Shown piece after piece: positions 1 to 64,000 of a stretch of DNA of 64,000 bases; positions within the stretch are counted from its first letter, which is position 1, and every line of letters starts with the position of its first letter. The DNA is from Lentibacter algarum (GTDB lineage Bacteria; Pseudomonadota; Alphaproteobacteria; Rhodobacterales; Rhodobacteraceae), in NCBI RefSeq assembly GCF_040580765.1, contig NZ_CP158687.1, positions 682,001 through 746,000 of the forward strand. Reading direction: 5' to 3'. A program made the translations under genes and the position numbers. The notes below the pieces were generated by a model that ran no database searches, was not told the origin of the DNA, and saw only the letters and a list, made by a program, of their open reading frames with translations.

Positions 1-488
1 ATTATATGACTTGGGGTCCGTTTCTCATTACCGTCTTCTTTTTCATAGGCTTGATTGGGGGCTGCGCTGGGTCTACGGCATGCTCGATAAAGATATTTAG
101 ATACCAAATCCTATTTGCTTCAGTCGCCTCTCAGATCAAGAAAATCAGGGCCCCACACGGTGTGTTTACGCCCAAATATAGCGGGCGCACCATCGGCGAA
201 GATGTACTCAACTCTGTTATGAGCTTCTTTGTGTTTTTCATTCTCACTTTGGGATTAGTAGCTGTTGCCCTGTCTTTCACTGGACTTGATTTTGTCACTT
301 CGGTTTCTGGAGCCGCTGCAAGTGTTGCAAATATTGGCCCTGGCCTTGGCGACATCATCGGACCAGCGGGGAACTATTCGAGTCTAAACGATGCTGCAAA
401 AGTCATTTTGACATTTGCTATGTTGATTGGTCGCTTGGAACTCTTGGTTGTTTACGCTCTTCTTATTCCAGCGTTTTGGCGAGGCTGA
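1..488 (+). CDS. TrkH-family potassium uptake protein, C-terminal part (5' end outside window)
   Basis: The reading frame enters from beyond the left edge and stops at 488, leaving about 161 residues. TrkH is the membrane subunit of the Trk/Ktr potassium uptake system and works with the cytoplasmic NAD-binding TrkA. Visible here are membrane segments, a GGCAGST-containing pore-region segment, the fourth filter-loop motif ANIGPGLG and the usual family ending, a GRLELL segment followed by PAFWR. The Met at base 6 is internal, not a start. The next gene is convergent 48 bases away. trkA is not in view. Confidence 0.9.
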   Translation, partial: YMTWGPFLITVFFFIGLIGGCAGSTACSIKIFRYQILFASVASQIKKIRAPHGVFTPKYSGRTIGEDVLNSVMSFFVFFILTLGLVAVALSFTGLDFVTSVSGAAASVANIGPGLGDIIGPAGNYSSLNDAAKVILTFAMLIGRLELLVVYALLIPAFWRG

Positions 489-536
489 AACTGTACCGTT
501 GATCTATGTGCCTTTGTCGATTTCTGCCTTTTGCGG

Positions 537-2309
537 CTACTCCCAACAACTTATCAAAACGGTTAGTGCTTGAGCCTCTTCCGTCAGATCTTCAGGGGCA
601 ATTTTTTCCGTCCGTATGCTGTTGCTGATTTTTAAGCCTGCCGACTGAACCACACGTTGTATCGTTGTAAAATCCACTGCAAAGCTTACAAGCTCTGGTA
701 GCTTACGACCGTCCACTGCGGATGGCAGCAGCATGCCAAGGATTGCGCCGGTTTCGTCGAACACTGGCCCGCCAGCGTCTCCTGAGAGAGCGTTGAGCTC
801 TAGGCGTCTAATTCCGGGCTCTCCGTTAAGGCCTTTCACATCGCTAAAAAGGCCAAATGTAAGTGTTGGTGCGCCCAGCATACCTTCATAGCTAAATCCA
901 GAAACTGCGACTTCTGTTTGAAGATTGGGATCGCTTGCGGCCAGACGTGCAACTTCTGTCGGACTTAGTGCCTCGGTAGATTTAAGGATGGCTATACCTG
1001 TCGCAATATCGTTGGCGACCACTTTGCCTTCAAATGCGTTCTCAATTGTTATGCGTGAGCAGGCTGTGACCGCTTCGCTTGTCGTTAAAATATGACCTTC
1101 TTGATCCAGAAAAAAACCTGAGCGTGACAACTTTGGCTTGCGAATCTCTAGGCCAGCAACAAGGTCGATACTCTGGTCGTCTGTTCCCTCTGACGCATCC
1201 ATCGCACCATCAAGTCGTGTGAAACTATCCAGCATTTCGCCTAACAGACGGCTGCGACGCTCTTCATCTCCCGCAGGCCAAATGAGGGTAAAGCCTTTGA
1301 TCTCTTCGTTTTCGAGCCAAACCTGAGTATGTGAGATGAACGTAGCGCCTTCACCAACGATGGTGAAAGAGTTGTCCTTGCGCTCGCGCGGACCATTTTC
1401 CGGAACAATTTCAAGTGTCTGTAATATGTCGTAGAGGCCGTAGAGAGTATCTTTGTCGCCTTGCTGGCTAATTAGAAGCACTCGTCCATTGATATCGCCA
1501 ATGCTGTCATAATGCGCAAAAGGGGCGCTGTATTTTGAAAGTTTCACTACCTTCGTTGGTATCTTAATAGCGATACCAGCGGTACTGTCTTCTACGACAC
1601 TCACACCGAGTTCGCTTAAGATTGCATTATATTGAGCGAACAGTTGATTGCGTTGAGCCGTGGTCAAGACACCGGTGGTTTGGTGGTTGTTCGCACTTTG
1701 CCATGCGGCCATTGAGCTGCGAGTGCCACGCCCAAATGCCCCGTCTATTGAACCATCATAATGGCCCGACCATTGCAGTGCGAGTTGAAGCTTCTCCCTT
1801 TCTAAACGGCCCAGCTTTGCCTCAGTGACGCGGGCCTCGGCGAGTGACTCATCGGGTGTGATTTCGTCGATTTCAGGTTCAGCTGCCACATCTGCTAGCT
1901 CGTTGTCCTGTGCTGCATCGCTGGTTTCTGTTGCGATCACTTGAGAAACAGCTTCGTCTGGAGTTGTTTCTAAGAAGTTTGCTCCGACAGGCCAAAACTG
2001 CTGCCGAAAGCTTGCTGTATAAGCGATGTAGCTATCGCGCGGGATTTGCCCTTCGCTGCGATATACCCGAAGAACCTCTCTGGCATCATTCGGTGTGTAC
2101 GGGCCAAGTGCGATTGCGTACCAGCCGCCACCTAGGGCAAACCCGTTTACATCGGGTAGTGTGCTGCTGAAGTCGCGTACGCGCTCTTGCGCCTTGCTTA
2201 AGCTTGGCTGCGCTTCTATCTGAACCCAAACGGCCTCCTGGTCTTGTGCAATCACTGCATTGATCCAAAAATTTACCGCTACAAAAACTGAAACTAACAG
2301 CCTTACCAT
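537..2309 (-). CDS. Secreted SPOR-like/peptidoglycan-binding protein with a degenerate trypsin-like domain
   Basis: The 590-residue product has a signal peptide (about residues 1-21, cleaved near VIA-QD), a SPOR-like segment (about 24-100), an acidic linker, a PG_binding_1 domain (about 168-227, with the YDGSIDGAFGRGTR core) and a C-terminal chymotrypsin/HtrA-like domain (about 386-555). The protease fold is recognisable, but all three catalytic positions are changed: the GDSGGP serine is Ala512 (GDAGGP), the histidine after ILT aligns with Glu412 (ILTTSEAV), and the aspartate before the IAIL strand aligns with Gly438. It is therefore probably a non-proteolytic wall-binding protein in the periplasm. 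Family annotation as 'serine protease' would mislead. It is monocistronic and convergent with trkH. Confidence 0.8.
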   Translation of the reverse strand: MVRLLVSVFVAVNFWINAVIAQDQEAVWVQIEAQPSLSKAQERVRDFSSTLPDVNGFALGGGWYAIALGPYTPNDAREVLRVYRSEGQIPRDSYIAYTASFRQQFWPVGANFLETTPDEAVSQVIATETSDAAQDNELADVAAEPEIDEITPDESLAEARVTEAKLGRLEREKLQLALQWSGHYDGSIDGAFGRGTRSSMAAWQSANNHQTTGVLTTAQRNQLFAQYNAILSELGVSVVEDSTAGIAIKIPTKVVKLSKYSAPFAHYDSIGDINGRVLLISQQGDKDTLYGLYDILQTLEIVPENGPRERKDNSFTIVGEGATFISHTQVWLENEEIKGFTLIWPAGDEERRSRLLGEMLDSFTRLDGAMDASEGTDDQSIDLVAGLEIRKPKLSRSGFFLDQEGHILTTSEAVTACSRITIENAFEGKVVANDIATGIAILKSTEALSPTEVARLAASDPNLQTEVAVSGFSYEGMLGAPTLTFGLFSDVKGLNGEPGIRRLELNALSGDAGGPVFDETGAILGMLLPSAVDGRKLPELVSFAVDFTTIQRVVQSAGLKISNSIRTEKIAPEDLTEEAQALTVLISCWE

Positions 2310-2526
2310 GTGATGAGATTTCCTCGCCTGTTTTGAACTCGCAAATGCGACTTGCGATGTTTTATCAAATTCTTAGCGCAGTGCACCCAAATAACGCGTT
2401 AACGGCTGTTTTTCTCTGTTTTTGGTGCTTGTGAGCAGATGAGTTCGTGGCGGCTAATTGACCTGAGCATGCGGGCGGCATAGGTAGAGCCAAATAATTT
2501 GCAAAACGCTGAGAAAAGGCGAACCC

Positions 2527-3456
2527 ATGGCTAAAACTTCTGACAAACCGCGGAGTTTCCAAGAAATCATCTTGCGACTTCAGGCGTATTGGGCTGAACG
2601 AGGATGTGCGATTTTGCAGCCCTATGACATGGAGGTTGGTGCAGGTACTTTTCATCCCGCAACGACGTTAAGGTCTCTCGGTTCAAAGCCATGGGCCGCC
2701 GCTTATGTGCAGCCTTCTCGCCGCCCTACGGATGGTCGCTATGGGGAGAACCCTAATCGGCTTCAGCATTACTATCAGTTCCAAGTGCTCATTAAGCCAA
2801 GCCCACCAAACCTCCAGGCGCTTTATCTTGGCTCGCTTGAAGCAATCGGGATAGATGTTGAAATGCATGATATCCGGTTTGTAGAGGATGACTGGGAAAG
2901 CCCCACGCTCGGCGCATGGGGGCTTGGTTGGGAAGTCTGGTGCGACGGGATGGAGGTTTCTCAGTTCACCTATTTCCAACAGGTTGGTGGTCATGACTGT
3001 CATCCAGTCTCAGGCGAATTGACGTATGGTTTGGAGCGGCTGGCCATGTACGTCTTGGGTGTAGAGCATGTCATGGATATGCCATATAATTCACCTGATG
3101 CTCCCATAGCGCTGAGCTATGGTGACGTTTTTCTGCAGACAGAACAAGAGTATAGCCGTTGGAACTTTGATGTTGCTGACACGGATCTTTTGTTGCGTCA
3201 CTTTGAAGAGGCGGAGATCGAGTGCCAACGCATTTTGGATCAAGAGGTGGATGATCCTAAGACAGGGAAGCGTATTGTGATGGCGCATCCAGCTTATGAT
3301 CAATGCATTAAGGCTTCCCATGTGTTCAACCTATTAGATGCTCGCGGCGTTATCTCCGTAACCGAACGCCAAGCCTATATTGGCCGTGTTCGGGCCCTTG
3401 CAAAGCTTTGTGCTGATGCTTTCGTGCAGACCGAAGCTGGAGGGTTTGTTGCGTGA
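2527..3456 (+). CDS. glyQ: Glycyl-tRNA synthetase alpha subunit
   Basis: This 309-residue protein is the catalytic alpha subunit of the bacterial alpha2beta2 glycyl-tRNA synthetase, a class II enzyme charging tRNA-Gly in the cytoplasm. The highly conserved N-terminal half is intact ([47 protein letters not shown]), as is the class II core ([31 protein letters not shown]). Length is normal for the family. A GAGAAAAGGCGAACCC stretch precedes the ATG. The beta subunit glyS lies 640 bases downstream, separated by a small membrane protein gene, an order I associate with Rhodobacteraceae. The stop codon overlaps the ATG of a possible 35-codon ORF. Confidence 0.97.
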
Positions 3457-3563
3457 TGCGGCTGGATTTCCACCCAAGCTTTCAAGTCGAAGGTACCTTT
3501 CGGGCGTTTATGCAGAGAATGGCGTTGACGCAAATTAATTTGAACATATGGGACTGGCGCTGA
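3456..3563 (+). CDS. Possible 35-residue small ORF tiled between glyQ and the next gene
   Basis: An ATG overlaps the glyQ stop as TGATG at 3454-3458. The frame runs 35 codons (beginning [10 protein letters not shown], ending NIWDWR), and its TGA at 3561-3563 overlaps the ATG at 3563 of the following membrane-protein gene in the same TGATG arrangement. Stop-start overlap at both ends is the pattern of translational coupling and is unlikely, though not impossible, by chance. I do not recognise the peptide. It may be a real small protein or only a coupling device. No ribosome-binding site is obvious, as expected for reinitiation. Confidence 0.4.
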   Translation: MRLDFHPSFQVEGTFRAFMQRMALTQINLNIWDWR

Positions 3564-4081
3564 TGGCTTCTCGAATTTTGGTGATTGGAATTGTGATGCT
3601 GGCACTACTTTCAGGGGCAGCGATCTACTATCTGCAGGTCTATGCCTACTATGAGAGCATTGTACCGGAAGGTGAGACGGATGTCATGCTTACGTCACTG
3701 GTGAGCGGTACACCTGAGCCAATCCTCTACGACGCTTTTGAGGCTATCACAGCGACAAGCTCTCCGATCCGCTATCGTGCGTGCTTCACCACACCTCAAA
3801 GTGTAGCGCTTTTGAGTGAGACCTATGAGTATTATGAAAACGCAGAACCGCTGCTCGCCCCGAGTTGGTTTAATTGCTTTGATGCAAAGGCCGTCGGAGT
3901 GGCCCTCGAAAATGAAGAAGCCGTGGCTTTCCTCGGAGAACAGAACATCGAGTATGGCATAGACCGCGTTGTGGCCATTTTGCCGGATGGAAGAGGTTTT
4001 GTTTGGCATCAAATAAATGAATGTGGCGCTGAAGTTTTTGATGGCAAACCCGTGCCTGAAGGCTGCCCCGAGAAACCGTGA
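3563..4081 (+). CDS. Small membrane-anchored protein of the glyQ-glyS interval (DUF6446-like)
   Basis: From the ATG at 3563 the product is 172 residues; an in-frame ATG at 3548 would add five (MGLAL). I prefer 3563 because its ATG overlaps the stop of the small ORF upstream. An N-terminal hydrophobic helix (ILVIGIVMLALLSGAAIYYL) anchors a soluble domain predicted to be periplasmic. That domain has conserved-looking cysteines (RYRACFTT, SWFNCFDA, INECGAE, EGCPEK). From memory this matches a family of unknown function found between glyQ and glyS in Rhodobacteraceae. Function unknown. It is co-directional with glyS, whose ATG follows after 18 bases. Confidence 0.75.
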   Translation: MASRILVIGIVMLALLSGAAIYYLQVYAYYESIVPEGETDVMLTSLVSGTPEPILYDAFEAITATSSPIRYRACFTTPQSVALLSETYEYYENAEPLLAPSWFNCFDAKAVGVALENEEAVAFLGEQNIEYGIDRVVAILPDGRGFVWHQINECGAEVFDGKPVPEGCPEKP

Positions 4082-4099
4082 TATAAGAAAGAGCAGTCC

Positions 4100-6322
4100 A
4101 TGCCTAATCTGCTAATAGAACTTTTTTCCGAAGAAATACCTGCTCGTATGCAAGCAGGGGCTGCGGAGAATCTTAAAACTCTTGTTACAAATGGTTTGGT
4201 CGAAGCTGGCCTGACTTACTCCGGCGCAAAAGCTTTTAGCACGCCACGCCGTTTGGCTCTCGCGGTAGAGGGCGTTTCTGCCGAGAGTCCAACGGTGCGC
4301 GAAGAGCGAAAAGGGCCGAAAGTTGGAGCACCAGAGAAAGCGATTGAGGGATTTCTGCGAGGAGCGGGAATCTCACGAGGCGATCTTGAGGAGCGAGAGA
4401 CACCTAAAGGTGCGATTTACTTTGCAACGATCGAGAAAGAGGGAAGAGCTGCTGAAGCTATTATCGCCGAAACGCTTGAGGCGACGATCCGTAACTTTCC
4501 CTGGCCAAAGTCGATGCGCTGGGGAGACGGTAGCTTGCGTTGGGTGCGTCCGCTTCACTCGATCATCTGTCTTTTTGAAGATGAAGCGGGAAGCCGCGTA
4601 ATTGATTTTGAAATCGATGGAATAAAGTCAGGGGCGACAACCGAAGGCCATCGCTTCATGGCTCCCAAGAGATTTTCAGTGACATCTTTTGATGATTATG
4701 AGGCGCAGTTAAAGCGTGCTTTTGTAGTGCTGAACGCGAAAGAACGCGCAGACGACATTTTGCAGGACGCAACCAATCAGGCATTTGCCAATGGTCTAGA
4801 GCTTGTTGAAGACAACGGATTATTGATGGAGGTGGCTGGTCTCGTCGAGTGGCCTGTCGTCTTGATGGGTAGTATTGATGAGACTTTTCTAGATTTGCCA
4901 CCCGAGGTTCTGCAGACTTCGATGAAAGAACACCAAAAGTTTTTCTCGGTGAGGAATCCAAAAACAAATCGTATCGAACGTTTTGTGACGGTCGCCAATA
5001 AACGAACTTCCGACAATGGGGCAACGATCCTTGCTGGCAATCAAAAGGTGTTGGCCGCTAGATTGAGTGATGCGAAGTTTTTTTGGGAGAACGACCTGCG
5101 CGTCGCCAAAGATGGTATCGAAACGTGGACTGCTCAGCTGTCCAATGTAACGTTTCACAACAAGCTTGGATCTCAAGCCGAACGAATTGAGCGCATTTCC
5201 GCATTGGCGCGTGATCTAGCCCCATTTGTTGGCGCTGATGAAGATAATGCAGAGAAATCAGCAAAGCTGGCCAAAGCGGATCTGAGTTCAGAAATGGTTT
5301 ATGAATTTCCCGAATTGCAGGGCCTTATGGGGCGCTATTATGCAAAGGCCGCAGGATTATCTGATGAAATTGCTGCCGTTTCTGAAGAGCACTATGCGCC
5401 TCTTGGGCCGTCAGACAACGTTCCGAGTGCACCTCTATCTGTGATCGTTGCTTTGGCGGACAAGATCGATACTTTGACTGGCTTTTGGGCGGTTTCTGAA
5501 AAGCCAACTGGCTCAAAAGATCCGTTCGCTCTTCGACGCGCAGCACTTGGGGTGATCCGATTGGTGCGTGAAAATAACCTTTCGCTTAGATTAGAGCGCT
5601 TCGTTTCATTACAGCTGGTACGCCACAAAATTGGTATTTTAGGCAGCTCAAATTCTGATGACACGGATCTTTTGCGTCAAGTTCTCGCGGAAATGGGTAC
5701 ACATGGTGCCTTTGACGCGGCATATCGCGTGATTGAGGGAAAAGGAGATGGCAGTGCCGACTTCAAGCAGTTGGGGCAAGACTTACCTGATACGTTGTGT
5801 GATTTGATGAGTTTCTTTCACGATCGCCTTAAGGTGCATCTGAAAGATGAAGGTATACGGCATGACGTTATCGATGCCTGTTTGGCTAACCCTCAAAATG
5901 ATGATCTGCGGTTGATTGCCGAGCGAGCGACAGCTTTAGAGCGTGTCCTGAATACCGAAGAAGGGGCGAACCTTGTTCAAGGGTTTAAGCGCGCGAATAA
6001 CATTTTGAAGCAAGCTGAACTCAAGGATGGCGTTGAGTATAGCTATGGTGCTGATTTCAAGTATGCCGAGACTGACGAAGAAAAGGTTCTGTTTACTGCC
6101 TTGGATCAGGCGGCAGAGGCCATTGCGGCGTCTCTCGCTCTTGGGGATCATGCGGGCGCAATGGCTGCTATGGCAGAGCTACGTCATCCGGTTGATGCAT
6201 TCTTTGAGGCGGTACAGATAAATGTCGACAACGAAGTGCTGAGGCGTAACAGGCTCAATCTCTTGAGCCGCATTAGAAGTGTATGTGGACAAGTCGCAGA
6301 TTTGGCCCAACTTGAAGGCTAA
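4100..6322 (+). CDS. glyS: Glycyl-tRNA synthetase beta subunit
   Basis: The 740-residue beta subunit partners GlyQ and supplies tRNA binding and anticodon recognition. The N-terminus (LLIELFSEEIPARMQ) and the internal KSMRWGDG, RPLHSI and PPEVLQTSMKEHQKFF motifs are characteristic, as is the HD-like region (ELQGLMGRYYA, EEHYAPLGPSD) and the C-terminal DALR-type helical domain. Length is at the upper end of the usual range. An AAGAAAGAGCAG stretch precedes the ATG. It appears to be in one transcription unit with glyQ and the intervening membrane protein, and the PPDK-like gene follows 38 bases later. Confidence 0.96.
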   Translation: MPNLLIELFSEEIPARMQAGAAENLKTLVTNGLVEAGLTYSGAKAFSTPRRLALAVEGVSAESPTVREERKGPKVGAPEKAIEGFLRGAGISRGDLEERETPKGAIYFATIEKEGRAAEAIIAETLEATIRNFPWPKSMRWGDGSLRWVRPLHSIICLFEDEAGSRVIDFEIDGIKSGATTEGHRFMAPKRFSVTSFDDYEAQLKRAFVVLNAKERADDILQDATNQAFANGLELVEDNGLLMEVAGLVEWPVVLMGSIDETFLDLPPEVLQTSMKEHQKFFSVRNPKTNRIERFVTVANKRTSDNGATILAGNQKVLAARLSDAKFFWENDLRVAKDGIETWTAQLSNVTFHNKLGSQAERIERISALARDLAPFVGADEDNAEKSAKLAKADLSSEMVYEFPELQGLMGRYYAKAAGLSDEIAAVSEEHYAPLGPSDNVPSAPLSVIVALADKIDTLTGFWAVSEKPTGSKDPFALRRAALGVIRLVRENNLSLRLERFVSLQLVRHKIGILGSSNSDDTDLLRQVLAEMGTHGAFDAAYRVIEGKGDGSADFKQLGQDLPDTLCDLMSFFHDRLKVHLKDEGIRHDVIDACLANPQNDDLRLIAERATALERVLNTEEGANLVQGFKRANNILKQAELKDGVEYSYGADFKYAETDEEKVLFTALDQAAEAIAASLALGDHAGAMAAMAELRHPVDAFFEAVQINVDNEVLRRNRLNLLSRIRSVCGQVADLAQLEG

Positions 6323-6360
6323 GCTTGCGCTGCTTTCAGAACTAGAGTTAATGTGCCGCA

Positions 6361-8901
6361 GTGCAGAAAGATAACGCAAATATTACGCTGATCACTGCTT
6401 CAGCGCCGATAGCTTCTAAAACGCACGGCGGAAGAGCAAAGTGTCTGCAGCGTCTCGTCAGGCTAGATTTGCCTGTTCCGAGAACTGTTGCCTTGTCGTT
6501 CCAGTCTGTTCATGCAATTGCAGCAGGCCGATTACCAGAAATGGCAACATTGCTTGCACCTTTTGGTGAGAGCCCGCTTTTGTGTGTGAGGCCGTCTTCT
6601 GAAGATCCTGATTGGGGTGGGCCTGGCGCAATCCTCAATATTGGTATGAATGACGCCCTATATGTCGAGTTTTGTGATGTTTTGGGGCCGGAGGCCGCTG
6701 CGCAAATCTATCTCCGCTTCGTTCAGGCCTATGCGATACATGTTGCCAGGCTAGACCCTGACTTGTTTGAGGGGATTGAGGCTGATGGCCAAGAAGGCTT
6801 GTCTGCCGCTCTAAAGGCCTACGAAGATGAGGCTGAGGAGCCGTTTCCGCAGGAGCCTTCTGTGCAACTTGCCGCCGTCTTGCGTTCTATGGCGCGAGCA
6901 TGGGAAGGGACCACAGCGCGATTATTGCGCCAAGCAAAAGGTGCTCCTGCTGATGCAGGGTTGGGTCTTGTCGTTCAGCAGATGGTTTTTGGCATTGGGG
7001 CTGGTGAAAGCGGGTCTGGTGTTATCCAGCTCGTAGATTCCGCTACAGGGCAAGCTCAGATAACTGGGCGCTACCTGTCACAAAGCCAAGGGCGTGATGC
7101 TCTACAAAAGGGGGCTGCAGCGCTGTTCCTGGAAGTGGATGAACGCGGACCCTCCTTGGAGGAACTTGCTCCTGAGGCATTTTCCGCACTTAAGGCTTAT
7201 ACTGCATTGATGCGTGAAAAACTGCGTGAAGAAATGCAGGCTGAGTTTGCTGTAGAGAATGGTAAAGTACATCTGCTTGATGGCGTACGCATTTCTCGAT
7301 CGGCGCGTGCAGCCGTTCGGATCGCAGTAGACTTGGCAAATGACAGGATCATTCCTCGCGAAGAAGCATTGTTGCGCGTCGAACCACGCGCTTTGAACGA
7401 GCTGCTACACAGACAGATTGACCCTCATGCAAAACGGGACCGTATCGCAACAGGAGTTGCAGCAAGTCCAGGAGCAGCAACTGGCCGTATTGTCTTTACG
7501 TCTTCCGAAGCACAGGCCAGCGCCGCAAGAGCCGAGCCTTGCGTCTTGGTGCGTCGGGAAACATCACCTGAAGATATCCGGGGAATGCATGTTGCAGTCG
7601 CAGTGCTGACAGAGCGGGGCGGGATGACAAGCCACGCGGCAGTTATTGGACGTGGTATGGGGCTCCCTTGCGTTGTTGGAGCGTCAAGCCTGGTGTTCAA
7701 CCTTCAAAAAAAGACACTGACATCTTCGGATGGCCGCGTGTTTAAAGAAGGGGACACTATAACGGTTGATGGGACCTCTGGAGATGTATTGGTTGGCGAA
7801 CCCGCTATGCTCGAGGCGACTCATGATGATGCTTTTCTAGAGTTAATGGAGTGGTCTGACGCGGCACGTGATATTGGAGTGCGGGCGAACGCAGATACAC
7901 CAAATGATGCTATAACTGCTCGCAATTTTGGTGCGGAAGGTATTGGCCTCTGCCGAACAGAACATATGTTTTTTGAAGCCGATCGTTTGACACCAATGCG
8001 GGAAATGATCTTTGCGGATAAGCCACAAGACCGTCGCGCTGCGCTCGAACGTCTTTTGCCAATGCAGCGCGATGATTTCACCGAGCTGTTTCGTATCATG
8101 CAGGGAAAACCTGTATGTATTCGATTGCTTGATCCTCCACTCCACGAATTTTTACCCCACGATAAAGTTGGGTGCAGAGAGCTTGCCGAAGCTTTGGACC
8201 TACCTTTGTCTGATGTGACGCGCCGTGTTGAAGCACTCGGCGAGTACAATCCTATGCTGGGTATGCGTGGGGTCCGTTTGGGTGTGACCGTTCCAGAAAT
8301 TTACGATATGCAAGCGCGAGCCATTTTTGAGGCAACGATCGCCGCCAGTCGAGATGGTGACCCAGTTGTGCCAGAAATCATGATTCCCCTGGTGTCTGCG
8401 ATGCGCGAGGTTGAACTTGTCAAAACGCGCATTGATGCTGTGGCTGCCGCCGTGCGTACAGAAACAGGCGAAGATTTCGAGTTTCGTTTGGGTGTGATGG
8501 TTGAGACGCCGCGAGCAGCTCTGAGAGCAGAAGAAATCGCCCCATATGTTTCCTTTCTAAGTTTTGGAACAAACGATCTTACTCAAATGACTTATGGATT
8601 GTCGCGAGATGATGCCGGGCGATTTATGTCTACTTACGTTCAGCAGGGAGTTTATCCAGAAGATCCGTTCCACACGTTGGATATTGAAGGTGTCGGTGAG
8701 CTTCTCGAAATTGGAGCGACAAGAGGACGTAAAGCCGAGCCTGACCTTGTTCTTTCTATTTGCGGGGAACACGGGGGAAACCCTGAATCGATTGCTTTTT
8801 GTAGAAACGCGGGCTTCAATTATGTTTCTTGTTCACCGTTTCGCGTGCCTGTGGCTCGATTGGCTGCAGCGCAGCTCGCGTTGCGGGACAAGATAGGGTA
8901 G
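6361..8901 (+). CDS. Divergent pyruvate-phosphate-dikinase-like PEP-utilising enzyme
   Basis: The 846-residue protein starts with GTG at 6361 (an in-frame stop lies at 6349-6351) and has no strong ribosome-binding site, so the exact start is uncertain. The swivelling phosphohistidine domain is intact (GGMTSHAAVIGRGMGLPCV, His near residue 425), and so is the PEP/pyruvate barrel (GICGEHGG-type SICGEHGGNPESIAFC, then VSCSPFRVPVARLAAAQ). The N-terminal ATP-grasp region is unusual: the canonical VRSGARASMPGMMDT loop reads VRPSSEDPDWGGPGAILNIG. It may therefore use a different nucleotide or acceptor, or be regulatory, rather than being the standard ATP + pyruvate + Pi to PEP enzyme. It follows glyS by 38 bases and may be co-transcribed. 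Confidence 0.8.
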   Translation: MQKDNANITLITASAPIASKTHGGRAKCLQRLVRLDLPVPRTVALSFQSVHAIAAGRLPEMATLLAPFGESPLLCVRPSSEDPDWGGPGAILNIGMNDALYVEFCDVLGPEAAAQIYLRFVQAYAIHVARLDPDLFEGIEADGQEGLSAALKAYEDEAEEPFPQEPSVQLAAVLRSMARAWEGTTARLLRQAKGAPADAGLGLVVQQMVFGIGAGESGSGVIQLVDSATGQAQITGRYLSQSQGRDALQKGAAALFLEVDERGPSLEELAPEAFSALKAYTALMREKLREEMQAEFAVENGKVHLLDGVRISRSARAAVRIAVDLANDRIIPREEALLRVEPRALNELLHRQIDPHAKRDRIATGVAASPGAATGRIVFTSSEAQASAARAEPCVLVRRETSPEDIRGMHVAVAVLTERGGMTSHAAVIGRGMGLPCVVGASSLVFNLQKKTLTSSDGRVFKEGDTITVDGTSGDVLVGEPAMLEATHDDAFLELMEWSDAARDIGVRANADTPNDAITARNFGAEGIGLCRTEHMFFEADRLTPMREMIFADKPQDRRAALERLLPMQRDDFTELFRIMQGKPVCIRLLDPPLHEFLPHDKVGCRELAEALDLPLSDVTRRVEALGEYNPMLGMRGVRLGVTVPEIYDMQARAIFEATIAASRDGDPVVPEIMIPLVSAMREVELVKTRIDAVAAAVRTETGEDFEFRLGVMVETPRAALRAEEIAPYVSFLSFGTNDLTQMTYGLSRDDAGRFMSTYVQQGVYPEDPFHTLDIEGVGELLEIGATRGRKAEPDLVLSICGEHGGNPESIAFCRNAGFNYVSCSPFRVPVARLAAAQLALRDKIG

Positions 8902-9066
8902 GCACTTCCCACTCAAACGCTAAATGACTGGTTGGTTTTTGTGATCGGCGTAAATCCGCAACATCACGATGCCACGCGTGAGCCAGTGAACTTGCGTCAT
9001 TGTTGCAAACCGCTTAAAAATCGGCCGGTCTTTCATGAGACCATGATATTATTAGGAGGCCTGCGG

Positions 9067-9699
9067 ATGCTGAGGCTTGTCTGTGCTATTGCTCTGGGTG
9101 CCGTTTTAGGTCTCCCTGCTGCGGCTGATGTTTCTATTAAGCGCTTGTTTGATAGAGAGCAAAAATCACTTAATGCTATTCCTCAAGATCGTTTGGCAAC
9201 TCTTCTAGAAAGATCAAACGAAGCCAAAGCCTCCTACGGAGGAGTTAATTATACTCACGAGTGGCTCTCCAATCAGCCTCGGGCAAGTGGTGGCAAAGAA
9301 TGGCGTTGCCTTGCAGAAGCACTGTATTTTGAGGCGCGTGGTGAGAGTGTGAAAGGGCAGTTTGCCGTTGCCGAAGTTATCATGAACCGTGTGAAAAGCG
9401 CTCGATATCCTGATACTATTTGTGGGGTGGTTCACCAAGGAACAGGACGAAAATATGCTTGTCAGTTCACTTACACGTGTGATGGCAATGCAGAAATCAT
9501 TTCAGAGCCAAAGGCTTTTGAGCGCGTAGGAAAAATTGCCAAAGTGATGGCAAAGGGGGCAGAGCGCCCCTTAACGAAGGGTGCTACGCACTATCACACG
9601 AAGTCAGTCAATCCACGTTGGGCTAGTAAATTCCCTCGGACCGCAACGATTGGGTATCATCATTTTTACAAGCAGCCCAAACGCATTTCCAGCAACTGA
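9067..9699 (+). CDS. Secreted SleB-type cell wall hydrolase
   Basis: The start is the ATG at 9067, set by AGGAGG at 9054-9059 with a seven-base spacer. An open frame upstream to 8932 is not needed and would bury the signal peptide (MLRLVCAIALGAVLGLPAAA). The mature part of the 210-residue protein carries the Hydrolase_2/SleB domain from about residue 75 (CLAEALYFEARGE, containing the likely catalytic Glu, then VAEVIMNRVKS, CGVVHQG, CQFTYTCDG). It probably cleaves peptidoglycan in the periplasm as a lytic transglycosylase-like enzyme. Non-sporulating alphaproteobacteria carry this family for wall turnover. Confidence 0.88.
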   Translation: MLRLVCAIALGAVLGLPAAADVSIKRLFDREQKSLNAIPQDRLATLLERSNEAKASYGGVNYTHEWLSNQPRASGGKEWRCLAEALYFEARGESVKGQFAVAEVIMNRVKSARYPDTICGVVHQGTGRKYACQFTYTCDGNAEIISEPKAFERVGKIAKVMAKGAERPLTKGATHYHTKSVNPRWASKFPRTATIGYHHFYKQPKRISSN

Positions 9700-9794
9700 C
9701 GCGATGCTAAGCGGTTATGTGTGTTCGCTTGGGGTTTACCTGACGTCTGTGCAGTGTATAGGCGGGACAAGCCTAATTTGGGGAGCCCAGCACT

Positions 9795-10718
9795 GTGAGT
9801 AGCGAAATAGCACAAGCTTTTGATCATCCTGACGCGCGGTCGCGGGCGACTTTGCTCGATTCGCCTTTGGACCGTATTTCGCTACGAGATCATATTGTTG
9901 ATGTCGAAATCGGCGCGTTCCAAGCCGAGCGTGGAACGACGCAGCGAATTAGCTTTAATGTCGTGGTTGAGGTTTTGCCAACAAGTGATGATGTTGACGA
10001 TGATGTCGATAAGATACTGTCTTATGACAAGGTCACTGAAGCGATCACAATTGCGCTTAGAGAAGAACGCCTAAATCTTCTTGAAACCTTAGCGGACCGT
10101 GTCGCCGAGCGTATTCTATGGGAACCTCAAGCACAGCGCACTTTTGTACGAATTGAGAAACTCGATCGTGGTTCTGGAGCGCTCGGTGTTGAAATCGTAC
10201 GCTCAAAGTCCAAGCAGAATGTTGTTTGCTCAGAAGAGACAATTGTAAGACCGACAGTTATTTTTCTGACCAATGAGGCAATTGAATCTGCTCATTTGAA
10301 AGGGTGGATTGATCAACTTGAAGCAACTCCTACGCCCACTCTCATTTGTGTTGGTGCGCCTCAAGTTGCTACACCAAAAGCCCAAGCAGCTTTGGCGCAG
10401 CGTAGGATAGAACTGTTGGCGATCGAGCAGAATGCGTGGGTCTTAGCAGCCAATGAAACACGTTGTGTCGTTGTGGAGACAAGAACAGAACTTGATTGGG
10501 CTATGAAAAACGCTCAAGTGAGTGTTTGGGCTCCATCAAAGATTGTCCTTGATGCGGTAGACGGGCCCTCAAGCGATGTGAATGATGCTCTCGATCTTGC
10601 GCTGTGGTTTGCGCAAGAAATGGAAGCCGAGCGTTTTATTGCCGTTGGTGAAATTGTGAACCCTGTGAATTCTTCTATGAAAGTTGACTTGCGAAAAGTG
10701 ACCGAAGTCGAGCTGTAA
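9795..10718 (+). CDS. folB: Dihydroneopterin aldolase with an uncharacterised C-terminal extension
   Basis: The protein begins with GTG and is 307 residues, over twice the length of a stand-alone FolB. Residues about 25-140 are the FolB domain (DRISLRDHIVDVEIGAFQAE, LSYDKVTEAI, LETLADRVAERIL, RIEKLDRGSGALGVEI), which converts dihydroneopterin to hydroxymethyl-dihydropterin in folate synthesis. The remaining 165 residues form a second domain I do not recognise. It is followed by folP, which fits the pathway. The extended form is, from memory, usual in Rhodobacteraceae. Confidence 0.85.
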   Translation: MSSEIAQAFDHPDARSRATLLDSPLDRISLRDHIVDVEIGAFQAERGTTQRISFNVVVEVLPTSDDVDDDVDKILSYDKVTEAITIALREERLNLLETLADRVAERILWEPQAQRTFVRIEKLDRGSGALGVEIVRSKSKQNVVCSEETIVRPTVIFLTNEAIESAHLKGWIDQLEATPTPTLICVGAPQVATPKAQAALAQRRIELLAIEQNAWVLAANETRCVVVETRTELDWAMKNAQVSVWAPSKIVLDAVDGPSSDVNDALDLALWFAQEMEAERFIAVGEIVNPVNSSMKVDLRKVTEVEL

Positions 10719-10756
10719 GCCTAGATCGAGTTAGTGGGTTTGTGTAGAGATAGAAA

Positions 10757-11773
10757 ATGAGCATATACTATTATCGGCCATTGGTTCAAACAGGCTCTGA
10801 ACGGCCTCAAGGCGCTTTGCCTCTTGCTGGTGGTATCTGTTGGTTTACGACTGTCGAATTGCTTGAACGGAACAAGCCGTCCGTTTTTGTTCCAGCATCG
10901 AGGCTACCAGATGACGTATTGAAGAGACTTACGGCAGCGCGGAAAGAAATTTGTGGGCTAACATTTGAAACCCCGAGGCTCATGGGAATTTTGAACGTAA
11001 CGCCAGATAGTTTCAGCGATGGTGGGCGCTTCAATGGCGCTGCAATGTCTCTTTTGCATGCGAAAGATATGGTCGAAGCGGGTGCTGACATCATTGATGT
11101 TGGTGGCGAAAGTACTCGACCTGGTGCGGTAGAGGTTCCAAGAGAAGCTGAAATCGCGCGGACTGCGCCTGTGATCCAGGCACTCAGAGGTATTTTGGAT
11201 GTGCCGATCTCCATCGACACACGCAAGGCAGCAGTTGCTGAGGCGGCCTATGATGCCGGTGCAAACATGGTGAATGACGTGTCTGGCTTTACGTTTGACT
11301 CCGCACTCGGTCCTTTTTGCGCATCAAACGATCTGCCAGTTTTTGTGATGCATTCGCAAGGTGAGCCTGAGACGATGCAAAACAACCCTATTTATGAAAA
11401 TGTAATTTTCGATGTGTATGATTTTCTCGAAGCGAGAGTGGATGCTTTGGTCGCGGCTGGGATAGCACGTGAACGTATTGTCATTGACCCGGGAATTGGG
11501 TTTGGAAAAAAGATCGAGCATAATCTTTCCTTGATGTCTAACTTGAGCATTTTTCATGGGCTCGGTTGCGCCATATTGTTGGGCGTATCACGCAAGGGCT
11601 TTATTCGCACGATTGGTGGCGGTGAAGAACCTAGTGCACGCATGCCTGGTTCCGTTGCTTTAGCTTTGGCGGGTGTCTCCCAAGGGGTACAGCTGCTCCG
11701 TGTACATGATGTTTTTGAGACGAAGCAGGCACTGCAACTTTGGTTGGCAGTCATAAAAGGAAATTTACGATGA
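10757..11773 (+). CDS. folP: Dihydropteroate synthase
   Basis: The 338-residue enzyme joins hydroxymethyl-dihydropterin diphosphate to p-aminobenzoate; it is the target of sulfonamides. All signature motifs are present: [16 protein letters not shown] (about residue 76), [31 protein letters not shown] and [10 protein letters not shown]. An N-terminal extension of about 74 residues precedes the barrel. It lies 38 bases after folB, and its TGA overlaps the glmM ATG (ATGA at 11770-11773), so folB-folP-glmM is very likely one operon. Confidence 0.95.
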
Positions 11774-13113
11774 CACGAGAGCTTTTTGGAACAGATGGTG
11801 TGCGCGGAACGGCAAACACTTACCCGATGACGGCTGAGATGGCTCTGAAAATAGGCGCTGCGGTCGGTCGTTACTTTCGCAAAGACAGTTCTGTCGCGCA
11901 TCGGGTGGTGATTGGTAAAGATACGCGTCTCTCTGGCTACATGTTCGAAAGCGCTCTAACGGCGGGTTTGACGAGCACAGGTATGAACGTATTGTTGCTT
12001 GGTCCAATTCCGACGCCTGCTGTTGGCCTGCTGACAACTTCGATGCGGGCTGACTTGGGTGTGATGATTTCTGCTAGCCACAACCCTGCTGTCGACAATG
12101 GAATAAAGTTTTTTGGGCCAGATGGTTTTAAGCTCTCTGATGAGGCTGAACTCGAAATAGAAGCATTGGTGCAAGCTGGCGTAGAGCCTGCTCAATCACG
12201 CAATATTGGACGGGCCAAGCGAATTGATGACGGGCTTTTCCGGTATATTGAAAGAGTTAAGTCGACTTTCCCCAACGGTATGCGGCTGGATGGCATAAAG
12301 GTTGTCATCGATTGCGCTCATGGCGCGGCTTATAAAGCTGCACCAGAAGTTCTTTGGGAGCTGGGCGCCGAAGTTATTACCGTCGGCACGTCTCCAAACG
12401 GTTTCAACATCAACCAAAATTGTGGTTCAACGCAGCCGCGTGTGGCAGCTGAAGCGGTTGTTTCTAATGGCGCTGATTTGGGTATTTGCCTCGATGGAGA
12501 TGCTGATCGTGTGCTCTTAATTGATGAAACAGGTGCAGTGGCTGATGGCGATCAAATTATGGCACTTTTTGCGTCTCGATGGGCGCGCGAGGGGAGCCTG
12601 AAAGGCAATTCTTTGGTCGCGACCGTAATGTCAAATTTAGGCCTCGAGCAGTTTCTCGGTGGTGAAGGCATTGGGCTAGAGCGGACAAATGTAGGCGATA
12701 GGTACGTTGTGGAACGCATGCGTAGCGGCGGGTTTAATCTTGGTGGCGAGCAATCAGGTCATATCGTGATGACTGATTATGCCACGACAGGTGATGGCTT
12801 GATGGCCGCACTCCAATTTCTTGCGGCATTGGTGCAGTCTGGTCTTCGCGCGTCTGAGCTGGCGAATGTTTTTGAGCCTGTACCGCAATTGTTAAAAAAC
12901 GTTCGGTTTGAAAAAGGTCAGACACCTCTTGATGATGAAGCAGTTCAAACGGAGATATTGCGTGTGGAAAGCGTACTTTCTGGCCGCGGGCGTCTTTTGA
13001 TACGCAAATCGGGCACGGAGCCGCTGGTTCGTGTTATGGCAGAGTGCGAAGATGAAGGGCTGCTTCATCAATCTGTTGATGCGATCGTATCGGCAATTGA
13101 GGCCGTACTCTAG
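11770..13113 (+). CDS. glmM: Phosphoglucosamine mutase
   Basis: GlmM interconverts glucosamine-6-phosphate and glucosamine-1-phosphate for peptidoglycan and lipopolysaccharide precursors. The 447-residue protein starts at ATG 11770, overlapping the folP stop, with AAAAGGAAA upstream; an in-frame TTG at 11740 is not credible. Motifs: [11 protein letters not shown] at the N-terminus, the phosphoserine loop [21 protein letters not shown] near residue 100, the metal loop DGDADR, the sugar-specificity GGEQSGH and the phosphate-binding [12 protein letters not shown]. The gene ends four bases into the convergent EamA gene. Confidence 0.97.
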
Positions 13114-14024
13114 GAGCGATTAAAGAGCCGAGTAAGAGCGCCATATTGTGTCAAGCCAACGCCAAGTAAGATAAGCATGAGTGACAGAATTAGACTGCTG
13201 GGTAAGGCCTCTGACAGGACTAAGGCTCCCAAAAGAACCGACCAAATTGGAACCTGATAGTTTGTTAGGCTCATGAACACGGGGCCCGCTGTTCTGATTA
13301 CCCAAACACGCAAAAAATTTGCACCAGCTGTTGGAATTAAGCCCAGAAAGGCTAATATCAGAAGGGTTCGGCTGTCAGGTAATTCAGGCAAGCCTTCGCT
13401 CGCGTAGGCGACGGGTATGACGATTAACGAACCAAAGACAAGAGGGACTGCGGCAAGACCTATGGGATCCACTGCCGGCAGACGGCGCATTACAATTGAG
13501 CTTACTGCATAGCACGCGGCAGCCCCTAAGCAGGCAAGACGCCCAAGTGTTTCCAGTTCTGAGCCAGTAGATGTAAACGCGTTTCCACCGATCAAGATAA
13601 CCACTCCGCAAAAACCGACTGTCAGCCCAAGGGTTTTCCTTAATGTCATTCGCTCGCCGGCAACCAAAAAATGGGATAATGGAAGAACCAAGAGTGCGAC
13701 GGCCGCCATCGAGACACCTGCGAAGCCCGAAGTTACATATTGTAACCCCCAACTTAGTAGCATGAAGGGGAGTGCAGAGGAGGCTATCCCGACAATTATG
13801 AGGGAGCCCCATGCTTGATGTGAGCTCAGCCAAAGCTTCCGGCCCAAAATGCTCCAAATGACAAGCGTCAAGAGCGTCGCAAACCCGATGCGCGCCGCAG
13901 CAATCCAGAATGGTGTCATTGTTTGCAACGCCAGCTCGATTACTAAAAATGTTCCGCCCCAAACAAAGCCTAGAAGCAAAATTGAAAGCCAGCTGATGGC
14001 CGTAATGTTTGGGCTGTCTGACAT
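13110..14024 (-). CDS. EamA/DMT-superfamily transporter
   Basis: This 304-residue inner-membrane protein has about ten hydrophobic segments in two EamA repeats. The first repeat includes [16 protein letters not shown] and the second [21 protein letters not shown]. Such proteins mostly export metabolites or amino acids; the substrate cannot be read from sequence. ATG 14024 is chosen over an in-frame start at 14048 because AAGGAAAAG sits just upstream. The stop overlaps that of convergent glmM by four bases (13110-13113). Confidence 0.85.
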
Positions 14025-14092
14025 TCTTTTCCTTTTTGAGCAGAGCAAGCGGCTCTCGGTTGATGCGCATCGAACTGTCTAAGTGTTTAGAG

Positions 14093-14126
14093 CAAAAAAG
14101 GCGCCGCAATGGGCGCCTTTTTCGAT
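14093..14126 (-). terminator. Intrinsic terminator of ilvC
   Basis: GGCGCC, loop GCAATG, GGCGCC, flanked by A-run and T-run so that the stem extends on both sides. It lies just past the ilvC stop on the minus strand and would also work in the opposite direction. Confidence 0.8.
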
Positions 14127-14143
14127 AGTAGGATTTGCACCCT

Positions 14144-15205
<1,062 letters not shown>

Positions 15206-15301
15206 TTACCTACACTTGAATTGATCAGGCTGCCAGATTTGATTGAAAATTGTCTATTTTTAGTATATTTATGCTCTGATTTATAAATTTATGGATTTTT
15301 T

Positions 15302-15757
15302 ATGCTTGATGATGTGGATCGCCGTATCCTAAGGCAATTTCAAGCAGCGCCCGATGTGTCGATCGCTGAACTTGCTGACCGCTGTTCTTTAACAACAGCA
15401 AGTTGTTGGCGGCGGCTTGAAAAGCTGGAAAGTAGCGGTGTAATTCTTGGCCAAGAGGTCGTCGTTGATTGGCAGGCGCTTGGTTTTGCGGTGGAGGTCA
15501 GCCTGCGCATTACGCTTGATAAGACCCAAACAACAGCATTTGATGAGTTTCTGGCGAAGGCGCGCACTGTTCCTGAAGTTTTAGAAATTCAGACGTTCTT
15601 GGGGAGAGTCGATGTTCGACTTTTGGTGATCGCGCGAGACATGACGCACTATCAGGAAGTCTACCGCTCACGTATTCTTTCACTCCCGCATATAGCAGAT
15701 ATCGAAGCGCTTATGCATGTCGCTAGGATAAAGTCTCAAGAGGCTTTGCCAGTATGA
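15302..15757 (+). CDS. Lrp/AsnC-family transcriptional regulator (first of tandem pair)
   Basis: The 151-residue protein has an N-terminal winged HTH (LDDVDRRILRQFQAAPDVSIAELADRC as the opening, then SCWRRLEKLESSGVI as recognition region) followed by the ligand-binding RAM domain (VSLRITLD, FLGRVDVRLLVIARDMTHYQEVYRSRI). Members bind amino acids and regulate their metabolism. It is divergent from ilvC. Its stop overlaps the start of the next regulator as ATGA (15754-15757), indicating translational coupling. Confidence 0.9.
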   Translation: MLDDVDRRILRQFQAAPDVSIAELADRCSLTTASCWRRLEKLESSGVILGQEVVVDWQALGFAVEVSLRITLDKTQTTAFDEFLAKARTVPEVLEIQTFLGRVDVRLLVIARDMTHYQEVYRSRILSLPHIADIEALMHVARIKSQEALPV

Positions 15758-16209
15758 TTGAGGTCGACGAGATAGATCGAAAAATTCTGCGCGCTTTGGT
15801 TCGTGACGCAAGCAAGAGCAGCAAGTCTCTCGGGGAAGAGTTGGGGTTGTCTCAGCCAGCTGTTTGGCGACGTATCAAGCGCCTCAAGGACAACGGTGCG
15901 ATTGTCGGGAGGCGGTTGCGACTTGATCGTGAAAAACTTGGCTTAGGCGTTATGGTGTTTCTTGGGGTGAAACTTGCGGCTAAGGGGCGGGTCAGTCTCG
16001 AGGATTTTGAACGAGCAGTTTCAGCCATTCCTGAAGTCGTCAGTGTGGAGCATGTTCTTGGGCTTTACGATTATCGGCTCAAAGTTGTCGCACGTGATAT
16101 TCCCGATTTTGAACGAGTGTTAAGGCGCCGTATTATGACTCTTCCAGGCGCAGGCCAAGTGGAAGCAAATGTTCTTTTGAGTGAAGAGTATAGATACGGT
16201 CCGCTATAG
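15754..16209 (+). CDS. Lrp/AsnC-family transcriptional regulator (second of tandem pair)
   Basis: Also 151 residues, with the same layout: HTH (EVDEIDRKILRALVRDASKS, then SQPAVWRRIKRLKDNGAIVG) and RAM domain (GLYDYRLKVVARDIPDFERVLRRRIM). The identical length, coupled reading frames and different sequence suggest an old duplication and a possible hetero-oligomer. The aminotransferase gene follows 73 bases later on the same strand and is a candidate target along with ilvC. Confidence 0.9.
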   Translation: MIEVDEIDRKILRALVRDASKSSKSLGEELGLSQPAVWRRIKRLKDNGAIVGRRLRLDREKLGLGVMVFLGVKLAAKGRVSLEDFERAVSAIPEVVSVEHVLGLYDYRLKVVARDIPDFERVLRRRIMTLPGAGQVEANVLLSEEYRYGPL

Positions 16210-16282
16210 GGCACAGAACAGGCTGGTCGGAGTGGTGTCTTGTTGCTAGGAAGGCTGAGAAGCTTCAAAATTGGAGGCCAAT

Positions 16283-17407
16283 ATGGCATTGCTCAAAACA
16301 GTTGACCCTGAAGGACTCGATGAATTTTCAGTGGTTTTTACCGACCGCTCGCTAAATCATATGAGCGCTCGCTTTAGAGGGGTCATGACAGATATCTCGG
16401 CAATGCTTAAAGATGTTTATGCTGCTGATTCCGTTGCGCTGATCCCTGGCGGAGGTACATTTGCGATGGAGGCTGTTGCGCGTCAATTCGGAGCTTCGGC
16501 GCATGCACTTGTCGTCCGGAATGGTTGGTTTTCCTTCCGCTGGAGTCAAATCTTTGACGCTGGTAACTTTGCTTCTGAGGTAAGTGTCTATAAAGCCCGT
16601 CAGACTGGAAATGGTGCGCAAACGCCCTTTGCACCTGCTCCGATCGAAGACGTTGTCGCTGCCATTCAAGATACAAAGCCAGATGTTGTGTTCGCGCCGC
16701 ATGTTGAAACGTCGGCGGGGCTTATACTGCCCGATGACTATATTAACGCTATGGCGAAAGCCGCGCACGATGTCGGAGCACTTATGATTCTTGATTGCAT
16801 CGCATCTGGCTGTGCGTGGGTCGATATGAAAAAGACTGGTGTGGATGTTCTAATTTCGGCGCCCCAGAAAGGTTGGTCAGCCTCCCCGTCGGCAGGCCTT
16901 GTGATGATGTCGCAAAGGGCTGTGGAACGGCTTGAAAAGACAACTTCGGATAGCTTTGCAATTGATTTGAAAAAATGGCGTGACATCATGAAGGCGTATG
17001 AAAGTGGAGGGCATGCCTATCATGCCACGATGCCAACGGATGCGTTGGTGATGTTCCGTGACACAATGGTTGAAACACGTGATTTTGGCTTCGACAAGTT
17101 GGAAGAGGCGCAGTGGGCTCTGGGGCAGGGTGTTAGGGAGATGTTAAAGGCGAAAGGCATTAATTCGGTCGCAGCAGATGGATTTGGCGCTCCTGGGGTT
17201 GTTGTAAGCTATACCAACGATCCGGACATTCAGAATGGTAAGAAGTTTTCCGAGGAGGGTATGCAAATTGCAGCTGGCGTGCCTCTTGCTTGCGATGAAC
17301 CTGAAGGCTTTATGACCTTCCGTCTTGGCCTATTCGGCCTAGACAAACTATATGATGTGGAAGGCACATTAGCGCGTTTGAAAACGGTCATAGACAAGGT
17401 TCTCTAG
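16283..17407 (+). CDS. Class V aminotransferase (alanine/serine-glyoxylate type)
   Basis: The 374-residue PLP enzyme starts at ATG 16283, placed by GGAGG at 16273-16277. The PLP lysine lies in LISAPQKGWSASPS, with PGGGTFAMEA and HVETSAG as the cofactor and phosphate-binding regions. The fold is that of alanine-glyoxylate or serine-glyoxylate aminotransferase, but exact substrates cannot be read. Position beside two Lrp-type regulators fits amino-acid metabolism. The 3' end overlaps the convergent UbiH gene by four bases. Confidence 0.85.
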   Translation: MALLKTVDPEGLDEFSVVFTDRSLNHMSARFRGVMTDISAMLKDVYAADSVALIPGGGTFAMEAVARQFGASAHALVVRNGWFSFRWSQIFDAGNFASEVSVYKARQTGNGAQTPFAPAPIEDVVAAIQDTKPDVVFAPHVETSAGLILPDDYINAMAKAAHDVGALMILDCIASGCAWVDMKKTGVDVLISAPQKGWSASPSAGLVMMSQRAVERLEKTTSDSFAIDLKKWRDIMKAYESGGHAYHATMPTDALVMFRDTMVETRDFGFDKLEEAQWALGQGVREMLKAKGINSVAADGFGAPGVVVSYTNDPDIQNGKKFSEEGMQIAAGVPLACDEPEGFMTFRLGLFGLDKLYDVEGTLARLKTVIDKVL

Positions 17408-18606
17408 TCTTTAGCGCCCAGGCCTACTTTCATTAAGGATTTGCGCAGTGGAGAAAAGCCGTAAATTAGATTGAGGCCTAATGCCCTGATATCGCGCAGC
17501 GGTCTGGAAGACAGCATCGATGCTCGGTTCAGGGCATCAATTCCCAAAAAACGCATGCGAACGTCGGGATGGCGTGACCTGTGGTATTTTGTGAGCATCG
17601 TACTGTCGCCGATCTCACTTGGAGAGGCTTTGGCTAACTCATAGAGCGATTTGACGTCATTTAATGACATGTTGAGGCCTTGCGCTCCGATCGGAGGGAC
17701 GACATGGGCCGCTTCCGCTATCAGAGCAGTTCGTTCAGCCGACATTGCTTTGGCATATTGGGAGATAATTGGCCAAGCTGTTCTTGGGCTGTTCAGTGAA
17801 AGTGGCCCCAGCAATAAGCAAGAGCGCTCATTCATCGCTTGCTCGAAGTCTTTAACTGAAATTTTTTGAAGACGTAGAGCTTCAGGACTTCGCTCCATCC
17901 ATACGATTGCAGAGGCCGGTGATCCTTCGTGATCTGGCAATGGCACCATAGTGAAAGGGCCACCTGACCTGTGGATTTCGGTGGAAACATTCTTGTGTGG
18001 GATTGGATGTGTTACGGTGAATGCAAGCGCGTGCTGACCATACCGAACAGTTTTTGTCTCAATTCCGACAGCCTTTCGTACAGCTGAATTGCGCCCATCA
18101 GCTGCAATAAGAAGCTTTGCTTCTAGGCTATCACCATTGGATAGTGCGATTTTGGCGCAATCATGTCGCGTGAGAACACCTTCGACTGCGACACCCGTCA
18201 AAAAGGTTATGTTCTCTAGTTCACTAATTTTTATAAGGCATTCCCGCCGCAGCAGCCAGTTTGGAAAATTCCAACCAAATGGTAGGTCAGAGATATCGCT
18301 TGCGTCGAACTCAGATCTTATGCGTGGTTCTGACTTATCGCCCCCAGCATCAATAATTCGCATAATTTGCAATGGCGATGCAAAGGGCTGAAGACGTTCC
18401 CATAGGCCTATTTCGAGGAGAAGCTTTCGCGCAGGCTGCAAAAATGCGGTTGAGCGCATATCGGCATCTTGGCATAGCTTATTTGTAACGGGAGCAGTCG
18501 GATCCACACAAACGGTTTTATATCCAAGCGAGGCAAAGCTGATAGCTGCGATCATCCCAGCTATGCCACCTCCTGCGACGCAAACATCCGTTTGACTTAC
18601 CGACAT
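17404..18606 (-). CDS. UbiH/UbiF/Coq6-family FAD-dependent hydroxylase
   Basis: A 400-residue flavoprotein monooxygenase. The N-terminal FAD fold is VCVAGGGIAGMIAAISFA; the second FAD motif is ADGRNSAVR and the third is LIAEAAHVVPPIGAQGLNMSLNDV. In the third, the usual GDAAH reads AEAAH. The family hydroxylates ubiquinone precursors at the membrane, and this is the likely role, though position specificity (C4, C5 or C6) is not visible. It is preceded on the same strand by a small membrane protein and a HAD phosphatase. Confidence 0.85.
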   Translation of the reverse strand: MSVSQTDVCVAGGGIAGMIAAISFASLGYKTVCVDPTAPVTNKLCQDADMRSTAFLQPARKLLLEIGLWERLQPFASPLQIMRIIDAGGDKSEPRIRSEFDASDISDLPFGWNFPNWLLRRECLIKISELENITFLTGVAVEGVLTRHDCAKIALSNGDSLEAKLLIAADGRNSAVRKAVGIETKTVRYGQHALAFTVTHPIPHKNVSTEIHRSGGPFTMVPLPDHEGSPASAIVWMERSPEALRLQKISVKDFEQAMNERSCLLLGPLSLNSPRTAWPIISQYAKAMSAERTALIAEAAHVVPPIGAQGLNMSLNDVKSLYELAKASPSEIGDSTMLTKYHRSRHPDVRMRFLGIDALNRASMLSSRPLRDIRALGLNLIYGFSPLRKSLMKVGLGAKD

Positions 18607-18665
18607 CTCAGCGTTCCTTCTACCCTATCCTACGATAGCTTGCGGTGGGGTGGTTTCCAAGCGCG

Positions 18666-18866
18666 CTAGCCGCGTGAAATCAGCACAAGCAAGAACATCA
18701 GTATTGGGACAAGACAAACCGCAGGTAAGAACAGCGCTGGTAGGCCCCACTTGGCTATCGCTAAGCCCCACGTGATCAAGGCCATAAAGGTAATGGAGAG
18801 AATAACGCGTGTATTGCGGCGCTCGGTCGTTGTGCAAGTGTGGTCGATTTGTGAGGGTTGTGTCAT
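18666..18866 (-). CDS. Small two-helix membrane protein, unknown function
   Basis: The ATG at 18866 has GGAG five to seven bases upstream and gives a 66-residue protein: a polar N-terminus (MTQPSQIDHTCTTTERRN) and two predicted membrane helices separated by KWGLP. A longer frame to 18950 lacks a ribosome-binding site. Function not recognised. It lies between the HAD phosphatase and the UbiH-type hydroxylase on the same strand, so it may be co-transcribed with them. Confidence 0.65.
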   Translation of the reverse strand: MTQPSQIDHTCTTTERRNTRVILSITFMALITWGLAIAKWGLPALFLPAVCLVPILMFLLVLISRG

Positions 18867-18951
18867 TCTGAACTCCATAAGGTATAGTCGGAGTACATCT
18901 ATGCGATGCTTTTCTGCGGTAAAGGCGCAGAATGACGCAGTTGGGCACATC

Positions 18952-19596
18952 TCAGCTCAGTTTTGCTAGGAACGCTGAGATGTCGTCGGTGTGATGCATA
19001 ATGTGAGGAGCAGGGCTGGAAGTTGGGGCAACGTGAACAGTACGCATACCAAGCGAATGCGGTACTTTAAGATTTCTGCAATCATCTTCAAACATTGCAG
19101 ATTTTTCAGGTACTAAGCCGGCTTTTCGAAAAACTATTCTATACGCTTCTATATTTGGCTTTGGCGCATAGTCTGCGTGTTCAATTCCAAAAATATCGTC
19201 AAACAAAGCATTTAGTCCGCGGGCCTGTAGTACTTTCTCAGCATATGGCTTGCTGCCGTTGGTATACACTATTTTGCGTCCTGGAAGGTTGGCAATGCGG
19301 TCTCTTAAAAGAGGGTCGGCCTCAAGTGAAACAAACGAAATGTCATGAACCTCCCGTAGATATGGTTCTGGCTCCACTGCGTGATGTTTCATTAATCCTG
19401 CGAGTGTCGTTCCGTATTTCCCCCAATACTTTGCACGCAAATCGTTTGCTTCAGTCTGCGATACTTTGAGTGTTCTTACGATGAAGTTAGTCATCTTAAT
19501 CTCAATTTGATCGAAAAGCCCCATTTCGACTGGGTACAGGGTCTGATCAAGATCAAAGACCCAAGTATCGATTTTTGAGAAAAGTTTGCGTGTCAT
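18952..19596 (-). CDS. HAD-superfamily phosphatase (pyrimidine 5'-nucleotidase type)
   Basis: From ATG 19596 the protein is 214 residues. Motif I is WVFDLDQTLYP (nucleophile Asp, then DxD), motif II KIVYTNGSK, and motif IV FEDDCRNL. The length and the DLDQTLYP-MGLFDQIE start fit the SDT1-like pyrimidine 5'-nucleotidase group, which dephosphorylates UMP/CMP or similar metabolites. Extra upstream frame to 19728 overlaps the divergent GntR gene and is not needed. The divergent regulator starts 98 bases away. Confidence 0.85.
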   Translation of the reverse strand: MTRKLFSKIDTWVFDLDQTLYPVEMGLFDQIEIKMTNFIVRTLKVSQTEANDLRAKYWGKYGTTLAGLMKHHAVEPEPYLREVHDISFVSLEADPLLRDRIANLPGRKIVYTNGSKPYAEKVLQARGLNALFDDIFGIEHADYAPKPNIEAYRIVFRKAGLVPEKSAMFEDDCRNLKVPHSLGMRTVHVAPTSSPAPHIMHHTDDISAFLAKLS

Positions 19597-19694
19597 CGAC
19601 GTAGTGTTATGCAGGGTTGAATTAATGTGCAAGCGGTGCGTTGTTAGCCTAGTGACTTCGAGGTAAGTCCAGACTGACGATAGAAGGACGCGAT

Positions 19695-20342
19695 ATGAAA
19701 GAGCCAAAACCGAACCAAAAAGATGCATACGGTCTTATTTTGGAGGCGATTGATCGGGGGGTGTACCGTCCGGGTGATAGGTTGGTCGAGAACGAACTGG
19801 CCGAACGCTTTGGCGTGTCTCGCACCCCAATCCGTGAGGCATTGCAACGTCTAGAAACGCAATCCTTGCTAACACGTGACGGGCGTAGCCTGATTGTTGC
19901 CTCTCTTGACCACAACCAGATGGCCGAATTGTATTCTGTGCGTGCGGAGCTTGAAGGTTTGGCGGCTCAGCTGGCAGCCCGACACGCTACGGACGAAGAA
20001 ATGCGAGTACTACGCGACATGATGGAAGAAGACCGTTTGTTGTTGGATGACCCGAATGCGCTCGCACAAGCCAATCGTCGTTTTCATAGGCAGATACATT
20101 TAGCGTCTCACAATAGGTTTTTAGTCCAACAGCTCAATCTGGTGCATCAATCTATGGCGCTTATGGCAACAACATCCCTCGCTGCAGAGGGACGCAGCAC
20201 CAAGGCTCTTGAAGAACATGACATGATTGTCAAAGCCATTGAAGCACGCGATGAAGAGAAGGCACGAGAAGCTCTGAAGGCCCACATATCAAAAGCTTTT
20301 GTTACGCGCCTCAAACTTGATGCCGCCAAAACTAGCGGGTGA
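19695..20342 (+). CDS. GntR-family (FadR/FCD subfamily) transcriptional regulator
   Basis: The 215-residue repressor-type protein has an N-terminal winged HTH (GVYRPGDRLVENELAERFGV, then SRTPIREALQRLE) and a helical FCD ligand domain with probable metal-binding His and Asp residues (SVRAELEGLAA, RRFHRQIHLAS, EHDMIVKAIE). Ligands are usually carboxylic acids. Its target is not evident. Its 3' end overlaps the convergent glycosyltransferase gene by 54 bases. Confidence 0.9.
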   Translation: MKEPKPNQKDAYGLILEAIDRGVYRPGDRLVENELAERFGVSRTPIREALQRLETQSLLTRDGRSLIVASLDHNQMAELYSVRAELEGLAAQLAARHATDEEMRVLRDMMEEDRLLLDDPNALAQANRRFHRQIHLASHNRFLVQQLNLVHQSMALMATTSLAAEGRSTKALEEHDMIVKAIEARDEEKAREALKAHISKAFVTRLKLDAAKTSG

Positions 20343-22202
20343 CTCGTTACACTTTGCTCTGCGTGCGTTTTTGACAGAAAGCCCATGCTGGGTTTTGTCC
20401 CAGTAAAATGGCTTCACAATCAACTCGAACAAGGCCTTGTATGCGGCGAGTGCACCTAGTGGGTAGTAAAAATGCATGGTTGGGACCCAAAAGAACAGGT
20501 GCCGAAGCTCTGATTTTGAAACAGCTGTTGCGTTTATCAGTACGTTAATTAGCTCTATAGCCAGAAACGAGAGCCCTAAGACAACAAGAGTATTGTGAGA
20601 AACGAAAGCTTCCAGAGGGTGGGGAAGGCCAAACAAAACGAGCCAGAAACTCCACAATACAGGGGCTAGTACGAACTGTGACAATGCCGTTAAGAAATGT
20701 GCTTGAAAGCCAATAAAGCGCCAAGGACCAAGCTGTTTCAGCAGCTTTGATGGCTTTCTCATGTGGACAAGATAAGTGACCATGTACCCCTTGAGCCAAC
20801 GAGAACGTTGACGAACCCATGGCCAAAGTCGACAATTTGCCTCTTCCCCAGTTCGCGTTGGGATTACATCTGTGCGATAGCCGTGCCGCGCAAGCCTGAA
20901 CCCTAGGTCCGCATCTTCCGTTACATTGTGAGCATCCCAGCCCCCTAAAGCTTCGAGAACATCTCGCTTAAAAAATAGCGTTGTTCCACCTAGCGGTATT
21001 GCGAGGCCAAGGTTTGACATCCCGGGTAAAATCAAGCGAAACCAAGCTGCGTATTCAATTGTGAAGCACCGAGCCAGCCAGTTTTGTTTACTGTTATAGT
21101 AGTCCAATACGCCCTGTAAGCAGACAAGATCTGTGCCCGCTACGTGAAAGCGACTTGCCACCACTTCTAGCTGGTCGGGCGCTGGTGAATCTTCTGCATC
21201 CCAAATGCCGACAATATCACCCTTACAGAAGTCGAGAGCATAGTTCATCGCTCGTGGCTTCGTCTTTGGCGCACCTTCAGGAACTTCAATGACCCGCATC
21301 CATTGTGGAAAATTGTAGTCTGCCAATGCAGACTTAGTGAGCGCATCGTTTACTTCTACAATGAGATTTATATCAAGTAGTGCCTTGGGATAGCTCAGTG
21401 CGCTCAGCCGTTTCAGAAGATCTGAAACTATTTCTCGCTCTTTAAATAAAGGGATTAGTATCGAAATTGTTGGCAGCTGATCTTGAGGGCACGGAGGCGG
21501 TTTTTCATCGGGTTCAGTAGAGACTTCGGCGACATAGGCTGAGAGGCGCATGATGGCTGAGATAAATAGGGTTGCTATCGCCCAAATAGAAAAGAGCCCT
21601 AAGATGACATGGGGGAATATCGCGACCAACATTAAGAGCGCCGATATTCCAAACAGTGTCATCGCCAACCTTCGCCGGCTCGTGTGTACTTCCCATGTTC
21701 TACAGCTTTCGCTTTCGGATACGCGCGTGGAGGCTCGAGAGACTAAGGTTCCATTGTGATAGTGGATCAACCAGTCAAAAATCGCGTCATGCTTTGCGAT
21801 GCCGATTTCAAACTGGCTAGGATCAACATCGACGTGAGAGAGAAATGAGCTGTAGTTCTCGTGGTTTGCGCAGAGCAGTACAGTTTTATCTGCTTCTTTT
21901 TGCCATGGCAGCACCCCGAAACGCAAAAGCAAAGCGGGGTCAAATAGAGTTGCTATACTTGGATCAGGGGGCGTCTTTACGATATCGACTATTCCAAGCT
22001 TTAAGAAACGAGCACTCGCTTGGGAAATTGTGTTTTTGTTTAGTCTACCCGTGGATTCAAGAGAGCTGATAACCGAGCAATTAAGACGCATGCTTTCGGT
22101 GCGGGCCTCTAAAAGCTCTCGAGAGGAAATGTATCCAGCCGAAACTAAAAAACGCCCAAAGCTCGACGGGGCTTCACATCCGTTATGTCTAGAGATGTAC
22201 AT
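20289..22202 (-). CDS. MshEN-domain/GT2 glycosyltransferase fusion (processive polysaccharide synthase type)
   Basis: The 637-residue protein joins two parts. Residues about 15-150 resemble the N-terminal domain of type II secretion/pilus ATPases (GRFLVSAGYISSRELLEA, then ASARFLKLGIVDI), a domain that in MshE binds cyclic-di-GMP. After two membrane helices (about 178-220) comes a family 2 glycosyltransferase with DAED (substrate/metal), TEDADLGFRLAR (catalytic) and RQRSRWLKGYM (the QxxRW signature of processive enzymes), then further membrane helices. It probably makes an extracellular polysaccharide, possibly under nucleotide control. Two CtrA-type boxes lie 53-89 bases upstream. The 3' end overlaps the GntR gene. 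Confidence 0.85.
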   Translation of the reverse strand: MYISRHNGCEAPSSFGRFLVSAGYISSRELLEARTESMRLNCSVISSLESTGRLNKNTISQASARFLKLGIVDIVKTPPDPSIATLFDPALLLRFGVLPWQKEADKTVLLCANHENYSSFLSHVDVDPSQFEIGIAKHDAIFDWLIHYHNGTLVSRASTRVSESESCRTWEVHTSRRRLAMTLFGISALLMLVAIFPHVILGLFSIWAIATLFISAIMRLSAYVAEVSTEPDEKPPPCPQDQLPTISILIPLFKEREIVSDLLKRLSALSYPKALLDINLIVEVNDALTKSALADYNFPQWMRVIEVPEGAPKTKPRAMNYALDFCKGDIVGIWDAEDSPAPDQLEVVASRFHVAGTDLVCLQGVLDYYNSKQNWLARCFTIEYAAWFRLILPGMSNLGLAIPLGGTTLFFKRDVLEALGGWDAHNVTEDADLGFRLARHGYRTDVIPTRTGEEANCRLWPWVRQRSRWLKGYMVTYLVHMRKPSKLLKQLGPWRFIGFQAHFLTALSQFVLAPVLWSFWLVLFGLPHPLEAFVSHNTLVVLGLSFLAIELINVLINATAVSKSELRHLFFWVPTMHFYYPLGALAAYKALFELIVKPFYWDKTQHGLSVKNARRAKCNESPASFGGIKFEARNKSF

Positions 22203-22254
22203 ACTGATTACTCTGAAAACGCAAAACTAACGTTCATAGAGTATTCAAACTTGG

Positions 22255-22291
22255 TTAACTTGATGTTAATCAAGTCTTAACAGTGGGTTAA
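22255..22291. promoter_or_regulatory. Two tandem CtrA-type boxes (TTAA-N7-TTAA)
   Basis: TTAA-N7-TTAA occurs at 22255-22269 and again at 22277-22291, start-to-start spacing 22 bases, two helical turns. This matches the CtrA response-regulator consensus of alphaproteobacteria. They lie in the 104-base gap upstream of the MshEN-glycosyltransferase gene and beyond the carA stop, so the glycosyltransferase is the likely target. Confidence 0.6.
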
Positions 22292-22306
22292 CGTGAGCTA
22301 CCTCTG

Positions 22307-23461
22307 TTAAGACTTTGACATGTAATCTGCGAATTTTTCAAAAAGATAAAAGCTGTCTTGAGGACCAGGGCTTGCTTCTGGATGGTGTTGAACTGAGTAG
22401 ACTGGTCTTCCATCAAGAGCGATCCCACAATTTGAACCATCAAACAATGAGACATGAGTTTGTCTTACGCCTGAGGGAAGAGACTGGGCATCTACTGCAA
22501 AGCCGTGGTTCATCGAGGTGATTTCGACCTTGCCTGTTTCTAAGTCCTTTACAGGGTGGTTTGCGCCATGATGACCGTGATTCATCTTTATCGTTTTCCC
22601 ACCCAAAGCTAGTGCAAGCATCTGGTGGCCAAGACAAATTCCGAACACCGGTAGGTCTGTTGTTTCAAGAATTTCCTTGATCATGGGAACAGCGTAGACG
22701 CCTGTCGCTGCAGGATCGCCAGGGCCATTTGAAAGGAAAACGCCATCAGGATTGTGGGCCAGAATGTCTTGAGCAGTCGCATCGGCTGGAAGCACTACCA
22801 CTTCGCAGCCAGTGGAAGCGAGGCACCGCAAAATGTTGCGCTTTGCACCGTAGTCAATCGCGACGACTTTATGCTTTGGTTCGGTTTGGGTTTGGTAGCC
22901 TTCAGGCCAAGCCCAGCGCATTTCGTCCCACCGGTAGGATTGTGAGCATGTAACCTGCTTTGCAAGGTCCATGCCTTCCAAACCTGCAAAATCACGAGCA
23001 GCCTTAACGAGAGCATCTGTGTCAAAATTTCCGCTTTCGTTGTGCTCAAGCGCTACGTGCGGTGCTCCCTGCTGTCGGATCGCGCGTGTTAGTCGCCGGG
23101 TATCAACGCCGCCGATTGCAATGCGCTTGCGTGATGCAAGCCAGCTAGACAGAGTTTCGGTGGAGCGCCAGCTGCTGGGCGACGTGGGATCCCACTTTAC
23201 AACCATTCCTTCCGCAACAGGCTCTGCTGTTTCATCGTCCTCGGCGTTTACTCCCGTGTTTCCGATGTGAGGAAAGGTAAACGTGACGATCTGCCCAGCG
23301 TATGAAGGGTCCGTCATTATCTCTTGATAACCCGTCATTGCAGTGTTGAAGCATAGTTCTGCTACGCATCGGCCTGTTGCCCCAAAGCCGTGGCCGTAAA
23401 AAATTGTTCCATCAGCAAGCGCTAGACATGCGGTTGGATGCGAGGGGGTTGCCTGCGCCAT
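22307..23461 (-). CDS. carA: Carbamoyl-phosphate synthase small (glutaminase) subunit
   Basis: The 384-residue subunit hydrolyses glutamine and channels ammonia to CarB for arginine and pyrimidine synthesis. The class I amidotransferase triad is present: Cys in FGICLGHQMLALA, and His and Glu in VQHHPEASPGP; FLSNGPGDP and NHGHHGANHPV are also typical. ATG 23461 has GGAG eight bases upstream; the in-frame GTG at 23470 is less likely. carB is not in the window. The YqeY gene is divergent. Confidence 0.96.
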   Translation of the reverse strand: MAQATPSHPTACLALADGTIFYGHGFGATGRCVAELCFNTAMTGYQEIMTDPSYAGQIVTFTFPHIGNTGVNAEDDETAEPVAEGMVVKWDPTSPSSWRSTETLSSWLASRKRIAIGGVDTRRLTRAIRQQGAPHVALEHNESGNFDTDALVKAARDFAGLEGMDLAKQVTCSQSYRWDEMRWAWPEGYQTQTEPKHKVVAIDYGAKRNILRCLASTGCEVVVLPADATAQDILAHNPDGVFLSNGPGDPAATGVYAVPMIKEILETTDLPVFGICLGHQMLALALGGKTIKMNHGHHGANHPVKDLETGKVEITSMNHGFAVDAQSLPSGVRQTHVSLFDGSNCGIALDGRPVYSVQHHPEASPGPQDSFYLFEKFADYMSKS

Positions 23462-23605
23462 GTGAGTCACTCCGTCTGGTAAATTTGCGTAGTCCTACGT
23501 CTGGTGGGACCGAGGGTCAAGGGCTCATGCAGCGGTTGTCAGTCTCCTCGCATTTCGTTAATGTCATTTAGCTGCAATGCAACCAAAGCCAAGGGCCAAT
23601 AACAG

Positions 23606-24064
23606 ATGCGCGACGAGATCAATGCTGCTCTAAAGCAAGCGATGAAAGACAAAAATAGTAACCGACTGTCAACGCTACGCCTTATCAGTGCTGCAATTAA
23701 GGACCGTGATATTGCTGCCAGAAGTGATGGTAATGATGCTAGAGTAAGCGATGAGGAGGTCCTTGCGATCTTAGTAAAGATGGTCAAGCAACGCCAAGAG
23801 AGCGCTAGGGTATATGAAGAAGGAAACCGGCTTGATCTTTCAGAACGCGAGCTTTCTGAGATTGTAATCATTGAAGAGTTTTTGCCTCGCCAACTCAGCG
23901 CAGAGAAGACCGAGGCTGTGATTGCTCAAGCGATTGCTGATACTGGTGCCGAGAGCATTCGGGACATGGGGAAAGTCATGGGTATCCTCAAATCCAAATA
24001 CACGGGCCAGATTGATTTTGGTGCAGCGGGTGCGCTCGTAAAGGCCGCTTTGACCAAAAACTAA
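23606..24064 (+). CDS. GatB/YqeY-domain protein
   Basis: The 152-residue protein is a stand-alone YqeY domain, related to the C-terminal tRNA-binding domain of GatB. Typical segments are MRDEINAALKQAMKDKN, LRLISAAIKDRDIAAR, EEFLPRQLSAEK and GKVMGILKSKYTGQIDFGAAG. Role is uncertain; proposed to modulate amidotransferase or tRNA interactions. In many alphaproteobacteria it sits next to carA, as here (divergent, 144 bases). Confidence 0.9.
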   Translation: MRDEINAALKQAMKDKNSNRLSTLRLISAAIKDRDIAARSDGNDARVSDEEVLAILVKMVKQRQESARVYEEGNRLDLSERELSEIVIIEEFLPRQLSAEKTEAVIAQAIADTGAESIRDMGKVMGILKSKYTGQIDFGAAGALVKAALTKN

Positions 24065-24146
24065 TTACCACTACTAACCCTGAAGTACCGAAGTTCGATC
24101 TCATCAAACTATAACTTTGCACAACGCACGCTCGAGTGAGTGTGTG

Positions 24147-24161
24147 TTAATCAGTCGTTGA
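24147..24161. promoter_or_regulatory. Near-consensus CtrA-like site
   Basis: TTAA-TCAGTCG-TTGA has one mismatch to TTAA-N7-TTAA. It is 76 bases upstream of the beta-helix gene start. Weak alone; noted because a perfect tandem pair lies 1.9 kb away. Confidence 0.2.
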
Positions 24162-24236
24162 TAGTTCCTTTCGCCATGTGAGCGGTCGCTCAAACATGGT
24201 GTTCGACCATAAATATTGGACGAAGAAAGGGAACGC

Positions 24237-26525
24237 ATGAATAAAGTAGTTACAGATGGTGTGCTTTTAATGCCGCCAAAATTCGCAGCAGGGCTTGGTG
24301 TCTGGTCAAGTCAGGACGGAACACCTGGTTCGGATACATATGCGAACAATTTGAATGCGGCTATTGTCCCCGCAGACTCAGACTTTGGTGGATGTCTAGA
24401 GCTCGTAAAGACGGAGCCAGTTCAGGCATTGCGATATATGGGTGAAACCCCCCTTCTTCCTGAGTGTTACCTTCAGGTTCGCGTGAAAGTAAAAGCGGTC
24501 AGTGGACCCTTTCCGGCTGTGCGTATCGCAGCATGGGCTGGAGGGATTGGTGGGGCTCATGTGACAGGGGTTTTAGAGTATGGTCCCGCTATTGCGTTGG
24601 ATACATATGGCGAGGTGGTCGAGGTCAGTGCTATTATAGGACCAGGCAATCGTGGTGGCGTCGATATGGTGTGGGGCGCACAGGCAACCTATGCGCATAT
24701 TGGTCTGGATATTCTCGGAACGACAGGCGGAGTCGTCCGGATTGACGATGTAATTGTGGAAGACATTACAGCAGTCTTTATGCGCAACATGCTTGCGAGT
24801 GTTGACGTGCGAGATTTTGGTGCCGTGGGGGATGGCGTTTCAGATGACTTGGCTGCGTTTGAAGCAGCTGATGCCGCCGCTGAAGGGCGGACAGTGATCG
24901 TTTCTAAGGGCACATATTTCTTGGGTGACAATATGACGTTTGAAAGCCGAGTCCGATTTGAAGGAACTGTCACACTTGATGATGCGCATGTTCTCGCTTT
25001 GACAAAAAATTTCGATCTGCCAGCTTACATCGATGCTTTTGGCAACGAAGAGCAGGCCTTTAAAAAAGCACTTCAAGCCTTGTTTGATTCATCCGATCAC
25101 GAATCGCTCGATATGGATGGACGGCGCATAAGGATTGACACACCAATTGATGTTCACAGCGTCATTGGGCGTGATCGTTATTCGACCCGACGCCACATCC
25201 ACAATGGCCAATTTGACGTTTCCCCAGGCGCGGCATGGGATACCGAGGTGTTTTCAGCGCAAGGTACATATTCAAACTCAAACAGTTTCAAACTCACAGG
25301 TGTTACAAATATCGCAAGCATACCTGTTGGATCATTGGTCGAAGGCAATGGAGTCGGCAGAGAGGTATATGTTCGATCAAAGAATGTTGCGGCTCAAGAG
25401 TTAACACTCTCGCAGCGACCTTTCGATGCTGAGGGTACGCAAAACTACACGTTTCGCCGCTTCAAGTATGTTCTGGATTTCAGTGGCATGGAGGATCTTG
25501 ATCGGTTTTCGATCAAAGATGTCGAGTTTCGTCTTCAGGGAGAGGCGAGTGGAATTCTACTTGCCCCCACTGGGCTGATTTTTTCTGTAGAAAACTGCTT
25601 TTTTACAGGCCCGAAAGACCGAGGGATTACAAGCCCGGGGGAAGGTTGTCAGGGTCTTCACGTCGATCGATGTCAGTTCCTGTCAGACGAAAATAATGTA
25701 CCTGCACAAGACCGAGTTTCGATTGCGATGAACGCCAATGGCAATGATATAAAGCTGCGCAACAATCGTGTGGTTCGCTTTAAACACTTTGCCATTATTG
25801 CTGGCTCTGGCTCAATTATTACAGGAAATCACTTCTTCCAAGGGGACGGGGTTTCCAATGGCTTACGTCTCGCTGGAATCGTGCTGACTGGAACAAACTG
25901 TCGCGCAACAGTTGATGGAAACTATATCGATAATTGCTTTATTGAGTGGTCGAATGAGCACGACGATGAGCCAGAGTTCAATTCAGAATTTTCGTTTAGT
26001 CAGCTCAATATTTCCAACAATATTTTTCTAGCAAGTCATGTGGCGCCGTGGTTCAGCTATATTATCTTAAAGCCGCATGGGGCTGGGCATTTTATCAATG
26101 GCCTAAATGTCCAAGGTAACTTTTTCCGAATTATCGGAGGGACTATTGAACGTGTGGAGCGTATTGATACGAGCTTTGCCGACACTAATTTTAGCAGGAT
26201 GAGGAACATCACCTGGCGAGACAATATGTACAATGCTGTTGATGTGGCCACTGTAAATCCGTTGATATCCACACACAGCCAAGAGACTGAAAGCGACAAG
26301 TGGATCGTATCTGGGAGCCCACAGCTACCTTTTGGGGGCTGGGCCCGCAAAGTTGAAGCGCTTGTCGCTGAAGGCCCCATTCGCAATGCAGTCAACGTCA
26401 AGCGATATGAAATGCCCTATGTTGACTTGGCTCAGGGGGCTGACAATGACACAATTCATGTCAATTGGAGCCAACCCGTGCGAGGGGATATTGTTATTTC
26501 CATGCGGATGGACACTCCGCTCTAG
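24237..26525 (+). CDS. Right-handed beta-helix protein with pectate-lyase-3/tailspike-like domain
   Basis: The 762-residue protein starts at ATG 24237 with AGAAAGGGAAC upstream. It has no signal peptide. Residues about 1-185 form a beta-rich N-terminal region; about 188-245 begin a Pectate_lyase_3/GH28-related helix (VRDFGAVGDGVSDDLAAFEAA, VSKGTYFLG), followed by repeated N-rich coils (NNRVVRFKHFAII, GNHFFQGDGVSN, DGNYIDNCF). The start motif is shared with phage tailspikes and capsule depolymerases. Absence of a signal peptide argues against ordinary secretion and would fit a virion- or gene-transfer-agent-type fibre, which is only a suggestion. It stands alone between a YqeY gene and a strong terminator. 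Confidence 0.75.
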   Translation: MNKVVTDGVLLMPPKFAAGLGVWSSQDGTPGSDTYANNLNAAIVPADSDFGGCLELVKTEPVQALRYMGETPLLPECYLQVRVKVKAVSGPFPAVRIAAWAGGIGGAHVTGVLEYGPAIALDTYGEVVEVSAIIGPGNRGGVDMVWGAQATYAHIGLDILGTTGGVVRIDDVIVEDITAVFMRNMLASVDVRDFGAVGDGVSDDLAAFEAADAAAEGRTVIVSKGTYFLGDNMTFESRVRFEGTVTLDDAHVLALTKNFDLPAYIDAFGNEEQAFKKALQALFDSSDHESLDMDGRRIRIDTPIDVHSVIGRDRYSTRRHIHNGQFDVSPGAAWDTEVFSAQGTYSNSNSFKLTGVTNIASIPVGSLVEGNGVGREVYVRSKNVAAQELTLSQRPFDAEGTQNYTFRRFKYVLDFSGMEDLDRFSIKDVEFRLQGEASGILLAPTGLIFSVENCFFTGPKDRGITSPGEGCQGLHVDRCQFLSDENNVPAQDRVSIAMNANGNDIKLRNNRVVRFKHFAIIAGSGSIITGNHFFQGDGVSNGLRLAGIVLTGTNCRATVDGNYIDNCFIEWSNEHDDEPEFNSEFSFSQLNISNNIFLASHVAPWFSYIILKPHGAGHFINGLNVQGNFFRIIGGTIERVERIDTSFADTNFSRMRNITWRDNMYNAVDVATVNPLISTHSQETESDKWIVSGSPQLPFGGWARKVEALVAEGPIRNAVNVKRYEMPYVDLAQGADNDTIHVNWSQPVRGDIVISMRMDTPL

Positions 26526-26533
26526 GCGTTTGT

Positions 26534-26564
26534 CTTCGGAGCGCTACCGTCGGGCGCTCCGAAG
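26534..26564. terminator. Bidirectional hairpin between convergent genes
   Basis: Perfect 11-bp stem CTTCGGAGCGC/GCGCTCCGAAG with a nine-base loop, followed by TTTAAAATT. It lies between the stops at 26525 and 26566. Confidence 0.75.
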
Positions 26565-26565
26565 T

Positions 26566-27219
26566 TTAAAATTCTTTCCATATCCCGATTTTCAAACCGT
26601 ACTCAGGCTCGCCAATCAAGTTTAGAGAGCCGCCAAGCTCCAAGTGGGTTGCGGAGCCCATCGGGATGGCAAGTGATGGCGCGAACCTCAAGAATTTGGG
26701 GTCACCTGCCTGTCGCCCGCTTTGCATCTGAAGAATGGTTTTGAAGCCCCCTGAAGAAGTGATGCCATATGTGAAGTCGGCCTTGAAGTCTGTCTTCTGG
26801 AGCCGAACATGGTGTTCGAACAACACGTCAATAGCCAACCAACCTGACGAATTGTGGTGGGCAAGCCCTCTCCCATAGAAAAGCCCTGGCCTAAGAATGA
26901 ACTCTCCTGCGATTTCCCCAACTCCAAGTTCCGCCGCAAAATGATGCTTGTCTTTGAGTGCTAAAATTGGGTGGCGCAGAAAAGCGATAAGTTTGCTCTC
27001 TCCTGAAACGGAATGACCAAGATCAGCTCCAAAAGTGATGCTATCCGTCAATCCAAATTCCGAAAAATTACTGTAGTAGAAACTTGCGGGCTCAGTGAAG
27101 CTGGGGGCTGTCACTTGTAGAGATGTCATCGTGAAACCTTCTCCCTTGCTGCGCGACCAAGCGCCAGCATCGACAGTGCTGGCCAGCGCCAGAAAGAGAA
27201 AAAGGTAAAAATTCAACAT
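26566..27219 (-). CDS. Predicted outer-membrane beta-barrel protein, unknown function
   Basis: The 217-residue product has a signal peptide (MLNFYLFLFLALASTVDA) followed by alternating polar/hydrophobic strands and ends in ...WKEF, with the terminal Phe typical of outer-membrane barrels. No family recognised. It is monocistronic and convergent with the beta-helix gene across a hairpin terminator. Confidence 0.7.
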   Translation of the reverse strand: MLNFYLFLFLALASTVDAGAWSRSKGEGFTMTSLQVTAPSFTEPASFYYSNFSEFGLTDSITFGADLGHSVSGESKLIAFLRHPILALKDKHHFAAELGVGEIAGEFILRPGLFYGRGLAHHNSSGWLAIDVLFEHHVRLQKTDFKADFTYGITSSGGFKTILQMQSGRQAGDPKFLRFAPSLAIPMGSATHLELGGSLNLIGEPEYGLKIGIWKEF

Positions 27220-27330
27220 AACAGGTCATCCATCGTTCATTTTGATTAAAATTAATGAAGGTTTGGTTAACACGCTTGAAGGGAAGCAATCGCGACTTAT
27301 CTTGATAAAAACAGTAAGAAAGGTATTCGG

Positions 27331-27639
27331 ATGAAGTGTCCTGTAGATGGTGAACTCCTAGTGATAACAGAGCGGAGCGGAGTCGAACTTGACTACTGTC
27401 CCCGCTGCCGCGGTGTTTGGCTTGATCGCGGAGAACTTGACAAGATTATCGATGTTGCGGCTGGCTCAAGTGCCTCTGCTCCGTTGGGTGGACCAGACAC
27501 TCGGACGACTGCTCGTGAACAAAGTCAGCCATATCGTGAAGTTCGACGGGAGAACCCCCGAGAGGATGGTGGGACAAAACGCCGAAAAAAGCGGGGCGGG
27601 TTTGCTGACATTCTAGAGGATTTGTTCGATTTTGACTGA
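27331..27639 (+). CDS. Zf-TFIIB-type zinc-ribbon protein
   Basis: This 102-residue cytoplasmic protein begins MKCPVDGELLVITERSGVELD and contains CPRCRGVWLDRGELDKI, giving the four-cysteine zinc ribbon plus WLDRGEL helix of the zf-TFIIB family. The tail is charged (RRENPRED, KRRKKRGG) and ends in an acidic stretch (LEDLFDFD). Function unknown; DNA or RNA contact is plausible. SD AAGAAAGG precedes the ATG. A terminator follows. Confidence 0.85.
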   Translation: MKCPVDGELLVITERSGVELDYCPRCRGVWLDRGELDKIIDVAAGSSASAPLGGPDTRTTAREQSQPYREVRRENPREDGGTKRRKKRGGFADILEDLFDFD

Positions 27640-27656
27640 CTTGGCACTCTCTTAAA

Positions 27657-27697
27657 CCCCAAATGAGATCCTTCCCGCATTTGGGGAGGGTTTTGCA
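27657..27697 (+). terminator. Intrinsic terminator after the zinc-ribbon gene
   Basis: CCCCAAATG/CATTTGGGG stem (9 bp), then GAGGGTTTT. Confidence 0.75.
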
Positions 27698-27827
27698 TTT
27701 TGAGCCGTGCAATCGTTGCAAATTCGACTCAGAGCTTGAACTTAACCCGCTCACCACAAGGATACGTTTTTGACGGGCTTAAGATATGCCAGTTAGGCTC
27801 GAACCAAGGCAATAAGGAGAGTTTTTG

Positions 27828-27902
27828 ATGAGAGTTATTCTGATTTTATCAACGATGACGGCCCTTTCCGGCTGTGGCGTGCCGTTTGTTCCGTTTATTT
27901 GA
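27828..27902 (+). CDS. 24-residue putative lipoprotein
   Basis: An ATG with AAGGAGA eight bases upstream encodes MRVILILSTMTALSGCGVPF plus VPFI, then TGA. Basic N-terminus, hydrophobic stretch and the LSGC lipobox (Cys16) make a complete lipoprotein signal, leaving a mature lipopeptide of only nine residues. Small entericidin-like lipoproteins exist in bacteria, and short GC-x-PFxPFI peptides are, from memory, common in Rhodobacteraceae. It is far too short for automatic gene callers. Confidence 0.65.
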   Translation: MRVILILSTMTALSGCGVPFVPFI

Positions 27903-28069
27903 TTTTGCGGCTCCCGTGACTGTGCGCGAGCATTTCTTGTTTTTGTAGGGCTATTTCGAGAAAATTCCGTCCCTCGATACAACAGTTCTTCTTAGGACGC
28001 CTCTTGTGTCGAGGGCTATCTCTGCAGATAATCAGTCTTGTTTTGTTTGGTACACGAAAGGAGTTTTTT

Positions 28070-28453
28070 ATGCCTCGTTTTTTGGTGTCTATTTTATTGT
28101 GTGTGGTGATGGCCACGCCGACGATCGCTCAGGATTTGGTGGGCAGTTATGTTGCCTATATTGGGCGTGATGATCTCTACAGCTCGAAAGGCGTTCGCCT
28201 AACCGAACCTTGGCAAATATTGCGTCAAGACCGTGCAAATTACCACCGTTTTGGCATCCGCCAAAGGGGCGATGAAAGCGACAGCTTTTTCAACAACATG
28301 GAAAATCGTGGCATCATGGAACGCATGATCATGAATGGATCAATTGACAGTTCTGCTGCGCGTATTTTGCTTGAAGGGGGAGCCACTGTTTTTGTGCGAA
28401 TTTATGGCAGTGGTAGTCGTGGCACGTCTGTTCATGTCACCGTTGTACGATAA
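28070..28453 (+). CDS. Small secreted protein, unknown function
   Basis: ATG 28070 follows AAAGGAG by about seven bases. The 127-residue product has a signal peptide (MPRFLVSILLCVVMATPTIAQ) and a mature domain of about 106 residues, rich in polar residues and ending in a strand (SVHVTVVR). No family recognised and no cysteines in the mature part. The last 17 bases overlap the convergent ydcF-like gene. Confidence 0.7.
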   Translation: MPRFLVSILLCVVMATPTIAQDLVGSYVAYIGRDDLYSSKGVRLTEPWQILRQDRANYHRFGIRQRGDESDSFFNNMENRGIMERMIMNGSIDSSAARILLEGGATVFVRIYGSGSRGTSVHVTVVR

Positions 28454-28925
28454 TGCTTCGTAGTTTTACCGCATAAAATAAGATCGCTGGTATTTCGCGT
28501 AGATAGGATTTGATAATCTTGCGGCGATTGGAGCCCTTAAGGGGAGGGCAGTCTGTTTTGTAATTTAAACGGAGAGCGCGTGCTGTCATGCTGGCGCGTA
28601 AAGCGTGATATTTATCTGTGACGATTATGAGCTGATCCCATTGAATACTGGGGTGCTGGTCTAATGCGCAGACAAAATTTTCTAAAGTTGTTTGCGCGTT
28701 TTCCTCCAATAGCACGTTTGAAGGATTGATCCCAAATGAGTAGCATATCTGCGCGGCAACATGTGCTTCGCTAGGTGGGTTTTGGCCTATTCCACCAGTC
28801 AATAAAATTCGATCCACCTGACCATCCAGATACAGCGCTGCGGCATGTTTGGCGCGCCGCTCAAGTGTGGGCGAGGCCAATCCATTGGGCCCTACGGCTG
28901 CGCCTAGCATGATTGCAGTGCGCAT
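28437..28925 (-). CDS. YdcF/SanA-like DUF218 protein
   Basis: The 162-residue protein opens with AIMLGAAVGPNGLASPTLERR and has ILLTGGIGQNPPSEA, LLEENAQTTLENF and IIVTDKYHALRASMTARAL, the core of the DUF218 (ElyC/SanA/YdcF) family, linked to envelope metabolism in other bacteria. It is shorter than membrane-anchored relatives and has no N-terminal helix. Its ATG immediately follows the uvrB stop codon, so translation may be coupled. Its base composition is clearly more AT-rich than uvrB. Confidence 0.8.
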   Translation of the reverse strand: MRTAIMLGAAVGPNGLASPTLERRAKHAAALYLDGQVDRILLTGGIGQNPPSEAHVAAQICYSFGINPSNVLLEENAQTTLENFVCALDQHPSIQWDQLIIVTDKYHALRASMTARALRLNYKTDCPPLKGSNRRKIIKSYLREIPAILFYAVKLRSIIVQR

Positions 28926-31124
28926 CTACCGCCCCCTACGTTTCACATTTCCACCCCGTTGCCCTGGCTTGCCAGCCGTTGAGCGGCCGCGTGCTTTGGT
29001 GGCTTCGGCGCCAGCGGCCTCAATGGCGGATTGGCGCGCCAAGGGGTCATCGTGGACGGCCAAATCGACGGCTTCGAGCCGTTTCACCTCGTCGCGCAGC
29101 CTTGCGGCTTCTTCGAACTCCAGATTTTCCGCAGCTTTGCGCATGTCGGTGCGCAGGCCGTCGAGGATTGCTTTGAGGTTGCTACCTTGCAGGGCAGGGT
29201 CGATCTGTGCGGTGACGCGGTTCATGTCGACATCGCCTTGGTAGAGGCCAGACAGGATGTCATCGACGTTCTTCTTCACAGTTTCGGGTGTGATCCCATG
29301 TTCAATATTATAGGCAATCTGTTTTTCGCGGCGACGGTCTGTCTCGCCCATGGCGCGCTCCATCGAGCCGGTGATTTTGTCGGCATACATGATCACGCGG
29401 CCCTCGGCGTTGCGCGCTGCGCGACCGATTGTCTGGATGAGCGAGGTTTCGGAGCGCAAAAAACCCTCTTTGTCGGCGTCCAGAATGGCAACAAGGCCGC
29501 ATTCGGGAATGTCGAGGCCCTCACGCAGAAGGTTGATCCCGATCAGTACATCGAACGCGCCAAGGCGCAGATCACGTAGGATTTCGATCCGTTCGAGAGT
29601 GTCGATTTCAGAGTGCATGTAGCGCACACGCACACCTTGCTCATGCATGTATTCGGTCAAGTCCTCAGCCATGCGCTTGGTGAGGGTGGTGCAGAGCACG
29701 CGGTAGCCAGCGGCGGCCACACGTTTTACTTCATCGAGCAGGTCGTCCACCTGTGTTTCAACAGGGCGTATCTCGATCATCGGGTCCAAAAGCCCTGTGG
29801 GGCGGATCACTTGCTCGGCAAAGACCCCGCCTGACTGCTCAAGCTCCCATTTTGACGGAGTTGCCGAAACAAAGACGGATTGGGAGCGCATCGCGTCCCA
29901 CTCCTCAAACTTCAATGGGCGGTTGTCCATGCAAGAGGGCAGGCGGAAGCCATGCTCAGAAAGCGTGAACTTGCGGCGGTAGTCGCCCTTATACATGCCG
30001 CCAATTTGGGGCACAGAAACGTGGCTTTCGTCGGCAAAGACGATTGCATTGTCTGGGATAAACTCGAAAAGAGTGGGGGGCGGCTCACCTGTCAGGCGAC
30101 CCGTCAGATAGCGCGAGTAGTTTTCGATCCCGTTGCAGAAGCCTTGGGCCTCCATCATCTCAAGGTCAAAATTGGTCCGCTGCTCAAGGCGCTGGGCTTC
30201 GAGGAGCTTGCCTTCGTTCGTGAATTGATCCAGCCGCACGCGCAGCTCTTTTTTGATTTGCTGGATGGCTTGAAGGAGCGTTGGCTTGGGCGTCACGTAG
30301 TGTGAATTCGCGTAAACGCGGACTTTGTCCATGCTGCCGGCTTTTTCGCCTGTGAGTGGATCGATTTCTTGAATGCTCTCGAGCTCTTCGCCAAAGAAGC
30401 TGAGTTTCCATGCGCGGTCATCAAGGTGAGCGGGCCAAATCTCGAGGCTGTCGCCGCGCACGCGGAAGGAGCCTCGCTGAAAACCAGCATCGTTGCGCTT
30501 GTATTGCTGCGCCACGAGGTCGGCCATGACAGAGCGTTGGTCATAGCTTTCGCCCACGATTAGGTCTTGTGTCATTGCGCCGTAGGTTTCGACAGAGCCA
30601 ATCCCGTAAATGCAGGAGACAGATGCCACGATGATGACATCGTCGCGCTCAAGCAAAGCGCGCGTGGCCGAGTGGCGCATGCGGTCGATCTGTTCGTTGA
30701 TCTGACTTTCTTTCTCGATGAACGTGTCAGAGCGGGCGACATAGGCTTCGGGCTGGTAATAGTCATAAAAACTGACGAAATATTCGACTGCGTTGTCGGG
30801 GAAGAAGCCTTTCATCTCGCCATATAGCTGCGCTGCGAGGGTCTTGTTTGGGGCAAGGATAATCGCTGGGCGCTGAGTTTCTTCAATGACTTTGGCCATT
30901 GTGAATGTCTTGCCAGTGCCGGTTGCGCCAAGCAGAACTTGGTTGCGCTCGCCGTCCTTGATCCCTTCACTCAGCTCCGCGATAGCACGGGGCTGATCGC
31001 CTGCTGCGGTAAACGGGGTGTGCATCACGAAACGCTTACCACCTTCGAGCTTTTCACGGCTGCGCACATCACCTGAGGGGGCGTTTGTTAGGGCGGGGGA
31101 GGCATCTGTATGGACGTGGGGCAT
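28926..31124 (-). CDS. uvrB: Excinuclease ABC subunit B
   Basis: UvrB is the damage-verification helicase of nucleotide excision repair. From ATG 31124 it is 732 residues, about 60 longer than the E. coli protein at the N- and C-termini. Motifs: Walker [13 protein letters not shown], the damage-clamping beta-hairpin around [30 protein letters not shown] (DEAD-like), [27 protein letters not shown], and the C-terminal UVR domain ([17 protein letters not shown]) that contacts UvrC. The frame continues upstream to 31346 but that part reads as non-coding and overlaps the divergent gene. No LexA box (GTTC-N7-GTTC) was seen upstream. Confidence 0.96.
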
Positions 31125-31304
31125 TCTGGGCGCTCGCGATTGGTGCAGTCTTCTAACTTGATGGATCGAGGGCAAATTGCAAGGCCAAGCGAGGTGCTTT
31201 CTCAGGTGTCTTTGGCGGACAAAGCATAAGGTTGCTTGCTTTTGTATCTTGCGGGACGGCGGCAAATCCTTGATAAACGAGCGCAAGTCAAAGGAGCTGG
31301 CCTC

Positions 31305-31616
31305 ATGCGTGCACGTATCTACAAACCCGCCCGTAACGCGATGCAATCTGGTAGTGCGAAATCAAAGCGCTGGGTGCTTGAGTTTGCGCCTGCGTCGCCT
31401 CGCGAAGTTGACCCTTTGATGGGCTGGACGTCCTCAAACGATACGCAATCGCAAGTAAAGCTGCGCTTTGACAGCAAGGAAGCAGCGCTTGAGTATGCTC
31501 AAGAGAACGGCATTGAAGCAGTTGTATCCGAGCCTAAGACACGAAAAGCCAATATTCGCGCGGGTGGCTATGGCGAGAATTTTGCCACACACCGCCGCAC
31601 AGTTTGGACGCACTGA
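31305..31616 (+). CDS. NADH dehydrogenase accessory subunit (NDUFS4-like, ETC complex I subunit)
   Basis: ATG 31305 follows AAGGAG. The 103-residue protein ([49 protein letters not shown], then [12 protein letters not shown]) matches the alphaproteobacterial homologue of the mitochondrial 18-kDa subunit NDUFS4, which stabilises the NADH-binding arm of complex I. It is encoded apart from the nuo operon, as is usual in this group. Confidence 0.88.
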
Positions 31617-31695
31617 GCCTTTTTGGGCGCTTTTTGTTGCGAAAATTCAGTTCAATAGCTAAGATTTACTCATAAAAACCAAGAAAATTGGTGAT

Positions 31696-32229
31696 ATGGG
31701 CAGTCAAATCGAGCGATCTCTCCGGCAAGGCAGCTGGGCGAGTGGTCAACATGAAACTATGGAAAAGCAGATCAGCGCGCTTGGGTGGCTGAGCTTTTTG
31801 GCGTCGTTTTGCCCGCTTCACCGCAGCTATCAGGGCGGTGCATTGGCAGAGCTCTTTATACCCGCGATCAACAATGACTGTGTGCGTTTTTTCAAGAATG
31901 ATGCGGGGCAAATCTGCGCGGCGCTGATCTGGGCGCGCTTGTCAGACGACGTCAGTGAGCGGATGGTGTTTGAGCGCAAGCCGCCGCAGGCATCTGAGTG
32001 GACGAGTGGAAAAAACCTCTGGTTTCTTGATATTCTTGCGCCTTTCAATCACGGAACACTGATTGCCCGTCATATCGCGCGGCAGCCGCCTGACGGCCCG
32101 TTCTTCTTTGCGCGTTTGGGGCCCGATGGGCAGGTGCGTAAGATCGTGCGGGGGGATGCGAGCAATCGCAAGCAGCGTGTGAAAGCCTATTTTGTCGATG
32201 CAAATACGTCGCTAGGGGAGGGATTTTAA
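31696..32229 (+). CDS. HlyC-type toxin-activating lysine acyltransferase
   Basis: The 177-residue protein aligns with HlyC/ApxC, which transfer an acyl chain from acyl-ACP to internal lysines of RTX toxins. The catalytic His (CPLHR, residue 42) and the Asp in LWFLDILAPF (residue 112), with WTSGKN before it, are conserved. No strong ribosome-binding site marks the ATG; an internal Met at 31759 would give a length closer to HlyC, so the start is uncertain. It abuts a VCBS-Hint protein gene whose GTG follows its TAA with no gap, but there is no classic RTX toxin in view. Confidence 0.85.
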   Translation: MGSQIERSLRQGSWASGQHETMEKQISALGWLSFLASFCPLHRSYQGGALAELFIPAINNDCVRFFKNDAGQICAALIWARLSDDVSERMVFERKPPQASEWTSGKNLWFLDILAPFNHGTLIARHIARQPPDGPFFFARLGPDGQVRKIVRGDASNRKQRVKAYFVDANTSLGEGF

Positions 32230-33177
32230 GTGGGTATCCCGTTGGCAGGCACAGGCAGTGTCACGGAGGACACGAGTGTTTCAGGCAGTGGACTGCTGAC
32301 GGCGACTGGGGATGTAGACTACCTTTTTGGTTCGGACGCTGGCCAATGGACGGCGCAAACCATCACTGGTCTATATGGCAGTGCGCTCACGATTGATACA
32401 AACGGTGTCTGGACCTATACGGCGACCAACGCCAATGGAACGCTTCAGGCGCTCAATACAGGTGATACGCTGACGGAGGTCTTCACGGTTTCCTCGACCG
32501 GGGGCAACACGACAATCACCATAACGATCAACGGGCTTGATGAGCCGCCCTGTTTTGCAGCTGGGACGCTGATTGAGACGCCTGAGGGCGCGCGGCCTGT
32601 AGAGGCGCTACGGAGAGGCGATACTGTGCTAACACGTGACAGTGGTGCGCAGCCTCTGCGCTGGGTGGGAAAGCGGTGCATCACGCTTGATGATCCTGCC
32701 GATAAAGCCTTTCAGCCCGTACGCTTGCGCGCAAACTGTTTGGGGCAGGGCATGCCTAAGCGCGATGTGCTTGTGTCGCCCAATCACCGCGTTTTGTTAC
32801 GTGATCCGATGGTTGAGATCATCACGGGGCAGAAAGAAGTACTCTGTGCGGCGCATTTCCTGATCAATGGACAAACGATCGTGCGTGAGCCTGTGGGACA
32901 GATCATCTACCATCATCTTTTGTTTGATAAGCATGAAATCGTGATCTCGAGCGGATGCGAGAGTGAAAGCTTTTTCCCTGGAGAGATTGGACTTAACAGC
33001 CTTGAAGAAGAGGCGCGGTGGGAAGTGATGGAGCTTTTGACTTTGAACTGCGGGGGTGGTGCGGGCTACGGAGAGACTGCTCGGCCCGTACTAAAGCAGC
33101 ATGAAGGGGCGCTTTTACGTGAATTTTTTAGCCCTGAGCAGAAATTCTTGGCCCGACTCACGGCGGAAGCCGCCTGA
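32230..33177 (+). CDS. VCBS-repeat plus Hint-domain protein
   Basis: This 315-residue protein starts with GTG directly after the acyltransferase stop, with GGGGAGGG inside the upstream gene as ribosome-binding site. Residues about 5-105 are one VCBS repeat (GSVTEDTSVSGSGLLTATGD, LTIDTNGVWTYTA, ITINGLDEP). From Cys108 a Hint_2 domain follows (PCFAAGTLIETPEGARPVEAL, DVLVSPNHRVLL with the block-B His), the fold used by inteins and hedgehog proteins for self-cleavage. No signal peptide. The VCBS part contains no lysine or arginine; the seven or so lysines are all in the Hint part and tail. It is probably exported by a type I system. Confidence 0.85.
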   Translation: MGIPLAGTGSVTEDTSVSGSGLLTATGDVDYLFGSDAGQWTAQTITGLYGSALTIDTNGVWTYTATNANGTLQALNTGDTLTEVFTVSSTGGNTTITITINGLDEPPCFAAGTLIETPEGARPVEALRRGDTVLTRDSGAQPLRWVGKRCITLDDPADKAFQPVRLRANCLGQGMPKRDVLVSPNHRVLLRDPMVEIITGQKEVLCAAHFLINGQTIVREPVGQIIYHHLLFDKHEIVISSGCESESFFPGEIGLNSLEEEARWEVMELLTLNCGGGAGYGETARPVLKQHEGALLREFFSPEQKFLARLTAEAA

Positions 33178-33220
33178 GGCCTTGCCTTTGGTCCGCGCTT
33201 TGCGCAATACGTGCGCATGC

Positions 33221-33297
33221 GGTCCTGTAGCTCAACTGGATAGAGCAGCTGACTTCTAATCAGCAGGTTGAGGGTTCGAGTCCTTCCGGGATCGCCA
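33221..33297 (+). tRNA. tRNA-Arg(UCU)
   Basis: A 77-base cloverleaf: acceptor GGTCCTG/CGGGATC (two wobble pairs), D-stem GCTC/GAGC, anticodon arm GCTGA-CTTCTAA-TCAGC with anticodon TCT, T-arm GAGGG-TTCGAGT-CCTTC, discriminator G and encoded CCA. It is the integration site of the following island: bases from 33252 onward are duplicated at 43666-43714. Confidence 0.95.
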
Positions 33298-33300
33298 TAT
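33252..33300 (+). repeat. attL: 49-bp direct repeat inside tRNA-Arg
   Basis: Covers the anticodon loop to CCA plus TAT of the intact tRNA gene; identical to 43666-43714. Confidence 0.92.
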
Positions 33301-33344
33301 TTTAAAAGCTTTTTTGTTGAAGCTGCTTTCCTGTGTGTCCAATC

Positions 33345-33362
33345 GGGAAACGCTGGGGAAAC
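33345..33362 (+). repeat. 18-bp repeat, candidate integrase arm site (left end)
   Basis: GGGAAAC-GC-TGGGGAAAC. The same sequence with two changes is found at 43518-43535, directly upstream of the integrase start. Same orientation, one copy near each island end. Confidence 0.45.
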
Positions 33363-33440
33363 TTTTTGTGGCGTAGCATTTCAGAATCGCGATGCACCAA
33401 GTGCGCTGGGAAAAAGATCTTTGTTCTTGATTGTTATCCA

Positions 33441-33450
33441 GGGGGGGGGG
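33441..33450 (+). repeat. G10 homopolymer tract
   Basis: Ten consecutive G in the 278-base interval between the tRNA and the first island gene. No convincing gene spans it: the two open frames across it overlap the tRNA or lack start signals. Apart from this and the 18-bp repeat the interval holds nothing I recognise. Confidence 0.6.
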
Positions 33451-33575
33451 CGAAAATTAGGCCGCCAGTTATTGCTAGTGTTGATGGGCTTACAATTTTT
33501 TCCTCAAAGGCTCTATGAAATATATGGCTCTCGTGTACGTTTGCATTTGGAAGTTTAATAATAAGGTTAAATCAC

Positions 33576-34388
33576 ATGAGCCTTACCTGCAGCATCAGGC
33601 TGTTTGTTATTATCACGCTATCGATATTTTGCATTTCGGCAAGTGATCTTGCGGCGCAGCCAAAAGCGTACATACTCGTTGATGCTGATACCGGTGAGGT
33701 GTTGGCAGAGGATAGTGCTGATCTACGCTTGCATCCTGCTGGTTTGACAAAATTGATTACGCTATATGCGGCGTTTTATGCAGTGCAGCGTGGAGAGGTC
33801 GAGTTAGATGATATTATAACGATCTCTTCCCATGCCGCTAATGAGCCTCCTGTTGAGTTGGGTCTTAAGGCTGGCATGAAAATAAAATTTAGATATCTTT
33901 TGAGGGCCGCAGGAGTGCAGGGGGCGAACGATGCGGCAACCGCGATTGCTGAAGTAATAGCTGGATCTGAAAAATCTTTTTCAAGCGAGCTAAATGTACT
34001 TTCAACTGAGTTAGGACTAAGCCGGAGTGCGTGGAAAAATCCCCATGGTTTGACGGAGGCAGGGCACTTCTCAACAGCCCGAGACATAAGTGTTTTGATT
34101 ATGAAGCACAAAGAAAGCTTTCCTGAGTATTTTAATCTCTTCGGGAGAAGATCTGCTGACGCTGGTTTGCGAATGGTTGCCAATAGTGCAAGACGTTTGC
34201 TTGCAGGTGTAAGGGGTGTCGAAGCCGCACAATATGGCTATACCAGAGCTGCTGGACATAATGGTGCAGTATACGTCAGTCGTGAAGGCCGCAGTTTAGT
34301 GGCGGTAGTGTTTGGAGCTGCTACTACGTTAGATCTAATCGATGACTTGAACCAGGTTATAGAGCTGCGCCTTGCGGCGGAAATGTAA
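33576..34388 (+). CDS. Catalytically degenerate D-alanyl-D-alanine carboxypeptidase homologue (S11)
   Basis: The 270-residue protein has a signal peptide (FVIITLSIFCISASDLAA) and the low-molecular-weight PBP fold (KAYILVDADTGEVLAEDSAD, PHGLTEAGHFSTARDI). All three active-site motifs are lost: SxxK is GLTK (Gly56 replaces the nucleophilic Ser), SxN is GAN (116-118) and KTG is QYG (219-221). It therefore should not cleave peptidoglycan or bind beta-lactams covalently; it may bind wall peptides or another protein. It is first in the island and 31 bases before the DUF3127 gene, so it may be part of that operon. Confidence 0.8.
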   Translation: MSLTCSIRLFVIITLSIFCISASDLAAQPKAYILVDADTGEVLAEDSADLRLHPAGLTKLITLYAAFYAVQRGEVELDDIITISSHAANEPPVELGLKAGMKIKFRYLLRAAGVQGANDAATAIAEVIAGSEKSFSSELNVLSTELGLSRSAWKNPHGLTEAGHFSTARDISVLIMKHKESFPEYFNLFGRRSADAGLRMVANSARRLLAGVRGVEAAQYGYTRAAGHNGAVYVSREGRSLVAVVFGAATTLDLIDDLNQVIELRLAAEM

Positions 34389-34419
34389 GCTGAGGTTGGG
34401 CTTCTAGGGAAGATATAGA

Positions 34420-34773
34420 ATGGAAATTGTTGGTAAAGTAATATGCTGTTTGCCAAGAAAAACAGGTAAGTCAGCTAGCGGCGAGTGGCAAAAAAAAGAT
34501 TATGTTCTTGAAACTGAAGGGCAGTACCCGAAAAAGATATGCTTCATGGTTTGGGGGGACAAAATTGACCAATTCGCAATCGTGGAAGGTGAACTTCTAA
34601 GTGTGTCAATCGACTTAGAGAGTAAGGAGTACAACGGTCGTTGGTATACAGATGTGAAAGCATGGAGGATATCTCGCGATCTAGGTGCACAGGGCGGTGT
34701 TAACTCAGTTCATCAAGCCGACGAGCTGGACGGTCCATTTGGTAGCCTCGATGGTGACACTATACCGTTCTGA
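34420..34773 (+). CDS. DUF3127 protein with SSB-like acidic tail
   Basis: The 117-residue protein (MEIVGKVICCLPRKTGKSAS, KKDYVLETEGQYPKKICF, WGDKIDQF, ESKEYNGRWYTDVKAW) matches DUF3127, an OB-fold-like family that I know mainly from Bacteroidetes. Its C-terminus is an acidic linker ending DGDTIPF, close to the DDDIPF tip by which SSB recruits RecQ, exonuclease I and others. It is followed on the same strand by a RecQ-type helicase, so a single-strand-binding partner role is a fair inference. Ribosome-binding site AGGGAAG. The family and AT-rich composition suggest horizontal transfer. Confidence 0.8.
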   Translation: MEIVGKVICCLPRKTGKSASGEWQKKDYVLETEGQYPKKICFMVWGDKIDQFAIVEGELLSVSIDLESKEYNGRWYTDVKAWRISRDLGAQGGVNSVHQADELDGPFGSLDGDTIPF

Positions 34774-35004
34774 GTAAATATTTTTGAAGCTTTGCTAAAT
34801 ATGATTTTTGAGTATTTCAACTATCAGGCAGTATGGGCATGTAGTAGCCATCACCTGGCTAATCCCATCCAGCACTGAGTTCTTAACTGAGGGGGCAGAA
34901 TGTCGCCTTTTTTGTTAACGAGAGAAGCACAAAGAAAATTTGGTTATTTATATAATCAAAATATCTAATTTCGTGACGCTGATTTGCATTGGGAGACTAA
35001 TTAA

Positions 35005-38000
35005 TTGCCTTCGTTTTGTGCTGGATATTTTCCAGGGGACCTTTTGTTTGAAGTTGATGGCTTGTTAAACACACCCAAACCAGTTCCGTCATTTGTTGCC
35101 AATACATTTTCTATTTTGACAAGGGGTGCACCCACTCGGCCTTCGCCCAAAATTTTAAAAAGCATGTTTCCGAGTTGCAAAGAACCTGAAACACAATGGG
35201 TTCAAATCAAAAATAAGCATCTTTGTTTAATCTCAAAAAATACACCGATGTGGTGCGACACAATCCTCGGTAGCGACGATGGTGACAATCCTGCGTTACA
35301 TTTTTTTGAACATGTCCTGGCGGCAGAACTCCCAAAATTTGCGTTTATTCGGAAACTTCTAATTCCGGAGTACCCACTTTTTGAAAAACTCAATGCGCCA
35401 ATGTCATTGAGGTCGGGAGTGAACGAAGAGAAAGTTGACTTCTACCTTCCACAGGCAAATCTCGTAATTGAGATAGACGGTTCCCAGCATTTAGATTTAG
35501 GGCAAAAGAGCAAAGATATTTCGCGTGATCGGTTTCTCAGAAGATTTGGGATAGAGACTTTAAGATTAACTACCCGCGAATTAAAAAAACCCAGTGCTGA
35601 GTTCTATAAATTTTTTGATCAATTAAACGCTCATTGCGAGTCTAGCTTTGCGTTAAGTTTATATAAGGACGCTCTAGATTCACAGCGCTTGCCTACGGAG
35701 CATAGTCTCACTGCATCTATACGCCTTCAAATAGCAATGATTTGTGCCATTTCTCATGGGCAGCTTAAGCTTGATGGATCGCCGTGGCATTTGGACGTCA
35801 CCCAAGATTTCGAATTAGACTTGTCCATGGATTGGGTTCAGGCTGCGCTTGAAGAGTTGTTTCATTGGTTCTCCTTGTTTGCTCGTTTGGCGCATTTGGA
35901 TTTTCAGCGGCCAAAAATCCGCCTTTCTGTTAACGGCCTTCGTTTTGATATTCGTTTGTTTGATCGTCCAGATGATCGCATTCTGCAGGAGAAAGTAATT
36001 ACTGTGCGAACTAGCCCAGTACAAAGCCTCCCTTTTATAGCGAATACCAAGCCAGATTTGAAAATTTTGGATATCCAAAATCTTGGAATTTCTAGCTTTG
36101 CTTCTTTAGACAAGCCTGATTACGCTTTGATCCAACCGAACTCTGAAGACTTGTCTGAGCTAACATTTCAGGTTTTTGGCCACGAGGCTTTTAGGCCAGG
36201 ACAGGAGGCGTTAATTTTGAACGCTCTCTCTGGTCAAAAATCACTAGGTCTTATGCCGACTGGCGGAGGTAAGTCTTTATGTTTTCAAGTACCAGCTTTG
36301 CTAAGGTCAGCGATAACTGTTGCAGTTGTGCCAATTAAAGCACTTGGCCGAGATCATTGTGCTGAACTTGATGCGGCGGGCTTTAGCGGGCGTTCCATAA
36401 ATATTGACAGTGATATGCCTAAATCCTTTCTCGAGGCTGTGGTGGCCCCTAGGATTGCTGAGGGTGCAATAAGATTTGTATTTGTTTCGCCTGAGAGGTT
36501 TCAGACTGATTTTTTTCGTAATTTGCTAACGAATCTTATTCAGACAGATCGTCTGGGAATGTTTGTAATTGATGAAGTTCATTGCATGAGTGAGTGGGGG
36601 CATGACTTCAGAACATCATATTTGACTCTTCCTGGCACGTTGAAAGAGATTGCTAAGGAAGTACCTGTTATGGGCTTAACCGCAACTGCAAGTGTTAATG
36701 TCCTACAAGATATACAGGCCGAGTTTGAAATACCTGACAGTCTGGTTGCTTACGAAATGCATCGTAGCCGAACCGAGTTAAACTTTTCAATTAAACAGGG
36801 CCCAGCATCTTTTTCCCAGGTGTCGGCTGCAGTGAAGCAGTTGATAGAACAGCGTTCAACTGATGAGCAAGAGCCCGTCCATATATTCACGCGATATGTT
36901 AATGGAAGGAGTGGTGTTCAGAGTGTCGCAGAGGCCCTCATTAGAGAGAATGCAGGTTTACGAGTAGGAATTTTTTCTGGAAGTGAGCCTGAAAAATTTG
37001 ATTTTTCACAAGCATTTACTTGGCTTCGATCACCGACAAAACTTCAATCCAGCACCTATGAAACCTATAAATCAGCAGTTCAAGGTTTATGGAAAGCAAA
37101 CGAACTCGATGTCGTAGTAACAACAAAAGCTTTTGGTATGGGCGTCAACAAGGCAAATGTGAGACATACTCTGCACGCAGGCATGCCAAGCTCAATGGAA
37201 GCTTTTTATCAGGAAGCTGGACGAGCTGGTCGTGATCGAATGAGTGCAACTTGCCACATGCTTGTTAAACCTGAGCGAGACGATGCGGCTCAAATATTCG
37301 AGAAGCTCCGCACGGATCTGACATTAGCTAACATCGAGAAATATTTAAAATATGATACCTCTGGTAAAGAACTATACCCTAATGATCGCGGTGATTTGCG
37401 AGCTCAGCTTTGGTTTTTATCGCAAGGTGTCATAGACAGTGACAAAGAAGTTGAGCTCGTTGTACACGCGATCAAGCTTTTAAGCTCTGATGAGCAGAAT
37501 GAGATTTTGCTAAAAGCTAGGGATTTTGAAACTTTACGCTCTGGTTCTGAGCGCCTTCAGTTAACCTTATATCGCATTTATCAGATGGGGTTGATTGGTC
37601 CTTGGACAGTCGTGGATTGGGGGCGTCCAGGCCAAGCAGTTCAGGCTTGTCTTGTAACAAAGACAAACGCTTGTTTCGAGGATGCATGTGCCTCTGTAAA
37701 GCAACGAATACAATCTATTGACGGCAAATCGGCAGAGATTTCCTCTATTGATAGATTGATAAAAGCTTCAGGTGAGTGTGGAGATTGGAGGGGCTTGAGC
37801 GTTGAGCTGATCCTATGGGTTCGTAGGAAACATTGGGATAGTCGCTTGCAGTCGACGTGGAATCTATATTCGAAAAGTGTGCAGTTTGACGCCAGTCAGG
37901 CGGCAACGTTTCGTGAAGAGTTGGAAGCATTTTTTAAAGTTGACAAAAATGTATTTGAACTTGCTGCCCTTCGTGACGCTTCAGTTGAAGATGCAGTATC

Positions 38001-38421
38001 TATTTTGAATGGACTTCTTAAAAATATGGTTAAAGGTGATGCTGAGTCCAAATCACAACAAAAAATGCTCTCGCTTCAAATTGCTCGATTGCTTGAGGGA
38101 ACACAGGATAGCAAAGGGCTGAATTTGGGTGCTGCAATCCTTCTGTTGCTCACCAATACTGAGGCGGCCCTGGAGGCAGAGAACCGTTTCAATTCTGCTG
38201 TAGGTGACGGTGCGCTTGAGTTTTGGAATAGCTTCGGTCAAGGTTTGCTTAATAAGGTTGCGTCATTAGATGATCATGCATGCGACATGATTGGGGAGTG
38301 GTTAATGCGATTTAGTCCCGGTAGGCGTGCTTTAATTGGCATTCAAAAGGGTATCCCTGCAAAGGCAGTAGAAGAGGCGCTATTTATAGATTTAGCCTCA
38401 GAACTTACAGCGATAATATGA
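35005..38421 (+). CDS. DUF559-type nuclease/RecQ-like helicase fusion
   Basis: An 1138-residue protein starting with TTG, set by GGGAG at 34991-34995 and an in-frame stop just upstream. Residues about 100-200 resemble a DUF559/Vsr-type PD-(D/E)xK nuclease: VDFYLP (Asp145), VIEIDGSQH (Glu156, Asp158, Gln161, His162), then RDRFLRRFGIETLRL. Residues about 385-760 are a RecQ-type SF2 helicase: FRPGQEALI, Walker A PTGGGKSLCF (about 417), DEVHCMSEWGHDFR (about 523), GLTATAS, TKAFGMGVNKANVRH and QEAGRAGRD. The last 370 or so residues are unassigned, with no recognisable RQC zinc cluster or HRDC. Predicted to unwind and cut DNA; a defence role is inferred from fusion and location. Confidence 0.82.
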   Translation: MPSFCAGYFPGDLLFEVDGLLNTPKPVPSFVANTFSILTRGAPTRPSPKILKSMFPSCKEPETQWVQIKNKHLCLISKNTPMWCDTILGSDDGDNPALHFFEHVLAAELPKFAFIRKLLIPEYPLFEKLNAPMSLRSGVNEEKVDFYLPQANLVIEIDGSQHLDLGQKSKDISRDRFLRRFGIETLRLTTRELKKPSAEFYKFFDQLNAHCESSFALSLYKDALDSQRLPTEHSLTASIRLQIAMICAISHGQLKLDGSPWHLDVTQDFELDLSMDWVQAALEELFHWFSLFARLAHLDFQRPKIRLSVNGLRFDIRLFDRPDDRILQEKVITVRTSPVQSLPFIANTKPDLKILDIQNLGISSFASLDKPDYALIQPNSEDLSELTFQVFGHEAFRPGQEALILNALSGQKSLGLMPTGGGKSLCFQVPALLRSAITVAVVPIKALGRDHCAELDAAGFSGRSINIDSDMPKSFLEAVVAPRIAEGAIRFVFVSPERFQTDFFRNLLTNLIQTDRLGMFVIDEVHCMSEWGHDFRTSYLTLPGTLKEIAKEVPVMGLTATASVNVLQDIQAEFEIPDSLVAYEMHRSRTELNFSIKQGPASFSQVSAAVKQLIEQRSTDEQEPVHIFTRYVNGRSGVQSVAEALIRENAGLRVGIFSGSEPEKFDFSQAFTWLRSPTKLQSSTYETYKSAVQGLWKANELDVVVTTKAFGMGVNKANVRHTLHAGMPSSMEAFYQEAGRAGRDRMSATCHMLVKPERDDAAQIFEKLRTDLTLANIEKYLKYDTSGKELYPNDRGDLRAQLWFLSQGVIDSDKEVELVVHAIKLLSSDEQNEILLKARDFETLRSGSERLQLTLYRIYQMGLIGPWTVVDWGRPGQAVQACLVTKTNACFEDACASVKQRIQSIDGKSAEISSIDRLIKASGECGDWRGLSVELILWVRRKHWDSRLQSTWNLYSKSVQFDASQAATFREELEAFFKVDKNVFELAALRDASVEDAVSILNGLLKNMVKGDAESKSQQKMLSLQIARLLEGTQDSKGLNLGAAILLLLTNTEAALEAENRFNSAVGDGALEFWNSFGQGLLNKVASLDDHACDMIGEWLMRFSPGRRALIGIQKGIPAKAVEEALFIDLASELTAII

Positions 38422-38428
38422 GGATCTA

Positions 38429-38983
38429 ATGTCTTTTGAAAAGGGCTTTGAGGCCATTGAAGAAATTACAAATTCAAGTGATAAACTACTGTCTTATGTG
38501 AACAAAGTGGAAGCACTAGAGGCTCGTCTCTCCAAGTCCGTGGATTTGATTTCACGACTTGAAAGTGCCCTTCAAAGTGCTGACAATGCGTTTAGCGGAG
38601 CAGAGAACGCGACGCTTGCGCTCAAGAAAAGCAGTGAAGACATAGAAGCGTTAGCGCAAAGTTTGCCAGATCACGCAGAAGCTGCAATCTTTCGATCTGA
38701 AGAACGGATATCAAAACATGTTGACCAGATGACTAAAGTCCTAAGCTCACTTCCAGAGTTATTGGAATCGGCTGTTGCAAAAAAGCTAGATGGAAAGTTC
38801 GAAGAGCTGGAAGTACGTGTTAGCAACTCTCTTCGAGAAGAGCTGAAAGATACTCGTGCAGCTTTACGTGATGCTATGGAAGTCAACGCTCGAAATCAGG
38901 TATCACATCTAGAAGCAATGTCTGAAAATTTAATATCCGAGATGCCCCGAGGTTTATTCGGACGCCCTAAAAAGCGCGATTGA
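38429..38983 (+). CDS. Coiled-coil protein downstream of the helicase
   Basis: The ATG lies seven bases after the helicase stop with GAGGATC as ribosome-binding site, so the two are in one operon. The 184-residue product is almost wholly helical with heptad-like spacing (KVEALEARLSKSVDLISRLE, LESAVAKKLDGKFEELEVRV) and ends in a basic tail (RGLFGRPKKRD). No enzymatic motif. It could be a structural or regulatory partner of the helicase. Confidence 0.7.
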   Translation: MSFEKGFEAIEEITNSSDKLLSYVNKVEALEARLSKSVDLISRLESALQSADNAFSGAENATLALKKSSEDIEALAQSLPDHAEAAIFRSEERISKHVDQMTKVLSSLPELLESAVAKKLDGKFEELEVRVSNSLREELKDTRAALRDAMEVNARNQVSHLEAMSENLISEMPRGLFGRPKKRD

Positions 38984-39131
38984 TCGTCTGAGCATTTACT
39001 CACGATATAATGAGGCAGGTCTGAACGTTATACCAGTAGCTTTTGGTTGGTGGTGTATGTTTTGGATGTAAACTACGTTGGTTAAATCTTGCCTTTTAGA
39101 TGCTACTCTTTGCTATCTCGTTCCAAATACT

Positions 39132-39176
39132 CCAGACCCTCCATGTGGACTTTATGGAGGGTCTGGAAGCTTTTCT
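39132..39176. terminator. 13-bp perfect hairpin, convergent terminator
   Basis: CCAGACCCTCCAT/ATGGAGGGTCTGG with a nine-base loop, followed by AAGCTTTTCTTAT. It separates the plus-strand helicase operon from the minus-strand integration genes. Confidence 0.75.
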
Positions 39177-39771
39177 TATACCGTACCCAGATAACGTTCG
39201 AACGCCTCATTAAAGTCATGCATCATATAAACATTATACGCTGATCGTCGTTGTGGGCGGATGCCGTACAGTTTCAGCTTTTGCGCAAGCCATTTGCTAG
39301 TAATGGGCCGTCCATGATTGATAGTATTCCAGTCACTATCTGCATGCATCAATATGGATTTGAGAAGTTTCTCACTTCTAACCTCAGGGCCTGTTTCTCC
39401 ATGTAACAACTCTCGGATGTCTGTTAGAAGCTCACTACCAGATGATTGTTTTTTATCTTGCCTGCGATCCACTTCGATCGCTTTAAGTGCTGCGTGGGCT
39501 CGTGATGGCCACTCACCCCCAGCGAGCTCTGCGGTCCAGAGTAAAGGTTCCCAATTATCACGTGCCCGATCGGTAATACTATGTTGGAAAGTAATCGATG
39601 TTTGTTGCGGTTGTGCGCTTTCTGACCAAATCGATAGGTAAGTTCTAAGTGCAAGCTGATCATCGAAGTGATCGACATATAGTCGACGCGTTTGCTCTGT
39701 TGGTAATTTACGACGCAGATTAATCACTATCGATCTGCTCATAAGCGTATCTTCAAACTCACCAATGCCTG
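39176..39771 (-). pseudogene. DUF3631 protein, 3' fragment (split by IS)
   Basis: Coding from the IS boundary onward reads GIGEFEDTLMSRSIVINLRR, then continues about 190 residues to the stop. It joins in frame with the 5' fragment at 40973-41438 once the IS and one copy of CGAT are removed, giving PQVIAGIGEFEDTLMSRSIV across the junction, as in DUF3631 proteins of phages, plasmids and islands. Residues before GIGEF in the present frame are IS-derived. Confidence 0.85.
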
Positions 39772-39813
39772 CGATGGTAATCCCCCCATTTTTAATGGGG
39801 TCCGCCTGTAGAA

Positions 39814-40614
39814 CTACGCGGCGATTTTCAGTTTCATAGCGGGTGTGATGCCGCCGATGGCCATGTTGGGCCGGTCGTTGTTGTAAGTCCAGAGCCATTC
39901 GGTTGCTTGTTCTTGGGCCTCCTCGATAGTTTCAAAGATGTTCTGATCCAGCCATTCGTGGCGCACCGTGCGATTGTAGCGCTCGATGTAGGCGTTCTGT
40001 TGCGGCTTTCCTGGCTGGATGTATTCAATGTGAATGCCACGCGTCTCAGCCCATGATTTCAGCAGCCCACTGACATATTCTGGGCCGTTATCAACGCGGA
40101 TTACCTCCGGCGCGCCGCGCCATTCGATGATCTGGTTCAGGCTGCGCACAACACGCACGGCGGGTAGCGAGAAGTCCACTTCAATGCCCAGGCCCTCTCG
40201 GTTGTAATCATCCAACACATTGAGGGTCCGGAACTTTCGCCCATCCGCCAGCTGATCCTGCATAAAGTCCATCGACCATGTGTGGTTGGGGGCTTCCGGC
40301 ACTGCCAGTTCATCCGGCTTGGGCCGTTTCAGCCGCTTACGCGGCCTGATACGCAGGTTCAGCTCCAACTCGCAGTAGATCCGGTACACGCGCTTGTGGT
40401 TCCATTCATAGCCTTTGACGTTGCGTAGATACAAAAAACACAACCCAAAGCCCCACGTCTTGCGATTGGCCGTCAGGCGTACCAACCAATCCGCGATCTC
40501 AGCATTCTCATCGTCAAACTTGCGCTCATAACGATAGCACGTTTCGCTGATCTCAAAGGCGCGGCACGCCAGCGCGATGCTGACCTGTTTCGTTCTCACC
40601 GCGTTTACGGCCAT
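39814..40614 (-). CDS. IS3-family transposase OrfB (DDE catalytic part)
   Basis: 266 residues counted from its first Met; the functional product is probably the OrfAB fusion made by -1 frameshifting on the T7 run at 40642-40648 (A7 in the mRNA), after which the frame reads [20 protein letters not shown] residues: [20 protein letters not shown] and [16 protein letters not shown]. Both ORFs appear intact, so the element may be active. Confidence 0.92.
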
Positions 40615-40634
40615 CTCGCGTCGCTGAGACGGCC

Positions 40635-40904
40635 TTACCGCTTTTTTTCAAGGGCTTCCTTCAGCAGATCATTCTGCATGCTCATCTCAGCATACATCCG
40701 CTTCAGACGACGGTTCTCAGCCTCCATCGCCTTCATTTGCGATACCATCGAAGCATCCATGCCGCCGAACTTCGCACGCCATTTGTAAAAACTCGCACTG
40801 CTCATCCCATGTTCACGGCACAGCTCAGAGACAGGCACACCGCTCTCCGCTTGCTTCAAAATACCCATGATCTGCGCGTCGCTAAATCGTCCGTTCTTCA
40901 TCAA
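40635..40904 (-). CDS. IS3-family transposase OrfA (HTH/leucine-zipper part)
   Basis: 89 residues: HTH ([20 protein letters not shown], then [15 protein letters not shown]) followed by a leucine-zipper-like segment ([19 protein letters not shown]). Ends EALEKKR just after the slippery A7 sequence that allows OrfAB synthesis. Confidence 0.92.
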
Positions 40905-40972
40905 AAATCTCCTCAGATATCATGCCGAGAAAATTCTACTGTTGAACACCACTAATTTGCGGGGGGATTACC

Positions 40973-41438
40973 CGATGACTTGAGGGCACCATAGCGAGAG
41001 CTCTGAAAACTCCCAATTACCATCTGATTTTTTGGTGCTCAGCATTTTGGTCGCTGTTCTGCGAGTGTGCCCTGCATTAATGATGGCGTTTAGTTCTTCG
41101 TTTGATTTCAGGGAGCGATCGGCCTCATCTATAAGTAGCGTCGGTGAACAGCTTTCAATGAAGCGGTATACTGCCGCCGCAGTAATACTTGATGCTATTC
41201 GTCCATTTGGGACAAACGCTTCGATTACTTGTAGAGCTGTCGTTTTGCCGCATGCTCGTTCCGGTGAGTTGATCAACAGTTTTGGGAATAAGTTCCAGTG
41301 ATCGAGCAGGTAGCTGCTTGCAATCCAAAGTGTGATGGCATGAGCATCACTTTCACTTTGAAGGACAACATGCGCCTTTGTTTCATCTTTGATGTATTCG
41401 AGTGCATTGCAGAGAGTGTTAAATTCACCATTTTTCAT
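40973..41438 (-). pseudogene. DUF3631 protein, 5' fragment (split by IS)
   Basis: The start ATG has AAAGGAT upstream. The 155 or so residues include a Walker-A-like ERACGKTTALQVIE and Walker-B-like PTLLIDEADRSL, so the intact protein was a P-loop ATPase-like helicase/primase-associated product. Coding ends at CPQVI where the IS begins. The whole ancestral protein would be about 350 residues. Disruption probably removed an island replication or excision function. Confidence 0.85.
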
Positions 41439-41510
41439 GGTAGAATCCTTTCGCGATAGATGTCGCTGCAGTTTGGTTGTGTGTGGGCCGGCTGCAGCGA
41501 TTTTCAGGGA

Positions 41511-41705
41511 TTAAGTTTGCGGACGATTTCTGCTGATGCAGTCACTAATCCATTGGTCGACTTCACGTTCGAGCCAGCCCGAGCGATGATCCGTGATTTT
41601 GATTGGCTGTGGGAATTTGCCGGCTTTAGCTAGTCGGTATATTTGCGCCGTGGATACCGATGTTCTGTCGGCGACTTCTTTTGCCTTCAGTAATCTTTGC
41701 GTCAT
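41511..41705 (-). CDS. AlpA/excisionase-type HTH regulator
   Basis: The 64-residue protein has a MerR-like helix-turn-helix: LLKAKEVADRTSVSTAQIYR, LAKAGKFPQPIKI and WLEREVDQWI. This is the AlpA family that controls P4-type integrases and excision. Its place between the DUF3631 gene and the integrase fits. Confidence 0.88.
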   Translation of the reverse strand: MTQRLLKAKEVADRTSVSTAQIYRLAKAGKFPQPIKITDHRSGWLEREVDQWISDCISRNRPQT

Positions 41706-41781
41706 TCCATGATCTCCTTGTTGGGATGATGAACATGAGGCTAAGTGTAGCGATGGGTTGAATTATGTGAGGTAGTTCAAC

Positions 41782-42375
41782 CTATCTCTTAATTTCTTGA
41801 TAAAGCTTAATTAAATTTCTTGCTGCTTGTTTTTTGTTTGGCCAATTGGAGTGCGCATTATAATAAAAATCAGCTGTTTGCATCGCAAATTTCGACTTGT
41901 TTGAGCGCGCGAAGTCTTTGTTTAGCTGTATAATTGTACTTAGTTTCAAGCCTGAACTGCGGGCAACAGTTTTTTCCGCATCGCTTGTTGTCAAACCGGC
42001 TGTTTTGAGTAGTTTTGTTGCCACATGCAGTAATGCATAATGTTCGTTGGTCGCTATTCTCAATACGCCTGTATTCGCCTCCGAGGTGGGCTTGCAAAAA
42101 TATTTTGGGTTAGCGCCTCTAGATAAGTCGGTCAGGTCATCGACAAGCAGTTGTATGATTTTACTATCCCAGGCTGGAAATTGTGTGCGCGCGATGTGAG
42201 ATAGCGTTAACAATAGGCCTGATATGTCTTCGATTAGCTCTTGGCTTGGCAGCGTTTCTCCGCGCCTGATACTGTCAACTCTGTATTCAATCGCTTGCGA
42301 CCACATGTCTAAAAGAGATTCGAGTGCATGCAATTGCTGGGGCTCTGGAATTAGTTCTTCATCTTGTGATTTCAT
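41782..42375 (-). CDS. Island protein of unknown function
   Basis: A 197-residue, mainly helical soluble protein overlapping the integrase 3' end by 17 bases, thus translationally coupled to it. No family recognised. The C-terminal part (YYNAHSNWPNKKQAARNLIK) looks like a short HTH-like helical segment. Codon use is AT-rich like the rest of the island. Confidence 0.65.
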   Translation of the reverse strand: MKSQDEELIPEPQQLHALESLLDMWSQAIEYRVDSIRRGETLPSQELIEDISGLLLTLSHIARTQFPAWDSKIIQLLVDDLTDLSRGANPKYFCKPTSEANTGVLRIATNEHYALLHVATKLLKTAGLTTSDAEKTVARSSGLKLSTIIQLNKDFARSNKSKFAMQTADFYYNAHSNWPNKKQAARNLIKLYQEIKR

Positions 42376-43516
42376 CTAATCGATCCGCCCATGTTTGAAG
42401 AGCTTTCTGTTTTTCATCGAGGTAGGTGTAGCGATCGTAGACTGCGGTCACTCCTGTGTCTTTATGGTTGAGCACAAGTTTTATTGTGAAGCGATCATAA
42501 CCAAGTTTTCCAAGGTTAGTTGCTACCGAGGCGCGCAGGTCATGAAGCCGCCAATCAGTTACGCCAGAAAAACGATCTAATTGTACTTTGGCTTTAGAGA
42601 AGCCATTGAGTGGGGCATCACCAATACGCCCGCTTGATAATAGATATTCGCCTTCGTTTTTTAGTAGCTCGCTAATTATTGCTTTCGCCTGGCGAGGTAG
42701 TGCTAACACATTTTCACGTTTATTTTTTGTATCGTTCGAAGACAAAAACCAAAGGTCGCCCTCAATGAGTGAGCGCCTCATAGAGGCGGTTTCCATCTCT
42801 CGCTGGCCGCACAGCAGCGAGAGCCTCAGCCACGCCTTGTAAGGTGGGCTCAGCGCTTCGGATGCATGCCATATAGCTTTGATTTCATCATCGCTTAAGA
42901 CGCGATCACGGCGCTTTTCGGAGAATGGTTTTTTGATGTGGTCGGCTGGGGAGTGATCAATGTAATCTCGCTCAACGAGCCAGCCGAAAAATTTCCGCAT
43001 ATGTGCTAAGGCTCTGTTTGCACTAGGACCCTTGTTGTCCTTAATAAGCTGGTCGAGAATCGCGTGGATTTCTCCTCTTTTTACCGATGCTACAGGCCTT
43101 GTCCCTAATGCCGCCACTAAGTACAAACGCAGATTGCTCTCTGCTTGCCGCCAGCTTTTATTCTTGGGCTTTGCATAACGCTCTATAAATTGTGTTGCCA
43201 TTTCACTGACAGTGCGCTCTCTCTGCAACCTCTCATCAGCTTTGATGTGTCTTGGGTCAGTGCCCGCTGCGACCAGCCTTCTGAGCTCTTCAACGCGTCC
43301 TCTAACATCTCCAAGAGAGATGTCTGGGTAAGGGCCAAGTGTTACTCGGCCAGTCTTAACCCCAAGTCGGAAGGTATAACTGAAGGATTTGACACCCTTC
43401 TTTGTGACTTTGAGGCTGAGCCCTTTGCAGCTTATGTCGCCGAAGTGCTGCTCTTGTTCGGGCTTATGTTTCAAAGCCTTTAGCCATTGGTCGGTGAATT
43501 TGAGTTTTTTGGTCAT
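42359..43516 (-). CDS. P4-type tyrosine integrase
   Basis: 385 residues: N-terminal DUF4102 arm-binding domain (LSLKVTKKGVKSFSYTFRLG), SAM-like core-binding domain and catalytic domain with Arg in CGQREMETASMRR, HDLRASVATNLGKLG (HxxR), the second His in LNHKD and the nucleophile Tyr in YDRYTYLDEKQ. It mediates recombination at the tRNA-Arg 3' end. It lies 150 bases from attR with an 18-bp repeat directly before its start. Confidence 0.95.
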   Translation of the reverse strand: MTKKLKFTDQWLKALKHKPEQEQHFGDISCKGLSLKVTKKGVKSFSYTFRLGVKTGRVTLGPYPDISLGDVRGRVEELRRLVAAGTDPRHIKADERLQRERTVSEMATQFIERYAKPKNKSWRQAESNLRLYLVAALGTRPVASVKRGEIHAILDQLIKDNKGPSANRALAHMRKFFGWLVERDYIDHSPADHIKKPFSEKRRDRVLSDDEIKAIWHASEALSPPYKAWLRLSLLCGQREMETASMRRSLIEGDLWFLSSNDTKNKRENVLALPRQAKAIISELLKNEGEYLLSSGRIGDAPLNGFSKAKVQLDRFSGVTDWRLHDLRASVATNLGKLGYDRFTIKLVLNHKDTGVTAVYDRYTYLDEKQKALQTWADRLDEITR

Positions 43517-43517
43517 T

Positions 43518-43535
43518 AGGGAAACTTTGGGGAAA
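43518..43535 (+). repeat. 18-bp repeat, candidate integrase arm site (right end)
   Basis: GGGAAAC-TT-TGGGGAAAC, two changes from 33345-33362, immediately before the integrase start codon. May also sit in the integrase promoter for autoregulation. Confidence 0.45.
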
Positions 43536-43665
43536 CATATTTGATGTGCTGGTATGTAATCTATGATCCCATATGGCTTGGCTCAAGTCTATAAGTTCTT
43601 TTTTTTATAGATTTTATGTGGTCTCATGTTTGGAGTGATCTTGAGTGATGTGATTGGAGCGACTA

Positions 43666-43714
43666 ACTTCTAATCAGCAGGTTGAGGGTTCGAGTCCTTC
43701 CGGGATCGCCATAT
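43666..43714 (+). repeat. attR: tRNA-Arg 3' duplicate
   Basis: 49 bp identical to 33252-33300. Only the 3' part of the tRNA is here; the upstream bases do not form the rest of a cloverleaf, so this is not a second tRNA gene. Confidence 0.92.
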
Positions 43715-43732
43715 ATACGCGCAATATCCAGT

Positions 43733-44065
43733 CTAGCGACACGTCGCTCCACTTGGCGCGCAAAAGAGACGGTAAAGCATTGAGATGACTTCGGCCGTTT
43801 TGTCGTCGGCCAGCGCATAAAAGATAGTTTTTCCTTCACGGCGAGTCGTTACCAGCCCGTCATCGCGCAAACGGGCGAGCATCTGGCTCACGGCGGCTTG
43901 GCGCAGATCTAGGAGTTGCTCAAGCTCGCCAACTGATTTTTCACCTGAGCCCAAGTGGCACAAGATCATGAGCCGGCCTTCATGGGCCAGTGTTTTAAGA
44001 TAGGTCGCCGCATCTGAGGCGTTTTGGGCCATTTCGGTCGGCGGCGTCGGGTTGGCTTGTAACAT
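43733..44065 (-). CDS. ArsR-family transcriptional regulator
   Basis: 110-residue winged-helix protein: TYLKTLAHEGRLMILCHLGS, SVGELEQLLDLRQAAVSQML, then ARLRDDGLVTTRREGKTIFY. The metal-site ELCVCDL motif is absent; one Cys lies in the first helix and two in the C-terminal FCAPSGATC, so a sulfide- or redox-sensing type (like BigR/SqrR) is possible. It sits just outside the island, 55 bases after the enolase-family gene on the same strand. Confidence 0.88.
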   Translation of the reverse strand: MLQANPTPPTEMAQNASDAATYLKTLAHEGRLMILCHLGSGEKSVGELEQLLDLRQAAVSQMLARLRDDGLVTTRREGKTIFYALADDKTAEVISMLYRLFCAPSGATCR

Positions 44066-44119
44066 CGGTCTCTCACATCGGTTTGGGCCGACATATCATA
44101 GGCCGCAAGTTTTGGCGAG

Positions 44120-45352
44120 TTAGTGCGATGTCGCAGGAGCACCACCTTGAAAATTGTTGCCATTTTGATAATCGCATGGCTCTTCGCGCATTTCCAGATG
44201 TAGCCCTTCACCGCGATAGGGGTGCGCGCGTGCCAAGTCTTCATCCACATCGATGCCAAGGCCTGGAGCCTCCGATAGGCGCACAAAACCGTTTTCGACG
44301 CGGATCGAGCTTCGGATAAGCGCATCGTGAAAGTCTGTCTCGATGGTTTCGGCAATGAGCAAATTTGGAATTGAGGTGGCGAGATGCAGGTTTGCGGCCC
44401 ATTCTACAGGCCCTGCGTATAGATGTGGGGCCATTTGGGCGTTGTAGCATTCGGCCATGGCCGCGACTTTCTTCATCTCCCAGATGCCGCCTGCACGGCC
44501 CAAGGCAGGCTGAAGAATTTCAGCGGCTCCAGCGCGCAAGACAGCACCAAACTCGGCTTTCGTTGTCATGCGCTCGCCCGTGGCGACGGGAATGCGCACA
44601 TTGCGCGCGACACGTGCCATGTCTTCGATATTGTCGGGCGGGGTTGGCTCTTCGTACCAGAGTGGCGAATAGGGCTCTAGCGCCTGACCAAGGCGTATCG
44701 CGCCGCCTGTGTTGAACTGGCCATGCGTGCCAAACAAAAGGTCGGCCTTGTCACCAACAGCCTCGCGGATGGCTTTGCAAAAGGCGACAGACATTGAGAT
44801 ATCGCTCATCGCAGGCATATGGCCACCGCGGAGCGTGTATGGTCCTGCGGGATCAAACTTTACGGCGGTGTATCCACGTTCGACACAATCTAGAGCGCTT
44901 TCGGCTGCGGCGTCCGGGTCTGTCCAGAAGGTGTCCATATCATGATGTGGCAGTGGGTAGAGGTATGTATAGGTACGGATGCGCTCGTTCATGCGGCCGC
45001 CAAGGAGCGCATAGACTGGGCGATTTCGGGCTTTGCCTAGGATATCCCAGCAGGCGATTTCAAGGCCTGAGAACGCGCCCATCACGGTTAAATCGGGGCG
45101 CTGTGTGAAGCCTGAGGAATAGACACGGCGGAACATAAGCTCGATGTTTTCTGGGTTTTCCCCCTCCATGTGGCGGGAAAACACATCTTCAATCACTGCG
45201 CGCATTGCATCAGGGCCAACGGAGCTAGCATAGCATTCGCCCCAGCCGACAATGCCTGTGTCTGTCGTGACTTTGACGAGGATCCAGTAGCGTCCGCCCC
45301 AGCCAGGAGCGGGGGGGGCTGTCACGATGATATCGAGGTCTTTGAGATGCAT
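44120..45352 (-). CDS. Enolase-superfamily enzyme (mandelate racemase/muconate lactonizing type)
   Basis: 410 residues: an N-terminal capping domain and a barrel with likely metal ligands in the TLFGTHGQF-like LLFGTHGQFN, WYEEPTPPDN and ATGERM regions, and KFDPAGPY as the second-strand Lys region. MAPHLYAGPVEWAANLH supplies a late His. Resembles sugar-acid dehydratases (galactonate or gluconate class), but the substrate cannot be set from sequence. Upstream on the same strand are a BBOX-like gene and a zinc ADH, probably one operon. Confidence 0.85.
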   Translation of the reverse strand: MHLKDLDIIVTAPPAPGWGGRYWILVKVTTDTGIVGWGECYASSVGPDAMRAVIEDVFSRHMEGENPENIELMFRRVYSSGFTQRPDLTVMGAFSGLEIACWDILGKARNRPVYALLGGRMNERIRTYTYLYPLPHHDMDTFWTDPDAAAESALDCVERGYTAVKFDPAGPYTLRGGHMPAMSDISMSVAFCKAIREAVGDKADLLFGTHGQFNTGGAIRLGQALEPYSPLWYEEPTPPDNIEDMARVARNVRIPVATGERMTTKAEFGAVLRAGAAEILQPALGRAGGIWEMKKVAAMAECYNAQMAPHLYAGPVEWAANLHLATSIPNLLIAETIETDFHDALIRSSIRVENGFVRLSEAPGLGIDVDEDLARAHPYRGEGLHLEMREEPCDYQNGNNFQGGAPATSH

Positions 45353-45384
45353 AGGGTTGGCTCCTGAATTGGCGCGGGAGAATT

Positions 45385-46377
45385 CTAAGGGGTCGTTTCA
45401 AGGGCAGTGAGGCTGGCAAGCAGACTGTTTCTATCAGCAAAAGTGCGTTGCGCCGTGTGGCTGTCTGTTGTGCCCCGCAAAATTCGAGTGTTTTCGATGA
45501 CCAGCGCTTCGCCTTCTTTTAGCGTGACACTGATCTGCATTTCGGGGCTATCCACAAGTTCTGAAAAGTGGCGGTAGGCGCGATAATAGACTTCCATCTG
45601 CTCGAACGGAACGTCTGTGAGTGGTGCTGCGGATTGGGGCGCAAAATGGATGGCGGCAATTGTGCCTTCTGGCAAAAGTGAGACCAGCGGAGCGCGAGCG
45701 GTGAAGGGCCGCCCTGTTTGGTCTGCAAAGACAAAGCTTGCGGAGTGATGGGCGAGCGCGGCAAAGCCTTCAGGGTCTTCGTTTTTGAGCCTGATAGCGC
45801 AGGCGAAGCCGTCAGACAGATGTACTGTGCTTTCCTCTTCATCTTTCGCGCATGTAATGATTTCCAAGCTGAGTTCAGGCGCTCTGCTGTCATTCCCATT
45901 GGACGTCACAGCACACTCAGCGGGCGTAAAAATCTCAATTATCTCGTGCACTGGGCCCGCCGTTTCAGTGACTTTTGCGAGGCCGTAACTGCGGATCGCG
46001 TCGAGCCAGCTCAACTGAGTTGCTTCATAAGCTTTAAGGGTAGGAAAGGGCGCTGTGGGCATGGCAGCTTTGATGGTGCTGCCCCACGGCGTACTGCCTG
46101 CAGGCATGTGGCCCTCAGAGCGCTCTTTGGGCGTGTCGTAGGCATGGTCCTTTAGCCATTTGAGCGAGAAAGAGAGGGGCGTGCTGTCCGGCGCAAAAGT
46201 CAGTGCGACGCTGTCGCCAACTAAGTTGGCGGTGAGCAGACGAATGTTATTGAGAGGGGCGGCCAGCGCAGGGGTGCGCTGGCTTGATGGGGCATTGTCA
46301 GCAAGCCAGACTGCATGAAAACGTTGGCCGTTGACGCGCAAAACGCGGCCTTCATTCTCTATCAGACGGTCTGGCAT
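45385..46377 (-). CDS. Gamma-butyrobetaine-hydroxylase-like protein lacking its iron ligands
   Basis: 330 residues, about 50 shorter than usual. Residues 1-80 are the GBBH-like N-terminal domain (VWLADNA in place of WLRDNC, so the zinc Cys is absent; LKWLKDHAYD). The rest aligns with the TauD/BBOX dioxygenase (HLSDGFACAIRL, VYYRAYRHFSEL, FADRNSLLASL). The HxD iron ligands expected in LHTDNPYRD read TSNGNDSRA (Ser159, Gly161), and the distal His of VLHGR is Arg in ILRGTT. It is probably not an iron/2-oxoglutarate oxygenase. In line with the ADH upstream (20-base gap). Confidence 0.7.
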   Translation of the reverse strand: MPDRLIENEGRVLRVNGQRFHAVWLADNAPSSQRTPALAAPLNNIRLLTANLVGDSVALTFAPDSTPLSFSLKWLKDHAYDTPKERSEGHMPAGSTPWGSTIKAAMPTAPFPTLKAYEATQLSWLDAIRSYGLAKVTETAGPVHEIIEIFTPAECAVTSNGNDSRAPELSLEIITCAKDEEESTVHLSDGFACAIRLKNEDPEGFAALAHHSASFVFADQTGRPFTARAPLVSLLPEGTIAAIHFAPQSAAPLTDVPFEQMEVYYRAYRHFSELVDSPEMQISVTLKEGEALVIENTRILRGTTDSHTAQRTFADRNSLLASLTALETTP

Positions 46378-46396
46378 GAGCTTGCCCTTTCTGCGC

Positions 46397-47479
46397 TTAA
46401 AAGACGATGACGTTGCGCTTGGCTGCGCCTGTCTTTGTGTCGGCGATGGCTTCGTTGATCTGCTCCAATGTCCAGCGGTTCGAGATCAACTCGTCAAGCT
46501 TAAGGCGACCCTGGCCGTAGAGGTCTACCATCCAAGGAATATCGCGTTGGATTACGGTATCACCCATTTTTGAGCCAATCATGGACTGGCCAACAGCGGC
46601 AAAATTTCCAGCTTCATAGCTTGAAGCAGCACCAGTGGCAGGCATACCGACCATGATAACTTTGCCGCCGTAGGCGAGATAGCGCGGGGCTTCATCATAG
46701 GCGCGGGCTGCGCCCACTGTGACAAGCACAGCATCTGCGCCACGGCCCATAGCCTCTTTGGCGGCACGCCATGGGTTTTCTTCTGTGGCGAGAACGCCAT
46801 CTGTTGCGCCGAATTGGCGGGCGACGTCGAGCTTGTCTTGGCTCATATCTACAGCAACGATGCGCCGTGCTCCTGCGATGCGCGCGCCCTGAATGGCGTT
46901 TAGGCCCACGCCGCCTGCACCAATCACAACAACGTCCTGCCCTGCGCGTAGCTGAGCGGCATTGACCACTGCGCCGACGCCTGTGATCACCCCGCAAGAA
47001 ATGAGCGAGGCGGCGTCTTTGGGCATATCTTCAGGGATGACAACGATCTGGCTTTGATCGACGACGACTTTTTCGGCAAAGGCACCGCAGGCCATGGCCT
47101 GATGCAGCTTGCCGCCATCGGATGTTTTGAGTGGGCCATGGTCGCCGTCGTAGGGCGTTTGGCAGATTGTCGGCTTGCCGCCCGCGCAGGAAGGACACGT
47201 CCCGCAAGCGCGGATCAGAGTCACGATGACGCTATCCCCTGTGGTGAAGCCTTTGACGCCCTCTCCCAGGGCTGTGATGCGCCCAGCTGCCTCATGGCCA
47301 TATACGGCGGGCAGTGAGCCGCCCCACGCGCCATCAGCGTAGGAAATATCGGAGTGACAGATCGCCACTGCATCGAGCGTTACTTCGACTTCGCCACCTT
47401 GAGGCGCGCGAAGTTCTACGTTTTCTATTGTTAGGGGTTTGCCGAATTCGTGACAAACGGCGGCTTTGATTGTGCTCAT
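46397..47479 (-). CDS. Zinc-dependent alcohol dehydrogenase (MDR family)
   Basis: 360 residues from ATG 47479 (GGGAGAGTCAC upstream). Catalytic zinc ligands: Cys in AICHSDISYADG, His-Glu in YGHEAAGRI and Cys in SCGVITGVGAV; structural zinc: CGTCPSCAGGKPTIC. The Rossmann motif is VIGAGGVGLNAIQGARIAGA. Substrate unknown. First gene of a likely operon with the BBOX-like and enolase-family genes. Confidence 0.9.
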   Translation of the reverse strand: MSTIKAAVCHEFGKPLTIENVELRAPQGGEVEVTLDAVAICHSDISYADGAWGGSLPAVYGHEAAGRITALGEGVKGFTTGDSVIVTLIRACGTCPSCAGGKPTICQTPYDGDHGPLKTSDGGKLHQAMACGAFAEKVVVDQSQIVVIPEDMPKDAASLISCGVITGVGAVVNAAQLRAGQDVVVIGAGGVGLNAIQGARIAGARRIVAVDMSQDKLDVARQFGATDGVLATEENPWRAAKEAMGRGADAVLVTVGAARAYDEAPRYLAYGGKVIMVGMPATGAASSYEAGNFAAVGQSMIGSKMGDTVIQRDIPWMVDLYGQGRLKLDELISNRWTLEQINEAIADTKTGAAKRNVIVF

Positions 47480-47548
47480 GTGACTCTCCCAGTTTGGGGG
47501 GAGCCTGACAACTCTAGGCACGGCCTGCAAGTCTGAATGACGACGTCC

Positions 47549-48769
47549 TTACGTCGCGTTTTGGATTTGGCGGGCTGATTTATCGGTGATGTAGAGGATC
47601 AGGGCAAATCCCATGATGAGCGCGGCCAGAAGGAAGGGGGCGCCGGGCAGGTATAGGCCAGCATCTTGACGGGAGAAATGGGCGAACGTCTGGGTCATGA
47701 TCACGGGAGACAGGATCATTGAGAGCGAGGAGAGCGAGCCAAGCACGCCTTGCAACTCGCCTTGGGCATTGTCTGGCACCGCTTGTGAGAGTGTGCCTTG
47801 CAGCGCGGGCATTGCGATCGCGCCTAGGGAGAAGAAGGGTATAAGCCAGAGGAGCAATGTTCCATCGGTGATAAAGGTTAGCAAAAGGAACGAGGCGATG
47901 CTTGAACACATGCCCAGCATCACAGCGCGGCGTGGTCCGAGCTGGCGGATGGCGGGACGGACCAGAACGCCTTGGGCGAAGGCAAAGCCGATACCGTAGA
48001 GCCCAAGGCTTAGCCCGATGGTGCTGGCGGGCCATGAAAAACGCTCGGCGCCGAAATAGGCCCAGACGGCGGGGTAAACATGGGTTGCGATGTTAAAAAA
48101 GAAGAACACCACAAGGAGCAGCTTGAGCCCGTCAAGGCGGGCAACCGAGCGCAATGCACCGAAGGGATTGGCGCGGCGCCATTCAAAGGCGCGCGCTTTG
48201 GCGGCGGTGATCGTTTCACGCAGCACAAAAAAGCCGAGTGCAGCATTTGCGAGTGCTAGCGCTGCGGCGGCCCAGAAGGGAGCGCGCGTGCCGTAATCTG
48301 CCAAAAGGCCGCCCAAAACAGGACCAATCACAAAGCCGATGCCAAAGCCCGCGCCGATCAGCCCAAACCGCGCAGCTTTTTCATGTGGCGCGGATACATC
48401 CGCCATATAGGCCATGGCGGTGCTATGCGTGGCTGCTGTGATGCCGCCGATGATGCGCCCTGCGAGCAAAAGCCAGATCGAACCGGCCAAAGCCATCACA
48501 ACATAATCAGCGGCCATGACCAAAAGGCTAACGAGTAGGACGGGGCGCCGCCCAAAGCTGTCAGAGAGCGCCCCAAGGACGGGTGAGAAGAGAAACTGCA
48601 TGACTGCGAAAGAGGTTGCCAGAATGCCGCCCCATATGGCCGCATTGCCGATGTTGCCGCCGTGAACCTCTTGGATCAATTCGGGCATCACAGGCACGAT
48701 GAGGCCGATGCCCATGGCGTCGATGACAACAGTCATGACGATGAAAAAGACGGGGAGGCGAGAGGGCAT
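47549..48769 (-). CDS. TCR/Tet-type MFS drug exporter
   Basis: 406 residues and twelve membrane segments. MFS motif A is GALSDSFGRRPVLLVSLL; the antiporter motif C is GFVIGPVLGGLLADYG. The family includes TetA, but the antibiotic or metabolite cannot be read and resistance should not be assumed. ATG 48769 is preferred; an in-frame GTG at 48799 lies inside the sodB terminator. Confidence 0.85.
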   Translation of the reverse strand: MPSRLPVFFIVMTVVIDAMGIGLIVPVMPELIQEVHGGNIGNAAIWGGILATSFAVMQFLFSPVLGALSDSFGRRPVLLVSLLVMAADYVVMALAGSIWLLLAGRIIGGITAATHSTAMAYMADVSAPHEKAARFGLIGAGFGIGFVIGPVLGGLLADYGTRAPFWAAAALALANAALGFFVLRETITAAKARAFEWRRANPFGALRSVARLDGLKLLLVVFFFFNIATHVYPAVWAYFGAERFSWPASTIGLSLGLYGIGFAFAQGVLVRPAIRQLGPRRAVMLGMCSSIASFLLLTFITDGTLLLWLIPFFSLGAIAMPALQGTLSQAVPDNAQGELQGVLGSLSSLSMILSPVIMTQTFAHFSRQDAGLYLPGAPFLLAALIMGFALILYITDKSARQIQNAT

Positions 48770-48787
48770 ATATAGGCTTTCTAAGGC

Positions 48788-48822
48788 AAAACGCCCCACA
48801 AGGTCAGCTTGCGGGGCGTTTG
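48788..48822 (-). terminator. sodB terminator
   Basis: AAACGCCCC/GGGGCGTTT, 9-bp stem, 15-base loop, ending in a T-rich segment on the minus strand. Confidence 0.8.
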
Positions 48823-48844
48823 AAAGGTATTGTTTTACAGGGGC

Positions 48845-49447
48845 TTAGCCAAGGCGGCTGGCCACGTTTTCCCAGTTCACCAGATTGTCGAGGAAGTTGG
48901 TGAGGTAGGCCGGGCGCTTGTTGCGGAAATCGATGTAGTAGCTGTGCTCCCAAACATCGCAGCCGAGAAGAGCTGTTTGGCCAAAGCAAAGTGGGTTCAC
49001 GCCGTTTTCTGTCTTGGTGACAGCAAGTGAGCCGTCAGCGTTTTTCACGAGCCAGCACCAGCCTGAGCCGAACTGGCCTGCGCCTGCCGCTGAGAAATCT
49101 TCTTTGAATTTGTCAACCGAACCGAAGCTCTCGGTAATGGCTTTCTCAAGCTCGCTTGGCATCGCTGATTTGGTTGGGCTCATCATCTGCCAGAACTCGT
49201 TGTGGTTCCACAACTGGCTGATATTGTTGAAGATACCGTTCTGAGCGACAGAAGATTTATCGTAGGTTCCGATGATGATGTCCTCAAGGCTTTTGCCGTC
49301 CCATTCCGTGCCTGCGATGAGCTTGTTGCCGTTGTCGACATAGGCTTTGTGGTGCAGATCGTGGTGGTATTCGAGGGTCTCGGCGGACATGCCGTGAGCG
49401 GCGAGCGCGTCGTGAGCGTACGGTAGATCTGGAAGTTCAAAAGCCAT
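48845..49447 (-). CDS. sodB: Iron superoxide dismutase
   Basis: 200 residues converting superoxide to peroxide and oxygen in the cytoplasm. Metal ligands: His in LEYHHDLHHKAYV, His in NHNEFW, and Asp and His in CDVWEHSYYIDF. Fe-type residues (AQNGIFNNISQLWNHNEFW, GAGQFGSGW) favour iron over manganese. SD GGGGACTTTCC-type sequence precedes the ATG. The following 247 bases (49448-49694) hold no recognisable feature besides its promoter region. Confidence 0.95.
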   Translation of the reverse strand: MAFELPDLPYAHDALAAHGMSAETLEYHHDLHHKAYVDNGNKLIAGTEWDGKSLEDIIIGTYDKSSVAQNGIFNNISQLWNHNEFWQMMSPTKSAMPSELEKAITESFGSVDKFKEDFSAAGAGQFGSGWCWLVKNADGSLAVTKTENGVNPLCFGQTALLGCDVWEHSYYIDFRNKRPAYLTNFLDNLVNWENVASRLG

Positions 49448-49694
49448 GGAAAGTCCCCTTTGGAGTTCGCGTTTATCTTGGGTTTAGATGGGGGTGAAGC
49501 GGTCCGAAGGTCAAGGGGCAGAGGGCAAAAAAGCACAAATTTCACCACCGTCCCGCAGGGTTAACGCGGCTTTGAGGGGGCCAAAACAGGGGGGGTGAAA
49601 AGCGTGCACAACCCGTACACAACCCGTGCACCGCCTGAATCCCGCTTTCCTTAAGCCTTTATTCAGTAAAGGCAGCGCACGCCGTGCGCCGCAC

Positions 49695-50684
49695 TTAGGC
49701 GGTCTTAACCAAGATTGCGCCGTAGCGATGGGCGGCCTCAACTGCCTCGTGGGCTTTGGCTGTGTCTTCGAGTTCGTAGGTTTTGTGGACTCTTGCGGTG
49801 AGCGCGCCCTCGGCCAAGGCACGGTGAATATGATCAATTGCAACAGCGCGCTCGGGCGCGGGCAGGATATAGATCAGCGCGATGTCGATAGTGATCGCTT
49901 TGAAGAGAAGCGGGCCAAACGGCAGCGTCGGGGCCATGTTTACGGCGGAGCCGTAGGCGGCGATGGTTCCACAAGGGGCCATGACGGTGGCGAGCGTGTC
50001 TATGTTTGCGCCGAACTCGCATTCAATGGCGCGGTAAATCAGATTGCCTGACGTGGCTTGCAGGATGTCTTCAGCCAGTGTGGGCGAGCGGTGATCAAGA
50101 ACGAGATCTGCACCTGCAGCTTGAGCTTGATCCGCAGATGGGCCCGCTGAGGCCGTGGCGATGACACGCGCGCCTGCCCATTTGGCGAGTTGCACGGCCA
50201 TGAAGCCAACAGATCCACCGCCGCCGGACACGAGCAGTGTCTTGCCTTCGACGGAGCCGCCACCGAACACGCAATGCGCGGCTGTGAGCGCGGGGATGCC
50301 AAGACTGGCGCCCGTTTCAAAGCTATGATCGCCGAGCGGCACGGCCTGAGCGGCGGGCAGGGCGATATACTCGGCGCAGGTGCCAAATGGGCGCTGCCAC
50401 TGGCCGTTCCAGATCCAGACCCGCTCGCCAACACGGGACGGAGGCACGCCTGCGCCGACGGCCTCAATCACGCCTGCGCCATCAGAGTGGGGAATGATCT
50501 GGGGGAAGGGTGGCTTTGGCACGCCAGGCCGGCCACCTGCGCGGGCCTTAACATCTGACGGGTTTACGCCAGAGAGATGTAGGCGCACGAGGACTTCGCC
50601 AGCTTTGGCAGTGGGTGTTTCAACCTCTGTGAGGCTGAGGGCTTCGGCGGCGGGGCCGAAAGCAGAATAGGTGATGGCGCGCAT
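49695..50684 (-). CDS. NADPH:quinone oxidoreductase-type MDR protein
   Basis: 329 residues, zinc-free MDR: VRLHLSGVNPSDVKARAG, IPHSDGAGVIEAVG, GIPALTAAHCVFGGG and SGGGGSVGFMAVQLAKWAGA (NADPH site). No structural-zinc cysteines. Reduces quinones or enones. Stands alone, between sodB and irr. Confidence 0.88.
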   Translation of the reverse strand: MRAITYSAFGPAAEALSLTEVETPTAKAGEVLVRLHLSGVNPSDVKARAGGRPGVPKPPFPQIIPHSDGAGVIEAVGAGVPPSRVGERVWIWNGQWQRPFGTCAEYIALPAAQAVPLGDHSFETGASLGIPALTAAHCVFGGGSVEGKTLLVSGGGGSVGFMAVQLAKWAGARVIATASAGPSADQAQAAGADLVLDHRSPTLAEDILQATSGNLIYRAIECEFGANIDTLATVMAPCGTIAAYGSAVNMAPTLPFGPLLFKAITIDIALIYILPAPERAVAIDHIHRALAEGALTARVHKTYELEDTAKAHEAVEAAHRYGAILVKTA

Positions 50685-50785
50685 AGTGTTCTCTCCCTGA
50701 TGTTGAGGGAGTTGTGCGGCAGCGTTGGGGGAGGGTCAAGGCGGGCCGTTACGTCGCAGACTTGGCCCAAGGGTTGGGCGCTACT

Positions 50786-51214
50786 TTAGGTGCGGCGCAG
50801 ACGAATGACCACATCGACGCTGGCGATCTCGGCGTCTTGGGGGGCGCTGGGCAGATTTGTGATCTCCATGCGCTCGGTAGAGGCATCGGTGAGCTCGCCT
50901 GTGTCTTCCCAGAAGAAATGGGGGTGCTCTGATGTGTTGGTATCAAAGTAGCTCTTGGAGCCATCCACGGTGATTTCGTGCATCAGGCCTGCGTCACAAA
51001 ACGCGCGCAGGGTATTGTAGACCGTGGCGAGCGAAACTGTTTCGCTGATGTCTTTCGAGGCGTCAAAGAGGCTTTCGGCTGTGACATGGCGGTGCTTGCC
51101 ATCGCCCATGAGAAGCTCGGCCAAGGCAAGGCGCTGGCGCGTCGGGCGCAGGCCCTTGGCGGCGAGCCACTTTGTGCTGCGCTCTTTGGGCGTGGTGGCG
51201 TTTGGCAATGTCAT
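50786..51214 (-). CDS. irr: Iron response regulator Irr (Fur family)
   Basis: 142 residues. The N-terminal winged HTH (GLRPTRQRLALAELLMG, HRHVTAESLFDA, VSLATVYNTLRAFCDAGLMHE) and the metal/haem domain (DTNTSEHPHFFWEDTGELTDA, containing HPH) identify Irr, the haem-responsive iron regulator of Rhizobiales and Rhodobacterales, rather than Fur. Divergent from fabA, the usual arrangement in Rhodobacteraceae. The 207-base gap likely holds both promoters. Confidence 0.92.
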   Translation of the reverse strand: MTLPNATTPKERSTKWLAAKGLRPTRQRLALAELLMGDGKHRHVTAESLFDASKDISETVSLATVYNTLRAFCDAGLMHEITVDGSKSYFDTNTSEHPHFFWEDTGELTDASTERMEITNLPSAPQDAEIASVDVVIRLRRT

Positions 51215-51421
51215 GCGCGCGTTTTGTCCTCAATGGTGCGCCTTGAGCGGCGCGTCCTTGCGTCAATATAGGGCAAAAACCATGATGCTTTCAAGACATA
51301 GTGCGAATGCTTCGCAACTTGGAGGGGCCACCGCGACGTCCGGCGCTCTTGCAAGGCCCTTAAGCGGGGTGCTAGAGGAGATTGAACGCTATGATATCAA
51401 GACAGAAAGGCGGCTCTTCCT

Positions 51422-51931
51422 ATGGCCCAATACCCCAGCAGTTTTGACCGAGACGATTTGCTCAAATGCGCCCGCGGCGAGCTTTTTGGCGAGGGAAATG
51501 CGCAACTTCCCGAACCGCCAATGCTTATGATGGATCGGATCACCGAGATTTCGGAAGATGGCGGGGAGTACGGCAAGGGCCATGTGATTGCCGAGTTTGA
51601 TATCAAACCTGATCTTTGGTTCTTTGACTGCCACTTCCCTGGCAACCCGATCATGCCCGGCTGTTTGGGCCTCGATGGCCTATGGCAGCTGACGGGCTTT
51701 AACCTTGGTTGGCGCGGCTGGCTTGGGCGTGGCTATGCGCTTGGTGTGGGCGAAGTGAAGCTGACAGGGATGGTGCGCCCTGATCGCAAGATGCTGACGT
51801 ATCGTGTGAATTTCACCAAAGCGATCCAGACCCGCCGCCTCACGATGGGTGTTGCGGACGGGATTGTGGAAGCGGATGGCGATGTTATCTATCAAGTGAA
51901 AGACATGAAGGTTGCGCTCAGCGAGAGCTGA
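51422..51931 (+). CDS. fabA: 3-hydroxydecanoyl-ACP dehydratase/isomerase
   Basis: 169 residues. FabA dehydrates and isomerises the ten-carbon intermediate, the branch to unsaturated fatty acids. The active-site His lies in [22 protein letters not shown], with [10 protein letters not shown] and the C-terminal YRVNFTKAI also typical. fabB and fabI follow, though a strong terminator lies directly after fabA, so fabBI may also have its own promoter in 51980-52203. Confidence 0.96.
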
Positions 51932-51953
51932 GGCGGCCCAAAGCTGAGATTGG

Positions 51954-51978
51954 AAAGAGGCCTTCGGGCCTCTTTTTT
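51954..51978 (+). terminator. fabA terminator
   Basis: AAAGAGGCC-TTCG-GGCCTCTTT with a T6 tail. TTCG tetraloop. The 225 bases to fabB hold no other recognisable element. Confidence 0.88.
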
Positions 51979-52203
51979 GTTGCGCTGTTTTGTTCTGGGC
52001 TCTGTGGCGCTGAGCGTGTCTGCTCCCAAAGCCATGGCAGCGGTCTTTCGCGATTGGAGCCGCCTGCTTGAGGGACTTTGTATGCGTCGCCACGGTCGTT
52101 GATGTGCCGCGCCTCGGCCCTTGGACGCGCAGGGCTTCAACCGATCTTGCACTTTCCCCTCCCAATGCCCTAGTAAAGCTTAAGCAAAGCAATAGGAGGC
52201 CAC

Positions 52204-53433
52204 ATGCGTCGAGTAGTTGTCACAGGGTTGGGGGTTGTGTCCTCCATCGGGAATAACGCCGAAGAGGTGCTTGCGTCGCTGAAGGCGGGCACATCGGGGA
52301 TTACCTTTAACGAGGATATGGCCGAGCATGGATTTAGGAGCCGTATTGCTGGCAATGTGAAGCTGAATGTGGCGGATCATGTTGATAAGCGCACGCTGCG
52401 CTTTATGGGGCCAGGGGCGGCTTATGCGCATATTGCGATGGGACAGGCGATTGCGGATGCAGGGCTTGAGCCGAGTGATGTGATCAACGAGCGCACGGGG
52501 CTTGTGGCGGGCTCTGGTGGGCCTTCGACGAGCGCTATGCTCGCGGCGCACCAAGCGGTCTTGAACTCGGGTGCGACCAAGCGGATCGGGCCTTTTGCTG
52601 TGCCCAAGACCATGTGCTCGACTGTCTCGGCGAACCTTTCGACGGCCTATCAGATCAAGGGGATCAATTATTCGATCACCTCGGCCTGCTCGACAAGTCT
52701 GCACTGCATCGGAAATGCGGCAGAGCAGATCATGATGGGCAAGCAGGACATCATGTTTGCTGGCGGTGGCGAAGAGCTTGACTGGACACTGTCGTGCCTC
52801 TTTGACGCTATGGGCGCGATGAGCAGCAAGTATAACGACACGCCTGAGCGCGCGAGCCGCGCTTTTGATGCCAACCGTGACGGCTTTGTTATTGGCGGCG
52901 GCGGCGGTATCCTTGTGCTCGAAGAGCTGAGCCATGCTTTGGCACGCGGTGCGAAGATTTATGCGGAAGTAACGGGATATGGCGCGACATCTGACGGGGC
53001 CGACATGGTTGCACCGTCGGGCGAAGGCGGGATGCGGGCGATGAAGCTTGCGCTGTCTACGCTGCCTGAAGGACGCCAAGTGGACTATATCAATGCGCAT
53101 GGCACATCGACGCCTGTGGGCGATGTGGGTGAAGTGGAAGCGGTGCGCGCGGTCTTTGAGGGGATCAAACAGCCAGTGATCAGCTCTACCAAGTCGATGA
53201 CGGGCCACTCGCAGGGCGCGACGGGCGCGCAGGAGGCAATTTATTGTCTGCTGTCACTTGAGCATGATTTCATCATCCCGAGCATCAATGTGGAAACGCT
53301 TGATCCTGCGATCAAGGCGGGCGAAATTGCCACGGCGCGTGTCGACAACGCGGGGCTTGATAGCGTTATGACCAACTCCTTCGGCTTTGGTGGCACGAAT
53401 GGATCGATGATTTTGTCTAAATTTAAGGGATGA
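52204..53433 (+). CDS. fabB: Beta-ketoacyl-ACP synthase I
   Basis: 409 residues, elongating the unsaturated intermediate from FabA. Catalytic triad: Cys in SACSTSLHC, His in [11 protein letters not shown], His in [17 protein letters not shown] precedes the ATG. The stop overlaps the fabI ATG (ATGA at 53430-53433), giving a coupled pair. Confidence 0.96.
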
Positions 53434-54227
53434 CGCATATGGGCGCTATGACAGGAAAACGCGGGCTGATTATGGGCGTCGCGAACGAGCGCTCTATCGC
53501 TTGGGGCATTGCCAAAGCGATGGCAGAGGCGGGCGCGGAGCTGGCGTTTACCTATCAGGGCGAGGCTTTTGGCAAGCGGCTTGAGCCACTGGCGGCCTCT
53601 GTGGGCAGTGACTTTATGGTGGATGTCGATGTGACGGATGATGCGTCACTGGATACGGCTTTTGGCGAGCTTCAGGCGCGCTGGGGGACACTCGATTTTG
53701 TGGTTCATGCCATTGCTTACAGTGACAAAAACGAGCTGACGGGGCGGATCCTCAATACCAGCCGTGACAACTTCAAGAACTCGATGGATATCTCGGCTTA
53801 TTCCTTCATCGAAGTTGCGCGGCGCGCGCATCCGATGATGGAAGAGAACGGCGGCACGCTTTTGACGCTGACTTATATGGGCTCTACGAGAGTCACCCCG
53901 AACTACAACGTCATGGGTGTCGCCAAGGCGGCCTTGGAAGCCACAGTGCGCTATCTTGCCAATGATCTGGGGCGCGAGGGCATTCGTGTGAATGCGATTT
54001 CACCTGGCCCGATGAAGACGCTTGCGGGCGCTGCGATTGGTGGGGCGCGGGCTACATTTAAGCACACCGATAAGAACGCACCGCTTGGCTCGAATGCAAC
54101 GTTGGAGGCTGTGGGTGGCACGGCTGTGTATCTGGCTTCTGATGCTGGGGCTTGCACCACAGGCGAGATCATCCGTGTTGATGGGGGCTTTCATGTCTTG
54201 GGGATGCCGCAGCAAGAGAACCTGTAG
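53430..54227 (+). CDS. fabI: Enoyl-ACP reductase (FabI, SDR family)
   Basis: 265 residues from the ATG overlapping the fabB stop; later Met at 53439 and 53448 are possible. NADH-binding [20 protein letters not shown] and the catalytic Tyr-Lys in [27 protein letters not shown] is the substrate loop. Last step of each fatty-acid elongation cycle and the triclosan target. The next 268 bases contain only a long-loop hairpin. Confidence 0.95.
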
Positions 54228-54412
54228 GGTTCGAACTTGTGAGGTAAATTCTACTTTGGCGAGGGGCGTGGCCAATGGCCATTGCGCACCAAAGGTGTCT
54301 CGCGCTCTTCAGTTTTTTTAGAAATATGAAGAGTGTTTACAGTTTGTTAAGGCATGGGCGGTAAGTATGAAGACACGTCACAGGCTGAGAACCGATGGGC
54401 GTTTTAGTAAGT

Positions 54413-54473
54413 CGCCCCGTCGGTTTGTTCAGTGTCGGTTCATGTGGTTTCGAGTTTAGACGGGGCGCATTTT
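54413..54473. terminator. Possible convergent terminator between fabI and trmB
   Basis: CGCCCCGTC (54413-54421) pairs with GACGGGGCG (54459-54467), followed by CATTTTC. The 37-base loop makes this weak. Confidence 0.4.
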
Positions 54474-54495
54474 CTTATACGCATATGCTTTTGAC

Positions 54496-55230
54496 TTAGA
54501 GCTTGCGGAAGGTGAGATAGTGCGGCGTACGCCCCTCACGATGTGCCTTTTGCTCATAGCGCGTTGAAATCCAATCCTGCCAAGGCGTGCGCCAGTCTTC
54601 TGCACTTTCAGCAAGCCATTCAAAGCCTGCACGCGGCACTTCTTCCAGCGTTTGGCGCACGTAGTCTTCGATATCCGTGGCGACGCGGAAAATGGCCCCT
54701 TGCTTGAGCTTGGCAGCCAATGGAACAAGGTGTTCTTGCGTTACGAAGCGGCGGCGATGGTGGCGTTTTTTGGGCCAAGGGTCTGGGTAGAGCAGGAAGG
54801 CGCGCGATAGGCTCGCGTCCGGCAGCACATCAAACATATCGCGAGCGTCGCCTGCATGGATGCGGATATTGTCGGTTTTGGCTTTGCGGATTTTGCCGAG
54901 CAACATTGCGACGCCGTTGATATAGGGCTCGCAGCCGATAAAGCCGACGTCAGGATTTTGTTCGGCTTGATGCACCATGTGCTCGCCGCCACCAAAGCCA
55001 ATTTCGAGCCAGATGTCACGGTCGCCGAAGACGGCGGGCAGATCGAGCGCGTGGCGCTCGGGATTTTCTTCCCAGCTCACCGCACCAGGAGAGAGGGCCG
55101 CAAGGTCTTCCTCAAGGTAGCCTTCTTGGGACGGGCGGAGGCCCTTGCCTTTGAAACGGCCATAGAAATTGCGCCATGGGGCGCCAGAAGGATGGTTTGC
55201 GGGGGGATTTTCGGGTGTGTCATTGCTCAT
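54496..55230 (-). CDS. trmB: tRNA (guanine-N7-)-methyltransferase
   Basis: 244 residues, methylating G46 of tRNAs. SAM site EIGFGGGEHMVHQA; signature YPDPWPKKRHHRRRF; also GCEPYINGVAMLLG. Follows metK, maker of its methyl donor, across a strong hairpin. Confidence 0.94.
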   Translation of the reverse strand: MSNDTPENPPANHPSGAPWRNFYGRFKGKGLRPSQEGYLEEDLAALSPGAVSWEENPERHALDLPAVFGDRDIWLEIGFGGGEHMVHQAEQNPDVGFIGCEPYINGVAMLLGKIRKAKTDNIRIHAGDARDMFDVLPDASLSRAFLLYPDPWPKKRHHRRRFVTQEHLVPLAAKLKQGAIFRVATDIEDYVRQTLEEVPRAGFEWLAESAEDWRTPWQDWISTRYEQKAHREGRTPHYLTFRKL

Positions 55231-55284
55231 GGGCGCGCTTTAGCGCGAAAGGCGCGGGCACGCAATATGGGGCCAGCTATAGAA

Positions 55285-55316
55285 AAAGGCGCGGGGGGAT
55301 ATCCTCCCGCGCCTTT
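55285..55316 (-). terminator. metK terminator
   Basis: Near-perfect inverted repeat AAAGGCGCGGGGGGAT/ATCCTCCCGCGCCTTT between metK and trmB. Confidence 0.8.
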
Positions 55317-55332
55317 CTGGCTGGTTTTGTAC

Positions 55333-56514
55333 TTAGACCGCGGCTTTGAGGGCTGCGGCGAGATCGGTGCGTTCCCATGAGAAGCCACCGTCTGCTTCAG
55401 GGGCGCGGCCGAAGTGGCCGTAGGCTGCTGTGCGCTCATAGATCGGCTTGTTGAGCGACAGGTGCTGGCGGATGCCGCGTGGCGTCAGGTCCATGCATTG
55501 GGCGATGGCGCGCTCAATGGCGGCGTCTTCGACTTGGCCTGTACCGTGGGTGTCGACGTAGATCGACAAGGGCTTGCTGACGCCGATGGCATAGCTGAGC
55601 TGCAGCGTACAGCGGCTTGCCATGCCAGAGGCGACTACGTTTTTGGCCAGATAGCGCGCGGCGTAGGCTGCGGAGCGGTCAACTTTTGTCGGGTCTTTGC
55701 CAGAGAACGCGCCGCCACCGTGGGGCGCTGCGCCGCCATAGGTATCAACGATGATTTTGCGGCCTGTGAGGCCTGCGTCACCATCGGGACCACCGATGAC
55801 AAACTTGCCTGTCGGGTTCACGTGCCATTCCGTTTCAGGCAGGATCCAGCCTTCAGGGAGGACTTCGAGAATATAGGGCTCGACCACGGCGCGCACGTCT
55901 TGAGATGTCATGCTCTCGTCGAGGTGCTGGGTGGAGAGCACGATTGAGCTGACACCGACGGGTTTGCCGTCGCGGTAGGTCACGGAAATCTGGCTCTTGG
56001 CGTCAGGTCCGAGCGTTGGCTCGGTTCCGTTTTTGCGGACCTCGGCGAGGCGGCGCAATATCGCGTGAGAAAACTGGATTGGGGCGGGCATAAGCGCGTC
56101 TGTTTCCGAGCAGGCATAGCCGAACATGATGCCTTGGTCGCCAGCGCCTTCGTCCTTGTCGGCCGAGGCATCTACGCCTTGGGCGATGTGGGCGGATTGC
56201 TCATGCAGAAGATTGGTGATTTCGCAGGTGTTCCAGTGGAACTTGTCTTGCTCATAGCCGATGTCTTTGATGCAGGCGCGCGTGATCGCATCAACCTTGC
56301 CCATATACTCGGAGAGCTTGGCTTGATCGGCGAGGCCGACTTCGCCGCCGATGACGACACGGTTTGTTGTGGCAAAAGTTTCGCAGGCGACGCGGGCTTC
56401 GGGCTCTTGTGTGAGGAAGGCGTCGAGGATGGCATCAGAGATGCGGTCGCAGACTTTATCAGGGTGACCTTCGGAGACGGACTCTGAAGTGAAGGTATAG
56501 TTATTACGTGCCAT
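55333..56514 (-). CDS. metK: S-adenosylmethionine synthetase
   Basis: 393 residues from ATG 56514, making SAM from methionine and [22 protein letters not shown] at the N-terminus, [38 protein letters not shown] and the C-terminal [13 protein letters not shown] are diagnostic. Longer frame to 56754 crosses the lnt gene and the riboswitch and is not coding. Controlled by the SAM/SAH-type riboswitch that includes its ribosome-binding site. Confidence 0.97.
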
Positions 56515-56517
56515 GAA

Positions 56518-56567
56518 AGTGCTCCAGTGGTTTATGATCCACCCCGTCAGGAAGCCGTTGGGGCGGT
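56518..56567 (-). promoter_or_regulatory. SAM/SAH riboswitch of metK
   Basis: On the minus strand: CCGCCCC, then AACGGCTTCCTGAC, then GGGGT, a short linker with ACCACT, and GGAGCA just before the ATG. This is the compact H-type pseudoknot of the SAM/SAH class found in Rhodobacterales: the first stem CCCC/GGGG, and the GGAGC Shine-Dalgarno pairing with GCTTCC in the loop. Binding of SAM should hide the ribosome-binding site and repress metK. Confidence 0.9.
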
Positions 56568-56611
56568 CGTTTGTTGTTATGGGTCGTAGGTCGCTTGTGC
56601 GAGGTGGATTG

Positions 56612-58153
56612 TCAACGTGATTTGGTGTGGTGGGATCGCTTGGTGCGGGTCCGTTGCCAAGAGGTCGCGAGGAGGACGAGGATAAGCGCCAAGGCGCTCC
56701 AGTCACCTGTGCGGCTATACAGTGTGGGGGGGAGGCGCTCGGGCAGAGGCACATCGATGAAGCCTGCTGTCCCCAGAGGGATTGACGCCAGGACGCGGCC
56801 TTGGGCGTCGATCATGGCAGAAATGCCTGTGTTGGCAGCACGAATGAGCGGGATACCTTGTTCGATGGCGCGCATACGCGTTTGAGAGAGGTGCTGCTGG
56901 GGGCCAGAGACCTCGCCAAACCAAGCATCATTGGTGATCTGAAGCAAATGTGTTGCAGTCTTATTGAAGGCGGCGGAGTAGGCAGGAAAGATCGCCTCAT
57001 AGCAGATCAGTGGTGTGAAGCGGCCAACCCCCTCGATGTCGATTGGCTTCGGGTCTGCGCCTGCGGAGTAGCCATCGCCCTCCTGTGCGGCAAAGCCGCG
57101 GATGCCGAAGCGCGCAAGCCAGTCGCCATAAGGGATATACTCACCAAAGGGGACGAGATGATGTTTGTCGTAGACGGTAGCGACTTGGCCGGCGGGACTT
57201 AGCAGTACGAGAGAGTTATAGAGGCGGGGGCCGTCAAAGCGCTGAATGCCGAGCACCACAGGCACATCGCCTGCGGCGTCCGAGATCATGTCTAGCGCGG
57301 TCTCGGCGCGCCCGAGAGTCCAAGGTACGGCGGTTTCGGGCCAGATGATCAGATCGGGGCGTTTGTCTTTTCTTTCGGCGAGGTAAGAGGGCAAACGTGT
57401 GAATTCGAGCTGGCGCTCAAAAAAGATGGGCACAAAGGCGGGATCCCACTTTTGATGCTGGGGCGCGTTGGGTTGGATCAGGCGCACGTACGGCGCGTCA
57501 GGGGGGGCGCTTGTGTCTTTTTGCAAGAGTGGAGCGGCGGCAAGGGCTGCAAAGACTGCGAGCAGTGGAAGATAGCCCGTCAGCGGCAGCCGCGCGGGGC
57601 GGGTTGCCAGCGAAACGGCTGTGATGAGCGCCAGAAGCGTGAGGCCGTGGGGGCCAATATAGGCCGCATAGAGCGCCATCGGGCTTTCGGACCAGAGATA
57701 ACCGAGCATCGCCCAAGGAAAGCCTGTCAGAAGATGTGCGCGGGCCAGCTCGGCCAAGGCGAGCGCGCCGATGAAGGCGAGGCGGCCACGGCCATGGGCA
57801 AAGCCAGCGGCTGCGCCCCAAAAGAGCGCGAGGCCAGCAGACATAAAGAACAGCGCAAACGGCGCCATCCACGCATGGCGCCACGGATCGACCATGAATG
57901 GCTCTACAATCCAGACGAGGGCGAGGGAAAAATAGCCAGTTCCAGCAGCCCAGCCTATGAAGGCGGCGCTGCGACGGCTTTGGGCGGCGAGCATCATGAG
58001 GTAGATGCACGCGAGCGCCAAGAGTGCGATGGGCCAGAGCCCAATGGGGGCAAGACCGAGACTTGTGATCAGGCCAGCGAGCGCGGCCAGAAACATTTGA
58101 CGCGAAACAGGCAGCTCAGAGAGCCAGGGCAGCGGATTAAGTGGCCGCCGCAT
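56612..58153 (-). CDS. lnt: Apolipoprotein N-acyltransferase
   Basis: 513 residues. Six to eight membrane helices surround a periplasmic carbon-nitrogen hydrolase domain with Glu ([10 protein letters not shown]), Lys ([13 protein letters not shown]) and Cys ([10 protein letters not shown]). Adds the third acyl chain to lipoproteins. ATG 58153 lies inside the corC end (17-base overlap), indicating coupling; the longer frame to 58360 is not needed. Confidence 0.95.
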
Positions 58154-59114
58154 TGCCGCTTTTTTCACTCGGGGCTGTTGATGCTGCGGCGGCTTTTGCT
58201 GCGGCCTCGGCTGCGCGGGCGACGTGATCGGGCAGGCGCACGCGCAGGCGTTTGATACGGCGCGGGTCGGCATCGACGACTTCAAACTCGAAGCCTTCGG
58301 GATGTTTGACCACTTCGCCGCGCACGGGAACGCGGCCTGTGAGCATAAAGACAAGGCCACCTAGGGTCTCGACCTCTTCGCCATCGACCTCATCAACTTC
58401 AGTCAGAGGCAGGCCGATTTCTTCTTCAAATTCATTCAGTGGCGTTTTGGCAAGGGCGAGGTAGCCGCCCTTTTTGTCTTGGGTGAAATAGACGTCTTCT
58501 TCGGCGTCATGTTCATCTTCGATCTCACCGACGACCTGTTCGATCAGGTCCTCAATCGTTACGAGGCCATCAACGCCGCCGTATTCATCGATCACCAGCG
58601 CCATATGCTTGCGTTCGGCTTGCATTTTGGCGAGCAAAACCCCGATGGGCATCGAGGGCGGCACGAACATCAGCGGGCGCAAGAGCGCCTTCAGAGAAAA
58701 GCGGCCCTTGGCGGCAGAGCCGTTGAAGCCGTGCTGGAGCGCAAAATCCTTGAGGTGTGCCATGCCAACGGGGCTGTCGAGCGTGTCTTCATAGACAGGC
58801 AGGCGTGTCAGGCCGCTTTCGCGGAAAATGGTGACAAGCTCGTCTTTTGAAATAGTGGAGGGCACCGCAACGATATCGGCGGCAGGCACCATGACATCTT
58901 CAACAGCCATGCGGCGCAGATTGAGAACACCATGGGCAAGTGTCGGGTTTGCACTTGGCCGTGACGGCACAGGTGGCTCGTTCGGGTCTGCGGGACTGAG
59001 GGCCCGGATAATACGTGAGAAGAACCCTGTTGTGGGTCTCGGGTGTGGATCGGCCTCGGGGGCAGGCTGCGCGCTTGGCGCTGCACTAGAAGATCCGTCT
59101 TGGTTGTCGCCCAT
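58137..59114 (-). CDS. corC: CorC/HlyC-type CBS-domain protein
   Basis: 325 residues: acidic N-terminus, two CBS domains (about 75-195, VEDVMVPAADIVAVP and ALVIDEYGGVDGLVTIEDL) and a C-terminal CorC_HlyC transporter-associated domain (LGGLVFMLTGRVPVRGE). Soluble; implicated in Mg/Co efflux (YbeX) and ribosome metabolism. Part of phoH-ybeY-corC-lnt. The tail is alanine-rich. Confidence 0.93.
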   Translation of the reverse strand: MGDNQDGSSSAAPSAQPAPEADPHPRPTTGFFSRIIRALSPADPNEPPVPSRPSANPTLAHGVLNLRRMAVEDVMVPAADIVAVPSTISKDELVTIFRESGLTRLPVYEDTLDSPVGMAHLKDFALQHGFNGSAAKGRFSLKALLRPLMFVPPSMPIGVLLAKMQAERKHMALVIDEYGGVDGLVTIEDLIEQVVGEIEDEHDAEEDVYFTQDKKGGYLALAKTPLNEFEEEIGLPLTEVDEVDGEEVETLGGLVFMLTGRVPVRGEVVKHPEGFEFEVVDADPRRIKRLRVRLPDHVARAAEAAAKAAAASTAPSEKSGNAAAT

Positions 59115-59152
59115 TGTGTCTTTCCTGAAGGGTAGTCATCGCGATACTGCGA

Positions 59153-59656
59153 TCAATATGGGTTAGCAATGCCCATTTTGCCAAGTATTTCTACCTCAAG
59201 CCCTTCCATCAACGTGGCATCTTGGTCACGGATGTGATCGTAGCCCAATAAATGAAGGGTCGCGTGGGCGATGAGATGAGTGATGTGATCGGCAAGTGGC
59301 TTGCCCTGATCGGCGGCTTCACGCGCGCATGTGTCATAGCTGATGGCAATATCGCCCAAAAAGAGCGGCTCTTCTTGTGCGTGTGGATCGGCTTCAGGAC
59401 GCTCGGGGGTGCCGCCATCGTCTTCGGCGGCGAGGTCTTGGTCGGGCCAGCTGAGCACATTGGTGGGCGTCGGTTTGGCGCGGAACTCTGTGTTGAGCGT
59501 GGCGATGCGTGCATCATCACAGCCGAGTAGAGCGATTTCATAGGCGGTGGGGGCAAGACCAAGGTGGGCCAGTGTCTTCGCAGCGGCGGTCTCGGACAAA
59601 GCCGTGAGATGGGCTTCTGTCCAGCGGGGGTCTTCTATGATTGGGTCAATGAGCAT
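59153..59656 (-). CDS. ybeY: rRNA maturation endoribonuclease YbeY
   Basis: 167 residues, zinc site HLIAHATLHLLGYDH (three His). Matures the 3' end of 16S rRNA and takes part in ribosome quality control. Stop 38 bases before corC. LGDIAISYDTCAREA is the other family block. Confidence 0.95.
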   Translation of the reverse strand: MLIDPIIEDPRWTEAHLTALSETAAAKTLAHLGLAPTAYEIALLGCDDARIATLNTEFRAKPTPTNVLSWPDQDLAAEDDGGTPERPEADPHAQEEPLFLGDIAISYDTCAREAADQGKPLADHITHLIAHATLHLLGYDHIRDQDATLMEGLEVEILGKMGIANPY

Positions 59657-59873
59657 GGAGCTGATTAGCCTTTTGGGGGCGCGGGATAAAGACGTATTGC
59701 GCGGTGTGGTCTGCCGTAGAGTTTCGGCAGGCTGTGTGTTTTTGCTTTGCGTGCACCCGACCCGTCGGGGGACCAGCCCGCCCCAGACCGCAGCCTAGCT
59801 GGGGGACCAGTCCCCCAGACCCCCTGGGATATTTCTGGAAAGAAAAAAGGGGGCGCTTGGGGGTGTCTTGGGC
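59657..59873. repeat. Palindromic G/C-rich intergenic repeat
   Basis: Between phoH and ybeY, 59757-59835 carries nested inverted units (GGGGGACCAGTCCCCC, then CAGACCCCCTGGGATATTT). This GGGACTGGTCCC/CCCCTGGGATATTT style of repeat is, from memory, dispersed in Rhodobacteraceae genomes. No other copy in this window. Confidence 0.5.
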
Positions 59874-60920
59874 TTAGCCGAGCGGGGCGTCGGCGTCGTA
59901 AGCCTTGATGATGGCAGCGACGAGGGGGTGGCGGACCACGTCATCCGCTGTGAAGTAATTGAAGCTGATGTTCGGGATGCGTTTGAGGAGGCGCTCGGCT
60001 TCTGACAAGCCCGACGTGATATGGGCGGGCAAATCGATTTGGGAGCGATCGCCCGTGATGACCATGCGGGAGCCTTCGCCGAGGCGGGTGAGGAACATTT
60101 TCATCTGCATCGCCGTTGCGTTCTGGGCCTCATCGAGCACCACGAAGGCATTGGAGAGGGTGCGACCACGCATGAAGGCGAGGGGAGCGATTTCGATGCG
60201 CTTCTCTTCGAGCAGTTTGGCAAGCTGTTTGGCTGGGAGAAAGTCATTCAGCGCGTCATAGAGCGGCTGCATGTAGGGATCGACTTTGTCTTTCATGTCC
60301 CCTGGCAGATAGCCGAGCTTCTCGCCTGCTTCCACGGCGGGGCGCGACAGGATGATACGATCAACATGGCCCTCGATGAACATGTTCACGCCAACGGCGA
60401 CGGCGAGGTATGTTTTGCCTGTGCCAGCGGGGCCGATGCCAAAGCCAAGCTCGCTTTTGAACAGGTTTTGGACATAGGCTTTCTGGGCGTCTGTGCGCGG
60501 CTCTACCGTTTTTTTGCGGGTGCGGATTTCGACGCGGCCAGACTGGAACATCTCCATTTGTCCAGCAGGGGCGGGCGTGGCGGCGCTGCGGGCGTCGTCG
60601 GCACTTGTGCTCATGCGGAACTCGCGGTCGATATCGGCGGGCTCGACGGAGCGCCCCTCTTCCAAGCGTTCATAGAGTGTGGTGAGCACGCGGGCGGCGG
60701 CCTCTGTGCTGAAGGCGTCGCCAATGACGGCGAGGTGATTGCCGCGGCGCAGGATCTGGACGCCGCTCTTCTGCTCGATGTCTGCCAAGTTGCGATCAAA
60801 TTCGCCGCAGAGCTCGACCAAGAGCCGGTTGTCAGGAAAGTCGAGAAGGACTTCGCCAAGCGTGTCTTGGTCTTTTGATTTGATGTCGGGGCCTGCGGGG
60901 GGAAGTGTTGTCGCGTTCAA
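59874..60920 (-). CDS. PhoH-like ATPase (YbeZ)
   Basis: 348 residues from TTG at 60920, supported by AGGAGA six bases upstream and no better codon. RNA-binding KH-like N-terminus, Walker A GPAGTGKTYLAVAVGV (about 165) and Walker B FVVLDEAQNAT. Acts with YbeY in RNA handling, and the two genes are adjacent. The rare TTG start may lower its expression. Confidence 0.92.
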   Translation of the reverse strand: MNATTLPPAGPDIKSKDQDTLGEVLLDFPDNRLLVELCGEFDRNLADIEQKSGVQILRRGNHLAVIGDAFSTEAAARVLTTLYERLEEGRSVEPADIDREFRMSTSADDARSAATPAPAGQMEMFQSGRVEIRTRKKTVEPRTDAQKAYVQNLFKSELGFGIGPAGTGKTYLAVAVGVNMFIEGHVDRIILSRPAVEAGEKLGYLPGDMKDKVDPYMQPLYDALNDFLPAKQLAKLLEEKRIEIAPLAFMRGRTLSNAFVVLDEAQNATAMQMKMFLTRLGEGSRMVITGDRSQIDLPAHITSGLSEAERLLKRIPNISFNYFTADDVVRHPLVAAIIKAYDADAPLG

Positions 60921-61043
60921 GCCAGTCTCCTGATTGTGCTGTCTGGTGTTTGGGTGTGCTTGGCAAAGCCGCCCCCCAAATGCAACAGGCCACGGTGCGT
61001 GTGCACCGTGGCCTGAGCATCATTTGGCTTGAGAGGCGCGCCC

Positions 61044-61391
61044 TTAGAGCGGGTCATTGATTGTTTGGTCGCCTTTGTAAGGGCCAATCGCTGTATTTGG
61101 CGGCGCGATGCCTGAGCATACGGGCTTGCCGTAGGGATCAAGGCGCTGGGAGAGATAGCCTTCGATGCCGTCGTCGATGATCCAGTGATCACAGCCGTTT
61201 GGATCAACCCAGATGCCAGCAACGAGGTTTGAAAGGTGTTCTTCTTCGGCGCCTTGGCCGTAGTCGAATGTTTTGTCTGTGTTGACGCGGCCTTGACCGC
61301 CTTCGCCCGAGAGCGCTGCGATGGCGGCTTCGCCACAGCCTGATACGAGGAGTGCACTTGATAGAAGTGCTGCGATTTTCAATTTAAGCAT
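61044..61391 (-). CDS. Small lipoprotein sharing a domain with the adjacent OmpA-like protein
   Basis: 115 residues with lipobox LLVSGC (Cys19). Residues about 59-92 (IWVDPNGCDHWIIDDGIEGY, LSQR, GKPVC) match the N-terminal part of the protein at 61405-61971 (IWVDPDGCEHWVMDDGFEGY, MSPH, GIPVC). The two genes are 13 bases apart, so are an operon. Domain unrecognised; two cysteines may pair. Probably outer-membrane or periplasmic. Confidence 0.75.
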   Translation of the reverse strand: MLKLKIAALLSSALLVSGCGEAAIAALSGEGGQGRVNTDKTFDYGQGAEEEHLSNLVAGIWVDPNGCDHWIIDDGIEGYLSQRLDPYGKPVCSGIAPPNTAIGPYKGDQTINDPL

Positions 61392-61404
61392 AATCTAGCT
61401 CCCC

Positions 61405-61971
61405 TTAACGCACACAGATGATTTCGACGCGGCGGTTTTGCTTCATGCCGCCTGCAGTCCTGTTGGAGGCGACGGGCATGCGCTCGCCGTATCCGCGGAC
61501 ATCGGCGATACGTGCGCCTGTCGATTTGGCCACAGCGGCGACCGCATTGGCGCGGTTGTAGCTGAGCTTCATGTTATACTCATCAGAGGCGCGGCTGTCG
61601 GTGTGGCCGGCAATGATAAACGATGTGGCTTGCGCGCTGCGGAAAAACTCTTGCAGGCGAGCCGCGCCAGAGGCGCTGATGCGGTGTGAGTTTGTGGCGA
61701 AGAACTGGTCGGAGTTCATTACGCCGCAGACATTGCCACGGTGGCACACGGGGATACCCTGACGCGTCGTGTGTGGCGACATATAGCCTTCAAAGCCGTC
61801 GTCCATCACCCAGTGTTCGCATCCATCCGGATCAACCCAAATTGTTGGTGCATATCTTTCGCCCGTTACGGTGCGCGTTCCTTGCTGTGCTTCTGCCGCA
61901 GTGACTGTCATCACGGCGCCCAGAGCGAAGGCAGCAAGGCTTGTTACTGATTTGGAAATCAAATTAGCCAC
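61405..61971 (-). CDS. OmpA-family protein with the shared WVDP-GC-HW domain
   Basis: 188 residues. Signal peptide (ending TAAEA), the shared 45-residue domain (about 44-80), then a C-terminal OmpA domain that binds peptidoglycan (FIIAGHTDSRASDEYNMKLSYNRA, GYGERMPVASN, NRRVEIIC). Likely tethers the outer membrane or partner lipoprotein to the wall. First gene of the pair. Confidence 0.85.
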   Translation of the reverse strand: MANLISKSVTSLAAFALGAVMTVTAAEAQQGTRTVTGERYAPTIWVDPDGCEHWVMDDGFEGYMSPHTTRQGIPVCHRGNVCGVMNSDQFFATNSHRISASGAARLQEFFRSAQATSFIIAGHTDSRASDEYNMKLSYNRANAVAAVAKSTGARIADVRGYGERMPVASNRTAGGMKQNRRVEIICVR

Positions 61972-62207
61972 AGCCGATGTCCCTTTTAATTATTTCCCCC
62001 GATCAGGCCCGAGATTGGTATGGCAGCCATGGGCACTGAACAACTCTTTATAAAAGGCAGTTTATCAAGATTGTCTGGCTTGTGAAGCTCAGAAATTACA
62101 ATATCTTGTGGTGTTTCGGCGTAAATGAGCAGTTCTGGGGTGTAATTACATTCTGTTGCATAATTTTTGGCCCACCTCAGGGGGCCAAAGGGGATGCAGG
62201 CGCAGAA

Positions 62208-63530
62208 TCACTTGTTCACAAGTTCACCAGCCAGAGAGTTGCGTACGCTTTCGATGATTCTGACGCGGGCGATTGCGCCACGGGGCAGGTCGCAGTTTTT
62301 AACGTGCACCGCGTGCAGGTAGCCTGTCTTGCCCATCATTTGGCCTTCGAATTTGCCGGGCTTTTCAAAGAGCACGTCAAGTTCGCGACCGAGCATCGTA
62401 TCTTGAATGGCTTTTTGCTGATGCGCGATGAGCGCTTGTAGCTCTTGGAGGCGGGCGTCGGCTACGGCAGCCTCGACCTCGGGGCGCTCGGCGGCGGGCG
62501 TTCCGGGGCGGGGGGAGTATTTGAACGAGAAGCCTTGGCCGAAGTTCACTTCGCGGATGATATCGAGCGTATCGGCATGGTCCTGATCAGTTTCTTCAGG
62601 GAAGCCAACGATGAAGTCCCCCGAGATCAGAATATCGGGGCGCGCATCGCGGATGCGCTCGATCAGCTTGAGATAGCTGTCGCGGGTGTGGGAGCGGTTC
62701 ATGCGCTTGAGAATTTTGTCTGAGCCTGACTGCACGGGGAGGTGCAGATAGGGCATCAGCTTGTCACAGGTGCCATGCGCCTCGATCAGCTCGTCCGTCA
62801 TGTCGTTTGGATGGCTTGTGGTGAAGCGGATGCGCTCAAGCCCGTCAATTTTGTCGAGCTTCCAGATGAGCTGGGCAAGGGTTGCTTCTGAGCCGTCCGT
62901 GCCAAAGCCATGATAGGCGTTAACGTTCTGGCCCAGAAGTGTGATCTCGCGCACGCCGCGCTCAACAAGGTCGCGGGCCTCTGTGAGAATACGATCGACA
63001 GGGCGAGACACCTCGGCACCGCGTGTATAAGGCACAACGCAGAAAGCGCAGAACTTGTCACAGCCTTCCTGAACGGTGAGAAAAGCCGTTGGGCCGCGAG
63101 CGGCCTTGGGACGAGCGGCAAGATGCTCGAATTTGTCATCGATGGGGAAGTCTGTATCGAGGGCCTTTTCGCCCGTGAGCACTTTTGCCTCCATTTCTGG
63201 CAGGCGGTGATAGCTCTGGGGGCCAACGACAAGGTCTACCATCGGCTGCCGGCGCATGATTTCTCCGCCTTCGGCTTGGGCAACACAGCCAGCGACACCG
63301 ATCTTCAGATCGGGACGAGCGTCTTTGAGGGGCTTGTAGCGGCCCAGCTCGGAATAGACTTTTTCGGCGGCTTTTTCGCGGATGTGGCAGGTGTTGAGCA
63401 GGATCATGTCCGCATCTTCGGGCGTGTCTGTCTGTTCGTAGCCTTTGAGGGCTTCGGCCATGCGCTCACTGTCATAGACGTTCATCTGGCAACCATAGGT
63501 CTTGATGAAGAGCTTTTTGGGGCTTGTCAT
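62208..63530 (-). CDS. miaB: tRNA-2-methylthio-N6-dimethylallyladenosine synthase
   Basis: 440 residues from ATG 63530; frame to 63782 overlaps the divergent gene. Three N-terminal Cys ([43 protein letters not shown]) plus radical-[18 protein letters not shown] and a C-terminal TRAM domain. Modifies A37 of tRNAs. The 236 bases before 62208 hold nothing recognised. Confidence 0.96.
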
Positions 63531-63632
63531 GGGCGTGTGTCCTGCGTGCGCGAATTTGGCCGCTGAGTAGCGAAAATGCTGCCCACTTGCAATGCACGAT
63601 GAATTAACCGATTCTATTCCAAAAACGGGCTT

Positions 63633-64000
63633 ATGAGTATGCAGATTAGTTTTTCCAATCTTGAGACCTTTATCAAAGAGGGCGCTGGATTCTTGGCCAA
63701 AGGGCCGATCGCGCTTGTCTTTGCCGAGGATGAGGCCGAGCTCGACACCACATTGCGCCACCATCAGCAGCTTGGTTTTCATCGCGTGATTGGATTTATG
63801 CCGCGCGAGTTTTCACTTGCTGTCGATCTGGTCGATACGATTGTGCGTGTGAATTACGACGTGCGCGGGGAAGAGGCGCTCAGCAAAGCTGTGAACGCCG
63901 TAATTGATAAAGCAGAAGGGCAGTGGCTTTATTACTGCTTCAATGCTGAATACCTTTTCTATCCGTTTTGCGAGACGCGGGTTGTGGGCGAAATGCTTGC
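63633..64000 (+). CDS. 5' part of an unrecognised gene (3' end outside window)
   Basis: From ATG 63633 (or 63639) about 122 residues are visible ([58 protein letters not shown]). Divergent from miaB with 102 bases between starts. The ...VIGFMP...YDVRG...[11 protein letters not shown] pattern is reminiscent of glycosyltransferase-2-like proteins next to miaB in this family, from memory. Function not established. Confidence 0.7.

Follow-up and report, generated by a model that had tools for sequence, protein, structure and literature searches.

A candidate anti-phage gene pair of a DUF559-RecQ helicase-nuclease and a coiled-coil protein on an integrative element of Lentibacter algarum

The integrative element and its genes

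The window, a stretch of 64,000 nucleotides from Lentibacter algarum, contains a 10.4-kb integrative element, which sits in a tRNA-Arg gene. It is bordered by 58-bp direct repeats: the left one (33243..33300, plus strand) overlaps tRNA-Arg(tct) at 33221-33297, and the right one (43657..43714, plus strand) is 95% identical to it. A tyrosine integrase is encoded at 42359..43516 on the minus strand (Pfam). The flanking repeats and the presence of relatives in which the same site is unoccupied establish that the island is indeed an integrative element, which bears out the tRNA island of the original prediction. The element carries all three plus-strand genes reported there, and their coordinates were confirmed. 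A Pfam scan of eight element proteins, which excludes the insertion-sequence ORFs, one ORF of 64 amino acids and the rest of the genome, also identified a DUF3631 gene; no methylase was found among the proteins scanned.

The first plus-strand gene (34420..34773) encodes a DUF3127 protein, whose predicted likeness to single-strand DNA-binding proteins is supported by matches to Pfam DUF3127 (112 bits) and to a PHROG single-strand-binding family (64 bits). It had been regarded as part of the system. However, it lies 231 bp from the large gene, and none of the 23 family loci examined carries a relative, and it was rejected as a module partner; DUF3127 looks like a passenger outside the conserved module.

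Domain architecture of the large protein

The gene at 35005..38421 (plus strand) encodes a protein of 1138 amino acids, in which a DUF559 nuclease is fused to a RecQ core helicase and a tail without family match, as judged from the ORF, Pfam, PADLOC and NCBIfam models, alignment and tree. The ORF begins with a TTG codon directly after an in-frame TAA, and the sequence GGGAG is located upstream of the start. The DUF559/Vsr-like domain comprises residues 145-195 (35437..35589, plus strand; the Pfam match covers residues 144-195), and the family profile matches the endonuclease-like PDB chain 3hrl with E=1.8e-9. The nuclease residues that had been named from the sequence are all present (D145, E156, D158 and Q161-H162). 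DUF559 was detected at E<=0.1 in 17 of 17 family members scanned, and D145, E156, D158 and H162 are identical in all 19 rows with the domain in an alignment of 21, which keeps the Walker lysine in 20 rows; these residue counts describe the branch of the window, with the Haliscomenobacter-like branch, one protein of which was aligned elsewhere, outside it. In L124, a natural member, helicase and partner are retained but the nuclease domain is missing.

The helicase lobes span residues 397-744 (36193..37236, plus strand; K423, D523-E524-H526, Q736, R740, R743) and are matched by Pfam DEAD and Helicase_C and by the recQ_fam model. The protein scores 252.5 bits with the RecQ-family model TIGR00614, above the curated subfamily cut-off of 219.8, and 258.7 bits with TIGR01389 for RecQ sensu stricto, below the equivalog cut-off of 640.2. 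The "complete RecQ" originally described therefore holds for the DEAD and Helicase_C lobes, but not for the Zn-binding, RQC and HRDC families, none of which was found in the protein by Pfam at E<=1. The tail (residues 760-1138; 37282..38418, plus strand) is conserved within the family. Pfam gives no relative for it, and its top PDB match (E=0.0047, 67 positions) was taken as chance; the earlier reading, in which a tail of about 370 residues had no assignment, agrees with the Pfam and PDB profile searches, which gave nothing convincing.

A conserved coiled-coil partner

Seven bases downstream of the helicase gene, where the coiled-coil gene had been predicted, lies an ORF for a small protein of 184 amino acids (38429..38983, plus strand), which was characterized by periodicity and alignment. 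It has no hydrophobic helix and ends in a C-terminal P-R-G-L-F-G-R tail. The window thus contains everything by which the pair is defined: the signature E-W-G-H-[DN]-F-R-x-[ST]-Y, DUF559, the family tail and an adjacent small coiled coil. A small helical ORF is located directly downstream in all 34 family loci with a visible downstream side, the window included (38 loci minus three that run off their contig and L099, which lies outside the family in the tree). Since L030 and L031 are near-copies with common partner and DprA proteins, these correspond to about 32 independent loci, which are presumably spread over several phyla (phylum names were taken in part from record titles). Most of these loci are at 22-30% identity. 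The summed content of P, G, C and W is at most 0.076 in all 34 partner ORFs, and heptad-like periodicity, computed on the partner ORFs alone, exceeds that of more than 95% of shuffles in 33 of them. Based on hydropathy, a membrane-type C-terminal helix is present in 25 of 30 complete partners; partners in the clade of the window lack it and end in a conserved P-x-x-LFGR. An hhalign comparison of the soluble partner of the window with anchored partners gave 46.6% over 17 columns. The equivalence of soluble and membrane-type partners is judged from gene position; no sequence homology was demonstrated.

The control consisted of 54 loci that came from the same scan and had been assigned to ordinary RecQ; 38 of them have a visible downstream side and 16 do not. 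Among the 34 judgeable loci (13 without an adjacent ORF, 21 with complete ORFs), no adjacent ORF carries a hydrophobic tail; the ordinary class included L117, L105 and L130. L117 lies inside the family by tree and has an adjacent ORF of 178 amino acids with low P/G/C/W content and without a hydrophobic tail, and L131, ordinary by tree, has an adjacent ORF of 203 amino acids, likewise without such a tail. Thus, the genes for the predicted helicase-nuclease and coiled coil are a conserved pair, and the three-gene module originally proposed is reduced to these two genes, without DUF3127.

Phylogeny and distribution

In a helicase tree, the family together with L105 and L130 forms one clade with a support of 1.0 (33 of 60 tips). 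Without these two, the support of the family node is 0.305, and it is 0.743 when the viral L081 is also removed. L105 and L130 are placed next to the family by tree; their downstream side, and hence the partner gene, is outside the visible sequence. The tree omits L129, L084 and L156 as well as 34 of the 54 ordinary loci, less those reassigned to the family. Six RecQ-like proteins of about 1.5-1.8 kaa from related genomes (L034-L039) were rejected as relatives: they have the ordinary WGHDFRPDY-type signature, and the four placed in the tree are all apart from the family.

The spread of the family is patchy. The genome scan, in which 80 loci were taken from at least 119 matched stretches, sets no prevalence. 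Among 147 genomes, full-length matches were found in G000 and G019 only. In E. coli, 7 of 5426 genomes carry the family at high DNA identity, with four of the places on plasmids. An N-terminal profile was searched against 385 genomes of the class and 398 of the phylum; the matches listed mostly cover the DUF559 stretch alone, and the longest among them, the window aside, is G391 with 227 of 377 positions. In viral contigs, peptide-pattern scans with two alignments produced 33 and 57 hits, of which none was confirmed, and a DNA-pattern scan gave three contigs, whose ORFs (L081, L082 and L083) all score as members.

Genomic neighbourhood

Zorya, Tiamat, PARIS, GmrSD, type I restriction-modification (RM), MZA and a retron-like reverse transcriptase (RT) were found as neighbours of the family. 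The 73 ORFs of at least 150 amino acids within 6 kb in 11 hand-chosen long-context family loci, from which 8 partner ORFs had been taken out first, matched 69 PADLOC models at E<=1e-20; 25 of these are listed and include Tiamat, ZorB, ZorD, type I RM, AriB and PDC-M12. In 22 hand-chosen ordinary RecQ loci of at most 8 kb each, and hence with shorter flanks, 96 ORFs matched 20 models, 18 of them DpdE, ZorD or DrmD; both counts refer to models, not to proteins. Models for dGTPase, RT and SNF2-type proteins, which are not defence-specific, were also matched beside the family. Defence systems could be named in 4 of 12 long-context family loci. Among the three chromosomal copies in E. coli, type I RM accompanies both of the two examined and MZA one of them; another family member adjoins Zorya genes. 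The neighbours are of more kinds than those around ordinary RecQ genes, and the expected defence-island setting was found: the family is mobile, and members occur beside Zorya, Tiamat, type I RM, MZA and others.

Relation to known systems

Helicase-nuclease defence is a known theme. Hachiman (HamAB) has a comparable nuclease and helicase logic, according to PMC12278908, but in the window nuclease and helicase are fused and the second gene encodes a coiled coil; HamA is not among the Pfam and PADLOC families listed for the element proteins. Zorya likewise combines a membrane component with a helicase/nuclease effector. However, the module has no ZorA/ZorB motor, neither gene being present among the element proteins scanned, and possesses a single small partner, usually with one C-terminal hydrophobic helix, which in the window gives a weak coiled-coil match to ZorA1 (PADLOC, 20.1 bits).

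An existing label is that of PADLOC model PDLC02868, "DpdF", which matches the 1138-residue protein over nearly its full length with 1158 bits. The two share a RecQ-like helicase core; however, the NCBIfam DpdF equivalog NF041063 reaches 174.2 bits against a cut-off of 550, with the helicase as its best stretch, and neither DpdA nor another dpd gene was found by Pfam among the eight element proteins scanned. Because the curated model stays so far under its cut-off, the PADLOC label looks wrong for the family; it is very improbable that the protein is the DpdF of the Dpd (7-deazaguanine) system, and membership was rejected on these two grounds. The view that the combination is not a named system stands insofar as no description or name of the pair was found in the partial listings of literature searched, with the qualification that this PADLOC model exists.

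A link to PsyrTA/RqlHI and ShosTA bears on an alternative reading, in which the module would act by abortive infection or as a toxin-antitoxin system: the helicase-nuclease or a fused PRTase-like region would damage host DNA when triggered, and the coiled coil or DprA would restrain it. PsyrTA and RqlHI are likewise small operons, of a defence or toxin-antitoxin kind, that contain a RecQ-like helicase. The helicase region of the window protein is matched by PADLOC PsyrT with 200 bits, and according to PMC4670107 the RecQ-PRTase RqlH and its partner RqlI, which has a DprA domain, behave as a toxin/antitoxin pair would. Some family relatives point in the same direction: in the versions of E. coli type and of Chloroherpeton, the N-terminus of the large protein is long and contains HAD and a PRTase-like region, and a DprA gene lies upstream. 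ShosA is matched by the DprA of E. coli with 227 bits, and the fusion weakly resembles ShosT (29.6 bits). In contrast to ShosTA, the PRTase-like region here forms one protein with HAD, DUF559 and RecQ, and the coiled-coil gene comes next. The window has neither PRTase nor DprA: its helicase protein shows no PRTase at E<=1, and the genes on either side encode DUF3127 and a coiled coil; DUF559 and a different tail further set it apart from PsyrTA/RqlHI. Across the family, Pfam detects PRTase in one of 17 N-terminal rows and, at E<=0.01, not in the large E. coli protein. A search with one DprA query was positive for L205 and for the E. coli loci; the 18 other family loci, of which some are short, gave no match. 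A membrane-type coiled coil is also unlike a typical antitoxin, and we consider this reading unlikely.

Two further explanations appear less likely still, both to the same degree. Instead of phages, the module could keep out plasmids or transforming DNA, as DprA and PRTase are tied to DNA uptake in PMC4670107 and PMC5512222 and several family copies are carried by plasmids; the neighbours that could be named, however, are mostly anti-phage systems. The module could also serve DNA repair or maintenance of the mobile element. RecQ helicases are repair enzymes, and the element contains the ssDNA-binding-like DUF3127 and the DUF3631 genes, but DUF3127 is not common to the family loci, and relatives occur in varied chromosomal and plasmid settings with the coiled-coil gene as the sole constant neighbour.

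Proposed function

The pair at 35005-38421 and 38429-38983 is probably an anti-phage (anti-invader DNA) module on the integrative element, and the best reading of the family is an unnamed, usually membrane-tethered helicase-nuclease system with putative anti-phage activity. By sequence, the catalytic residues are intact, the C-terminal helix of most partners is hydrophobic, and the setting is mobile and defence-island. Of the defence module originally suggested, the conserved, mobile, defence-island pair stands and DUF3127 does not; the anti-phage function is a prediction. The large protein would load onto invading DNA, the RecQ motor would travel along and unwind it, and the fused DUF559 domain, a putative nuclease, would cut the unwound DNA. 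The coiled-coil partner may bind and position the large protein. Since most partners look tail-anchored, the enzyme would be kept ready at the inner membrane, the point of DNA entry; in the clade of the window, the membrane-type helix appears to be replaced by a soluble end with the conserved P-x-x-LFGR basic tail. Self DNA might, as a guess, be spared by recognition of DNA ends, gaps or forks.

More tentatively, the family may represent a widespread unnamed immune class, in which a tail-anchored coiled coil holds a RecQ helicase-nuclease at the inner membrane, where DNA would be unwound and cut as it comes in. In the clade of the window, a soluble coiled coil ending in an LFGR tail would have taken the place of the membrane helix, and the versions with DprA and the fused HAD-PRTase-like region would join the class with ShosTA and PsyrTA in a single modular superfamily. 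The family has been hidden in PADLOC under a seemingly wrong label and is unnamed in the sources searched. Being compact, with two genes, and having relatives on both plasmids and chromosomes of E. coli, the system makes the roles of the membrane anchor and of the DprA/PRTase add-ons testable.

Domain structure of the DUF559-RecQ protein

The large protein (window 35005-38421, plus strand, 1138 aa) consists of a DUF559 nuclease domain (residues 144-195), two helicase lobes (397-744; both by Pfam) and a C-terminal tail. It had been described as carrying a complete RecQ-type helicase; both lobes are present and the protein scores above the RecQ-family cut-off of the curated models, but it stays below the cut-off of RecQ proper. 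A family-profile search of the PDB links the nuclease region to the endonuclease-like chain 3hrl (E=1.8e-9), with a weak match to PvuRts1I as well. DUF559 was matched at E<=0.1 in all 17 family rows scanned, and the nuclease residues proposed originally (D145, E156, D158 and H162) are identical in 19/19 domain-bearing rows. Of 21 rows, 20 retain the Walker lysine; the other, L084, begins at a contig end. One natural member, L124, lacks the DUF559 domain and retains the helicase, the tail and a membrane-type partner. The tail (760-1138) is alignable throughout the family and, in line with its original description as unassigned, gave no convincing Pfam or PDB match. A Bacillota member (L101/L219) shows an apparent topoisomerase-type zinc ribbon ahead of DUF559; it is the only one of 17 rows to match Zn_ribbon_Top1, and its N-terminus reads CPQCGSPM by eye.

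Longer forms also occur. On an E. coli plasmid, a 1558-aa protein carries a HAD domain and a PRTase-like region ahead of DUF559-RecQ, and its gene is flanked by dprA upstream and a coiled-coil gene downstream. This DprA matches the PADLOC model of ShosA (227 bits); the PRTase-like region weakly matches ShosT (29.6 bits) and has no Pfam PRTase match at E<=0.01. In a Chloroherpeton locus the protein is likewise long, and the locus includes the last part of a dprA gene; 18 other family loci, of which some are short, gave no match to the single DprA query used. Protection against T7 and lambda by a DprA-PRTase pair is reported in PMC9122126, and RqlH (RecQ-PRTase) and RqlI (DprA domain) are described in PMC4670107 as behaving like toxin and antitoxin.

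The coiled-coil partner

Seven bases downstream of the helicase gene lies a small coiled-coil gene (38429-38983, plus strand, 184 aa). The partner survey comprised 38 loci, from which three reaching a contig end and L099, an ordinary RecQ in the tree, were excluded, leaving 34 including the window. The neighbourhood is conserved: a small ORF directly follows the helicase gene in 34/34, the two genes overlapping by up to 29 bases or lying up to 12 bases apart. The P+G+C+W content of the partners is at most 0.076 in all 34, and heptad-like periodicity exceeds 95% of shuffles in 33. A C-terminal hydrophobic stretch (19-residue mean >=1.9 at the C-terminal end) is found in 25 of 30 complete partners; the five without it belong to the window, the related genome G019, Erwinia, the viral L220 and Phycisphaerales. 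In the window, G019 and Erwinia partners, ELKDTR and a P-x-x-LFGR at the C-terminus are common features. As a control, 54 loci of the same scan classed as ordinary RecQ were used, with the downstream side visible in 38 and judgeable in 34; none of these 34 has an adjacent ORF with a hydrophobic tail. Soluble and membrane-type partners are regarded as equivalent by position, their likeness by sequence not being established.

The element and its insertion site

The three plus-strand genes of the original prediction are present in the window. The DUF3127 gene among them had been counted as part of the module; 231 bp separate it from the helicase gene that follows, none of 23 family loci has a relative of its protein (best tblastn E 0.61), and it is treated here as a passenger. 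The pair is carried by a 10.4-kb element with 58-bp direct repeats at both ends (33243-33300, overlapping a tRNA-Arg, and 43657-43714) and a tyrosine integrase near its far end (Pfam). The first cargo gene beside the tRNA encodes a D-Ala-D-Ala carboxypeptidase-like protein (peptidase S11 by Pfam; 33576-34388), which is unusual cargo for an element of this kind. An IS3-type insertion (39776-40972) sits within an apparent single DUF3631 gene; it contains two transposase-like ORFs and has perfect inverted repeats of 12 bp, with CGAT on either side.

Both element flanks were searched against six other genomes of the genus (G001-G006). The site is empty in G001, where a single tRNA-Arg is continuous with the right-hand flank, and in G003 and G005, where the two are 12-17 bases apart. 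Other genes follow the tRNA-Arg in G002 (about 1 kb to the right-hand flank), G004 (about 7.5 kb) and G006 (about 5.3 kb). Because spacing and content differ among these genomes, the tRNA-Arg site is a variable insertion spot. By eye, the genes after the tRNA-Arg in G004 form a peptide-transporter operon.

Distribution and phylogeny

Relatives are found on plasmids of E. coli, Klebsiella, Raoultella and Haliscomenobacter. Searching with a DNA pattern of the helicase signature added, among the matches listed, relatives from Erwinia (51% identity), an alphaproteobacterium, Bacteroidota, Balneolaceae, Chloroherpeton, Clostridium, another Bacillota genome, Gastranaerophilales, an actinobacterium and a Phycisphaerales genome. 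In a helicase-region tree of 60 tips, the family together with L105 and L130 makes up a single 33-tip clade (support 1.0), separate from ordinary RecQ; the node without these two has a support of only 0.305, or 0.743 when the viral L081 is also left out. The proteins of the window, G019 (50% identity) and Erwinia cluster with a support of 0.999. G019 belongs to the same taxonomic family as the window genome, and Erwinia is probably far from both, so that this grouping suggests lateral transfer. A 206-kb IMG/VR contig classed as viral (L081/L220) encodes a DUF559-RecQ member, possibly a phage-borne copy, with an overlapping 152-aa ORF. L034-L039, from related genomes, are about 1460-1840 aa long and combine a RecQ-like helicase with what by eye is a DEDD exonuclease-like N-terminus; the four of them placed in the tree fall outside the family.

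Relation to known systems and possible role in defence

The PADLOC model PDLC02868, named DpdF, covers residues 63-1138 of the large protein. Identity with DpdF was rejected: the protein falls far short of the curated DpdF model, and none of eight element proteins scanned is Dpd-like. PDLC02868 appears to model the DUF559-RecQ family and not DpdF, and its label probably needs correcting. The view that this is not a named system holds for the literature searched, where no description was found; PADLOC does have a model, under the DpdF label. Outside subscription papers and supplements, searches found nothing on DUF559 with RecQ and defence, or on PsyrTA with RecQ and phosphoribosyltransferase; papers on DUF559 with helicase dealt with other subjects, judging by their titles and the opening of their abstracts, and further searching left the system undescribed among the matches listed. 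RecQ, DprA and DUF559 are absent from the main text of the DefensePredictor paper (PMC13092281), as are RecQ and DpdF from that of the YprA paper (PMC12458937).

Defence neighbours could be named in 4 of 12 long-context loci and in none of the other eight: the Chryseobacterium copy adjoins Zorya genes, the Bacteroidales copy GmrSD and Tiamat, the Runella copy type I restriction and SoFic, and the Flavobacteriales copy AriA/AriB and PDC-M12. Of the three E. coli chromosomal copies, the two examined both have type I restriction in their islands, and one of these islands also has MZA; in G019 a retron-like reverse transcriptase lies just downstream. The 73 neighbours compared from 11 family loci hit 69 PADLOC models at E<=1e-20; among the matches listed (25 of 69), these are of many kinds and some unspecific. 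In 22 ordinary RecQ loci, 96 neighbours hit 20 models at this threshold, 18 of which are DpdE, ZorD or DrmD.

From the observed sequence, conservation and setting, we infer the activity, the interaction of the two proteins and their membrane placement. The pair most likely provides defence against invading DNA, in which the partner would fix the place of the helicase-nuclease, usually at the membrane.
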